A DNA stretch of 64,000 nt from Anastatus disparis (Eukaryota > Arthropoda > Insecta > Hymenoptera > Eupelmidae), in contig JAFFSR010000243.1 in NCBI GenBank assembly GCA_017163975.1, positions 2,046,001-2,110,000 on the forward strand, in the 5' to 3' direction. How positions within the stretch are numbered: the stretch's first letter is position 1; each line of letters opens with the position of its first letter. The translations under genes were made by a program, and so were the position numbers. Under the pieces are notes generated by a model, which made no database searches, was not told the DNA's origin, and worked only from the letters and a program-made list of their open reading frames with translations. This document shows, in pieces, positions 1 to 64,000 of this stretch.

Positions 1-594
1 TAAAGCAGTCTTTTTTATACATATACTTATGAGAATGCATGTTTTTGAAATTCTATATATGAGTGTGTAATGACCTACAGCGTTAAGACGTACTAAAAAC
101 GCTATATAGACAAAAATTAAAAGCATGGATGGTTATATGTCAACGAGAAATTTATTACTTCAATCGTAAAATCTCAATACTGCATTAATATCAACAAAAT
201 GCACTAAATTTGTGAGTAACTTACGTTTAGATGTATATATTACTTAAGCACCCTCTTGAAGGTGTTGATGTCACATACCATAAAAATGAAAAATAAGCAC
301 ATCGTAAAATGAAAAATAATATGAGAAACGTTGAGGGTGTATACTAAGAAAATAAAAAACAAAAATCAAATGTCAATGAATGATTCCTTTTTAGAATCGG
401 TGTAATATATTAAAGGAAACATAAACAGAAAACGAAAATGCATACACACAAACACGTGTTCTTATCGTGGTTATATTTTAAATTTTATTACGGTCAAAAC
501 TACAATTTTCACACTGAAAAGTGTTCTTTGAAAAGTAATTAAATATTGAAAAATTTGACAAGTTGATAAGGAAAATTATAAGATGAAAGAATAA
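1..594. other. AT-rich non-coding sequence left of the element's first gene
   Basis: No open frame of credible composition is visible here on either strand. The sequence is AT-rich with short T and A runs. It may contain the left end of the Maverick-like element, but I could not find a terminal inverted repeat that matches the right side near 16.5-17.6 kb. Confidence 0.5.
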
Positions 595-682
595 ATGGGT
601 TTATTTGTTAGTGTAAATTTTTCTAGGGTTGTTGGGTACATAAAAGCAGTCAACCAAATATTTTTCGTTAGTCGTAATCAAC

Positions 683-1066
683 ATGATGTACAACGCGGAA
701 GAAGAAAGTTTACGCGAGGTAGTCGTCGCCGTAGCAGCACGGTTAAGCTACGAAGATCGTCGTCTCGCTACAAGGTGTAACGATGTATGGCGACGTCACG
801 TAAAACAAATGGTGTGTGTCCATCTCAAACGGGAGATACGTTTTTTTTTAAGTTTTTGCGGGCCACGTGAAATCAAACGATTATATAACAGTATAATAAA
901 AAAATCTAGACCCGCTCATGAAGCAGTGGTAGATTTTACTTTAAATCATGGGTGGCAAAATTTACCGATTCTCATGGAAATGGTGATTTCTCTTGAGGAG
1001 TTACAGAGTTATTGCATTTCTTTTTTCATAATTATTTTTAAAATTATGCATACAGTAAAGTTATGA
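683..1066 (+). CDS. Small conserved-looking protein, first gene of the Maverick-like element
   Basis: A 127-residue intact frame that I do not recognise with certainty. It is less AT-rich than its surroundings and rich in Arg, Val and Glu. Notable segments are RLATRCNDVWRRHVKQMV in the N-terminal third, a central FCGPREIKRLYN and a later DFTLNHGWQNLPILMEMV; these look like constrained sequence rather than chance. The last 20 residues are hydrophobic and may be an extension. The stop codon overlaps the ATG of the next small frame (ATGA), a compact viral-style arrangement. The overlapping frame at 595-780 is treated as a shadow. Membership of the element is inferred from position and strand. 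Confidence 0.5.
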   Translation: MMYNAEEESLREVVVAVAARLSYEDRRLATRCNDVWRRHVKQMVCVHLKREIRFFLSFCGPREIKRLYNSIIKKSRPAHEAVVDFTLNHGWQNLPILMEMVISLEELQSYCISFFIIIFKIMHTVKL

Positions 1067-1314
1067 GGAAAGTATTCATATATACTAGAGCGTTCAAGGT
1101 AAATACAGAACAGGTAGCCTTTCTCTTTAACTCTAACGAGGTTTCTCTATTGTACCCTCTTACCGATGCTCGCTGATTTCGTATGGATACTTTACTCGAA
1201 ACTTTATTATCAAGAGGCGTGGTAGCGCCTCGACGGCAAGTTAAGGTACGAATACGAAAACGTCGAGGCGCTCCTCTTATACTTTATATACATACAGCAT
1301 GGATCTGTAGGTGA
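1063..1314 (+). pseudogene. Small basic protein ORF with one in-frame TGA
   Basis: Begins with the ATG that overlaps the stop of the previous gene by one base pair step (ATGA). The frame runs 83 codons to a TGA at 1312-1314 and is interrupted only by a TGA at 1174-1176. The first half has FIYTRAFKVNTEQVAFLFNS; the second half is basic ([13 protein letters not shown]) and could bind nucleic acid. I do not recognise the family. The overlap with its neighbour and the similar composition on both sides of the stop support a single decayed gene. It could also be a chance frame. Confidence 0.35.
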
Positions 1315-1327
1315 ATGCGTGCGTGTG

Positions 1328-1328
1328 A

Positions 1329-1420
<92 letters not shown>

Positions 1421-1467
1421 CACCCCCTTGAAGGACGACCCCCCCACTCTATATATATATATATATA
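1328..1467. repeat. (TA)n microsatellite blocks
   Basis: Three runs of TA separated by short unique sequence, including a C-rich stretch around 1421-1446. The short frame predicted across it is low-complexity Tyr/Ile and is not a gene. From 1470 to 1800 the sequence is AT-rich with nothing recognisable. Confidence 0.9.
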
Positions 1468-1811
1468 CTAGGAAGGTACCTGCTCGCTCACCTCACCCAC
1501 CTCCCTATTTTTTATTGAAGTTACATTATCTTTTTTCTTTATTTTTATTAACTGAAAAAATACAATTATTAAAATATATTAAGTTATTCTCAAAAATATA
1601 ATTAAATATTTATTACAAACCTATTTTTGTTTTCCTTATTTATATGATGTTGAATAATAAAAGTTTTTACTGTTTATATAAAACCATTTTTCACAAATAA
1701 TAATATCTTATGAATGTCCATAGTATTCATAATTTGTGTTTTCACCTAAATTATTAAATATATAAAGTTTATATTGTAACTATATTTCTATATTTTCCAC
1801 ACCACCTAGTA

Positions 1812-1819
1812 TATAAATA
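1812..1819 (+). promoter_or_regulatory. TATA box candidate (TATAAATA)
   Basis: A TATAAATA motif about 100 bases upstream of an ATG at 1920 that opens a candidate spliced gene. The position would suit transcription starting near 1840. No initiator was fixed, so this is a motif-level call. Confidence 0.35.
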
Positions 1820-1919
1820 CCGAGGTATATATGTAGGCGCTTTTTTTTTTAGTGGTTTTCTAACCACACAAAATTTTTGTTTTACCTGCCCATATAGCAT
1901 CTTCAGGCACAACAATAAA

Positions 1920-2453
1920 ATGTCTTTAAATCATGTTTGGCTCCAAAGAAACGTTGGTAAAGGTGAGATTTGGAAAAAGAGCTTTAGGAATTATCATAGA
2001 TTGCACTACCGTGATTGGTATTTTGAATATATGTCCTTTGTCCACATTTGTTATGTCATAAGCTCGAATACTATAAGAAAATAATTACCCCATTGTTCTT
2101 TCAGTCAAAACAGAATCAGGGATGCCGGCTTAAATGAATGTAAGTAGAAAGTTTTGAAATCATGATATTTCCGAAAATATCTTCAGTTATTACATTTCGT
2201 TGTTTTTTTTTTTTAAGTATTTCGTCGGAATTATGAGGTCATAGACCGTCTACCATCACATATATTCTTGGGGGCGTATCGAGTCATGTATTCAAAACGA
2301 GCCCAAGAAATAAGATGGATCCATGACTTAGCTCGAGATCCACATTCTGTTATATATAAAGATAGTATGCTTGAATTACTAGATTTATTAACACGCGTAG
2401 CTGAATGTTTTTCCGGACGACCAAAACCATACATTTTTAGTTGTAAATCATAA
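1920..2453 (+). CDS. Candidate three-exon small gene upstream of the polymerase
   Basis: Exons 1920-2017, 2105-2139 and 2218-2453 join in frame to 122 codons plus stop (98 + 35 + 236 nt). Splice sites seen: donor GTATTT (weak), acceptor TTCTTTCAG, donor GTAAGT (strong) and acceptor TTTTTTTTAAG. The third exon has a sustained frame with charged helical character (KRAQEIRWIHDLARDP, MLELLDLLTRVAECF). I do not recognise the family. It lies between the TATA motif at 1812 and polymerase B on the same strand. Introns would be unusual in a Maverick gene, so the join is an inference from phase and splice motifs; only the third exon reads clearly as coding. Confidence 0.4.
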
Positions 2454-2532
2454 AATAATTTTTAATAATAATAAATTTACAGTCAGTGAAAATACTTGTG
2501 TCAATTATTCAACACCAATTTCATCACCGTAA

Positions 2533-5500
2533 ACTTTACACTATACAGTGTCCCCCTCTTCACCACGCTCTATCGGGGGCTATGATTATGATGGCGATTT
2601 GTCGACTCACTCATCCGAAACAGATTCTGAAACGATGCAATTGGGATGTGTTGCACAGAGTATTGAAAGTTATGATTATGATGGCGATGTGTCTGCATGT
2701 TCATCTCGAACGGATTCTCAAACGATGCAAACGGGCGGTGGTGCAGCAAATATTAACGTCGAAAACGATAGTGAGAGGGATGAAGATAATATCGATGAGG
2801 GAAATAATGATGCAGAAGAAGAAGAAGCAGGTGAAATCGATGTGCGACCTCCCGGCAAAAGGTTTATTATAAATGAGAGTACACATAATTATTTAGAAAA
2901 ATATAGGGCTTATGGTAAAGAGCTTCTATTAAAATTACTTACACCTCCTCCCGATGTTAATTTAATTATTTGGCTGGAAAATGTAATGCGGGATATACAC
3001 GCGTACATAATGTCGATGGCGGGTAAAGATGATAGAATAGATATAAGTATAAAAAGTAATAATTTTGCTCGCGGAGCAGCAGGATTGTCGCTTCGACCTG
3101 TAAATAATTTTTTTTATAATGATCTTTGGTTATTACTTGGTAGTCTAATACAAAGTAATGAACATTTCCAATTAGATGATACTTTTATTTTAACAGTAAC
3201 CACCGTAAATGTTCCGCGGGGTGAAGGAGGTGTAAGAAGAAAAAATCTCTGTATAGATGTAATCGGGTTAAAATCATTCGTTTCCATAAAAAACGATAAT
3301 AATAAATGCCTACCGAGGGCTTTGATAGTGGGTGAAGCTTATATTAAATTTAAAAATTCAGTGGAAAAAGAAGTTCGAGATATTTGGGGAAAAATTAGAA
3401 ATAGTAGAGGGGCTTCACAGAGGCAACGCGCGGATATTCTTATAACTAGCGCCAACGTTGAAATTCCCGAAAATGGCTGCGGTATAGAGGAAATAGAGAA
3501 GTTTCAAACATACTATACGATGCGCGGAATAGCTATTGTTATTTATGATGAATCAACTTTTGGGTGTGGGGAGCCACCATTTTTCGACGGTCGGCCGTAT
3601 GTAACGCACAATAAAAATTCAATCATTAACCTTTTATATAACAATCATACTTGACATTTTGACACTATTTTAAATTCAACTGGCAACGCTAAAAGTAAAT
3701 TTTTCTGCGAATACTGTAACATTAAATATTCTCTTGTAAATATGCGTAAGTGTTCGTCGATTTGCTCTAGCTGCTTTGTATCACCACCTTGTGAAACTGA
3801 AAACGTTGAATCAATAAAATACAACGATTGCAATAGAGATTCTTTTGACAAATTTGTTTTAACAAGCATTAAACAGTCGGTAGTTACAAAAAAAATAACA
3901 AAAAATGATGCGATGTTGTCCAAGCGTGTCCTCGTTGCTGTAAAAAAATTAATAAAATTAAAGATAAGTACGTATGCGGGGTTAATTGGTGCAGCACATG
4001 TCGTCGAAAACATAGAGTGAACGATTTATGTTATATACCGACAATTCCATCTGATAAAACGAAAAGCGGTCAATCAAGCGATACATCAAAAACGAAAAGA
4101 AATTTATTTATATTCTACGATTTCGAAACCGGACAAGACACATCGTATAGGGATAGCTCCAGTATAAAAATACATGTACTAAACCTCTGCGTAGTACATC
4201 AGGTATGCGAGGGCTGTATGGATGTCGAGAATATAGGTACTTTTTGCTCTACATGCGGTGTACGTGAGTTTGTTTTTTAGGATGATCCGGTCAAGCGTTT
4301 ACTCGAAATTGCTATTCGTAAAAAAACGGGTTTTAAGCAAATAATATGTGTTGCGCTTAATTCTGGAGGCTTCGACGGTCAATTTATTTTAAAAGAAATT
4401 GTAGAAAATACATCTTACGAACTTAGCGTAATTTTAAACGGGCAAAGTATTATCATGCTTCAATGTGGCAAGACTAAGTTTATCGATAGTTTAAACTACT
4501 TCCACATGAGGTTGAGCGGGCTTCCAAAGGCTTTTGGCTTACCACCATCTAGTAAAAAAGGTTATTTTCCACATCTGTTTAATACACAGGAAAATCAAAA
4601 TTACAGAGGACCTTTACCAGATGTTAAATTTTACAGTATAGACACAATGCCTCTTTCCGAGAGAGTTGAATTCTTGACGTGGTATAACGAGAATGTAGGT
4701 AACTGTGAATTCGATTTTAAACGTGAAATCGTAGAATATTGTCGTGTGGACGTAGAAATTTTAAGGCGATCGTGTATAGCCTTCAGAAAGATATTTCTAG
4801 AATGCGGGAAAACATGCCCTTTTACGGAAGCTGTAACTATAGCATCCGCGTGTTCAACAGTATATAGAAAAAATTATTTACAAAAAAATACTATCGGTGT
4901 TATACCATCCGCTGGTTATCGACGGGGTGACAAGCATTCGCCAAAATCCCTAGAATGGTTAGTGCAGTGTGAACGCGAACACGGTAGAGAAATAGCTCAC
5001 GCTGGTAGAGTACGTGAAGTCATGCTACCAGAGAGATTTCGCGTTGACGGTTTCTTAGCAGCAGATCAAAATTTACCGAATCAAAAGGGTATTGTATTCG
5101 AGTATCAGAGTTGCTTCATCCACGGTTGTCCCAAATGTTTTTCAAATAATCGTGAGCAGCAATTGCCTTACGGTCGCACATTTACCGAAGTTTTTGAAAA
5201 CACAGTAAGGAAAATAGAAAAAATAAAATCATTCGGCTACGAAGTTCGCGAGATATGGGAATGTGATTCGATCGTATCAAAAGCTCGATATTAAAAATTA
5301 CGTTAGTTATCACCCCATAATGCTGCATATAACTTTGGATCCACGGGATGCATTTTTCGGCGGTAGAACGGAAAATTTTGTCACTCAGTGCAGAGTTGGT
5401 GAGGGAGAAAAAATTAAATATATGAATATTTGCTCTCTCTACCCTTACGTGTGTAAGCTCGGGCGATTTCCTCTCGAGCATCCGCGTATTTTACTCGAAG

Positions 5501-6818
5501 AAGAGTGTAAAAAACTGACATCAGGTAACAATAACGATTTATCAGGTGTCGAAGGTTTAATTAAATGTAAGGTGCTACCACCTCGTAATTTATATATACC
5601 GCTGCTACCTATTAAAATGCACAATCGACTACTTTTTGCACTATGTCGCTCTTGCTGTGAAGAAATGCGTCAAGGAGATTGTAGTCATGAAAATGTAGAA
5701 GATCGTGAATTCACAGGTACATGGGTTGTCGATGAAATGCGTAAAGCCGTTGAACTAGGGTATCGTATAACTGAAATATATATCATTTGGCAATACGAAA
5801 TGACGCAGTTCGACCAAGCGACTGCAAGTGGTGGACTCTTTGCTAAATACGTAAACATCTTTTTAAAGATCAAACAGGAGGCTAGCGGTTGGCCTTCTTG
5901 GTGTATCGATGACGCTAATAAAGATCAATATATCAAACAGTATGAAATAGATGAAGGTATTCGTATGGATAAGGAGAAGATTAAGAAAAATGCAGGGTCA
6001 AGAGCTGTTGCAGAACTCTGTCTCAATTCCTTCTGGGGTAAATTTGAACAGCGTAGTAATTTAAAGCAAATGGATATTATAAAGTTACGAGAAGCACTCT
6101 TGAAACTTCTTACAGCAGCCGATAAAAAAGTGTACGATATACTTGCTGTGAATGATGAAATTTTGTATGCCAACTGGCAATACAAAGAGGAAGCATCGCC
6201 TACTGCAGCATATACAAATGTTTTTATTGCCGCTTATACGACGGCTCAAGTTAGATTAAAATTTTATGAGGATCTAGAAAAATTAGGGGGGCGCGTTTTA
6301 TATACTATACGGACTCGTGTATTTTTACATCCGAAGATAATGAAATCGGAGAATATAATCCGGTCGAGGGTACAAAGCTCGGTGACATGACCGACGAGTT
6401 AACAGCCAATGGAAAGGGTGCGTATATACAACATTTTATTTCAGGGGGTCCGAAATTTGACGCTTATAGCGCTGTAAACCTTAATGGCGAAATATTTGAA
6501 TGTTGTAAGGTTGAGGGTATAACTTTAAATTTATCTAATGGGTTGAAAATAAATTTTGAAAGCATCAATGAATTGATTATTGATGCATTTCGCAGTACAT
6601 CAAATCCCGATAATGATTATGAAAATTAAATAGATGATGAAGTCGAGAGAGAAAATCAACCATGTGAAAAAATTAAATTAAATTTTAAAAGTATACAGCG
6701 TACAAATATGCATGAGGTTGTTACACGTCCAGAATCTAAAACTTGTTGCGTGGTTCTGAAAAAGAGACGTTATATTGATCCTAGACTTTCTCTACCATTT
6801 GGTTATAAGAAAACTTGA
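2533..6818 (+). pseudogene. polB: Protein-primed family B DNA polymerase of a Maverick/Polinton, broken
   Basis: Replicates the element's DNA from a protein primer. The first frame (to 3654) has an acidic N-terminus with two copies of a YDYDGD-containing repeat, then a conserved N-domain with NNKCLPRALIVG. A Cys/His-rich zinc-binding region follows (3700-4060). Exonuclease motifs are YDFETG (about 4120), NSGGFDGQF (about 4361) and YCRVDVE (about 4738). Polymerase motif A is at 5425 (NICSLYPYVCK, where the family has Asp first), motif B is LNSFWGKF (about 6023), and motif C (YTDS) is near 6302, at a frameshift. Breaks: TGA 3652, a shift at about 3860-3930, TAG 4278, shifts at about 5270-5290 and about 6300, and TAA 6627. 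The end is at TGA 6816, after a typical basic tail. No ATG opens the first frame, so the start is lost or lies in an upstream exon. Family assignment is secure; the copy cannot be functional. Confidence 0.93.
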
Positions 6819-6972
6819 ACAATATTTTATGTAATAATGAAAAATATGTATATATTTTATTGTAAATAAAAACATTAAATAAAATTTTAGTTTTTATTCA
6901 ACCTTTACTCTTATTCAAAAAAATTTTCAACTATAAATTATAATGTTAAAATAATAATAATAATATTATCGA
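6819..6972. other. AT-rich spacer after polymerase
   Basis: Contains AATAAA-like motifs (for example TAAATAAAAT near 6866-6886) that could serve as the polyadenylation signal of the polymerase transcript. Nothing else is seen. Confidence 0.4.
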
Positions 6973-7131
6973 GAGACACGCGGAATTAGCTGATTATCAC
7001 GCGTGTCTCCAACGCGTGAAGCGGCTGATTTTTAAACACACGCGAAATTAGCTGATGAAAAGCGTGTGTTTCGCGCCCGCGTGAGTTAATTAGCTGAGTA
7101 AGAGGCGTGAAAAAATAGCTAATTATCACGC
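6973..7131. promoter_or_regulatory. Three consecutive stem-loops with a shared loop motif
   Basis: Stem 1 pairs GAGACACGCG (6973-6982) with CGCGTGTCTC (7000-7009). Stem 2 pairs AAACACACGC (7034-7043) with GCGTGTGTTT (7062-7071). Stem 3 pairs bases 7079-7095 with 7117-7131. The loops of the first two, and the stem/loop border of the third, contain AATTAGCTGA or a near copy. A partial unit (ACGCGTGAAGCGGCTGATT) lies between stems 1 and 2. The block is GC-rich in AT-rich surroundings and sits between polymerase and ATPase. Possible roles are a regulatory region, a replication or packaging signal, or nested palindromes. The function is unknown. Confidence 0.75.
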
Positions 7132-7240
7132 TCCCAGCCACGTCTGGGGCACCGCCGCCGTCGCCGCCCCCCACCCTTGTTTTCTAGTTAAATACAGCCA
7201 TCATCATTGTCAAAATGCTAGTAAGTAAAAAAATAACGAG

Positions 7241-7903
7241 ATGGATGCATGTTTCAGACACCCGTTTACGTGTATCGTAAGCGGTCCTACGGGGTGTGGT
7301 AAAACGGTATTTGTAAAGCGATTTCTCGCAAACCTCCCTCGTATCTGCGATGTAACATTTGACAGAATATTATTTTATTACACCGAGTGGCAGGAAGCAT
7401 ACAAAAACGATTTGAAAATACAAAGTCAGCAGGTTATAGAATTTCACGAGGGTTTACCACAGCACTCGGATTATTCACATGATAATGAAAAGAAAAAATT
7501 AATAAATATCGATGATTTGATGCGTGAATCTTCCAACAATACTATTCTAGATTAATTTACAAAAGGTAGCCACCATAAGAATATTAGTGTTATTTTCATC
7601 ACTCAAAATCTATTTCACAAAGGTAGTGGTCAAAGAGATATTTTATTGAACGCAAATCACATTGTAATTTTCAAAAACCCCCGAGATCGTGCTCAAATTC
7701 AGTACCTTGCGCGACAAGTATACCCTGAAGATCTGAAATTCCTGCAAGAAGCCTATTTGGACAGTACACGTGTACCACATGGTTATCTTTTCTTGAACTT
7801 GAGACAAAGTACAAATGATGAATATCGTTTTAGAACGTGTGCATTTCCTGATGATAGAGTTCAGTATGCCTATTTACCGAAATATCATTCAAATCTACGC
7901 TAA
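7241..7903 (+). pseudogene. Maverick genome-packaging ATPase (FtsK/HerA-type), one nonsense codon
   Basis: Pumps DNA into the capsid in Polintons and related viruses. The Walker A motif is GPTGCGKT near residue 15, and the Walker B-like motif is LINIDDLM near residue 87. A sensor-type segment ISVIFITQNLF lies just after the break. The 221-codon length fits the family. The single break is TAA at 7553-7555, directly after Walker B; the frame is otherwise unshifted to 7903. The start is the ATG at 7241, which gives the conserved HPFTCIVSGPTG context. A different-frame ATG at about 7215 is ignored. It lies directly downstream of the triple hairpin. Confidence 0.93.
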
Positions 7904-7954
7904 AGATTTAAAACAAGCGTCAACAAGACAAATCGACGCAGTATACGAGCAGCT

Positions 7955-8416
7955 ATGGCCAAGGTAACATCGAAAAACAAGAAAAAAAAAAGAAAGAAGA
8001 ATAAAAACAGTCAATCTGGTGGTGCTGGTAATTGCGGCTGTTTACCATCTAACTTTAGTAAAAAGTGCGTTGCAATTTTAAACGCCCACTGTCATTCGGA
8101 TACTCAACAGCGAGTGGCTTTACTACGATCAGCTGATAAAAATTTAATAAAGTGTATATGCGAGTGTGTATTAAACGTGTTACACGGGACAGTAAAATTA
8201 AACATTCTCAGGAAGAGCGATTAAAAAAGTACAAACATATATTACGAAAATTGATAATAAGAAGAAAAAAAGTGGGAAGATTCTCAACGTAAAAATACCA
8301 ACTGGCATCAGAAGAAACGGGTACTTATCCAAAATAATGGAGGTTTTTTAACTCTACTTTAAGCACCAATCATAGGTGCTTTAGTATCAAAAATTTTTGG
8401 TGGCAACAACGCTTAA
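7955..8416 (+). pseudogene. Adenovirus core/pVI-like small Maverick protein, broken
   Basis: The N-terminal frame (7955-8224, 89 residues) has a Lys-rich start and a conserved core ending CICECVLNVLHGTVKL. Two frame changes (about 8217 and 8265) and a TAA near 8361 separate it from a C-terminal hydrophobic Gly/Leu segment. That segment is readable at about 8335-8415 as NNGGFLTLL, followed after the stop by APIIGALVSKIFGG. Such tails occur in the small basic proteins of Mavericks that I associate with adenovirus pX/pVI-like membrane-active or core proteins; that functional link is tentative. The ATG of the next gene follows the terminal stop within a few bases. Confidence 0.7.
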
Positions 8417-8419
8417 ACT

Positions 8420-9222
8420 ATGGAACCTACGCGTAAAATGGTCATTATCCCAGAAGATATGAGCGGGGAATACGTTCATCCTCGATGGTGGCTGAAAAAA
8501 ACCAGTCTACGGGTAAAGAAATAGAACAAACAGAACAGACAAAAGGAGATAATCTATCACGCTTAGATGCTGAGATGCATGATATTCTTTTTTCCAAAAC
8601 TATAACCGATGAACGAGAGAAATATCAAAAATATATGCAGATACTCCAAAAATATTTTTATTTTAAAAATATCGAACGACATGAAAGCTCGGTCGATAGC
8701 GAAAATGAAGTCGAAGAAGGTTAAGCTATGCTGACAGCGCCACTCTCCGAAGATTCGATTCTCGAGAACGTATCCAAGAGCTATAAAAGAAGCGCACGGT
8801 TACGACTAAATCATTGGAAAAAAAGTGCTGTTGGTAACCTTTTAAAGTGGGATAACACAGGTCGTGTAACGATAGAAAGTAATGTTATACCGCATTCTAA
8901 TATTATAGACCTAATCAGTGACGTTATAAGAAGAAAAAAATCTCTCACTCTACCCGCTGAAAGAGCACAAGTGACAAGATTTTTAGCTCTGTCAGAAACG
9001 CCGTTTAAACTTGTCGGTAATACAGATGTGTTACAGCAGTATAAGACATTAGATGCTGAAAAGTCTAATAATAAACGAAAGCGAAAAAATTCAACAGATA
9101 TTGAAGATTTAGAAAGAGAGAGCTACACTCTCGATACGAATACAGTAAAGCCGAAAATAGGAATAAGAAAAAAATACTTAAGCAAAAGTGGAAAAGTTTT
9201 AGCATATAAAAATGTCTTTTGA
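8420..9222 (+). pseudogene. Conserved Maverick protein of unknown function (possible virion component)
   Basis: Starts at ATG 8420 (MEPTRKMVIIPEDMS). A frameshift lies in the A-rich run near 8490, and an in-frame TAA at 8722-8724 splits the rest. The first half contains LSRLDAEMHDIL and a helix; the second half has SKSYKRSARLRLNHW, a turn-rich WDNTGRVTIES, and a GNTDVLQQY segment, followed by a basic tail. This layout (short LD.EM motif, then a small globular domain) recurs in arthropod Mavericks between the core-like protein and the integrase. The function is not known to me. Confidence 0.7.
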
Positions 9223-10307
9223 AAAAATATATTACGATACTTCACACGAGGCTGGATACGCTGGCGCCCGTAATTTAATTCGTTAAAGTACTTAGAGAAA
9301 TAAAAAAGAAAAAGAGCGTATTTATGAGTGGTTAAGTAACCAGGATGCTTATACGCTACACAAGCCTATTCATCGAACGTAATTTATAGAACGTAACAAA
9401 TATTGATGATTGCTGGGAGATAGACTTGTGTGATATGCAATCTTTCAAAGAATATAACGATATCTACCGCTACCTACTCGTCGTCATAGATGTTCTCAGC
9501 AAATATGCTTGGGTAGAGGCGCTCCGAGATAAAACCGGACGTAGCGTCACCATAGCTTTTGAGAAGATTCTAAAGAGACCAAATGGACGGATTCCTGTAA
9601 CTATACAATCGGACAAGGGTAAAGAGTTTATTGATTCTTCTTTTTAAGAGTACTTAAAAAAGCGAGATATAAATTTTCGTACAGCGCGCAACCCAGACAT
9701 CAAAGAAGCTGTTGTAGAGCGTTTAAATCGCACGCTTAAAGAACGAATGTTTAGATATTTTACACACAAAAATACTCACAGGTACATCGATGTAATACAA
9801 AATATTGTCAATGCGTATAATCACACTTTACATACGGGAATTACAATGGTGCCCGCAGATGTAACTATTTATAACGCATTTACAGCGAGGAAAAATTTAG
9901 AAAAAAGAGCTCTCATTCAGCGAAAACCATCACGCGCACCTATATACATGCAGGGCTCTTACGTACGCATCAGTCGTTCGAAAGGCACGTACGAGAAAGG
10001 ATATGAAAAAAATTACAGCGAAGAAATTTACAAAATTTCACGAATATCAAGACGACAACAGCTATACACATACGAATTGACAGATTTAAATAGTGAAAAG
10101 ATTGATGGCTTTTTTTACCCGGAGAAGCTAGTCAAAGTTGGAGAAAAGCGCTTAGCAGAAACAGAAAAGTTTAAAATTTAACGTATAATACGTAGTAAAG
10201 GACGAGGATCAAACAAAAAAGTTCTATTAAAGTGGTATGGATACCCGAAAAAATTCAATTCTTGGTTTAAAGCAAGTGAATTGACTTTAATTAAAAATTT
10301 AAAATGA
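9212..10307 (+). pseudogene. int: Retroviral-type (rve) integrase with C-terminal chromodomain, broken
   Basis: Integrates the element into chromosomes. The N-terminal part (9212-9410) carries several stops and a frame change near 9390. The catalytic core then reads in one frame: first Asp in EIDLCDM (about 9418), second in QSDKGKEF (about 9610), Glu in EAVVERLNRTL (about 9710). A TAA at 9645-9647 interrupts the core. After TAA 10179-10181 the same frame continues into a chromodomain with KWYGYPKKFNSW, ending at TGA 10305-10307. That stop overlaps the next gene's ATG (ATGA). The DDE triad and chromodomain are diagnostic of Polinton integrases. The copy is inactive because of its stops. Confidence 0.94.
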
Positions 10308-11155
10308 ACGAAGATGACTTTTATCTGATATTACCAAGTAACAGCAGTATGAAATATTTTCCGGATAATACTACAACCTGTTATACCACAGATTCATCAC
10401 ATGAAATTCGTGTACAAGGTAACTGGAGCGTCGGTATGACAGAAACTCATATTCCCTGCACTATTTTACACATTCGAGAGTCTAAAGCAAGTTTTTTACT
10501 TTATTCATCGGATGAAGAAGAAGTAGTATCACAAAACCTTATTAATTTAGAAAATACACGTGCTATAGAATTTGTGTTTCCATATGGTGTGTATGAGAAC
10601 ATTGCAGATCCATCACGTGCCATCAATCAAGCAAATGAATTGAATAAGCACATAGTAATTGAACCAGCAAAAAGAAGAAGAGGATTTTACGTAATACGAC
10701 GCGCATGTGATTGTAAGGAAACACATTACCTTTATTTCAATGAGAAAATCAGACGTATTTTTGGTTTTGAAAAAGAAATTTATCGGAAAACAGGCGTCAT
10801 CCCTTTAAAAATGATGAAAAACAAAGATGCTACGAAACAACACTTAATTATTGGAGACAGACCTGCGTCTTTAGCAAGAGCGATAGCCGATCAACTCTTT
10901 ATTTACACAGGTACATGCTTGCCTTATACTTTCGGAGATACTCAAGCAGCTCTTTTACGTATAGTTACATTCAATAACACAAAATATACGCTAGGACCAA
11001 CCATAGTGAATCATTTTCCACCTGTAAATTATATCCCTTTACTAAATAATACTTTTCAGAATATCATTATCGATATAAGGGATCAACACGGTAAACATAT
11101 ACCATTTGAGTACGGAACGTTGACGATTACACTTCACTTTAAGCGTAATCACTAA
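10304..11155 (+). CDS. Maverick minor capsid (penton-like) protein, intact
   Basis: An uninterrupted 283-residue frame. The start FYLILPSNSSMKYFPDN, a beta-rich body, FGDTQAALLRIV near residue 210 and a C-terminal segment with PFEYGTLTITLHF match the pattern I associate with the single jelly-roll penton homologue of Polintons. In a virion it would form the capsid vertices. The ATG overlaps the integrase stop by four bases, and the basic core gene starts 10 bases after its stop. It is notable that this gene has no break while most neighbours do. Family call by pattern recognition; fold not tested. Confidence 0.8.
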   Translation: MNEDDFYLILPSNSSMKYFPDNTTTCYTTDSSHEIRVQGNWSVGMTETHIPCTILHIRESKASFLLYSSDEEEVVSQNLINLENTRAIEFVFPYGVYENIADPSRAINQANELNKHIVIEPAKRRRGFYVIRRACDCKETHYLYFNEKIRRIFGFEKEIYRKTGVIPLKMMKNKDATKQHLIIGDRPASLARAIADQLFIYTGTCLPYTFGDTQAALLRIVTFNNTKYTLGPTIVNHFPPVNYIPLLNNTFQNIIIDIRDQHGKHIPFEYGTLTITLHFKRNH

Positions 11156-11164
11156 ACAGAAAAA

Positions 11165-11677
11165 ATGACTCACTATACAGCTAAATACAGCGAACAGATT
11201 GGTGGTGGGGGAGTTCATCGTGTGTATAACGGTTTACACTATCAACGTGGATATGGAATAAGAAGTTTTTTAGGTGGACTTTTCCGTAGAGTCTTACCTT
11301 ATTTAAGTAGTGGGGCGAAAGCGGTTGGAAAAGAAGCTGTTCGAGCTGGCATGCATGTGCTGGATGACGTCACCAATAGTGGAGTTAATTTTAAGCATGC
11401 TATAAATACGAGAATGCATGAATCAAGAGAGAATCTCAAGAAAAAAGCTGCAAAGAAAATCAGTGAAACGATGAAAGGTAGTGGTTATAAATGGAGGGTT
11501 AGTAAGCGGAAGCGTCAGTCTCTAAAGAGCAGTTCAGCAGGGCGTAACAAAGCTAAGAAAAATCGTACCAGTATAAAGAAGAAAAAGAAAGCTGGTATTA
11601 GGAAGAGAAAAAGGACTGTTGGTAGGAAAAAGAAACAGGCTTTATGGAGTGTAATAGATATTTTTGAACTAAGATAA
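11165..11677 (+). CDS. Basic core protein of the Maverick, intact
   Basis: 170 residues. The N-terminal region is Gly-rich (YQRGYGIRSFLGGLFRRVLP) and is followed by an Ala/Val-rich helix containing GAKAVGKEAVRAG. A long Lys/Arg-rich tail (residues 95-160) should bind DNA. Similar proteins lie between the penton-like and major capsid genes in arthropod Mavericks and recall adenovirus core/pVI-type proteins. No stop or frameshift is present. The spacing to the penton-like gene (10 bases) and to the major capsid ATG (5 bases) suggests a tightly packed late gene block. Confidence 0.82.
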   Translation: MTHYTAKYSEQIGGGGVHRVYNGLHYQRGYGIRSFLGGLFRRVLPYLSSGAKAVGKEAVRAGMHVLDDVTNSGVNFKHAINTRMHESRENLKKKAAKKISETMKGSGYKWRVSKRKRQSLKSSSAGRNKAKKNRTSIKKKKKAGIRKRKRTVGRKKKQALWSVIDIFELR

Positions 11678-11681
11678 TAAC

Positions 11682-12987
11682 ATGGCCTTCTTACACGTAA
11701 ACTCGTGTGAATGCATGAAATCCAAATAAGATTTGTTCGCTCTTCCACCGACGCAGACATCTTTAGAGTCCACTCAGTTTATTTATTATAAACCAGTCTC
11801 ATCTCTTACCGACGATGGGCCTATTGAATTTGTTGTACCGGGCGGTGAGGATTATCTTGATCTAGCACACACCATGTTAAGTGTTCGCGTACAAATTTTA
11901 CCAAATATCGCTGCTGAGAATAATAAAGTGGGTCCCGTAAATGATTTTCTTCATTCGCTTTTCAACCAAATCGATGTATTTTTTAATCAAAAACTCATTT
12001 CTCCACCAAATAATGCATATCCATACAGCTTATATTGAAACCTTGTTAAATTATTCAACTGGTGCAATGAACTCGCACTTGACTACATCGCTATGGTACC
12101 TGGATACTCCTGGAAAAATGGAAGGCTTGCCCAAGTTGAATCGGGATGCCCCAGAAGCTAACTTGGGGCTTTTAAACCGTCAATACTATACGGGTAATGC
12201 GGGTACTGTTCATTTAATCGGTCATTTACATCGCGATATTTTTAACCAGAATAAATTTTTATTAAACAGTGTGGAAGTACGCGTACGTCTTGTACGGAGC
12301 AAAGACACATTCTGCCTAATGGATGCTGCAGAAAATGACACTTTTACCGTCAGTATTGAAGAAGCATCATTGATTATTCGTCGTGTAAAAATTAGTCCTG
12401 GGATATTATTAGCTCATGCTAATGCTTCATCAAAGGCAACTGCAAAATATCCTATTACACGTGTTGAAGTTAAATCAATTACTATGCATAAAGGCATTCT
12501 CGGAGGTACACTCGATAACGTTATTTTAGGTCAGCTCCCCAAAAGAATTATCATTGGTTTTGTTGACAACAGATCATTTAATGGTAACCAACGATTTAAT
12601 CCATTCAACTTTCAACATTTCTCTATTAATTATCTCTCTCTCTCTACATTGATGGTATACAAATACCGAGTAAACCTCTACAGCCTAAATTTACGGGTAA
12701 TAATCCTCAATATGTAGAGGCTTATCATACATTTCCTTAACGAGTCTCTTGCTCTTACTCGAATAGATTATTCTAGAGGTTATTGTATGTTTGCATTTGA
12801 TCTAACATCCGATCTCTCTGCGAATTCAGCCCAGCACTGGAACCTCGTTAAACGTGGTAGTGTACTGATAGAAGTGAAATTTGATCACGCCTTGGCGCTA
12901 ACAGTAAATTGTATTATTTACGCTGAATACGATAATGTTCTTGAAATAGACTCTAGCCGTCAAATTATAACAGATTTCAGCGCTTGA
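11682..12987 (+). pseudogene. Major capsid protein (F54H12.2-like), broken
   Basis: Forms the icosahedral shell; the family is the double jelly-roll capsid protein of Polintons, often annotated after C. elegans F54H12.2. The start is ATG 11682, with an in-frame TAA at 11727-11729. The frame then runs through FALPPTQTSLESTQFIYYKP to about 12022, where it shifts. The middle part reads to about 12640 (YLDTPGKME, ITRVEVKSITMHKG). A second shift lies in a CT repeat near 12635, and a third change near 12737 coincides with a probable short deletion. The C-terminus reads FAFDLTSDLSAN, ending DSSRQIITDFSA at 12987. The order after the core protein is as expected. Confidence 0.9.
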
Positions 12988-13024
12988 ACTACTTTGTGAT
13001 GGCGCTGGTAGTAGATGGTACAGT

Positions 13025-13061
13025 TATAAAATCACATTGCGCGCTCCCATCAGACATCAGT
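13025..13061 (+). promoter_or_regulatory. TATA box plus arthropod initiator
   Basis: TATAAAA at 13025-13031, followed by two TCAG initiator-like motifs (A at 13052 and at 13059), 27 and 34 bases after the first T. It lies in the gap between the major capsid gene and the gene starting at 13122, which it probably drives. The arrangement is repeated at 14968-15003. Confidence 0.5.
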
Positions 13062-13121
13062 CTTCTAAGAGAGTTTGCTTCGTAAACATTGTCAATATAG
13101 TTATTTTTAAAATAAAAGACC

Positions 13122-13835
13122 ATGGATTTTGTCATAGATATTCATAATCTAAAAGGTCGAAATAATAATTTTTTCTCAAAGGAGGTAGCTGTACTGAGTT
13201 TAAAAACAAGAATATTCAATCATTGGATAGTTAAATCACCGCATGATTTTTCTGATTTACCCAGTGGTATAAAACGTTCTAACGAGTTTGTTATCAACCA
13301 TCATCATGGAATTAATTAGATTGAAGTTGATATCAGTATAGAACAATTACAACATCATTTATATAATATTGCCAAGATTGCAACCAGGATTTACACTAGA
13401 GGATATGAAAAAGCTAAATATCTTAAGTCAAATATGTCACGAGAAATAATTAATCTTGAAGATTTATATTCACCTACATTTCATGAACTTTTTCAAAAAT
13501 ATCAAAAAACATCTCTTTCCTGCGTAAGTCATTGTGTCAAGGAAAAGAATAAAAGCAGTATCTGTGCGCTTAATCAGGCATACCTATTGCGAAAGTGGTT
13601 GCATGCGATACTCCTGGATTGTATGAGACCTGGTTGTAAGGATGAACCTTTGAAATCAAGTGATGCGCTTTTGGAGCGAATGAGATCGCGCAGATTGTCA
13701 AGACTTTATCGTAAAGGTGGTAGAGATGAGGTTGATTGCTGCGACACACCGTCATCTTCAACCAAGGCTACGGTAAATCGTAATTCAGAAATAAACGGCG
13801 ATAACAGCGACGACGACGACGACGATAAAGTATGA
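13122..13835 (+). pseudogene. Conserved arthropod-Maverick protein of unknown function, one nonsense codon
   Basis: Opens MDFVIDIHNLKGRNNNFFSK and reads in one frame to 13835, broken only by TAG 13317-13319. After the break it has ARIYTRGYEKAK-type sequence (the KIATRIYTRGYEKAKYL region), then IINLEDLYSPTFHEL. A Cys/His cluster follows (SCVSHCVKEKNKSSICALN), and the protein ends in an acidic run of seven Asp. This order recurs in many arthropod genomes in copies I know only as uncharacterised proteins. The N-terminal VIDIHN could be the first strand of an RNase H-like fold, which is speculation. The stop overlaps the ATG of the protease gene. Confidence 0.75.
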
Positions 13836-14373
13836 ATACTCAGCAAATAAGCAAAGCCATTGCCTCACTGAAAGCTAGAACGATAGGTGTGTATGTGGCC
13901 GATCGAATCCCGAATGTTCTAGAACATCAAACAGCAATTGTGGCAAGCATTGATGATCATACGAAGCGTGGTTCTCATTGGATCGCTATATATATATAGA
14001 TAATAATGGATACGGAACGTACTTTGATAGCTATGGATACCCACCAGTCTCACCACATGATCTCAATAGGCTCAAACGTAACTGTAGACAGTATCAGTGG
14101 AATAAACCAAAAATGCAAAGCTATGACTCACAAGTATGAAGACAATATTGCATTATGTTTCTTTACCATATGTGCCATCTTCATAATTTACGTACGTTTT
14201 GTAGCAAGTTTTCAAGAGATTCAAAGAAAAACGATAAATTAGTTGTAAAATTTTATAACACTCTTTTACGGAATAAGATTAAACGGAAGAAATATGTGGA
14301 AACTTTTCAGAATGAACGTTCGTTAGGTTTTGGTTTTTGTAACCAGTCATGCACTTCAAAAATGTCATACTAA
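13832..14373 (+). pseudogene. Adenain-like cysteine protease of the Maverick, broken
   Basis: Would mature the virion proteins. From ATG 13832 the frame runs to a catalytic-His motif GSHWIAIYI and then shifts in an expanded TA run (13986-13998). The second frame gives YFDSYGYPPV (Asp/Glu position), then SQV, a TGA at 14137-14139, and RQYCIMFLY. In this family the nucleophilic Cys sits just before a Gly-Gln-Tyr-Cys type segment, so the TGA most likely replaces the catalytic Cys codon. The end is TAA at 14371-14373. Total length of about 180 codons fits the family. Its ATG overlaps the previous stop. Confidence 0.87.
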
Positions 14374-14967
14374 AAAATGTATTACTCTATAATAAATTTA
14401 TGATTAATAAAACAGAATTGAAAATGTACATTAATGTGTTGATTTTTTCTCACACCCCCTTCTCCTTCAATACCTATCCGCTTTCTTTCCTTCACACACA
14501 TACACTAAAAATATATTAGACTTGATAATGGATAGAGTTTTTTTTGTAAGCCAAAGTATTGAATTTTTATTTTCGAATCATAAAAAAATTTCCCATCATA
14601 ATACTGCTCTCTCTCTTAAAACCATAAAAGTAAGTGCCATGAGTATCTGTCAAATTAATTTATTGACGTTTGCTTAGATTTCTTAGAAAAGTATATCGAT
14701 AAGTAATTTCAAAAGAAGAGTAATAAAATTAAATTTCTCACTTAACCGAATAAAGACGTAGCCGTAAACACACATATATTGATATGAATAGAACCTTTGT
14801 GATCTGTGTAGCTGAAAAATATAATGAGTTCACACCCTTTTGTAGACATTTACGATCGTATATTATTTCTTTCTTTAAAAACACTTCATCCTTTATCGCT
14901 TTTTTTTCATAAGGAAGTCATTGTGTACAGACACGTCATAATACCAAATTTTCTAGAGGGCTCTGGG
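14374..14967. other. Intergenic region without a recognisable gene
   Basis: AT-rich sequence with an AATAAA-type signal just after the protease (ATAATAAATT near 14390). The frame at 14824-15042 has no constrained look and overlaps the promoter of the next gene, so it is not called. Confidence 0.5.
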
Positions 14968-15003
14968 TATAAAGTCAGCAGCAAAATCCAGATACGACTC
15001 AGT
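14968..15003 (+). promoter_or_regulatory. TATA box plus TCAGT initiator
   Basis: TATAAAG at 14968-14974 and TCAGT at 14999-15003, with the initiator A 33 bases downstream of the first T. The ATG of the next gene is at 15067, giving a leader of about 65 bases. This is the clearest core promoter in the element and matches the arrangement at 13025-13061. Confidence 0.6.
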
Positions 15004-15066
15004 ATATTTTCAGCAGCAGTCGTAGTCAGATCTAAGTTATAAGAATTTTATATTTTAAAAACGAAC

Positions 15067-15894
15067 ATGAACAGTGAACGCAGTTTTACAAAAGACTACG
15101 CCATTCGACTGAATAACATGCTTCTCTCGACGACGTACTTTATCAATAAGTCTCTAAGTAAGCGAGTTTCTGTTGGATTACAATTTCGTGATGGCTACTA
15201 CGTACCATGTGTAAAAATATCGACTGCACATTTTTACAGATGGGTTACTTTTGATATTAGTTCTTGGCGATTATTGAAGAACCAAATTGATCTTATTAAC
15301 GCGTATTTCCAAGAAGCGCATATATTCAAGACGAAGTACGGTAACCCTTCGAAAGTATATTTAGAAAATCACGATATTTTATTTACAACATCATATAGTA
15401 CGAGGAGTATTATATTTGAGGAGAGAGCTGTACTTAACCCTGCGGCTCTACCAAAATGAGTAAACGGAGATGAAGAAAACGAATCACCTAATAAAAGAAG
15501 AAGGCATACATTCCAACCACCCATTACGTGCCTTCAAAAAGTGACATTTGACGGACTCAAACTGATGATGCCTTGCATCGATGAACGTGTTGCGCAGTTG
15601 GAGCAGCAGGCTGGCAAGGTAAATCGAATTATTGACTACATTCAAGAATATCTAAAAGATGAAATCAAAAAAGATAATGAAGAAGATGTGAAAATGGATA
15701 TAATGAAAAACTTTCTAATGTTTCAACAATACTACAGTTTGAAAATTCACGATGTGACGTCTTTTGTTTTAACAAAAATGCTTGACGACAATGATTTGTG
15801 CAAATCAGATCTAAATATTGTAATATTAGAAATAAGTGCTAATACTTTACCTTTTATATATAACGATTTATTGGCTTTTTTGTATGAAGAGTAA
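15067..15894 (+). pseudogene. Conserved Maverick-associated protein of unknown function, one nonsense codon
   Basis: 276 codons in one frame, broken only by TGA 15457-15459. The N-terminal half has SFTKDYAIRLNNMLLSTTYF, then LSKRVSVGLQFRDGYYVPC and FYRWVTFD, a beta-rich domain. After a short linker with an NKRRRH basic cluster that could be a nuclear localisation signal, the C-terminal half is alpha-helical and charged (CIDERVAQLEQQAGKVNRII). I recall similar proteins at the same end of arthropod Mavericks but know no function. It is preceded by a good TATA/initiator promoter. Confidence 0.65.
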
Positions 15895-15918
15895 AATTGT
15901 GTATTATAAGTAAAAATG

Positions 15919-15921
15919 TAC

Positions 15922-15962
<41 letters not shown>
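15919..15962. repeat. (AAT)n microsatellite
   Basis: About 14 AAT units between the gene ending at 15894 and the 39-residue frame that begins at 15964. On the minus strand it gives a poly-Leu frame that is an artefact. Confidence 0.9.
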
Positions 15963-15963
<1 letters not shown>

Positions 15964-15964
<1 letters not shown>

Positions 15965-16083
15965 TGAAGCGAGTGCATTTTAAAGAAGGAGAACCAAGTA
16001 TACGTATCATGTATCTGTGGGACTATGCGAGTGACGCGGGCTTTGGGAACAAGCGGCGCGTGATAGAGAGAGATTTAGAATAA
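15964..16083 (+). CDS. 39-residue ORF, MKRVHFKEG-type
   Basis: An ATG directly after the AAT repeat opens a 39-residue frame ending at TAA 16081-16083. It starts MKRVHFKEG and has IMYLWDYASDAG and NKRRVIERD. The combination of a basic first strand, an aromatic MY.W segment and a basic end resembles very short proteins that I recall from arthropod Mavericks, so it may be real and C-terminally truncated. It could equally be chance. The base composition is less AT-rich than its flanks, which supports coding. Confidence 0.4.
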
Positions 16084-16352
16084 GAGTGGAAAAAATGAAA
16101 AATATAATAAACCTATACTTTTAAAAAAAGTTAATGATTATTCAATCAATAGAAAGTAAATTTTTCTGTACTTTTGCATTTTTATGAATAAATTATTTTA
16201 AACTATTTAAATAATTATTTCTATTCAATCCCTGTTCACTCTCCTAATCCTCGACAACTTTTTTATAATTTCATTACAGTATATAATCATCCATCATTTC
16301 ATAAAAGTCGTCATTTTCATTTCGACCCGCGTTAAGTACACATCGTGTAAAA

Positions 16353-16538
16353 ATGGGACAGAATCAGGGAAAATCTACGTCAGCACCTACTTACTCCGAT
16401 AGAGCTTCCTCTACGGCAGAAGAGAAAGAACCTCTTATAGAGAAAGAGAAATCAGAAAAAAATAAACAATATTCCGCAAAATATTCAATAAATACGTACT
16501 CATTTCCTGAAAGAAAAGGATACGAAAAATATAAATAA
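16353..16538 (+). CDS. 61-residue hydrophilic ORF with N-myristoylation signal
   Basis: Starts MGQNQGKS: Gly2 followed by small residues fits the N-myristoyltransferase consensus, so the product could be lipid-anchored. The rest is Ser/Thr- and Lys/Glu-rich, with EEKEPLIEKEKSEKN and a Tyr/Ser-rich end. The start context (AAAAATGGG) is good. I do not recognise a family. It is the last plus-strand frame before the CT microsatellite and has no break. It could be the final gene of the Maverick or a chance frame. Confidence 0.45.
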   Translation: MGQNQGKSTSAPTYSDRASSTAEEKEPLIEKEKSEKNKQYSAKYSINTYSFPERKGYEKYK

Positions 16539-16620
16539 ATTTTATACTTATTCTTAAATGGTCTTTTTCAGGACCACCATTTTAATAATAACGTAGAATA
16601 TATACACATAAATATATACA

Positions 16621-16836
<216 letters not shown>

Positions 16837-16962
16837 ACTACTTTTTATCATTTCATCACAATATATAATCACCCATCATTACATAAAATTCGTCATTTTC
16901 ATTTCGACCTGCGGCAAGTACACATCGTGCTTTCTCTTTCTCTCTCTTCATATATATATGAG

Positions 16963-17370
16963 CATATCTCCACAACTTTTAATTTTTTTATAATGTTTTT
17001 GAAAAGTCATTTTACTGCTGTTACTGGGTAGCGAATAATGCACACTATTCAAACTAGGTTTACATCTTTTGTACAATCTTGTTCCTCTATTTTTTATGTA
17101 TATGGTGAATGTGCCACCAATGCTCCAGTAGATATTTCTATAAAACGAAAATTTTTACATGGATAAAATTTCCGAACTTTTATCCATGTAAAAATTTACG
17201 TTTTATAGAAATATCTACTGGAGCATTGGCACATTCACTATATACATAAAAATAGAGGAACAAGATTGTACAAAAGGTGTGAACCTAGTTTGAATAGTGT
17301 GCATCATTCGCTACCCAGTGACAGCTGTAAAATGACATATCACCAAAAGATTAAAAGTTGTGGAGATATG
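16963..17370. mobile_element. Fold-back (palindromic) element, about 408 bp
   Basis: Arms of about 200 bp are inverted copies around a centre near 17173, where GGATAAAA pairs with TTTTATCC around a 9-base spacer. The outer ends are CATATCTCCAC and GTGGAGATATG, flanked on both sides by TA-rich sequence. There is no coding capacity. It resembles a non-autonomous fold-back MITE. Confidence 0.88.
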
Positions 17371-17373
17371 ATC

Positions 17374-17414
<41 letters not shown>

Positions 17415-17445
17415 CTCTCTCTCTCTCTCTCTCTCTCTCACGTTT

Positions 17446-17636
17446 CACGACCTATTATGGGTTATTGGGTTAAAAAATCACGGGATCTACGATGGGGAAT
17501 TCTCTCTCTCTCTCTCCCATTGATGTCACGTTTTTATGAATCATAAAATCATGACCTACCATGGGTTATTGGGTTAAAACTCACAGGACCTACGATGGGG
17601 AGGATGACGTCATCCGTCTCCCCATCGTAGGTTCTA
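17446..17636. repeat. Two direct repeats plus an inverted copy of the unit end
   Basis: About 54-bp units at 17446-17499 and 17549-17603 share GGGTTATTGGGTTAAAA and CTACGATGGGGA. An inverted copy of the unit end (TCTCCCCATCGTAGGTTCTA) is at about 17613-17632. CT runs separate them. This looks like the remains of a small inverted-repeat element. Confidence 0.7.
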
Positions 17637-17639
17637 TAC

Positions 17640-18420
17640 TACTATTGTGAAATCTTAGAGCGAGGGGACAGAACGTTTAATTTCTTAACTAAACATACTT
17701 TTTATTTCAATGGAATTTAATAATCCTAATAAATTAAATAAAGTTTTATTTTTATACTGAATAGAAATTTTTGGCATCAGCTGCATAAGTTTTCATAAAT
17801 ATGTGAAATGTTATTTTAATTAAGAGATTAAATACTAATATTTTTGTCTTTCATTATAAGATTGTAAGTTGCCAATTCATTTTTCTAATATCGAGAGAGC
17901 CAGTGACAAGCAAAAAGCTACTAATCATTTAACTGCAGAAATCAAAATATTTTATTTTTCAGTATATGTATAATTGCATTGAGAAGACATTAAATGTTTT
18001 AAATATATGTATATCAGTTGATGTATATCATTTAGTCTTTTGGTTCAAAAGAGTCGATGATCAAGTTGTGAAAACTTGTGCATTATAATACAATATATTT
18101 TAATAATTCTACTATTCTTTTTTAACAAAAATATGTATTTACTAACAGAGATAACGCATTATTTAACATTATATCATATGAAAAATTTTTACATAATTTA
18201 ATGTCTGGCAATAGTAAATGACGTTTTTTATTTAAATATTTTATAAGTTTTTCTCTACTCGAACTCCATGAATTTTTCTGCCACGTACAATTTAATATTT
18301 TATTTTATTGTTTACTGTTGGAGGTAAATATTTTTTGACAACATCAAACTAACTCTAGATTATTTACAATGATTTCTCATTAATTTGAATTAACTTATTA
18401 TCAATATCAAACTTTTTTTC
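17640..18420. other. AT-rich sequence, no feature seen
   Basis: No credible frame or repeat structure was recognised on either strand. Confidence 0.5.
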
Positions 18421-18802
18421 TTAAGGAGATGTAAAACGGACACTACACCTGTACTTATAGATATTAGCTTCCTTTCTATTTTATTGCTGAACTTCCAGAA
18501 AAGAAATGCATTAGCTTGTAGTATGTACCATGATGATTATTTTGATAAGTTTTCAAATAAATTCATTCATCAGCTTTTGAGATATTTGGCTTCCTGTACA
18601 AAATTGAAAAATTTTAATAAATAATTTTGGAACCCAAAATTCTCAATAACTAATGAATGAATTCATTTAAAAATTTAACTGAATAATCTTCATGGTAAAT
18701 ACTACAACTTAATGCATTTTTTTATTGAAAATTTTGCAATAAAATGTAAAGATAGTGAATATTTATGAGTACAGGTGTAGTTTCCATTTTACATCCCCTT
18801 AA
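18421..18802. mobile_element. TTAA-flanked MITE, family A, complete copy
   Basis: Terminal inverted repeats of about 45 bp start TTAAGGAGATGTAAAACGGA and end in an imperfect reverse complement closing CATCCCCTTAA. The interior is itself partly palindromic. TTAA at both ends suggests piggyBac-type insertion. Partial copies of the same family lie at 31693 and 53834. Confidence 0.85.
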
Positions 18803-18930
18803 TCAGATGATCTTAGACTTTATTAAAGTTAATATATAATGGTCCTAATTTGTCACTGCTTAATATATTTTTCTGTCGATGATTATTACAAAAAAGTGTA
18901 TCTTTCTTAAAATAATATCTATTTGATCTT

Positions 18931-19237
18931 TTAACCCTTTCAGAACCAATGTACATTACAATGTACATTGACATTTTTTGTTTTTTTTGTAATTGTGCAA
19001 AAGTGGCTTCAAATTTTGTAAAAAAAATATGTGTATTAGATTGAAGTGGACTATTTCCGATCTCAAACTGAGGGCCTAAGTTATTATATCTTTGATAGAA
19101 ACTGAGAAAACTTGAAAAGAGGAAAAAAAAAAAAATTTTTTATCGCAAAAATTGCTTAATAAATGAACACTTATCATCGCTAAATCGTTATCAGAACTTT
19201 TCATGATGAAATAATAATTCCGTTCTGGAAGGGTTAA
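18931..19237. mobile_element. TTAA-flanked MITE, family B
   Basis: Ends TTAACCCTTTCAGAAC (18931-18946) and GTTCTGGAAGGGTTAA (19222-19237) are imperfect inverted repeats that include TTAA. It is about 307 bp with no coding capacity, and includes the short palindromic segment ATGTACATTACAATGTACAT near 18960. It lies just 3' of the minus-strand gene. Confidence 0.8.
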
Positions 19238-19238
19238 A

Positions 19239-21813
19239 CTATTTTATCTGGTGAATTAAGATTTTCTTATTTTTTCTTGTGTTTGATATAGTGTACATTG
19301 GCTGTGGTTTTTTTATATTATGACCACAAAGTTGATAAAATAAATAATTGTGTATTTGCAGAATATTCTTAAATCCCTCTGATAAATTTCTTGATACAAA
19401 TTCTATTTTGTACTTGACAGAATCTGACTTTATTCTCTTCAACACTGCAATAAATAAATATGTTTAATTTAATCATGAAAAAAAGAAAATTATAATTAAA
19501 AAATTGTATATTAAGGTAGTTTTATTGGTCCAGTGGTTCTCATTGTGAAGTAATATGTTTCTTACAAATTCACACTATACGAAAGAGAAATTGGTTGAAT
19601 TCTGTGTTTGCACAATAATTCAAAAACATGATTGTGCGCAGAATCTGTAAGTATACCCAATACAAATCGTAAGAAGCATGTTTACGTGTAAATTAATATA
19701 GAGTAAGGACATTATTTTCCTTTTATTTCAGAATTGAGGGTCGATTGCTATAATCTACAAGGTATCATTTTAATGTTTGAGATCTGAAGTATAATATATT
19801 TCAATTTCTTTAAAATCTATAGAAAACTTTTTACACAATCTTATAAAATGTTACGTTTCAAGCGCTTCGCTCATATACTCTCATGTTAAATTCAGCAAAG
19901 TTTAAACTAAAATATCTAAAAGATGAAGGTGGATATCCACCCAAATCAAAATACCATTGTAAAGCGTAAATCTTAATTTACAACATATTTCAATTTCAAA
20001 AAATTCTATAGAAAAGTGAAAAACCAATAGAACTACCTTAACTGCAATAAAGGCTTATGTAAAAATGCTAAATTCAAGTACCTTCGAAAATTATACATTC
20101 CGCATCAGCGAACATTTGAACTCCATCGAGTTCTTTTTTAATATTAATTTTATGTAAAAGAAATTTTTAATTTTTTTTTCTTTTTGTCTTATTGTATGTC
20201 TATATGTAATTGAAAGATCTAATAATAAATAATGATATTCTTTTAAATTGTCATCATAAAGAGTTTCCAAAATACTTTGTTTAGTACAGCGAGATATTCT
20301 TTTTACACTAGTCATGAACTTGTTTAAATCAAAATTCTTATCTGTTATTGCATTTAAAATAATTAAATTTTTAACTTAATTAATGATTGTTCGCTGTTAT
20401 CATCTGAGAAAAAAATTCTTTGCCACATTACTTTTCCTAAAACATTATTTTAAGGAATCCTAATATTTACTAATAAAATATACCTTTTTGCTTGAAAAAC
20501 ATTACTACATCTTCAGACAGCTTTTCACGTAGTTTAACTATATTTGAAATAATATTAAATTAATATAATTCATTTAATATTATGAACAAAGAAATAAATA
20601 AATAATCTTCATTAAACAAAGGTAATATATAATTATACTATTTTAGAAAATCTTGATGAGGGAGACTAATAAATTTCCCAGAATGCAGACTTTAAATTTT
20701 GAATTAACTCTTCTTATATCTTGATTCGTTAAAGATTATTTTATTTATCTATAAAATTCATTAAATTTATTAAACATAAGCAATGTAAAAGAATTGTTTT
20801 ATTCACCTGAATTTTGGCACTTTTTTCTTTTAATGGATATTTTGCGATTTTGAGAAAGATTTGGCATTAAATTATTTTTAACATCTAATTCAGTTGTAAA
20901 AACATCAACTGGTGTGTTTAGATATTTTTTATTCACAATACAATCAAAGTTATTTTGACGAAATTTCGATGCACTTATTTCATTAATTGTGCATCCTGTA
21001 AAAATTTCTTGAATTTCTTCATTACTCACTATTGAATCATTTGATAGTAACTTCTTTATTTCATCAACAATTTCTTGTCTATTAAATGATAGTGCATTAA
21101 TTAAATATTGCATCATCCACTTTTCATATTGATTATTTTTAATGTTATAAATGTTATATATCATCGTTTTTCTTATATTTAAAAGAATATTGTAATTTAT
21201 ATTTTTGACAAATTGGTTTATTTCATTTTTAATATCAATATTCATCATTACTGGAACAAGTTTTTCTTTATAATTCAACCATAGCTTCAATTTAGGTGCA
21301 GTGATTATGTTGTTTGATTCTAAAAAAATAAAATATGCAGTGAAATATACATAAAAATTATCTTGTCTTTTATAAAAAAAAATATGTTTATTAAATAAAT
21401 GATTATAAAAAATATAATTTACCTGAAACATTTTCAGTGATGACATTTAAGTATTGCTGTAAAAAGTATTGAACATTTTCTTGGTATTTTTTTCTATTAC
21501 CATATTTAGGATAAATTTCGGTACTTAAATTCTTCAAATCTTTAGGAGAAATGGAACCATTGTCAATACGAATTTTATTTAATTGTGAATAATATATCAA
21601 CTTTTTATACAAATTACTGTGCCACTCTAATCCAGTTCTGCGTATATACTGATATTCCATTTTGTTTTTAATGTCCAAAATATATATTATTTTAGAATAT
21701 ATATAACTGGAATATAAATTATAATGATAATTACAATTGAGGTCATTACACCAATAATATTGTAGAAATTTAACTGTCAGTAATTGGATAGGATTTAATC
21801 TCACTTTTTTCAT
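19239..21813 (-). CDS. Four-exon gene of unknown function, with a one-base A-run deficit
   Basis: Exons on the minus strand are 21813-21423, 21319-20807, 20341-20082 and 19444-19239. Splice signals are GTAAAT/TTTTTTTAG, GTGAAT/ATAACAG and GTACTT/TATTGCAG, and all three introns are phase 1. The product would be about 456 residues, Asn/Ile/Lys-rich, with long helices (for example EIVDEIKKLLSNDSIVSNEE) and a basic stretch ISIKRKKCQNS at the exon 2 end. Exon 3 changes frame in an A6 run at about 20130, where one more A would restore continuity; this is either a sequencing error or a mutation. I do not recognise a family. A MITE sits in intron 3. The gene is divergent from the transposase-like gene at 22.9 kb, so it could be a host gene or a second gene of that transposon. 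Confidence 0.55.
19511..20041. mobile_element. TTAA-flanked MITE, family C, in intron 3
   Basis: Ends TTAAGGTAGTTTTATTGGT (19511-19529) and ACCAATAGAACTACCTTAA (about 20023-20041) are inverted repeats with one mismatch. It is 531 bp with no coding capacity. It lies inside the third intron of the minus-strand gene without disturbing either splice site. Confidence 0.82.
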
Positions 21814-22898
21814 TACTTTTTAATCTTCTAATTTTTAGGATATCTAATTACAGTTTATTATCATATTAATAAAATTACTATTTTTCTTTTTAATTCCGTA
21901 ATTATTTTTATTCAACTGAATATAACCAATAATTATGACTAATTTGGATATCTTTTTCATAACAAATCCAATTAATTTACATATACAATTTTATGATTAC
22001 TTATTTCTATTTACCAGATAATAGATTAAAAAAATATGCATGCTCACCTAATAAAGACTTCAAAAATTTTTCCACCGTCATGACTAGTTTAGTATTAATG
22101 ATTTTCACTGTAGGAATAATTAATTAATATAGTAACTATCTTAGGTATTCTTTTTGCTGCAATATCAGATTAAAAAATATTTTGTCTTCAGGTTCCTTTC
22201 ATAATAACACAGATAAATGCTTGGATTTATTTTAAATGTTCCAAGGAAAATTTTCCTTCCTAAAACAAAAATTATAAGCTTATACTCAATTTTTAAATAT
22301 CTAGAAATTATATACAACTTTCAATTTATTACTAAATAAATTTTGCTCGTTTCTTTGAACGACTGTAAATAATGATTACTAGATCCTTATTGTAAAAAAG
22401 TAACCTAACCTAAATCGAGCTTTTGAATATAGATAGTTTTTGATAACTTACATATAAATACATTCTTTTTTTACAATAATGAAAATTGAGATAAATCAAT
22501 TTTCATATGAATGAAACATTTTAAACAATAAGTTTTTAATTTTAAAAAGTTGAGATTATTTTTTAATTGTTTGTTTTTTCCCGCTTTCTAACTGATACCG
22601 AAAAATATTTTTATGACAGTCATGAAACAAGAATGACTGTTATTAGTTTAAATTTGAAAATGTAAAACCAAAAGAAGAGCTTATTTTAATACAAGTATTA
22701 AAATGAATGCTAGTTAGTGCTAGCTAGTCATTTTACTTTTTTTATTCAAGTTCTTGTATAAAAAATAATTTTAAACAATTATTTTTAAGGTATAAAATTA
22801 TAAAAACATTATTTAAAATATAATAATAAAATACTTATAGAAAAAGTCTGTTTTTTTTTTTTAACATTTTGTCTCGCTAAATAATATAAATTTTGAAG
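21814..22898. other. Intergenic region between two divergent genes
   Basis: About 1.1 kb of AT-rich sequence between the minus-strand four-exon gene and the plus-strand transposase-like gene. It would hold both promoters if the pair belongs to one element. No clear TATA/initiator pair or terminal repeat was recognised. Confidence 0.4.
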
Positions 22899-25800
22899 AT
22901 GCCTGGAAGAAAGGCTGCTGTTACTTCAAAAGAAATATTGGAACACCTAATTAATTTTGATATTTATAATCATACTGAAAATACAATATTAAAAAGTCGA
23001 AATGATAATATGTGGCTTGAAATTTGTAATTGTGTGAATAATTTAATTAAACCGGTTGCTTTATATATATCTGTATTTCAAAATAGACATAATATTCATA
23101 CCCTTTATAGAAAATCAAAAGGCTTATCAAATTTACTAGATATCAAAGAAGAAAAATTCAAACAATTAAGAGAATATATAGATAAAAGTTATGAAAGCAG
23201 TCAAGATAGCGATACAGAACTTTATCCAATAAAAAAACGAAAAGTGAGCAATATAAGAAATAAATTACAATTCAATATAATTTTAACATTGGAAGAATGG
23301 AACTTAATATGTCCAATAAATGTTAATTGTACTGATAGTAGTGAAAAAAAAGTTTTAAAAGAGGGATAAACAGACGTAATAAGAGATAAAATTTGGGAGG
23401 CAAAAAAGTTACCTTGCAGCTATAGCTTCAAAAGGCATACAGTAGAAAATATATATCCATATATAGAGATAGAAGGTTCATGTACTTCATGTGAAGTTGA
23501 AATTTATGTACTATACGAAAAAAAGCCAAATTCTGAAGAACCTATAAAATTCACTGTTATTACTACAGATTCTACAGATATTCCACATAGTAAAAAAACT
23601 CGCTTATAAAAAAAACAAAAACTTCAAATAGAAAAAGAAGTTTTGCATAAATTACCCAAACAATGGAGAACAGAGCAAGCAAAAATTAAAATGGAACATG
23701 GAAATCCTGAACCAGCAACTTTATACAATTTAAAGCAATTACAAAGAGCAAGACAAAATGCAAAATGCAAACAGTTGGGGTTACTGCCTAATCAAAATCT
23801 TTTTGATTCCTTGTCACAAATGAAAAATAATCCAGAGTTCAATAAATTTATTAAAGATATTGGCTTCAACAGATTTTTCATTTTATACTGGTCACCAGAA
23901 CAAATAATCCATAACGAAATAATGGAATTCCTCAATAATCCTTTATCATTAGATTCAACAGGCTCAATGACACTTAAAAGATATGGAGATTCTAGCCACG
24001 TTTTTTTAACAGTTTTATTAACATATATTGAGGGAATGATCGTACCTGTTACACAATGTATGTCAGAGCGTAATGACACTCCTTTTATAAATTTTTGGTT
24101 GCATAGTTGGTTACAATCAGGTGCTGATGTTCCCAAAGAACTTGTAACAGATATGGATAAAGCTTTGCAAAATAGGGCTAGTCTGGCTTTTAATTCATTA
24201 AACTTTAGTGATTATAATGACGTGTGTTTCCATATTTTATTAGGTGAAAGAATTAGCACTAACAAGGAGAGTGTTTCACCTTCGGATCACCATTTTTGCT
24301 CAAATTTTAGGAATGTTTTCTGAATGCAGAAATATGGAGAAAGCCAAAATTTTAGAGGCCAATGCTCAATATTTCCCTAGTTACAGACCATCGAAGAAAA
24401 TCACTAAAAAGGTTACTAGATTTTCAAACGCTTATAGTTCCTCAGAATTATTAGCTAGAAGCTTAAACCTTTTTTTAAATGGAAGCTGAGCTCAAATCCT
24501 TTCGAAATAGCACTTATACTATCTCAAAACATTATTTTTTCCCAAAGTTAGAGCGTAATAAAGATTGGACCTGAATTTTTTGTTTAAAACATTAATAAAT
24601 AATAAAAGCTAAAATTGGGTTCAATCTTCATTGTGCTATAACTTTGGGAAAAAATAATATTTCAATATGCTATAACTACTATTTCGAAAGGATTTGAGCT
24701 CAGCTTCCATTTAAAAAAAGGTTTAAGCTTCTAGCTAATAATTCTGAGGAACTATAAGTGTTTAAAAATCTAGTAACTTTTTTAGTGATTTTCTTCGATG
24801 GCCTGTAACTAGGGAAATATTGAGCGTTGGCCTCTAAAATTTTGGCTTTCTTCATATTTCTGCATCTAGAAAATATTCCTAAAATTTGAACAAAAACGGT
24901 GACCCGAAGGTGAAACACTCTCCTTGTAAGTTGAATACTCAATTAAGGACTGATATTGCTCACTTAATACATGCAGTTACTCGTTGGCCATGTTTTTTTA
25001 CCAGTAACAAATCATCAAAACTACTTTTTAGAAAATGTATTGGATACATGACAACAATTGATGAAATTGAGATTTTCAAATACTTTTTAGAACAAGTATT
25101 GACAGTCTCTTACAGCAAAAATCATACGTCTGACTGTGCACTAGCATTAACATTTTCAGTTAAAACTCTTGAAATATACAAATTAATGGAAGACTTTTCA
25201 AATATTGAAATGGCAGAAAACAATTTACTTGTTTCAAATGATTTAGAAGAAAATATAGATGAAAGTGAAAGATTGGCTACAAAGTACTTAAAAAATATAG
25301 AAACTGAAATTTTAAGCATTGTGGAGAATTTAGATAAATCATTTGTTGGTATACAATCAAATGATCATTATTTGCCTCAGTTAGGAAATAGATTATTAGA
25401 TTTGTGCAAGGACTTCCCTAGCTGGACGAATGTCATGAACAAACATTTTAATAACCCAAGAGTTGTAGCAACTTCTGCTAGATTCGAAACTTACTTTGGA
25501 GAACTCAAAAAAAACTCTAGAAAATATGGTTTTAAGAGAAGATAAAGTTTTAGTGATACATTGTCGTAATCTTGAATCTTACATGATATTAGCTCGTGCA
25601 GCTTTAGACAATCTCAAAAAAAATCAAAATTACAGTCTCAAAAAATAAAAAGGGTGAATAAAAAATTCTTGCTAGAAACTGAACAATGGATGAATAAGCA
25701 CAGTGAGGTAGAGCAAATAGAGATTTTGGATGACAGTTTAATAGGAATAGAAGAATGTAAAGAAAATGTTACATTTAAAAACACAGAATCTATTGACACT

Positions 25801-27054
25801 AATTTGTTCAAGGAAAATGATAAAGATAAAAATTTACAAACTGCAGTGAGTAATACAGAGATCGAAAGATTAGAAGATGATCACTATTACGAAAATACGT
25901 TAAAAATTGAAAACAATAGTATAATTTCAGATTCGACTATCATAGATCATGATTATGTAAATTTAACAAACATTATAGAGCTTAACTCTATTCGAAAAGT
26001 TGATTCTATTCATCCTACAGAATGTAAAGAGAATAAACAAATTAATTTCACTGAACCCTTTGAAAAAGATTTAATAAAGAATAGAGGTATTTATGTCTCA
26101 CCTGATCCAGAACTTCTTTTACGATTGCAAAAACCAGATAATGCACACAAAGGTCAAGGTGTTATAAAAAATGCCAATAAAATGCAACCGAGATTTATAA
26201 TGAAACAAACAATAACTTTTTTTAATACTTGTACATTTGACTTTTTAACTGAGATATTTAGTAGTGCTTGTTGTAATATACGTACTCTTTATAAAGTATT
26301 ACAAAAAAGTAAAAACGTAGTTAAGTAAAAAAAAAGACAATTATAAATGTTATGCGACAACAGTATTTGATTATGCAATAAATGGTATAAATACTTTATT
26401 ATATACAAAAATTGCTCATTTATTGTATTCCATATTTTCAGTAAAAGATGGAATAATAGATTGTAATACAAATATATCTGCTCTTTTATCAACCTTGTGG
26501 TCGCCACATGAAACAACTACAGAGACGTTAAACTGTACAATATGTCACACACAAGAAGAAATAAGAAAATCATTTATATATCTCCCGAATTTAAAAATAG
26601 CTTGGTGCGACAGATATAATAGTTTAAAAAAACAAATAAATAATTATTTTAAAAACAATACACTTTTTTGTAGGAACTGTCATCAAATGAGTGTATCAAG
26701 TAGTCACAAATTAGGACCTTTTTTATATATAGACTGTGATGAAGCCTATAGACCATCTTATTATGCAAAAAACCTCAATATTAACGGAGAGACATAAAGG
26801 AAATCCCAGATGAAATTCATGTAAATAATAAAAAGTTTTTTTTATGTGGTATTGTAAAATATTCACCTCCAATAGATAGCGATGGAATAGGCCATTATAT
26901 AGCGCTTTGTTGAAGTATTCATGGCATTTGGGAAGAAAAGAATGATTTGCACACCTATAAAAAAAAATTAAATAAAAAACGTGATTCAGTATTGCCAGAC
27001 ATTAAAATAAGTGGCATTTTTTATGCTAAATATGATCATTATGATAAAATGTAA
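22899..27054 (+). pseudogene. DDE-transposase-like protein with C-terminal USP-like protease domain, broken
   Basis: ATG 22899 opens MPGRKAAVTSKEILEHLI, a small likely DNA-binding region. In-frame stops occur at 23367 and 23607. The transposase-like core has LSLDSTGSM (about 23940), VTDMDKALQNRASLAF (about 24143) and LRTDIAHLIHAVTRW (about 24943), candidate acidic positions of a MULE-like RNase H fold. The 664-bp insertion at 24263-24926 interrupts it. Frame changes follow near 25540, 25640 and 26320. The C-terminal part has NTCTFDFLTEIF (26224 on), two C-x2-C-H zinc-type pairs (about 26535 and about 26671) and GIGHYIALC (about 26884), followed by a TGA. These resemble the Cys and His boxes of ubiquitin-specific proteases. 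Neither domain was tested by search. Confidence 0.65.
24263..24926. mobile_element. 664-bp fold-back element inserted in the transposase-like gene
   Basis: Begins CAAGGAGAGTGTTTCACC and ends with its reverse complement; arms of about 250 bp are near-identical. It is flanked by TAA (24260-24262 and 24927-24929), a 3-bp target duplication. Removing the insert and one TAA returns the host frame to the next segment, and the 667-bp length explains the frame change across it. Each arm contains the same 80-residue open frame, in opposite orientation, which is probably incidental. Confidence 0.92.
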
Positions 27055-27257
27055 AAGATTCCATTACCTTTATTAGTGCATGCATACTTTATATTTTTTG
27101 GTTTATTTCTGCTATGCTCCAACATTTTTAGTCCTTGAAAAATAAGTTAAAATAGAATTGTTTTTTTATTTATAAAGTTATTGAAATTAAATAAAATATA
27201 ATTTGTTTATTTTGTATGTGAAAAAATGTATTTTTATTAATTTAAATAAAGAATAAT

Positions 27258-27452
27258 CATTCCTACTTACTTATTATTCCAACAATAATGACTATTAGAA
27301 CTTTTAAAAACATTGTTACTCCAGTAACGTTAGCATATTCAGCCATAATGATTCCTTTTTTTTTTTAAATAATTTAAATAAAGAATAACTATTAGTACTT
27401 TTAATAACATTGTCACTCCAGAAACGTTAGCATATTCAGCCATAATAATTCC
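27258..27452. repeat. Direct duplication of about 95 bp
   Basis: Two copies share AAATAAAGAATAA, then AACATTGT-ACTCCAG and CGTTAGCATATTCAGCCATAA. They are separated by a poly-T run, with small differences. Nothing coding is seen from 27055 to 27750. Confidence 0.75.
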
Positions 27453-27749
27453 TTTTTTTTAAAATGCACCAGCAAAAATATTTTATGATGACACTTGACA
27501 CTTACATTGCATTTCACAATGATCAATACGGAAGGATGACTATGGGAGAAAAAGTTATAAATAAGCAGTTTAATACAATTAATAAAATAAAAATTATTAA
27601 AATTTTTTTTTGATTTGTATATCATAAATGAATGTAGTTGATTATAAAATTATATAAAACTATCTGCTAGTCTTATATTGTATTAAAGTGAAACCACTTT
27701 TTTCTTCGTTTCTCCAGTTCTCCGGTTCTCCGCATTTTTTGAATGTGAC

Positions 27750-28085
27750 TTTCTTGGGCCTTATATTTTCTTTGCCCTTTCATTTTCTTGGGCCTTTTAT
27801 TTTCTTGGGCCTTATATTTTCTTGAGCCTTATATTTTCTTGGGCATTATAATTTTCTTGGGCCTTGTAATTTTTTGGACTCAATATTTTTTTGGGCCTAA
27901 TATTTTTTTGGACTCAATATTTTTTTGGGCCCAATATTTTTTCGGTCTCTATAATTTTTGGGCCTTTTATTCTATTGAGCCTGATACTTTCTTGGGCCTT
28001 ATATTTTTTTGGGCTTTATAATTTTTTGGACTTAATATTTTTTCGGGCCTTATATTTTCTTGGGCTTTATATTTTTTTGATTCCT
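27750..28085. repeat. Degenerate minisatellite with CTTGGGCC-type unit
   Basis: About 18-bp units of the form TTGGGCCTTATATTTTC are repeated roughly eighteen times with drift. The hydrophobic Phe/Trp/Leu frames predicted here come from the repeat and are not genes. Confidence 0.9.
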
Positions 28086-28261
28086 ACATTTTTTTAGTCA
28101 ATATGTTTTCTAACGTAGCTTTTCATCCAAGCCTGTATACTTTTACATTGGATTCTTCAGTGGAGCGTATTTTTATAATGTTTTATACAGGCTCCGCTCC
28201 AGATGCTGTAATATTTTTTTTTATTTCAAATGCAATGTTTTAACGTCTCATCCTTACACTA

Positions 28262-28625
28262 GACATTGCAAATCTAATAGCGCATCTCCATATGCAGCCG
28301 ATTAAACATAGCGTCTCAATATGCAGCCGTTTAAACAGCGCATCCCCATATGCAGCCGATTTAACAGCGATTTCAATATGCAGCCGATTCAACAGCGCAT
28401 CCCAATATGCAGCTGATTCAACAGCGCATCCCAATATGCAGCCGATTTAACAGCGCATCCCAATATGCAGCCGATTCAACAGCGCATCCCAATATGCAGC
28501 CGATTCAACAGCGCATCCCAATATGCAGCGGATTCAACAGCGCATCCTCATATGCAGCCGATTCAACAGCACGTTTCCTTATGTAGCCGATTTAACAGCG
28601 CGTCCTTTATACAGCCGATTCAACA
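28262..28625. repeat. 29-bp minisatellite, about 12 units
   Basis: The unit is close to CAGCCGATTCAACAGCGC followed by ATCCCAATATG. The centre is homogeneous and both ends degenerate. Unit length is mostly constant, which points to tandem expansion. Confidence 0.95.
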
Positions 28626-28857
28626 TCATATTAAACTATTTTGAAAGCGTCAGTTGATATTTATTTTTATTAAATATCATATATTTTATTATATTTCGAG
28701 TTCAACTATTAACACAATCTAAAACATACATATTGAATACATATTGACATATTCTTTATAATATCTCTTTATAAACAATGTTTTTTGTATATATTGTGTT
28801 CTGATCATTTTTATTTTCTCCGTTGACAATAGCGTAGTCACCTAAATATAATTTTTA

Positions 28858-30060
28858 ATTGTTTTTAAATTTCGTCCTTGAAAGAGCAACATATAATTGC
28901 CCATGACTGAAAACTGGTGACGGCAGATAAACACCAACTTTTTCATAAGATTGTCCTTGTGATTTATTAATAAACATTGCAAATCCTAATCCAATAGGTA
29001 ACTGTTTTCGTTGCATATTGAATGGAATTTCTTCCGTAGATGGAGATAAATTTATTCTTGGAATGAAAACTAATTTACCTTTGTTTTGATCAGTTGCTAA
29101 TTCCGCTTGAATGGAATATTTAAGCATTTTTTTTACTATCAACCTTGTTCCATCACAAAGTCCCTTATTGACATTTAAATTTCTTAAAGGTATAATGATA
29201 GCCCCTACTTTTAAATGTAATTTATATGGTAGAAGTCCATTAGGAGTTAACTTATTTAAAAATTCTGTAGGTAACATAATATCTAAATTTTCTTTGTTAT
29301 CATTTTCAGCAGTATCAATACTCAAATATTTAACATGGTTTCCTTTTATTAAATTCAAAACATTATTATTGATTTCAGTTACATCATTATTTTTAGGAGC
29401 CAAAATAACTTTTTTCGTTATATTCGTATTGTCTATTTTTATTGTTTTTCCGAATATTTCTTCGACAAGATTTTCTTAAATGATAAAATTATCTGGTATA
29501 TCACTTACTTCATTATCATCTTCAAAAACATCGCGGCGTTTTCTTTTTCCGATGTCTAATAACCATTGTTTAAAATTATTATCATCATCCGAAACTCGCA
29601 GATTTTCATTTAACTTCATTTGCTTAAAATTTTGCCATAATAAACTAAATTTAACTGAATTTTCAAGAATGTTCATACGACTACCATGTCGTACAATTGG
29701 TAATGTTTACCTGAAATCTCCTGATATAATTACAGTTTTACCACCGAAGGGTTGGTTTACATTGCATAAATCTTGAAAAAGACGATCAACCGCTTCAAAA
29801 GCAAATTTTAAAGTCATGGATATTTCATCCCAAATAATTATTTGTGTTTCCTTTAATTGTTTGCCTTCTGCAGAATTAGGCTTAACATCACAAGTTGTAC
29901 AATCTGTTATATTTAACGGTAGTTTAAATGTTGTATGCACGGTACTTCCATCGGCTAATGAATTCGCTGCTATACCTGTCAAAGCTACACATAAATAATG
30001 TATGGTATAATATTTAAAATAAGCCATTAAAACATTAAGTAAATAACTTTTTCCTTAATA
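28858..30060 (-). pseudogene. Helitron PIF1-like helicase C-terminal fragment
   Basis: Minus-strand reading in one frame. There is a degraded Walker A region near 30050, then VALTGIAANSLADGSTVH, a Walker B IIIWDEISM and a VIISGDF motif. Near the end are LPIGLGFAMFINKSQGQS and HGQLYVALSRTKFKNN, the conserved 3' helicase block of Helitron Rep/Hel proteins. In-frame stops (about 29704 and about 29477) break it, with no frameshift needed. The upstream Rep domain is absent, so this is a 5'-truncated remnant. Helitron ends were not found. Confidence 0.88.
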
Positions 30061-31692
30061 AATTTTTTTATATTTATGTGATTCTTCTGTTACCATTTTC
30101 CTATTAACGGGATGTCGGAGCTGCATCACTTGAGTTTTGCTTTTTTTATTATATCAGTATCTTTTTAAATTAATAAATTGAACAAATATAATGACTTGTC
30201 CGTACTAAAGCTATATTACTACAATGATTTTTGTCAAAATAAAAAATCATTTAGACTTGTTATTTTTTTATGAGCTTGGATTGGAAATTAGATATCAAAC
30301 TTGATAGACCTAACTTTAAAATACGATACATTGAAAGTTTTTATTATAACTTTATATGTCTGATATTTTAGTGGATTTCTTGAGTTGTCCGCACTGGAGT
30401 ATAATCTTACAAATTTCTACTTTGTAGCAAAAAAAATTGATTGAACGCATCGTTTATTCATAAGTTAGGATTGGAAATATTATTAGAAGGGGGCCGCTTC
30501 GTCAAGCTCTTAAGTTCTGTTACAAATAAAGTTTCTTTTTCTTCTATTTCTTTTGATTCTTTTTTTTCTTCATTTAATTTAATCTCAACTGTCCCAATTT
30601 TATTATCGTTATAATTCAAGTGGATGTCATCGATCCCCATTATATCATTATCTGGTTTTTAAAAATTTCTATCTGAAATGACATTGTCAATTTCTATCAA
30701 AATTGTTTCATGATTCAAATTCTTTTGTTTACGATACATTTCCATGATCTTTTTTTGTTCTGGCAATTAATGCATTTGTAAAGAAAATTTTTGTCCTTCA
30801 AAAAACCACAGTTTGAAACGAATTTTTCTGTAATTACGCCGTTTGACACTCCAACAGGTCTCGGATTCGGATCCAGCATCACGTAAAACTTATTGGTCTC
30901 TTGATCTTATCAAATTTGACCTTCAAATGACCTTGATGGAGACTGGTAGGGTTGAGCGGATATCAGATTTGGATTCAGTGACTCGAGTTACCTATCAGTA
31001 TCTTCATTTTTTTACTAATCAACGTTTTTCAATGATTAATTCGAGAAATAACTATTGTATCGCGATATGACCTTCAGATGATATTGTAAAATTTTTTTAC
31101 CTTGAGTGCAATACTATATTCTCATGTAAAATCGAACGCTAAATTGATTACTGATATAAAAGGTATGTGGAATCAGATTTGAATGAATTAAAATTAATTT
31201 TTGAAAATTTTTTATGAAATTTCTAGGTTTGAGTCGCCATATTAAGGCTGCTATTTTGGATTTTTCAAAATCGCCACATTGCAAAAGAAAGTAGAGTGTA
31301 AGACGAAAATTTTGAGCCCATACACGACTTTTTTAGTGATCTACAATTTTTCAACATCAAAACTAATTCTCTAATGTAAAGAATAAAAAATTAAATTAGT
31401 ATAATTTTGAAATTTTGATATGGGAATACTTTATATAAATAACTTTCTAATAATTTTGAATAATGGTAAATTTTTTAAATAACTTGTGGTATTTAATGCT
31501 AATTAAATTTAGTTTTAACATGAAGTTAATTATTTAAGTTGGAAATGTATTCAATAAAATAATATAACTATTTATAAGTTATCACTTAATTTTTTAAACT
31601 TTTTATCCATAGTTGACAATTATATTGAATATATGATTCTCATTTTAATAGTTTTTATATGATATTATGTGAATTTCATAAATATAAATTAT
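30061..31692. other. AT-rich sequence with two diverged 55-60 bp repeats
   Basis: No credible gene. Around 30850-31010 two similar blocks occur, each with a GATTYGGAT-type core followed by a CTTGATCTT- or GTATCTTC-type end. They suggest a degraded dispersed repeat. The short frame at 30458-30640 (minus) is Lys/Glu-rich and unsupported. Confidence 0.4.
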
Positions 31693-32050
31693 TTAAGGAG
31701 ATGTGAAATGGACAGCACACTTCCACCCATAAATATTGATTATATTTCCATTGTATTTTAAAATTTTGAATAAATAGATGCATTAACATACAGTATGTAT
31801 CACTAAGATTATTCAGTTAAATTTTTACATAAATCTATTTATTACCTATTGAGAAGTTTGGGTTCTAATATTATTTACTAAAATTTTTCCATTTGGAATC
31901 AGAAATTTAAATATCTTGAAAACTAATGATTGGAATAATTTAAAAATTCAAATAAATAATCATCACGAGATATACCACAAGTTAATACATTCCTTTTATG
32001 GAAATTCAGCTATAGAATGGAAAGACAGTTAATTTTTTTATCTTCTCATG
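31693..32050. mobile_element. MITE family A, copy truncated on the right
   Basis: Starts TTAAGGAGATGTGAAATGGA like the complete copy at 18421. The interior shows the same palindromic layout (ACATACAGTATGTATCACTAAGATTATTC, read in two pieces, with an inverted counterpart near 31960-32000). The expected right end is not present by 32100. Confidence 0.72.
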
Positions 32051-33207
32051 GTAAAATATAATCGATCTTTGACATCAAATTTAACATAATGAAATAATTG
32101 TACTCTCAATGATTTGTGTCATATTTAATACAAATTATAGAGTGATATTACAGAATATTATTTTTTTCCGCATTCATAATAAATGTTTCGCAAATAATAA
32201 GTGAATTTTCTTTTGGAATATTTACTTTTTCAGGGGGAATTCTACTTCTATCTAGACAGTTCATACATATAAATGCATAATTATAGACATAATCAGAAAC
32301 ATTTATTCATATTTCATATATTGTCTTATCTTTATAATTGACTATTAAAAAAATTTAATATCTAATAAATAATTTTTTTAAATTGCATTTCATAAACTTT
32401 ATGTTCAAACGATATTAAAAAAAATATTTTCATATCATGTAATTATAATTTTTCAAATGAGGTAATTTGATATTTTTTAAAAATTAATGTTTCTCGTATT
32501 AAAAATATTATTGCTTCAATGAAATGAATGGCTAACAATTTTTATATAAATCACAATTCATTTAAATACAAACACGTGTACAAATGAAAATGTAATTAAG
32601 GTTAAATGTATGTTATTTATAAAATATTGTTAACAAGTAACTTTTTAAATAATATATTTTCATGAAAACTAATTTAAATACCTCATTCTCTGAATGATAA
32701 CTGAATACAATTTTAATTTAATAAATTTAGTTATACAATTATAAATATATAATATTTATACAACTGTTCATCAAATAAAATTATTATTTTTTTAATATAT
32801 ATTAGTAAAATAATTATTACAATAGATTGTAGTTAAATAAAAATGTTTATTTTAATAATTATAGCGTTGAAATTTATTTTGATGAAAATGTTATTTGATT
32901 GACATTTACAGTATTATTTTAACTATTTTTGAAAAGTTACTTGTCATCAATAAAAAATATTTAATTTTCCAAATTAATAATCTATTAATATCAAAAATTT
33001 TCTAAAAATTATAATATTTATGATATGCAAACCTTACTTGTGATACATACACTTTGTAATATTTGTATCTCATTAAATTTTCATATTAGATGCAAAAAGG
33101 ATTGTTAAGTAATTGCAAATAGTTATTTTTTTATTTCAAAATATTCGAATTTAAAATTAACTAAAATGTTGTATTTTAATCTTATGATTTTTTCTATTTA
33201 AATTTCG

Positions 33208-33247
<40 letters not shown>

Positions 33248-33573
33248 CATTTGTGAAGATATTTTTATTAGAAATCAACACGAATTTCTTTTAACATTTT
33301 TCACTTATAAATTAATTTCATAATTCAAATTCATGGTCATATATTGAGGTCTGGAAATTATAGTTGTAACTCAGTACCCAGTTCTTAGTTTATTTACGTC
33401 AAATATCGTACTATCTTTGTTTTCCTAATAGCAGTAGAGTGAGAAATAGTCACTTGAAATAAATTATACGCTTTTTTACTTTAAGCACATGTGTACATAT
33501 ATTTTTATATTATGTTTCATCAAATTATTTTCAATTTTATTCAGTACTTAAAATTCATTAATTAATTCTTATT
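32051..33573. other. Very AT-rich non-coding sequence
   Basis: No frame or repeat beyond a TA run at about 33218-33243. A second TA run is at about 33736-33773. Confidence 0.5.
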
Positions 33574-33730
33574 TACTTAAAATTAGTCATTTATACATAA
33601 TAATATAATAAAAGAAAATTCAACTAAGCGACGTTAGGAGCGAAAAACTTCAATATAATTAATACCTGTTAACGTAAAACCCAATAAATTGTGTAACGAT
33701 TTTCAACAGTTGATAAATATAATGTAAATC

Positions 33731-33775
<45 letters not shown>

Positions 33776-34587
33776 ATTTTAAATTTCTAATCATTAATTT
33801 AAAACTCAAAAGTAACTATTTTAAAACGGAATATGGAAGATAATCATGTATCGTTTTAATCCTTGAATATCACGAATTTAAATATTAATTATTAGTAATT
33901 TTAAAGAGTTATATATTATATATATAATTCTATATTTAATAATTTTCAATTTTAGTAACAGGAAAAGCCGCACGAAAAGAGGTTAATAATTGCATTTTCT
34001 GCGAAATATTGCCCTTGAATCGAGTAGGTGAAAGATCAGTCTTAATACCAAAAAAAGGCAGTAAGCATCGCAAATTCATGCTCTTACTTCATAATATAAT
34101 AGTACCAACATTGGTCCCTAAAATTCAAGCTATAGTACTAATTGAAATTATATCGTCACTCTTTTTTTAAGTACCTTAATACATAAATCAGATATACTTG
34201 ATTTAGAACCTATTTTAACAATGCTTTCTTTTCTTCGTGCAGTTGTTAGTTCTAGTAAACGTCAAATACTGTTTTCGATTATTTCATGGTTCGTGATTGA
34301 AACACGTGATTAAAAAGAAAAAATTCCTATTATATTTTTTCATTTATTCAAATGCAATTTAGTAGAAAAAATTCTTAATTTATCATGATATAATTTGTAT
34401 TTAAACAATTTTTATGCACATTGTAACTTTAATTATTCTTTTTTATAAAAATAGAAAAATTAAATTTAGTACAAAACTACAATATCACAATTCATAAGTT
34501 GCGTCGATTCTTTTTTATTTTAAAATTAGCTAATCTATACATAATAATATAATATATAAAAATTCAACCAAGCGACGTTAGGAGCGA
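33574..34587. repeat. About 70-bp direct repeats bounding 875 bp
   Basis: Copy 1 is 33574-33642 and copy 2 is 34518-34587. Both contain TACATAATAATATAATA, then ATTCAAC and AAGCGACGTTAGGAGCGA. The sequence between includes a short GC-richer block (33958-34080) with no usable frame. They could be short terminal repeats of a degraded element or a local duplication. Confidence 0.65.
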
Positions 34588-34734
34588 GGTATTTTTTGCT
34601 AGTAAAAAAGTTAAGGTTATGTTTTCAATGAAGATAAAAGGTATTGCTTGCAATATATAAATGAAAACATTTAAAATTAAAATTTACGTTCAAATAATTA
34701 AAAAACTGCAAATTAAGATAACTTCCCTGTCAAA

Positions 34735-34933
34735 AAAAACTACGTGGGATCCCATGTGGGTACCCACGTATGCTCCCACGTGGAAAATAATACCCTGTCA
34801 AAAAAAACTACGTGGGTACCCACGTATGTTCCCACGTGGAAAATAATACCCTGTCAAAAAAAACTACGTAGGTCCCTACGTGTGCCTCCATGTGGGTTTC
34901 CACGAAGGTTCCCACTTAGTTTTTTTGACAGGG
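34735..34933. mobile_element. 199-bp MITE with iterated left end
   Basis: Left end CCCTGTCAAAAAAAACTACG; right end AGTTTTTTTGACAGGG. The left-end unit (56-58 bp, with CCACGTGG-type palindromes) is present three times, starting at 34735, 34793 and 34849. No real coding frame; the predicted ones just translate the repeats. Confidence 0.85.
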
Positions 34934-35081
34934 TTCACCTACTTTTTTACATTTAATGTTCAAGAGTACCATAGGTATTCTCACATTATGCAGAGGAACA
35001 GATTCTGCTAATTAAGTTTTATCGAAATGCATTTTTTTTTTCATTTTCCTATATTTTCCGGCTAGACAGGAGGTGGTGTAT

Positions 35082-35278
<197 letters not shown>

Positions 35279-35289
35279 TCAGTTAGTAA

Positions 35290-37526
35290 ATTGTATCTCG
35301 AAAAATACTCGATGAATTTGCTTCTAATTTTGCATAAAATTTATTTTTTTGTCTAACTTGCTGGAAAGCTATGGATAATTGGTTCTTCTAGCATAGTTTT
35401 AATTTTACAATCGTTTATAGAAAAAAAAAAAGATTTTGTTTTTTCATTGTTCTGGTTTTTTTTTTTACTACTCGATGAATTTGCTTCAAAATTCGCATGG
35501 AAATTTTTTGCAATTGTCCAAATGAAATAAATTTCTAAAAACTGATTTTCTAAGCTAAGTTTTAATTTTAGAGCATTTCGAAATTTTTGAAAAAAATGTT
35601 TTTATTTACTAAGCCAATAAAATCTTAAAAACTGCTCGATGGATTTACTTCAAATTTCCATACAATTCAATTTTTCGATCAACTGGTGCGGAAGCTATTG
35701 AAAATTGGTTTTCTTAGCGTAGTTTTAATATACAGCTATTTTAGTAATTTTAAGAAAATTTTGATTTTTTATTTTTTTTGTATATTACGTCAACTATTCA
35801 AAGAATTTGCTTGAAAATTTGTATGGAACTTATTTTTGACTGCCAGAAAAAAAAAACTTTTGAAAACTGATTTTCTTAGCGCACTTTTAATTTTAGAGCA
35901 TTTTTAAAATTTTTTAAAAAACTTTTATTTTTCATTTTTTTTTTATTTTACGAAAATTATTCAATAGATTTACTCCAAGATTTGTATGCAAGTTATTCGC
36001 TACTATCTGAAAAAAACGAGCTTTGGAAAACTAATTTCCTCAGTGGAGTTTTAATTTCAGAGAATTTTGAAAATTTTCAGAAAAATTTTCATTTTTTATT
36101 CATTTTTTATTTTGCGTAAACCATACTATAAATTTTTATACAATTAATTCGCTATAGTCTGAAAAAAATAAGCTTTTGAATACTGATTTTCTTAGTGTGG
36201 TTATAATTTTAAACAATTTTGAAGATTTGAAAAAAAATTTCGATTCTTCTTTTCTTGAGCATCTAGTGAGTCTCTTCACTAGATGTGTACCTAGGGCGGC
36301 TACTAGGGGAAAGGCTAAGGAACTTACGGTGCCCTTTATGCGCACTGAGACTGGAAAGAATCCCTTCCAAGTTCAAGGTGTGCATCTTTGGAATTCCCTA
36401 CCTGCTGAAATTAAGTATCTTCCATCTATCAGCAGGTTTAAGACGGCAGTGAGGGGGTACTTGCTTGAACTTGAATAACGGATACTGTCTTTATGTTATA
36501 TTTATAGTCCCTTCATGTTAATTTATTATCATGTTTAGTTCCGTATATACATTTAAGGTGTGCTTGTATTTATAGTATGGATGATGAGCGCATGGTTGAG
36601 AGTGAATGTATTAATTTTTTTTTGGCTTCTTAACTTGTTTGATTTTATTATATTTTATTTCTAGATTGTTTTTACTAGTTTGACTGATAGATATTAATTG
36701 GACAGATTTGTTTATTGTTATTTTATTGATGATTGTGTGTGTATTTTATTATTGTAATGATCTGTGATATCACTCTGAAAAGTGACCTACTTATGTAGTA
36801 TCATTAGTTTTAGAAAATCAAATGTGATATCATGAGTGCAATAATTACATGTAACGTTACAGTATTATCTCATTTCTGTATTTTATTATGTATTATATAT
36901 TATATTTTTTTTTGTTACACACTTTTTGTAAACTATTATAAAATAAAAACATATCTACCTATCTATTCTTTTTTTTTTATTCTACCTAAAGTACTTCATG
37001 GATTTGTTCTAAAATTTGCAGGGAAATAATTTATGACTGCCGAAAGAAGGGAAATTTTCAAAAATTGATTTTCATAGTGTAGTTTTAATTTTAGAGCATT
37101 TTTTAAATTTTTAAAAAGAAATTTTGAAAAGAAAATGTTATTTATTTAGCCAATGAGATCTCGAAAATTACACTATGGATTTGCTTCAAATTTTGCATAC
37201 TATCTATGTTTTTGTATAACTAGACGGAAAGCTATTGAAAATTGGTATTCATAGTTTACTTTTTTTTATAGAGCCATTTTAAGAATTTCAAAAAAATTTC
37301 GATTTTTAATTTTTTTTGTATTTTACGTAAATTACTTGATGAATTTGCTTTGGGATTTCTATGGTCATAATTTGCAACTGCCAAAAGGAGAATAACTTTT
37401 ATAAACTGATCTCCTTAGCGTAGTTTTCATTTTAGAAAATTTTAAAAATTTTCTTAAAAAATTTTAAAAATTTTCTTAAAAAATTTTCATATTTTAGTTT
37501 TTTTTCCATTTTACGTAAAGTACTCG
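35290..37526. repeat. Degenerate satellite, roughly 160-170 bp monomers
   Basis: Repeated blocks contain TCGATGAATTTGCTTC, GAAAACTGATTTTC, TAGTTTTAATTTTAGAGCA and a T-rich end with TTTTACGTAAA. About ten monomers start near 35303, 35470, 35635, 35800, 35955, 36120, 36970, 37155, 37330 and 37515. The array resumes at 40404 after a palindromic insertion, and a LINE fragment occupies 36241-36958. Monomers are diverged, so this is an old array. Confidence 0.85.
36241..36958 (+). mobile_element. 5'-truncated non-LTR retrotransposon (3' end of ORF2 plus 3' UTR)
   Basis: Encodes only the C-terminal end of a LINE ORF2, with HLVSLFTRCVPRAATRGKAK and VPFMRTETGKNPF, stopping at 36476-36478. The same residues occur at 46330-46560 in the longer LINE copy. 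The 3' region carries a repeated TGTGATATCA motif and ends in ATCTACCTATCTATT-type repeats, as CR1/Jockey-like elements do. It splits the satellite; ATTCTT at both borders may be the target duplication. Confidence 0.85.
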
Positions 37527-40403
37527 TAGTCCAGGCGAATTACCATTTTGATAGGATGTAAAAGGTAGAGGCCAAAAAACAATTGGATTCGGTCGGAAAA
37601 ATGATCTACAGAAAATGGTATTCATGCTCCGGCGCGCAGAAGCGAGCTTCTTTAATTATTAACAAAAAAGTGAAAAAATGCGCGAAAAACATGATTTTCC
37701 TTTTGAATTTCGACTTATATCTTGAAAACTAATGGTTTTTATTGAAAATATGACTAAATAAAAGTGGTTTCTTGGGAAATTTCCTATAAAGTCTGGTAGG
37801 TGTGATATACCAAATTGTAAATATTTTCTTGCAAATGACGAAAACATGAAAAAAACAGTTAAAAAAAACGTTTTTTTTAATACAATTCTTTTCAATTGTT
37901 TAAATTATTTTTTTTAGTAGTATATCATGAAAAAGTAACTTTAAGCTATTAAAAATAAGTAAGCAAAATCAGATTCTCATACGTTTAATAGTTTTTGCAT
38001 AATTTAAAAGTTAATTAACAATACGCTTGAACTTTAAACAATAGTACAGAAAAATGCAGCGGTTCAAAGTCATCCGCAATTTTTTTATGTATTCTATAAA
38101 GGCCCACCTACATTATCCCTTCAGAATTTTGTATAAATTTTTATTTTTACAGCCATAGGAATGTTTTAAAAAAAAAGTTAATTTTTTAATTTGTTAATAA
38201 AGGGCGCCAGAAAGCCAAAACTCAAGTTATTTAAATTTTTCAAGTTGCAAAAGAAAGTTCATTGAAAAACGAAACTTTTGCAACAAGATTTGTAGAATTC
38301 CAATAAATAGATAATGAAATACAATGTCTCAAAGTCTAGATTTGATTACAACAATAATATTTAAGGTAGAGTACTTTTTCTTTATGGAATCGATAGTGTT
38401 TAGCTAGTATTTTTTACTTAAGAAATATTATGAAAATGCGCCATGAGCTTCTTGTAGAAAATTGTTTTATAAGTCTCTCTAGTCGAACGAAAAAAGTAGC
38501 GTGTTCAGCCTTGCGCGGTGGTGGGGATACAGAATTGTAGCAACAAGAAACTGACCGCGCGACTTCAAAATCATTGAGCGGGATTAAATCTCGATATCTC
38601 AGCTTCTGTACAAGTTAGAAAGATGATTTTTTTTTATTTCGTATGCTGAAACGAAAAAAACGCATTGGCGAGCTTTGTTATTCTCTATCTACAATTATTC
38701 TGGCAGTGCGAGAAGCATTATATAAATCGTAATTTTTTACTCATACAATTTTATTAGCTAAGCATATAGATATTGAAAAAAATTACTTAAAAAAGATAAT
38801 AGAACTAAAAAATTTTGAGCCTTCAATAATTAAATTTTTTTTTTTCTCAATTTTAAAATTTAAATTAAAACAAAATAATTTTAATAAGAAATATTTTATA
38901 ATTTCAAAACTTTTTTCTATTTTGTTTTTATATTACTTAAATTATTTTATATTTTTTTATGCAATTTTAAAAAGGGAACAAAAAATGCAATTTTAAAATG
39001 CAAAAATTTTGCGAAAAGTCTTCAAGAATCACATTAATTAACTGCAAAGCTAGCCAAATCCTTTTAACATTATTAATTTTGATTTGAATACAAGTAAATA
39101 TTTTATCAGAATATAAAATTCACTACTAAAATCAATACGTAAATAATAACACGGTACACTTACCGTCTCTGCAGTTAAAAATTGTAAATAATAATACACA
39201 AAAAAAGAAAAAAAAGTTTTTAAATTATAAAATTATTCTTATTAGAATTATTTTTTTTAATTTAAATTTTAAAATTGAGAAATAAAAAAAAATTTAATTA
39301 TGGAAGGCTAAAAATTTTTAAGGCTAAGAGATTTTTTTCCGCTCTATGATTTTGAAGTCGCGCGGTCAGTTTCTTGTTGCTACAATTCTGTATCTCCACC
39401 ACCGCGCGAGACCGAACACGCTACTTTTTTCGTTCGACTAGAGAGACTTATAAAACAATTTTCTACAAGAAGCTCATGGCGCATTTTCATAATATTTCTT
39501 AAGTAAAAAATACTAGCTAAACACTATCAATTCCATAAAGAAAAAGTACTCTACCTTAAATATTATTGTTGTAATCAAATCTAGACTTTGAGACATTGTA
39601 TTTCATTATCTATTTATTGGAATTCTACAAATCTTGTTGCAAAAGTTTCGTTTTTCAATGAACTTTCTTTTGCAACTTGAAAAATTTAAATAACTTGAGT
39701 TTTGGCTTTCTGGCGCCCTTTATTAACAAATTAAAAAATTAACTTTTTTTTTAAAACATTCCTATGGCTGTAAAAATAAAAATTTATACAAAATTCTGAA
39801 GGGATAATGTAGGTGGGCCTTTATAGAATACATAAAAAAATTGCGGATGACTTTGAACCGCTGCATTTTTCTGTACTATTGTTTAAAGTTCAAGCGTATT
39901 GTTAATTAACTTTTAAATTATGCAAAAACTATTAAACGTATGAGAATCTGATTTTGCTTACTTATTTTTAATAGCTTAAAGTTACTTTTTCATGATATAC
40001 TACTAAAAAAAATAATTTAAACAATTGAAAAGAATTGTATTAAAAAAAACGTTTTTTTTAACTGTTTTTTTCATGTTTTCGTCATTTGCAAGAAAATATT
40101 TACAATTTGGTATATCGCAACTACCAGACTTTATAGGAAATTTCCCAAGAAACCACTTTTATTTAGTCATATTTTCAATAAAAACCATTAGTTTTCAAGA
40201 TATAAGTCGAAATTCAAAAGGAAAATCATGTTTTTCGCGCATTTTTTCACTTTTTTGTTAATAATTAAAGAAGCTCGCTTCTGCGCGCCGGAGCATGAAT
40301 ACCATTTTCTGTAGATCATTTTTCCGACCGAATCCAATTATTTTTTGGCCTCTACCTTTTACATCCACTTTGAGGGTAAATTTGGGTTAATTCGCCTGGA
40401 CTA
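37527..40403. mobile_element. 2.9-kb palindromic (fold-back) element in the satellite
   Basis: Termini TAGTCCAGGCGAATTA and its reverse complement; the TCG at 37524-37526 and 40404-40406 is a 3-bp target duplication. The left arm is 37527-38930 and the right arm 39208-40403. They are nearly identical, apart from about 220 bp at 38585-38807 present only on the left and about 20 extra bases at the right end. A 78-residue frame occurs in both arms with one difference, but its composition is not gene-like. No transposase is seen, so it is non-autonomous. Confidence 0.92.
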
Positions 40404-40406
40404 TCG

Positions 40407-41120
40407 ATTGATTTGCTCTAAAATTTGTATACAAGTTATTTGCTACTGTCTTTATAAAATAAGTTTATAAAAAATAATTTTCTTAGAGTAGCTTTTTGAT
40501 CACTTCTTTTGATTTCTGATTAAACGCTTTTACTAACTCTTTTCTTACTTCTTCACTTCCTCTCTGTCCTTCTATCTCAGATTGATCCTCATTTTTACCC
40601 TATTTTCATCCATTCTTGCCTCTCTCTTCCTATTTCCTAATCACTCTCTCACATTCACTAATTTCTCTTGAATAGAAATTGTATTTTACATTGAAATCAC
40701 ATTTAAGAAAATAAAATCAAATTACTCTAACTGAATGCGCTCTATGAGAAAGCATTGCGCCAAAGCACTTGGCAGCGTTTTTGAAGTTAGTTTTAGGTTC
40801 AAAGGGCTGAAAATTCGCACAGAAACATACCTTTTTTTTATAGAATATGGTGTCTACGTCACTTTTTCTCTTTGCTTCCGAGGCCGATTCACCTATCTTA
40901 CCCGGCCAGACCCTTTCTCAAAGTTACTTAATTCTTCGGAAAAATCAGGAAATATCGTCATTTTTGACTACAAAAACGTTTTTTATTGCAAATTTTTGTT
41001 AAATACATACGAATTTTGGTACATCATTATCCCCCTCTCCGCCCGTAAGTATACACTGACACGCTGCTTCGACTCTGTCTATTTTTTACTCTAATATTTT
41101 TTATTTTACTTTGCCGAGTA
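40407..41120. other. Satellite remainder and mixed sequence before the LINE
   Basis: One more satellite-like block runs to about 40500, then a T- and CT-rich stretch and a GC-richer block (40720-41090). The frame at 40735-41094 shows no family features and may be part of a degraded repeat. No gene is called. Confidence 0.4.
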
Positions 41121-41714
41121 AATCTTTTTACAGAGGATCGTCCAGCTGAGGGTCCTCAAGGCTTGACTTGACTTGCTTGCACTTGTGCATCTGCATCTCT
41201 CGGACCCTGGACGTTTTTCTGTCTTTGTGCATCACTCTATTAAGCATTGTCATTTTTTTGTTTGTGCTGCTGTTACTCATGGTTGAAGAATGGCTGGAGC
41301 TTTGCTGGTTGCTGTTTTGACTGTAAAGTGTTGAGTAGTGGTGCAGTGGGGAATGCAGTTGCATTTTCATCGTTTATGCATGTGTTACATATAGGTTATG
41401 CATATGCTACATAACCTACAATAATTTTGGCGCTAAATTGACTATCTCTTAGGCGAACCTTTGAAGTGCGTCATTAGTAGTTCCGTCTATGAGTTATCTT
41501 GTCTACTAACTTATCTACTCTATAGATAAGTGATAGATAACTACCATGATTAAGGCGAGTTTAGACCTGGCCTTTTGATTTTATATATTTGACGCGCGAA
41601 TTTTAAACAGCTGATTATGCTGCTTTTTCACTATATTCCTTATTTTTTTATATTTATTTCTAAATGTGATATACTTGGGCGAAGAGTTTCACAGGCCAGA
41701 TTTTAGCTTTATTT

Positions 41715-43506
41715 TTGTTTTACTTTTATTATTATTTTTTTTCTCTGACGCTGATTTTGCTACTATCCTTTATTCCTTTTTTATCATGTCATAAATTCTG
41801 CTTCGTGCTTGGTCCTCTCACTTCTCTTGACATTTTAAACAGTTTAAACCATGTCACAAAATACCATCAAGGACTGCTGCATTTTTCCGCTGATAATATA
41901 AGAAGGTCGGAAAAATTAATGCAGTGTTTTACATGCCGGCAGCGCTGCCATGTAAAATGTATGAAGTGCGTGCCTCATGATAACGATAGTAATCTGAAAT
42001 ATGATTGTGAGAGATGTGTAGCTAGTCGACTTATCGCTTTTCCCGCTGCCCCACTCACTGGCACTGGCGCTGGACCACGCAATGCCACTATGCGCGGAGC
42101 TTCTATAACCCGGCCTTTCGTTACTTCTACTCCATCACGAGGATGCTTACCTGTCGCACCAGTTACAAAAGCACAAGGACATTCTGTGATTGAAAAAAAG
42201 ACCAATTCGCGCTGTCCTGTGGTGGTTGGAAAAGAACATAGCATGAGTATTAATTTGGTTGATGAAAAATTTAGAGGTGGTGCTGCATTGGTCACCCCGG
42301 ATAGCAATATTAGTAAAGATAAGGATGGTGGTCTAAAGCAGAGTAATGATGGTGCCGATTCTTCCTCAGTACAGGCAGCTGAGTCTACTTTGGAGAGTGC
42401 GCTATCCTGCAGGCTCGAGCTGATTCAAAATGATCTTATTCGATTTCCGGCTCTGGAGAGCCATATTATAAATACTGAAAAGGGTCTGCAGGATATCGTG
42501 ACTAAAATGGAGAGTCAAAATGAAATTATTAAGAATTTACATCCTGGGCAGACACAGCTGCTAAAGGAGAATCGTAAACTCAGGGGAATGATAGGTACCT
42601 TAGAGAGAGAGAGAGAGTTGTTGTCTGCTCTAAATGGCCATGAAAAGTTTTTCAAATCTCTCATGACTAATTTTAATAATATGCAGGCATTTTTAGGTAA
42701 TGAATTCAATAAAGTGGTCAACAACTTTTCTTAACTTATGACCGGGGTAGCTGAGGTAGTGCAAACCGTTAATGATCTCACGGCCCAGGACAAACACTCA
42801 CTTAACACTAATACTAACACTAAAATGCCTGTAAATTTGAATATAACACAATAATTTGAACATACAGATAGTAGCTCTCATGACACAAACACTGAAGCAC
42901 CTAATAATTCGAACAATTTACAAATAGTGAAAATGCATACAGATAATAGCAGAGAGGCATCCTGACATGCCGTGAAGAAGTGTGGTTCTGGGAATAGTGT
43001 TTTGGAGATGTCCAGTGGACTGGGCTGCTCTGCAGCTAATGTCGGGCTGAAGGATTATGCCTGCGCTGTTCTGGAATCATACTTTTGATTTTTGAAAGTT
43101 CAAATATTGTATCTGTTACTGAAATCTCTAATTCTAAAAATAAAATAAGGGCAGGATGTCTGCAGGGCGTGAGATCGTTGGCGATCCAAGTGTTGCATTC
43201 TCATTGTTGGTAAGACTTTCTGGAGATAACTTGGCGCAGAAGGTGTTTATGGCTAGGCGTAGATTAACGGGTTTTTCGACAGCGGATCTGGATTTCTCCC
43301 TCTTCAGCAGTTTTTCTGCCACCAAGCTCCATTTTTAAATATATATAAATGAATATCTTGAAAAAGATGAATATATTAAATTTAAAAATCTTAAAAAGTA
43401 TGCTAAAGAAAAAGGTTTCAAGTTTGTTTGGCAAAGAGGTGATAAATTTATGGTGAAGAGGGAGAAAGGGGAGAGAGTACACAGATTTGAGAGTAAACAT
43501 GATTGA
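41715..43506 (+). pseudogene. LINE ORF1: PHD-type zinc finger, coiled coil, FP-like domain
   Basis: RNA-binding/chaperone protein of a CR1/Jockey-type non-LTR element. The first frame (to 42734) has a Cys-rich PHD-like finger (MQCFTCRQRC, CMKCVPHD, YDCERC), a low-complexity Pro/Thr linker, then a coiled coil with LLKENRKLRGMIGTLERE. After stops and frame changes (42732-43150), a C-terminal region resembles the baculovirus FP-like domain of such ORF1s: LLVRLSGDNLAQKVFMARRR, then KYAKEKGFKFVWQRGDKF near 43400. The start upstream of the PHD finger is uncertain. About 600 bp before it (41120-41714) is probably 5' UTR. Confidence 0.75.
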
Positions 43507-43739
43507 AATGAAATATTAGATAAAACTAAATGTAATGTATTGAATAATTTAACGTAACTGATATTGGGAAACACGATGAAGTTCTAATAAATAATGGTTC
43601 TATTGATAATGATAAATTTAAACCTCAAAATAGTGGGGTGAGCTCAAATCATGAATTGATTAAAAATCATGCAATATCCTTAGATGAAGCCTCTCCCCAA
43701 TAACTGCGCTGGTCCTCTTTGGAGAGTCGAACAGGGAGG

Positions 43740-46563
43740 AGGGGTGGACTGCGCGCGTGCTTCCTAAATGTGACCTCTTTAAGGGCTCATGTTAGGCAAG
43801 TGCGTGAACTTCTAAGTGGTCATTATTCTTACGACATATTTGGAGTTGCTAAAACCTGGCTGGGTCCGTCTGTATCGGATGACGTCATTTAGGTCAGAGG
43901 GTACAAAGTGTTTAGACAGGACAGAAACTAGCGTGGTGGAGGAGTTGTCTTGTTTATTAAGTATAAGCTAAAATGAGCTATTTTGGCCACTTCGGAGACG
44001 CAAATTAGTAATGGTAGTGGTAAGCCGGAGGTGACTGAATATATTTTCCGTTCTGTGCAAGTTGGCGGCTCCGAGCCCGTGCTTGTTTCTGTTATTTATC
44101 GTCCTTCTGCTGTTTCGTTAGTTAGAAACTCTAGCTTGTTTAATAATTTAAGAAATTCTTGTTCGGATTATTCTCATACAATTATAATGGGAAACTTGAA
44201 TGCTAAACTCCTTAAAGAGAGCAGTAATGTCAAGTTTCTTAAGAAGCTATCGGCTAAGCTTTCCTTACAGTTGGTCCACCACGGTGCCACGTATCATACT
44301 CCGACGTTTCACACATGGATCGACCTGATCCTGGTTGATGATAATGACGTGGTTCTTGACGCGCGGAACTTACCGGCGAGCTTTCACAGTCGGTATAATT
44401 TGATTGACGTATGCTTGCCTTGCGATATTATCATTTTGGATCAAAAACCGATCATGTATAGAAATTATAAAGACACATGTCCAACTTTATTGGAAAAGAA
44501 ACTTGCCAGCTGTAATTGGTCGCCGTTTATGACTGACACAGTTGACCCTGAATCTGAGCTTGGTTGCCTCTGTGACAATCTCACTACTGCAATCGAAAAT
44601 TTGGCGCCGTTAAAAGCGTTCAAGCTTTATGAGAATAAGTTTCCATGGATAGATGAAGAATTGTCGCCGATGCGGCGTAAGAGAGATGCTACATACCCTA
44701 GATACAAACGGACAGAAGACGAGAAGGATCTCCTCGAGTTTCTGCGGTTGCGTAGGGTGGTAGACGAACAGACGGACCATGCGAAGACTGCTTATATTCA
44801 CAATAGACTGTTTAGTGCTCTTGCGGGTGGGAATGTCTAGAAGGAGTTGAGAGACCTGGGACTGCTATCCGGACCTCAAGGGGATTTGAATGGATTCACT
44901 CCAGATGAGCTTAATGCGCACTCTGCTGGAGTGTCAGTCTCGCAGCAAGAGCATAGTAAAGAGCGATTGAGAATTCTTTCTCAATGCAATGAAAGTAAGT
45001 TTACCTTTAAACCAATAAGTTTTAATGATGTTGTTTTTGCAATTTCACATTTTTCCTCACAGGCTCGTGGTGAGGATGGCATTTCGCAAAGCGTGATAAT
45101 TAGAGCTTTACCATTTATTGGTGAACTTCTTGTGATTCTGTTCGATTCCTCTTTTGCACACGGGGTCTTGCCTTGCTGTTGGAAGCAAGCACGTATTATA
45201 CCATTGAAAAAGTGTGCTGCACCTAAGCAGCCAAAAGATTTTAGGCCTTTAGCCATCTTATGTTTTTTTTCTAAGGTTCTTGAGAAGATCGCCCATGACC
45301 AACTACAGGAGTACATTACATCCGAAAATTGCTTGATCCTATGCAGACGGGCTTCAGGAAAAACCATTCTACGCAGACTGCTGTACTTAAGCTTATAGAC
45401 GATATAAGGTAAGGTCTAGACAGAAAACTTGCCAGGTTACTACTACTTTTTGACTTTAGTACAGCATTCGACACGATCTCTCCCTCCAAACTTCTTGTGA
45501 GGCTTAGATCGATGGGGTTCTCCAGGGTCGCACTTGGATGGATTAATTTCTATTTATTAGGTAGGAAACAAATGGTTTGCACACAGTTAAAGAAGGAATC
45601 GAATTGGCTAACAACCAATCTAGGAGTACCTCAGGGTTTGGTGCTGGGGCCTCTGTTGTGTTGCCTTTACATAAATGACGTACATGACGCACTGGACTCT
45701 GGTCGCGTCGGGCATCTGTTGTATGCGGATGATCTTTAAATTTATACACAGGTCCCTTATAATAATGTGGATGAGGGGATTCGTATTTTACAGAGGGCGG
45801 CCAGGGCGGTGTCGGGGTGGGCGGTATTTCTCTCACTTTAAATTCTGGTAAAACAAAGGCGATCATCTTTGGAAGTGATCATTTTATTAAAAATTTTTAT
45901 TTGGGTGAGCTAAGGACGGTTGATCTGGCGAGTGGTATCGGTATTCCTTTCTCTGACATCGTTACGAGCCTTGGTGTTGTACTCGACTCTGAACTGTCGT
46001 GGGAACCGTACATTAATATGATGACTAAAAAATTTAATAGAGTGATTTATAGCCTGCGATTTTTCCACCGGTTCACCACTGAGACTCTGCGTAAACAACT
46101 CGCAACCACCCTGCTGTTCCCACATCTTGATTACTGCTCAGTGCTTTTACTCGATGCTTCACAGTAGTTACGAAGACGGCTACAGACGATGCAAAATTTA
46201 TGTAAGAGATATGTATTAGGTATGAGGATGGGTGATCATATCTCTCCCCATAGATATGCTTAGGGTTGGCTACTTACTGATTCGAGGAGACAGTATTTTA
46301 TGGTTGTACTTATGTACGAAATCGTACGTATGAATACTTCCGAATATCTAGTGGGTCTCTTTACTAGATATATACCCAAAGCGACCACTAGGGATGAGAT
46401 TAAAAATTTTGCAGTGCCCTTCATGCGCACTGAGACTGGAAGAAATTCCTTATCAGTTCAAGGTGCGCATTTTTGGAACTCCTTGCCTGCTGATATTAAA
46501 AATCTTCCATCAATTAGCAGGTTCAGAGCCGCTCTGAGGAGGTATTTACTTAACCTTGATTAA
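43740..46563 (+). pseudogene. LINE ORF2: EEP endonuclease and reverse transcriptase
   Basis: Copies the LINE RNA into the genome. The endonuclease region (43740-44420) contains LNVTSLRAHVRQVRELL, SVIYRPSA, IIMGNLNAKL and HTWIDLILV. The reverse transcriptase (45050-46160) contains FRPLAILCFFSKVLEK, FDFSTAFDTISP, GVPQGLVLGPLL and the catalytic YADDL box at about 45724. The C-terminal end (46300-46563) has VPFMRTETGRNSL and LPADIKNLPSISRF. Stops (44838, 45738 and others) and several frame changes show decay. The family is CR1/Jockey-like; the clade is not resolved. Confidence 0.9.
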
Positions 46564-47110
46564 ATAGTATTATTTTTGGTCTATATCATATGTGTTAATT
46601 TATTATGTGATGTACCTGTAATAGATTTAAGGCATGATTGTATTTATTGGCATGATTGTAGGATGTGTGTGTATAGAGTGAATGATTATATTTTTATCAG
46701 CGTGACTTATATATTACTGTACATTCAACCTTGTTCTGTGATTTTAATTTACCGTATACTGCTGATATTTTGACTGCACCCTTTACACGCTTGATTTTAT
46801 GTAATTCTTTTGACTGATAGATGTTTGAGACTGATTTTTAATTATATTATTTATACTCTTCGCGTGTATTTATTCGTGTTTTATTTTTCATCTGTGATAT
46901 CACTTTTATTTAATTTATTGACTTACTATTACAGTATTATTATCTTTATTATGTTTTATGACTGTGATATCATACTGTACTATTTTAATTCTATATATGC
47001 AAAGCTATTTCAAGTATTTTGTATATTTTAATTTTATTTGTAATTTTATTGCATTACACGCTCTTTTTGTAAATATAATACGAAATAAATAATATATAAT
47101 TTAATCTAAT
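46564..47110 (+). other. 3' UTR and tail of the LINE
   Basis: AT-rich sequence with two TGTGATATCA motifs shared with the truncated copy's 3' UTR (36760-36830). It ends in AATCTAATCTAAATCT repeats typical of elements with microsatellite tails. The short frames here are not genes. Confidence 0.7.
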
Positions 47111-47621
47111 CTAAATCTCATCAATTTAAAATGAGATTTTTAAATATTCAAATTTCTTTTTTTTTAATTTTTTTTTGTGCTTCACGTCTGAAATTACAAT
47201 CCATAAAAATTATAATATATTTCTTGTATATTTTTCAATAAATGTTTTTATGAATTCCTTCCAAAATTTGATACTTTTCGAGAAAAAAAATGATAAATCT
47301 TATGATGTAGCCAAAAATAACGATTTTTCCTGACTTTTTCACAAAATTAAGAAACTTTGGAAATTTCACATAACTCATACCTCAGCTTATTTTTTCTTGT
47401 GAAAAAAAAAAAAATAAGCCCTTAAAGAGCCTATTTAACCTGTTAAGTTTTTGGGTATGTTAAAAAATATGTTTAAACCAATCAGATAAGCTTAAGGTAG
47501 TTCTCCACGTATATATAGCATATAAATTTTGGATTGTTTTATCTTTATTTTAACTATTTTATAAGGAATAAGCAAGTGTATATCGAAAGAAAAAGGCATT
47601 AGGAAGTGGTAAAAATTTTTT

Positions 47622-48026
47622 TCGAGTTAATAGAAACTGCGGATATGCTAATATTGTTAGTAGAAGGAAAACATTATAAAACACTGCAATCTTCTTTATT
47701 TTCCGTCCGATTTCAATGTATCTGGGCTCATTTCGTTCCTTTCGAAATTTCGGGAGGGGTAACCGTTGGTAATTTGGTAATAACATTTATGGTTGACGCA
47801 TAAATTTAATTGGTTTCTTAAATTTTATAAATTTTATATGAACAATTAGATATAGCAACTATAAATGTTATTACCAAATTACCAGCGGTAACCCCTCTCG
47901 AAATTGCGAAAGAAACAAAATAAGCCCAGATACATTAAAATCGGACGAAAAATAAAGAAGATTGCAGTGTTTTATAATGTTTTTCTCCTACTAACAATAT
48001 TAGCATATCCGCAGTTTCTATTAACT
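47622..48026. repeat. Inverted repeat of about 175-bp arms abutting the Gypsy fragment
   Basis: The left arm (about 47622-47789) starts GAGTTAATAGAAACTGCGG and ends GGTAATAACATTTAT; the right arm (about 47864-48026) is its imperfect inverse. The spacer is about 75 bp. The right arm ends exactly where the Gypsy integrase frame begins, so it may be a fold-back insertion that replaced the upstream pol sequence. The 47110-47621 interval is AT-rich with no feature seen. Confidence 0.8.
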
Positions 48027-48027
48027 C

Positions 48028-48871
48028 CAAGTAAGAGCCAAAATAAATACCTATTAGTTTTTCAGGATCTTTTCACTAAATGGGTCGAGTTAAAGCCATT
48101 AAGAACAGCTGATAGGAAAGCGGTGACAAAAGCGTTTGAAGAATTAATTCTATTCAGGTGGGAAACTCCAAAGTATCTAGTGACAGATAATGGAAAAGAG
48201 TTTGATAACAAGCACCTGGACCAAGTATTACAGGAATATGGAGTATCCAGAGTAACGACACCGCCGTATCACCCACAAGCTAATCCAGTGGAACGTGCGA
48301 ATAGAACCTTAAAGACCATGATAGCTACATTTGTAAAGGAGGATCATAGGACTTGGGACCAGCATCTCCACGAATTTAGGCACGCAGCAAATACAGCAAG
48401 GCAGTCAACACTGAAAACCTCACCAGCGTTTCTTAACTATGGGAGGCACCCTATGCCTGTAAAGAGCTTGAGAAGAGAAGTAGAAAGCAGTAAACCTATT
48501 ATTAGAATAAATCCAGAAGATTGAGCAGACAGAATGAAACATCTGGATGCATTGAGAGATACTTGGTCATTAAGCATATCGAAAAGGCGAAAGAGAAACA
48601 AGCAAGAGAATATAACAAAGGAAGAAAAGATATTCGGTTTAACGTAGGGGATATGGTCATGCGACGCGTACATGTGCTTTCGAATGCAGCTAACCGATTT
48701 TCCGCGAAACTCGCACCAAAATACGACGGGCCGTTTAAAGTTTTAGAAATAAAATCGCCGTTAGTATACGTAGTTGAGACCGAAAGCGGGAAGCGTAATG
48801 CGAAGGTACACGTTTCTAAACTCAAAAGATATATACCCTCTCGGAAAAACCGAGATTCGAACCCCATTTAA
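48028..48871 (+). pseudogene. Ty3/Gypsy integrase, 5'-truncated with one frameshift
   Basis: The catalytic core of a Gypsy pol polyprotein. Visible are LVFQDLFTKWVELKPL (first Asp), VTDNGKEFDN (second Asp) and HPQANPVERANRTLK (Glu). A frame change near 48530-48560 leads to the C-terminal part: VGDMVMRR, then LAPKYDGPFKVLEIKSPLVY and a basic end. The zinc-binding N-domain, RNase H, RT and protease are missing to the left. It is followed after 30 bases by a second long ORF on the same strand. Confidence 0.92.
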
Positions 48872-48902
48872 AACCCTACAACCCGCTTACTAACAGCTCT
48901 TT

Positions 48903-50791
48903 ATGTTTTTTTTTCTTTTACTTACAGGAAATAGAATGAGACGCGCAGTAGGCCCCCGTAGAGACCTCAATCGGTTGGCTCACCGAATGGTGAGAAACAT
49001 AATGGGCGAATTACCCACCTTATCGCCACCACGGAGCCCAATAGAGCCGGAGCCGATAATTGACCGACCCCGCCAACTCATAGCTGAAACAGGAGTGTAC
49101 TCCCCTACCCTGGAAGAACTAGAAAGGGCAGCGGAGATAGAAAGAAAAAGGGAAGAGGAAAATAGGGAGTTCTGGATTAGCATTGCAGAAGAATCGAACG
49201 TCACTAATCCAGACTTGCACCTACGGAAGGAAGAAAAAGGGGAGGAAAAGGAGAGTGGTACAGAAAAGGATACCGTGGCGATAAATTCGCCGGTAATGAC
49301 CCCAAGGGAAAGAGTCCGGCTAGAAGAAGAGAGAATGAAAAGGATGGAGCAAAGAACAAAGGAAGAGAGTGAACGAAAGGAGCAAGAGAGGAAAGAGAAG
49401 CAAGAGATGGAAAAGAAAGAAGCAGAATGGGCCCGCAAGCAGGTAGAAATGATCGAGCGAGAGAAAGAAGAAGAATTGCGGGAGAAATTAAAGTTGGAAA
49501 GGGCGCTTATTGAGCGCCGAAGGAAGCAGGAGGAAGAAAGAAGAGCAATTCAGATAGAAGAAGAAATAGAAGAAGAACGAAAAAAAATGATACAGAAGTG
49601 GGAGGAAGAGGATAAAGAAAAGGAGAATAAATCCTGGGCAGACCAGGTAGAAGAAGAATTGGCCCAGAATATGGACAACGTCGAGCTGGTACCGCGATCT
49701 ATGCTAAGTCAGACCAGCTACCGCAGGCCCACTAGTGCTGTAACACCTGTTAATCCCAGGCTGGGATCGCCAGTGGCTAAAAGCCATGTATGGGAGCCTC
49801 TGGCATGGGACTTAGGCAGAGAAGAAGGAGAGGAGTTCTTAAGAATTGGAGGGTTGGATGGACTAGGTGCTCGTAACCGCCAAGACGAGACGTGCACGAG
49901 TCACTCACACCTCCTCCTCCCACCAGGTCTCCTACACCACCTCCAGGCCTAATAGGACGCGACACCAGTGGTAGATGGCTACGAGAGGCACCTGATACTG
50001 GGCTGCCTGTAAAGACCAGCGGGGTCCTGTTCAACGATGTGAAGAGGATACCCACGGAACGCAAGGTAGATCTCCCTTCCGGTGCTTGCTTCAACTGCTG
50101 GAAGCGTGGACATCGCTCGAAGATGTGCACACACCCCCGACGTGGTGTTTACTATTATAACTGCGGTCGGCGAGGTGTGGATTTAGCCGACTGCCCACGC
50201 TGCAGTGAGCCACACAGGAAGCATCTGGTCAACAAATATGGAGAAAAAGAAGTGGCCAGAATCTACCATTACCACCAACCTGGCGGCGTTCTGGGTCCTC
50301 AATCACTTCCGCCGCGAACAGTGACCCCAGCAACCACAACAACATCAACTGGTACCAGGCCCAAGACAACCAAAACCACCACCACCATCAAGCCAACAAC
50401 TACCGGCATTCAGCCCTGCGCCATAACAATCACCACTAGCACCATCTCCACAACAACTCCAACAACAGTAACATCAACAACCGCCTCGACTGAACCTGTA
50501 CCACCATTGAGAAGGCCACGAGACCGAGCACCCGGCCCTAAGACGCCAGCCTCCCAAACAACAACAGAGGAAGAGCCAATCGAACAAATGTGTCGATTGG
50601 CCGAGGCCTTGAGAGATCTCCCAACAACAACACGGGATGAGATCCTCCAGGACGTCTTAGAGGAGCGATTGATCACCCGAATGCTGCGCCTCGTTGAGAC
50701 CTTAACGGGACTCAGTGTTGCTACCCGAGTTCGAATCATCACTAGCATAATTCGGGAGCAACGAAGGTTAAGGAGAGAGAAAGAAGAGTAA
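48903..50791 (+). pseudogene. Coiled-coil/zinc-knuckle ORF in the env position of a Gypsy element
   Basis: Two overlapping frames (48903-49952 and 49892-50791) read as one protein with a frame change at about 49890-49950. Part 1 starts near MRRAVGPRRDL and has a long, highly charged Glu/Lys/Arg coiled coil (residues 80-240). Part 2 has two Cys-rich knuckles: CFNCWKRGHRSKMC, then a YYNCGRRG segment with DLADCPRC. A Thr/Pro-rich low-complexity linker and a C-terminal helical Arg/Leu-rich domain follow. The zinc knuckles suggest a gag-like nucleic-acid-binding role, but the gene lies 3' of integrase, where env would be. No signal peptide or membrane segment is seen. The function is not known to me. 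Confidence 0.7.
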
Positions 50792-51197
50792 AGAAGAGAA
50801 AGAAAAGGGGAAAATTAATAGGGATTGTGTAAAAATTTTTATATAGTGAGTTAAGATCCTAAATAATTTTTTTTTGTATGGTTTTGCTAATACTCATACA
50901 TATATACTTAATAAATTTATTGTACGTAGTCATATCCTAAAAGTACCCAAAACCCTCTAACCCAACCTAACCCCACCCAATAACCTTCGCGTTAGAAAAA
51001 ATATATATAGTAAACAATGCATGAGTTAGTAACTAAGTAAGCGTAATTTCTGGGAACATTAACGGTGATAGTGAATGTATAATAAATTTAAGAAAACTAT
51101 ATATTGTAATCTGTGAACGGATCGGTGGCGAGAGTCGTTGGTGTGTAACGTGAGCATGAAAATTGTAAGCAGTCCACTCTGGCGAATGTCCAGCTTA

Positions 51198-51215
51198 GGG
51201 GGGGGGGGGGGAGAG
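51198..51215 (+). other. Polypurine tract of the Gypsy element
   Basis: A run of 14 or so G followed by AGAG, directly upstream of TTTGTGACG. It would prime plus-strand DNA synthesis. It lies about 400 bp after the last ORF; the sequence between (50792-51197) is non-coding. Confidence 0.7.
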
Positions 51216-51217
51216 TT

Positions 51218-53461
51218 TGTGACGTGGTACGCCACTATAAATGAATAATTGAGATTATTAATTCACTTTCCCCACTGAGCACTAGGACACACTACCAACG
51301 AAGACTACCGACCCGGGCGCACGTTAAGTTAATAAAAGAATTAGTTAATTAATGAAACTGTTTTTTTTTCTTTACCGGTATTACGAGACGACGACGACAC
51401 ATGTGTAGCAGACGCGCGCGGCGGCCATTACGAACACATCGAGAGCCCCTGTATATGAACACCGGTGGTGCTATAGCAGCCTGTTAAGCAAGAGTCTACA
51501 TACTAACACATGTGAGCAACCGCGCGTGCGCTAGGAATCACGGTACCATGAAGAAGACTTAGAATAGAGAAGAGTGAAACAGCGATAATGAGCAAGAGAG
51601 ATGGGGAGACTCACACGCTAAGAGAACGAATCTCAAGTGCTGGCGCGTCGATTTCTCGCGCATTAAGCGAAGAGAGAGGAAGAAGGCAATAAAGAAAGAT
51701 GGATAGAGAGCATTAGAGAGGGGATCATCACGATTTTTTTCTCTTAACTGAGCCTCAATACCATGCATATACGTACACGTATGTATGTGTATATGTAAAT
51801 TTCTATGTGTAGCCGGTGACGACCAATCTACGCGTAAGAAGATAGAAAAGGACAGCGAATAAAGAGAATAAATTATTAAAGAAGAGAAAGAATAAAAATT
51901 GGTTCAACTATAATTAAATTAAAAACTTTAATTTAACACGTGTTATGATTTTATAAACGTGTAATTTAGCTTAATTAAATTAAAGTAAAGTGCACACAAT
52001 TTGAGCGTAAATGTGTGTGTGTTAAAAAGGAAGTAAACGAAGACCAATAAGAATCATCAAAGAAGAGATGTAGAAGAATGATTGGAGAAAAATAAATTAG
52101 AGAAGGACACACAATTATGACAAAAACGAAGAAGAAGGAAGTAGACTTGGAAGAATTTATTCGACTGTCGACCAGTGCCACATCGGACTCTTTATAACCG
52201 CTGAATAAAATTATAGTTTTTTTTTTCTCGTGTCGTCACTAAAATCTAAAAAAGGATTCTTTTCTTTTCGTGTGCTGCTGAGGAGAGAAATTATTGGGGA
52301 GAAAGCGAGGAGTCCAGAGAGAGACAAACCCTTGACGTCGCTGGTAGCGACCAAGAGAAAGAAAGAGAGAAAGATCGAGAGACCGCCGCCATTATCGCCA
52401 GCACCAGCCTTCCACAGCCATCTGCAACCCGATTATCGTCGACTGTATCGACCTGAGAGACTGAAAAATTCAGCAACGGTGAGTGGGCTGCGCCCAGAAA
52501 TTTTCGCTCATTTCTTTGTAAATCAACGGCTCTCGCCGATGGATTGTAGAGTCAGTGAAGTGGTTTTGCGAAAATTCTTGATAGTGCGCGAAGTGAGCAG
52601 TCATAGATTTTCCTTTTTCTGTGTCGAAATTTCGTTACTTAAATTTTTGTAAATTGACGTAAAGAACTTAACTTTCTTATTAAGCGTAAGAGAAAGAGTA
52701 TATAAAATTCCGATCGATTTATTAAGTGTAAATTTTTTTTTTAATTTAACGTGCGTTTAAAACAAATTTTTTTCTGTGTGTAAAACATCATAAAATTGAA
52801 ATAAAGTTTTGTTGTATTATTGAAATTAAAATTAAGATTACACTGTAAGTGCCGGAGTGTGTGAGTTACGTGAGCACGTGTTACCAAAAATAAAATCTAG
52901 ACCGGTGAGACGCGTTTTAAATTGCCGGTTGGGCAATAAATTTAAATAGTGATAATATAAAATCAAAATTCGTTTCTGGTAACACGTGGGCGCGTATTGA
53001 GCGCCGAGAGTGAGAGAGAGAGAGAGAGAGAGACGCGAAGCGAACCAAATGGCCACCGGAAGACCGCCATTTTAGATTACAAAATTTGTGATATAATTAC
53101 AATATATAATTAAAATTTTTTCTTAATTCTTACACTAATAGAGACTTTAAGTGAAGTGAAAATTTTTTTTTGTGATTAGCATAACGATTAAAATAAAATT
53201 TTTTTTGAAGAGTAGAGTATAATTTTCTTTGTGTGTGGGATATAAGAGAGCGCGAGTAGATAGAAATTAAGCAAGATTTATTAAGACCAAGTATAAACTA
53301 AATAAAATTTTTTTATATAAAGTTAAGTGAACACAAATTAAAATTTTTTTTTGGGTTTGCTCCCCTCCCATTTCAGATAAGAATTCTGCTCGAATCGAGC
53401 CACCTCCCGATCCAAGGCAGCTTGAGATTCATGGTTACGGCTAGCTAGGTGGTGGAGTATC
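51218..53461. mobile_element. Long LTR-like region of the Gypsy element
   Basis: Begins TGTGACGTGG after the polypurine tract, with TATAAAT at about 51236. It is GC-richer than its flanks and purine-rich with GA runs. It extends to about 53461, where TGGCGCCC (resembling a primer-binding site start) occurs before AT-rich sequence resumes. The right border is uncertain because no second LTR is in the window and no clear CA end was seen. Frames inside (52230-52652 and others) lack family features. Confidence 0.5.
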
Positions 53462-53589
53462 TGGCGCCCTTTATACAGATAGATAAAAAATTTGATACAC
53501 CGATTTTGCCTGTGAGAATCGGCTCACTAGTAGATTAATGTATTTATTTAAAAGTATAAGTTATTACATTTACCGAAATTCTCACATCG

Positions 53590-53770
53590 CAAGTGTTTGA
53601 AAATATAGTAACTTTTTTGTGATATAATTTAATTGCTTGTAACAAGTAAAATATTGAGCGTTTGTGATTATAACTTTAGCTTTTTTCATATGTTGTCACC
53701 TCAAAACTTGTACCAAAGTTTGAGCAAAATCTGTGATCTAGAGATGTGACACTTAAATAATTAGTATATG
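53590..53770. mobile_element. Diverged relative of the 664-bp fold-back element
   Basis: Shares AAGTGTTTGAAAATATAGTAACTTTTTT-like sequence (two short blocks), a TATTGAGCGTTTG block and a TTTGAGCAAAATCTGTGA end with the right arm of the element at 24263-24926. Only one arm is evident. Confidence 0.6.
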
Positions 53771-53833
53771 AGGTAAAAGTCAGCTGCTTTTTGCAAAGAC
53801 ACGCAGCACTTATTACAATGTAAATGCGACTTA

Positions 53834-53930
53834 AGGAGATGTAAAACCGACACTACACATGTACTTATGAATATTGATTATCTTCTGCTTATTTCTAAAA
53901 TGTTTATTGATGCTTTAAAATAAAATTGTT
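53834..53930. mobile_element. MITE family A, left-end fragment
   Basis: Starts TTAAGGAGATGTAAAACCGA and matches the first 60 or so bases of the complete copy at 18421 (ACACTACA-ATGTACTTATGAATATT). The rest of the element is not recognised; sequence up to 54900 is AT-rich without a gene. Confidence 0.75.
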
Positions 53931-54927
53931 TATCTTAATTTCCAATTTAAAAATTTTAAGAATTTTTCTTTGAAAACAAAACGATAAAATTCATTTTCCC
54001 TCATATAAGATAATATCGCTTTTCATGTTACAAGATTAAGGTATTTTTTAAATTTTTTGCTGTTATTGTTATAATAAAAAATCAATTTTTTCATAACAAA
54101 GTACAGAGATATGTTAAAACACCCTTCCTTACTAGAGAGAAAATGGTACTTTTGTGCATCACTTGTTATTGGATAAAGGATTTCACTGTACAGAGATATT
54201 AATGATTACTTCTCTCAGTATAAACTGCTCACCATTTTTTTTGTTATTTTATTAGTTATATTCGAGCTATATATTGTAACGGACGATTTTTTGAATACAC
54301 GGTGGCCAAATAATCTCCTGATTATCGAATAAATAGTTGTTACTTTGATAAGTCTTTGACCTACATTAGTCCAATGATCAGTACAGTATAGTGCATTAAA
54401 TTACAGGGATCAACAATCTATTTTAGATGATTTATTATCAGAAATGCGATAACTTGTCTTTTAAAAATAATACAAATATATTTAATCGACAACATCCGCC
54501 AGATGCTTCACTATTGGATGTACGATACCATATTTTTGTGATAAGTGTTAATTATTGAAGCATTACTACAACATTCATTTATTTTTTTTTTACAACAGTG
54601 CTTTACTATTAATCGTGCTATAATGAAACGGTTTTTAAATAAGATGCTATTTACCTTTATTATCTAAAAATAATAGAAAGCAAGACCGAGTAAATGAATC
54701 AGAATCATTCTTATATTATTTAATCTTTTTTTATATACTTTATTTTTTAAACAAATACTTTAGAAAATTTACAATTTTCCAAGAAACATAATGTCAATCG
54801 CAGTAAATGAATTTAAAATTAATGTCATCCTGCTTCATTCATACATGCGACTACGAAAAAATTCTGAAATATTTCTAGTAGCGAGAGGAATATGTATGAT
54901 GTTTTTCAGATTCTTAAAATTGGTAGA

Positions 54928-56121
54928 TAGGCCAGTCAATAGTCCGAAAAAAAGTCTTATTTTGCCAAAATTATTAACTGGTAACGGACCTATGCGATCA
55001 TTTAAAAGATAGTCCGTAGATGTTTACTTATATGTTTTGGACTAGCAACTATGATTTATTAATTAGTTATTAACAAATTAGTGCAAAAAACCGCGTTTTT
55101 TTTGTTTTTTGCTAATAAAACGAAAACTATTTGACGAATTATTATGATGTCAATAAAAAAGTTGTAGATAATTAAATTATCAACAAAACGAGATGTCAAA
55201 CGATCCATTCGGTTTATTAATACCGAAGATCATTCGGAAAAACCGGACAATTTTTCATTTTTTTTTTAAATTCATAACTCTGTTGTTTATCAATATTAAG
55301 AGCTGAAATTTGGCACAGGAGTAGATAATTATATCTACTTTTAACATGCCAAAGGCAGATACTATCGGATTATTAGTTTTTGTGCAATTGCAATTTTTTT
55401 TTCGGTATTTCTCCCTTCTTTATATTACCGATTAAGAACGTCATACATACTTTTTTGAAAGGGTTTTGAAAACTAAAAACAATATACTATTAAACGTTTA
55501 TTCTAAGTTTTCATTAAAATTGTGTAAAAAGGGAGAAATATGTACTCGAACATCGACGTAAACGGTCGAGCGCGCGGTACACAGCAAAAAGTGGGGATGG
55601 AGGAGAAACAATATATATAGATATACCGACGCGCGGCATGAAACGTTCAATTTTTTAACTGGCTTGTTTTTGGCGAATAATGCACTTATATTAAAGTGTT
55701 TTATTTATCAATTAGGGTATTTATAATTAATTATCTACTTCTGTGCCAAATTTCAGCTCTTATTATTAATAAACAACAGAGTTATGAATTTAAAAAAAAA
55801 AAGAAAATTTTTCGGTTTTTCCTAATTTTCTTCGGTTTTAATTAACCGATCGGATCGTTTGACCTCTCGTTTTGTTGATAATTCAATTCTCTACAACTTT
55901 CTCATTGACACCATAATGATTTGTCAAATAATTTTCGTTCTATTAGCAAAAAACAAAAGAAACGCGTTTTTTTGCACTAATTTGTTAATAACTAATTAAT
56001 AAATCATAGTTGCTAGTCCAAAACATACAAGTAAACATCTACGGACTATCTTTTAAATGATCGCATAGGTCGTTTCCAGTTACTAATTTTGGCAGAACAA
56101 AACCTTATTTTGACTGGCCTA
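54928..56121. mobile_element. Fold-back element, about 1.2 kb
   Basis: Ends TAGGCCAGTCAA and TTGACTGGCCTA. Arms of roughly 400 bp (54928-55345 and 55725-56121) include GTTGCTAGTCCAAAACATA in the right arm. A GC-richer central part has GTCGAGCGCGCGG. There is no transposase frame. Confidence 0.85.
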
Positions 56122-56199
56122 AGAAGGTGGTCAAAAAAATCTAAAACCATATTTCCAAGCATTTTCACACATGTATGGGCTTAAGGATAAGCTAGGGCA

Positions 56200-56440
56200 C
56201 CGTTAAAAGGAGGTCACGTATCTCTGTCCTTTTCTAATCAAAGAATTGAGTTTTTTACAGAAACTAAAAACTTTAGCAAAAAATGAAGAGAAAGCCGCAT
56301 CTCGTATCAAAAAAAAGCAATATTTTCATTGATAAGAAAAAACTCTTCATTTTTTGCTTAGGTTATTAGTTTTTGTAAAAAACTCAATTCTTTGATTAGA
56401 AAAGGACAGAGATATGTAACCTCCTCTTAAAGGAGGTATT
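56200..56440. mobile_element. Short inverted-repeat element
   Basis: About 85-bp arms contain ATCTCTGTCCTTTTCTAATC on the left and an inverse on the right, around a spacer with GCCGCATCTCGTATC. It has no coding capacity. Confidence 0.78.
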
Positions 56441-56618
56441 GAGCCTCGAAATTGACTCAAGCATCTTGTCCAAACATAAAAAATATTTCTATTATATTAG
56501 AATGCTTAATGTCTAAAAGGAAAGATCTGCTTATAATATATTCATTCTTCATATAAACTTGTGATGTACCATTTTTCTATATAAATATCAGAAGATATAT
56601 ATATATATATATATATAT

Positions 56619-58475
56619 GGGACGTTTCAGGTCAACTCACCGAACAAAAAAATAAAATTCGTTGTAAATCTGTGAAAATGTTCCATTTCATACCCAAAAT
56701 ATACAAAAAAATTTTCAGAGGTATAGATCCAATGGATTAAGAGTAATGAGTAATGAAATATTGTGATTTTTCAAAATTTTTGGTGAATTCATCAAATTAA
56801 TAATTTTTTTACTCAAAAACTAAGGGTCCTAGAGATGTACTTATGAAGACATTTCTTGTTGCAAATTAAGCGTAGAATCAGCACAAATTTTTTTAAATCT
56901 CAAGATTGCTATCTTCTGATTGGTCCACTTTGTTATTTCATATAATTTGCAATTACTTGAGTTCGAACAGGTTGATTTCACTCCTGTTGGAGTATGTTAT
57001 GTCTTCTGATAACATATTGAAGTAAGCTTTTGCTCCACTTGGCTCGAGCCCTAGGAGAGGAGCTATAGAACTTTGAATATTGAAAATTTTTAATTTTGAA
57101 TTTAACACATACATCAACATTTTCTTCTTCGATGTTCATAGATAATACAATATACGAATGCATGATTGTCTAAATATTTTAACATTTATCTATTTCTTTA
57201 TGATGCAAGTGCTTTATTAAAATATTAATTATGCATTACGTACACATCATCAAGATACACTCATAAACAAGAAAATTTTATTCGTTTAACTAATTTGTCA
57301 TTATAACTATTTTGCATACGTATTAAAAATTATTTAAATATACATATTTAGGAATTAAAATTAATACTATATATCTGGAAATAAAAAGGATAAAGTTAAA
57401 TAAATTCTATACGGATAAAATTTATTCAATATAAAATTTATTACAAAATGAAAGAATCTGTTATTTGTGTATTCTGTAACTTTTAACAAGTACTTCTTAA
57501 TTTATCTCCACTCTAATGACATTATAATTTTAAAATACCATTTCAATTTAAAAAAAAATTTTGAGTAATTTATTTTCAGAAAAATGAGATAAATTAAGAA
57601 GTACTTGTTAAAAGTTACAGAATACACAAATAACAGATTCTTTCATTTTGTAATAAATTTTTATATTGAATAAATTTTATCCGTATAGAATTTATTTAAC
57701 TTTATCCTTTTTATTTCCAGATATATAGTATTAATTTTAATTCCTAAATATGTATATTTAAATAATTTTTAATACGTATGCAAAATAGTTATAATGACAA
57801 ATTAGTTAAACGAATAAAATTTTCTTGTTTATGAGTGTATCTTGATGATGTGTACGTAATGCATAATTAATATTTTAATAAAACACTTGCATCATAAAGA
57901 AATAGATAAATGTCAAAATATTTAGACAATCATGCATTCGTATATTGTATTATCTATGAACATCGAAGAAGAAAATGTTGATGTATGTGTTAAATTCAAA
58001 ATTAAAAATTTTTCAATATTCAAAGTTCTATAGCTCCTCTCCTAGGGCTCGAGCCAAGTGGAGCAAAAGCTTACTTCAATATGTTATCAGAAGACATAAC
58101 ATACTCCAACAGGAGTGAAATCAACCTGTTCGAACTCAAGTAATTGCAAATTATATGAAATAACAAAGTGGACCAATCAGAAGATAGCAATCTTGAGATT
58201 TAAAAAAATTTGTGCTGATTCTACGCTTAATTTGCAACAAGAAATGTCTTCATAAGTACATCTCTAGGACCCTTAGTTTTTGAGTAAAAAAATTATTAAT
58301 TTGATGAATTCACCAAAAATTTTGAAAAATCACAATATTTCATTACTCATTACTCTTAATCCATTGGATCTATACCTCTGAAAATTTTTTTGTATATTTT
58401 AGGTATGAAATGGAACATTTTCACAGATTTACAACGAATTTTATTTTTTTGTTCGGTGAGTTGACCTGAAACGTC

Positions 58476-58477
<2 letters not shown>
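56619..58477. mobile_element. 1.86-kb near-perfect palindromic element
   Basis: Ends GGGACGTTTCAGGTCAACTC and its reverse complement, both flanked by (TA)n. Arms of about 900 bp are almost identical around a centre near 57548; the spacer is about 75 bp. A 61-residue frame occurs in each arm, but nothing suggests a gene. (TA)n on both sides fits insertion at TA. Confidence 0.93.
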
Positions 58478-58518
<41 letters not shown>

Positions 58519-59144
58519 AATATGGGGCATTCTTTGTGAATCGGTACCCCCCCCCTTCTCCAAAATTGTAGTAGACTAAAATAATTGTACGACGGCTTAA
58601 AATCTTCCTTTTATCATCTAATTTTAGATGCTGAGTGGCGTTTTTTAAAATACAATATGGTAGATCCAATATGGTGGCCAAAACTTGGGAAGCTCGTAAA
58701 AATTTTTCGAAATTTCATGATAACTCGCTCAATTCTGATTTTTTCGTTTTTTTCTCACTAAAAATGAATAGAGCACAAAATTTTACATTGAAATATGGTA
58801 TTATAGTCAAGGTCAAACCACATTTTGAAGGTTATTTTTTGCACTCCTTATTTTGAATCACTTGGTCATTATTTCGGTTGTAAACGGATCTTGAATCAGT
58901 AAGCTCTCACATTCTCGAGATCGCCGCTTACGATCCTCAAGTCCATATGATTCCAGCATGTTTCGGTTAAGGTCAAACGAAGGTCAATCACTTTAATTTG
59001 AATAATAGAATTTATTTTACTTCTGATACTGAATGCACAGGAAATTCCACGTCTAGATAAGTTTGAATCTCATAATTTGCGAACTTATATTCTAATGTTG
59101 ATAGTGTAACCTTAATAAAATAAATATATTAAGAAAGTAGCCTG

Positions 59145-59412
59145 CAGAGGGGCGATTCAACCTATGCTACATATGTATGTATCACGGTAATATGTATGTA
59201 CGTTCGAACGTAAGTTGGTAGCACTGCTAAGACAAGTCGTCGCGCGCATTGAATCGTCTGTCGAACCGTCAACACCTTAAGTCTCCGTTTCCATGTAGAT
59301 ACAATTTTTGCGCGCGACGACTTGTCTTAGCAGTGCTACCAACTTACGTTCGAACGTACATACATATCACCGTGATACATACATATGTAGCATAGGTTGA
59401 ATCGCCCCTCAG
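59145..59412. mobile_element. MITE nested in the 2.96-kb element
   Basis: About 130-bp arms start CAGAGGGGCGATTCAACC and end in the inverse closing GAATCGCCCCTC. Inside are TACGTTCGAACGTA-type palindromes. The end sequence is hAT-like, but a target duplication was not fixed. Confidence 0.85.
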
Positions 59413-59799
59413 TAATTGTAGTATATCTGAGACATAACTTAAAAGGTAAGTAATCTATAAAAATAATTGACCGTATGAGTATTTGCGAATTTCACTATAA
59501 AAAATAATATTTTTAAAATAAATATTTTTTTGAAACAAATAAATGTAAAATATTTTAATTAAATATTAAATTAGATTAATCAAATATTTTACAAATTCTA
59601 TAAAACGCAACAATTTCGTCAATCGATTCCTAATTACTGCAAATAAATATTAAATTGATGGAATTAAATATTTTATTTAATTTCATTTATTATTTTATTC
59701 ACAAAGTAAAAATTTAATCAAAGCAAATAAATATTTTGTTCCGACTATTTATTTTTTTATTTGATTTAAATAAGTATTATTTACACAAAATAATTATTT

Positions 59800-60571
59800 A
59801 AAGGTAAGAGTTTAAGAACTATTTCGAAAGATCTTAAACGAAAATTTAATGTGTCTGATAATGCTAAAATTTGCAGCAATTGTAGATTGAAAAAAGCTAA
59901 ATTTTCAAATGATGGAAATAATTCCAATATCCAATTCCATGACTTATCAGATAATAACTTTGTTGATTTAAATGAAATTAACCCATCTAATGGAATTGAT
60001 AAATTACAATTAGATGTTAATCAAATGGATATTCGTTCTGTGAGGGAAATCGAGTTAGAAGACATGTTAGAGAGTTTAAAAGGAAAATTTTCTTCTCTGA
60101 AATGGGGGGATCCTTTACGAATTTGCATTCTTACTATTGCTCCAAAAACATGGGGTGTAATCAAAATTTCAAAAGAGTTTAATTGTGGCAGGCAGTTGAC
60201 AAAAAAGCTATTGATCTTTGAAAGGTGTCTTGTGTGACACTACAGCAAGAGCTGGTAATTCATTATCTGCAGAAACTGTACAGAAAGTCAGAGATTTTTA
60301 TAATAGTGATGCCAATAGCAGAGTCATGTCCGGTAAAAAAGATGTCAGGTCTGTAAAAACGGAAGATGGATCCTGTTTGAAACAAAAACGACTCCTACAA
60401 TTAGATTCAAGAGACCTTCATGTTTTATATAAAAAAAGTGAACCTAAATTTCCTGTAAGTTTCAGTAAATTTGCTCAATTACGTCCAAAAGAATTGGTTC
60501 AAGAGGAAAAATTTTTACTAATAAAAAGATACTCAAATGCTCGTATGGGATCGGAGATAAAGTATAAGTAG
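59800..60571 (+). pseudogene. Truncated conserved transposon-associated protein
   Basis: Reads from about 59803 (KSLRTISKDLKRKF) through a zinc-type ICSNCR segment, acidic linker and a helix-turn region (TIAPKTWGVIKISKEFNCG). After a frame change at about 60211 it has LSAETVQKVRDFYNSD, RVMSGKKDVRS and FPVSFSKFAQLRPKELV, stopping at 60569-60571. I recall this order from repetitive uncharacterised proteins in insects and cnidarians, where it continues into a Cys/His-rich part that is missing here. The biochemical role is unknown. Its location inside a TIR-bounded element supports transposon origin. Confidence 0.7.
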
Positions 60572-61481
60572 TAAAACAATTCATTCTGTATCTTAATATG
60601 CTGAAACAATAAATGAAATAAATATGATTTGTCGAAAAAACGATTTGTTTTTTAGAAACCTTACTTTTCCTGTTCCCGCTTTAGATCACTTATGCTTATT
60701 GTCTATTGTATTATTATATTTGTAGAAGAATATTATGTAATAATAGTGTATTGATTATGAATAAATATTAATTGATACAGAATCCAGATTTATTTCATTG
60801 ATTATCTAATTTCATGAAACACTCCCCGTCGTTAAATATTCTATTCGTATTCGACAATGTCGTAATTTGATTTATTAATTCACTATCTAGAGACTCAAAT
60901 TAGAGAGCAGATAAGGACTTTCATCGATGAAGATATATATGGAGCACCTAATACATATGTCTATAAACTTGAAAAATGACGGATTATGATTAATCTGAGT
61001 AGGAAAAAATTATTCATTCAGAATCAGAAGTGAAAAAAATTATATTATTTAAATTGAGGTGTTTGCGGATCGTAAGCGGCGATCTCGAGAATGTGAGAGC
61101 TTACTGATTCAAGATCCGTTTACAACCGAAATAATGGCCAAGTGATTCAAAATAAGGAGTGCAAAAAATAACCTTCAAAATGTGGTTTGATCTTGACTAT
61201 AATACCTTATTTCAATGTAAAATTTTGTGCTCTATTCATTTTTAGTGAGAAAAAAACGAAAAAATCAGAACTGAGCGAGTTATCATGAAATTTCGAAAAA
61301 AATTTACGAGCTTCCCAAGTTTCGGCCACCATATTGGACCTACCATATTGACTTTTAAAAAACGCCACTCAGCATCTAAAACTAGATGATAAAAAGAAGA
61401 TTTTAAGCCGTCATACAATTATTTTAGTCCACTACAATTTTGGAGAAGGGGGGGGGGGTACCGATTCACAAAGAATGCCCC

Positions 61482-61483
<2 letters not shown>

Positions 61484-61512
<29 letters not shown>

Positions 61513-62094
61513 CATCAACGAAAAAACAATTGCCTATATAAAAACGTGTCGAATCGTTATTTTAAACGTTTCGAATTCTGAAAATTAGAATTTTTTCCAT
61601 CTGTGACGTAGTTGTGACGTTTTTATGGAATTACGAAAAAATTTTAAATGATAGCTATTGTCTCCTATATATATATATATATATATATATATTTTATATA
61701 GGGTTTCTATGTGTGTGAACATGTTTGTACGTGTGTATACGTATTTGCACGTGTTTGTACGTAGGTGCACGTGTTTGTACGTAGGTGTACGTGTTTGTAC
61801 GTAGGTGTACGTGTTTGTACGTAAGCGTACGAGTTTGTATGTGCGTGCACATGCTTTTACGTGTTTTTACGTTTGTTTACGGGTATCTTCGTGTCTGTAT
61901 GTGTTGTATGTGTTTGTACGTGTTGTAACGTGTGTACATGCGTGTACGTGTTTGTGCGTGCTTGTACGTGTGTGTACATGGGTGTACGTGTTTGTACGTG
62001 TATGTAGGTGTTTCTACGTATGTATATGTGTGTTCGTGTGTATACGTGTGTGTACGTGCTTATACGTGTTCGTAGGTGTTTGTGCGTGTGTATA
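61484..62094. repeat. (TA)n runs and a degenerate GTACGTG array
   Basis: TA runs at 61484-61509 and 61668-61691 flank unique sequence. From about 61705, units like GTGTTTGTACGTAGGTGTAC repeat to 62094 with drift. The Cys/Val/Tyr frame across it is an artefact of the repeat. Confidence 0.88.
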
Positions 62095-62588
62095 CACTAC
62101 CCTCCAGTCACATTTGCCCACCCTACATGAAAATTGATAAAACTTTAAGGTTTTGTGGCTCAGTGAAAAATAGTCGTAATTAAAAAATTCCGACGGGGTT
62201 TTAAAAAGGGTTTATAAACCTTTAATTTAAGCCGAGTTAAGCAAAAAAAGATTAAAAAATACATGCCTTATGCGTAAAAAACTAACTAAAAAATATTCAA
62301 TTTTTTTTGCCCCCATTCAAATGCCTGCCATTTTTGCGGAAATTATCGAATCATAGGAGAACAAAATGGAGGTAAAAGCTAAAGGAGTCACCTTCAAAAT
62401 GAGCTATAGAAAGCTCATTTATGATCGATTTTACGGTAGTTACGGTCTTTTTTATGAAAAAAACGATTTTTTTTATAGCTATTATCTCAAAAAATATGCA
62501 TGATATAAAAAAATTATTAATAAAAAAGTTGTTTATTTTCTACTATCGATTTTCATGTAGAGTGGGCAAATGTGTCTGGAGGCTAGTG
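62095..62588. mobile_element. TA-flanked MITE inserted in the GTACGTG array
   Basis: Ends CACTACCCTCCAGTCACATT and an inverse closing CTGGAGGCTAGTG, with TA on both sides (62093-62094 and 62589-62590). TIRs are about 45 bp with few mismatches. The array resumes right after the second TA, so the insertion site is exact. CACTA-like ends with TA duplication fit a Tc1/mariner-type non-autonomous element. Confidence 0.92.
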
Positions 62589-62619
62589 TACGTGTTTGTA
62601 CCGGTTTGTACACTGAGAG

Positions 62620-63340
62620 AAAAATTTAATTGAATCAAAAAATTTTGAATTACGTCAATGGAAACATTTTATTATAATACACCCATAAAATATGTAATTG
62701 TTATAAAAAAAAAAGAAAAAACATTTAATAGAAAGAATTAAATATTTTATGAATATTAATTAAAAAATTGACTTTATAAAATGTTTGTGTAGATTAAATA
62801 AGAACTTTGTATTCAAATAATCAAAGAAGTCGTTCAATCAATTGAATATTTAATTGAATTCTGAAATAATTAATCAAATTAATGAAATATTTCGTTAGTT
62901 GAACAAAATGTTTGATGTTATTTATGAAATAATTAACTACACTGACAAAAAATTTGGTCTAATCAACGAAAATTCATTTAAATTGACTAAATATTTGGTT
63001 GATTTAAATAAATTATTTAGTTTTATCAATAAAATATTTATTCAATATAAATAAATATTTATAAAATTTTAATATCAAGCTTTGTTGATCGAAATAAATA
63101 TTTATTGGAATTAACAAAATATTTAGTCAATTTAAATAAATTATTTAGTTTTATCAACAAAATATTTATTTAAAATAAATAAATATGTATTCGATGTAAA
63201 TACTAAGCTCTATTGATTGAAATACATTATTGATTCAAATAAATAGTTATTTAAATTAACAAAATATTTGATTGATTCAAATAAATGATTTGGTCGCGTT
63301 ATACCAATTAATACTGTATTTAATTATAGTAATTACATTA
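62620..63340. repeat. AT-rich degenerate tandem repeats
   Basis: Blocks such as TTGATTTAAATAAATTATTTAG and ATCAACAAAATATTTATT (quoted in part) recur several times between 62940 and 63300 with a spacing of roughly 120-130 bp. Similar sequence occurs at 59500-59800. Confidence 0.7.
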
Positions 63341-64000
63341 CTATGTAGCTTTAATGAGATGATGACTACCAGCTGTGTAGAACAAATGTATATTATGACA
63401 TTTATGTTATTGTATACATATTTATTACAATTATATTAAAATTTTGACATTAATACGCTTTATACTATTGCAAATATCACAAGTTGACATAGGTATCGCT
63501 CACATTACAATTTTATTAATATCTTTGATTCTTAATTTCCTTATATATCAACATGGGAGACCTCCCTGCACTTGCGAAGTGAAAAATTAATGACGCCACC
63601 AAGCGGTAACATTAACAAACCATCGAACTTATTTGCATTTCTCAATATAAATTAATGATTTATTTAAATGAATAAAATGATTTTATCAAAGCCGTTAAGC
63701 TTGAAAGTCCCGAGTTTAATTCCAACATAAAGAATTTTTTTTTTCATATTGAATTAATCCAAAAATAATAGATTATATTTTTTATTAATTAAAATAATTT
63801 TAGTTCGTGTTTTAATATTGTGTATTATTAGAAAACAGTTATTTTAAAAATAAGTTAATAAAATTATTATGATGAAATGAAAATTTCTTATTAGTAGAAT
63901 TAATCAATATAAAATAACCAGATGATATTATTATGTAATTTTTAAATAATTAACAAATTTTTAAATATTTATTATTTCATAATCTTTATTTTAAAATTTT
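63341..64000. other. AT-rich sequence, no feature seen
   Basis: No gene or repeat structure recognised up to the window end. Confidence 0.5.

Follow-up and report, generated by a model that had tools for sequence, protein, structure and literature searches.

A decayed copy of a probable Mutator/IS256-like transposon in Anastatus disparis, with a DDE transposase and a predicted C19-type cysteine protease as one protein

The window analysed here, a stretch of 64,000 nucleotides, carries what is best explained as a defunct Mutator/IS256-like transposon copy in which one protein consisted of a DDE transposase, a long flexible linker and a C19 cysteine protease. Judging from sequence and structural models, the protease would remove ubiquitin or, with lower probability, SUMO or some other ubiquitin-like protein, and shield the transposition complex. 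This explanation as a whole is given a probability of about 0.7. Its computed part comprises the single-frame fusion, the predicted fold, the conserved Cys-His-Asp/Asn residues with zinc pairs, and the presence of relatives beyond this genome. The preliminary description had already interpreted this part of the window as a transposase apparently fused to a protease of the ubiquitin-specific (USP) type, and the one-frame relatives, the fold prediction, the conserved active site and the zinc pairs all lend support to that interpretation.

The decayed gene lies on the + strand, from an ATG at 22899 to a final stop at 27052–27054, and its reading frame is broken by in-frame stops at 23367, 23607 and 26911 and by frame changes near 25.5–25.65 kb, 26.32 kb and 26.80 kb. 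It opens with a helical, DNA-binding-like N-terminal transposase piece (22899–23366, ended by the stop at 23367; full-length profile E 3.4e-15, profile positions 2–123), followed by a beta-rich piece with a zinc-type C...CxxC...H arrangement (23370–23606, ended by the stop at 23607; E 1.2e-20). The first part of the DDE core (23610–24262; E 3.2e-55) holds the first Asp at 23952–23954 (SLDSTGS) and the second at 24150–24152 (VTDMDKA), and the second part (24928–25542; E 2.1e-51) holds the catalytic Glu at 25486–25488 (SARFETYF). A long acidic linker, placed by profile alignment, occupies 25576–26121. The C19/USP-like domain then begins at 26122–26325 with the Cys box FFNTCTFDFLTEIF (catalytic Cys at 26230–26232; C19 profile E 1.3e-16), continues as thumb and fingers at 26321–26794 (E 1.3e-35), where zinc-type pairs are found at 26534–26545 (CTIC) and 26669–26680 (CRNC), and ends with the palm at 26795–27054 (E 6.6e-13 and 9.3e-5), which contains the His box IGHYIALC (His at 26893–26895) and an Asn at 26941–26943 as third residue of the triad.

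Two profiles, one of the C19 domain (14 rows, window rows excluded) and one of the full-length protein (13 rows, none from the window), were run against 1926 window ORFs. The former recovered the four successive ORFs of the protease domain and the latter seven ORFs at E 3.2e-55 to 4.1e-5 and an eighth, weak one at 0.089, all of them on the + strand and collinear with the profile. Ten shuffles of the window in two-base blocks gave best scores of 8.0 and 6.2 bits, compared with 18–184 bits for the significant real pieces; since the E-values come from window-free profiles and the shuffle scores fall far below the real ones, the feature is beyond chance. The extent first proposed for it (22899–27054) was correct, as was the presence of the named Cys and His boxes on the + strand.

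The two parts of the DDE core are separated by a MITE-like inverted-repeat insert at 24263–24926 (664 bp, 321-nt arms, 91% complementary), which lies outside the gene proper and is flanked on either side by TAA, a 3-bp duplication as judged against the empty site in a sister copy (L017, on contig C6). The sister copy is 93–96% identical to the window copy in aligned blocks, and homology between the two begins 17 bp 5' of the ATG (22883) and ends at 26991. Upstream of 22883 no common sequence was detected in the two copies; different ends, a rearrangement or a processed copy are candidate causes of this break. No terminal inverted repeats were found around the window copy within 22300–27700.

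Relatives were collected from the host assembly (939 Mb, 399 contigs), in which a 250-aa query gave 16 matches and a 1169-aa relative at least 50, a lower bound because 40 of 751 candidates were scored. Intact copies with both domains in one ORF, which the preliminary description had proposed to look for, do exist. Single uninterrupted frames with the DDE core and both the Cys and His boxes are present at three loci. L038 encodes 1045 aa, L040 encodes 966 aa counted from the ATG chosen and has no N-terminal piece, and in L032 (975 aa) the zinc pairs have been lost. A fourth locus, L011, has a 1169-aa frame with the DDE core and the Cys box, and its His box is located about 2 kb downstream. Outside this genome, both halves are found in P0010 (1058 aa) and in P0009 (978 aa, with an end that by eye appears altered), and P0011 and P0012 comprise the transposase part only. 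Transposase ORFs of the same family without a C19 domain (P0004, P0011, P0012 and L037) count against the transposase-C19 reading. Taken alone, the window copy, in pieces and in different frames, could pass for a transposase relic next to a fragment of a host USP pseudogene by chance; the one-frame copies, known from three other loci and a public protein, refute this alternative, and a domain order that is constant across lineages 28–31% identical also speaks against it.

In the model of an intact relative (P0006), helices are predicted at residues 9–71 of the N-terminus. The DDE residues of the window copy fall in the alignment columns D313, D383 and E603, and the DDE set lies in an RNase H fold of the IS256/MULE type with 220 residues between the second Asp and the Glu. 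The zinc-type residues C142, C162, C165 and H197 are invariant in all four rows of the corresponding alignment. Among the 50 matches listed in the structure comparison, the best transposase match is the ISCth4 transposase (IS256 family), which shares an RNase H core with a large insertion; however, it is prokaryotic and lacks a protease, and the 220-residue spacing is a feature of the element described here. The P element transposase, a Foldseek match, is absent from those 50 and was set aside. The linker is predicted to be disordered (residues 644–773 mostly at a pLDDT near 25 in P0006), and the full-length model reaches a pTM of 0.49, which counts against the transposase-C19 reading. So does the Pfam result, as no transposase family was matched by the window pieces, P0002–P0005 or P0009–P0012, and neither window pieces nor full-length relatives gave any usable match. 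The DDE piece alone retrieved one short relative in the protein search and none in viral contigs; with the full alignment, patterns were matched in 80 stretches of viral contigs, none of which was confirmed. The full-length profile found nothing useful among PDB sequences. Long terminal inverted repeats, as in Mutator elements (MULEs), were found in relatives only: a 1.3 kb block at 98.4% identity inside a 1.8 kb repeat in C280, 1.6 kb at 99.2% in C374 and 0.7 kb at 97.3% in C99, with the outer repeat ends reached for C280 only. At C280, the sole element with both ends defined, no target-site duplication (8–11 bp for a MULE) was seen, and this also counts against the reading.

The C-terminal domain is predicted to adopt the right-hand fold of USPs, with C48 opening a helix (48–63), H274 starting a strand (274–281) and D289 downstream, so that the residues follow the C19 order of Cys at the start of the first helix, His box and Asp/Asn. 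The modelled alignment consists of 16 rows, several of them partial and all from this one genome, a composition that weighs against the transposase-C19 reading. The conservation of Cys, His and Asp, which the preliminary description had singled out for checking, is borne out: Cys is present at 20 of the 25 places that can be read, His at 23, and Asp or Asn at 23 of 23. Most readable rows also have the two CxxC pairs of the fingers, as in C19 peptidases; besides L032, exceptions are L038 (CSC as first pair) and C76 (one Cys missing). The loss of the zinc pairs in P0008 counts against the reading. No single sequence reached the curated cutoff of Pfam UCH, which is set for single sequences and not for profiles (best 21.4 bits against 23.9), and the Asn that USPs usually carry five residues before the Cys is absent in the C19 rows seen; both points also count against it. 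USPs (USP30, Ubp8, USP46) and USPL1 resemble the domain in fold and in having Cys box, CxxC pairs and His box in the same succession, but identity is 10–18% in the matches listed, and the domain described here is transposon-borne and has an Asp three residues after the Cys. Viral USP proteins were rejected as relatives, their structure matches reflecting the shared fold only.

The domain could alternatively be a USP-fold SUMO protease (USPL1/C98-like), a functional counterpart of plant Ulp1 MULEs acting on SUMO and not on ubiquitin, although this appears improbable. USPL1 and ubiquitin-type USPs tied in Z in the structure comparison; however, the C19 profile search reaches ubiquitin-type USPs (Ubp8 at E 6.4e-7) and lists no USPL1 chain up to E 10, and Pfam UCH is matched by 4 of 16 rows compared with 1 of 16 (at 0.0027) for C98. 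Additionally, most rows have Tyr directly after the catalytic His, where USPL1 has Phe457 (PMC8983731). A C19 protease acting on ubiquitin remains the preferred reading. Still less probable is that the domain is an inactive, purely structural module for protein binding. Inactive USP-fold modules are present in Pan2 and in the yeast splicing factor Sad1, but here, the partner lineage described below apart, Cys, His and Asp/Asn are found at almost every place that can be read, despite an identity of 19–35% to the first row, and each of three two-gene types retains one domain that is complete in these residues.

If the C19 domain is an active protease, it would stay tethered to the transposase by the linker and, as its fold, active site and tether suggest, may strip ubiquitin, or with lower probability SUMO or a different ubiquitin-like protein, either off the transposase itself or off host proteins close by at the ends of the transposon; the transposition complex would then be neither removed nor silenced. 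Comparable associations employ other proteases. Ulp1 (C48) has another fold and the residue order His-Asp-Cys, whereas the present domain has the C19 fold and the Cys box precedes the His box in all nine rows holding both (one with Ser for Cys). MuDR MULEs of plants and animals, with a C-terminal Ulp1, are similar in joining a Mutator-type DDE transposon to a cysteine protease of the ubiquitin-like system, and Ulp1 in Mutator elements, the precedent invoked in the preliminary description, is mentioned in PMC2836005. The same paper describes Ginger1, which also has transposase and protease domain in one protein and alternative proteases among related elements, but its transposase is Gypsy-integrase-like and its proteases are OTU or Ulp1, not C19 (PMC2836005). 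The sole printed transposase-C19 association found is a single sentence there on XP_001314237.1 of Trichomonas vaginalis (transposase_11 with Peptidase C19), which differs from the Mutator/IS256-like core, many copies and two-gene form seen here in being a protist transposase_11, given there with no element structure (PMC2836005). Helentrons with VTD (viral tegument-like) or OTU domains are likewise mobile elements with an active deubiquitinase, sometimes in tandem and with inactivated relatives, for which protection from proteasomal degradation was proposed (PMC9741609); however, they are rolling-circle elements, and the Asp-x-His motif that defines VTD (PMC9741609) is absent here (Asp two residues before His in 0 of 11 rows holding the His box). 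The main text of a Mutator survey does not contain the words "protease", "peptidase" or "ubiquitin" (PMC6446971), and among the matches listed in open-licence literature neither a C19 domain in a Mutator-like element nor a dead transposase-protease partner was found. Ubiquitin-family protease domains (Ulp1, OTU, VTD) recur in unrelated mobile elements, and C19 on a Mutator-like transposase would be a further solution that makes escape of a transposase from ubiquitin- or SUMO-dependent control testable.

Some relatives contain two divergent genes. C280 and C374 (94–98% identity in larger aligned blocks, C374 being more broken) have inverted repeats of up to 1.8 kb that enclose both genes and overlap one of them by its final 90 bp. 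In C280, the + gene consists of a transposase frame of 698 aa and has no protease domain. In the - gene of C280, the transposase part is missing the first catalytic Asp and is followed by a C19-like domain in which Ser replaces Cys and, on that strand but in a different frame, by a second one with Cys, His and Asp; in this type the full-set domain comes after the dead one within the partner gene. The + gene of C6 and C99, interrupted in both copies, has a C19-like domain bearing the Cys, and the divergent - gene is a degenerate transposase with a Cys-to-Ser domain. C227 has C19-like domains with Cys on both genes, the partner having a degenerate transposase part and its first 60 codons in another frame; since 35-bp candidates for its terminal repeats gave no convincing ends, it is from the divergent arrangement of the two genes that we infer a single element at C227. 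A tree of 19 rows placed the four partner proteins on one side of a branch (support 100/97), the placement of C227 being less sure because its branch is long. The first catalytic Asp is missing in all four and the second kept in three, the Glu column being hard to align. A fifth locus with a partner gene (L013) lies about 28 kb from L038 on contig C69, and a public dataset yielded a 926-aa partner (P0013), 37% identical to P0003, with the Cys-to-Ser change by eye. Partner queries against the window matched the element itself and nothing else convincing in 64 kb.

In each of the three two-gene types, one or more C19-like domains keep Cys, His and Asp/Asn, several copies being broken, and the partner lacks the protease Cys in two of the three and the first catalytic Asp throughout. 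Because the full set is kept in all three types though on different proteins, the data suggest, three types being few, that an element needs one active protease, which can act in trans; the partner paralogue would then be structural or regulatory. It is tentatively proposed, at slightly less than even odds, that the two-component transposon combines a working transposase with a divergent, ancient paralogue that lost the transposase site and, in one lineage, also the protease nucleophile, and that was kept as an obligatory partner, with protease activity moving between proteins yet being kept in all three types. Ka/Ks of recent copies was 0.44–0.49 for partners and 0.49–0.54 for active genes, on few changes (3 to 17 synonymous), and 0.44, 0.71 and 1.17 for other decayed pairs; the small counts and the decayed-pair values count against the transposase-C19 reading. 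Three comparisons (L012/L014, L018/L006 N-part and "dead gene N C6 v C99") were discarded as misaligned or frame-shifted. Among DNA transposons, a paired dead transposase-dead protease paralogue (kept at 37–42% identity) would be unusual in design, and it would provide built-in controls for both activities.

The surroundings of the window copy contain further features. Divergent from the element, on the - strand at 20799–21819, are ORFs of 215 and 138 aa without significant Pfam match or match to the partner genes. Tandem arrays are visible by eye at 28240–28650 (a short unit with CAGCGCATCCCAATATGCAGCCGATT-like repeats) and at about 27740–28080 (T-rich GGGCC), followed on the - strand at 28855–30054 by PIF1-like helicase pieces (PF05970, 1.5e-32; PF21530, 6.9e-15), perhaps a Helitron relic. 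Two successive + strand ORFs at 4455–6390 match DNA polymerase type B, organellar and viral (PF03175, 1.5e-12 and 1.9e-19), which suggests a broken element of the Polinton/Maverick type nearby. Elsewhere in the genome, the C6 element is adjoined on the - strand by a 791-aa ORF (G000 C6:3460428–3462800) with a C-terminal GIY-YIG-like motif by eye, which we take to resemble a Penelope-type retroelement.
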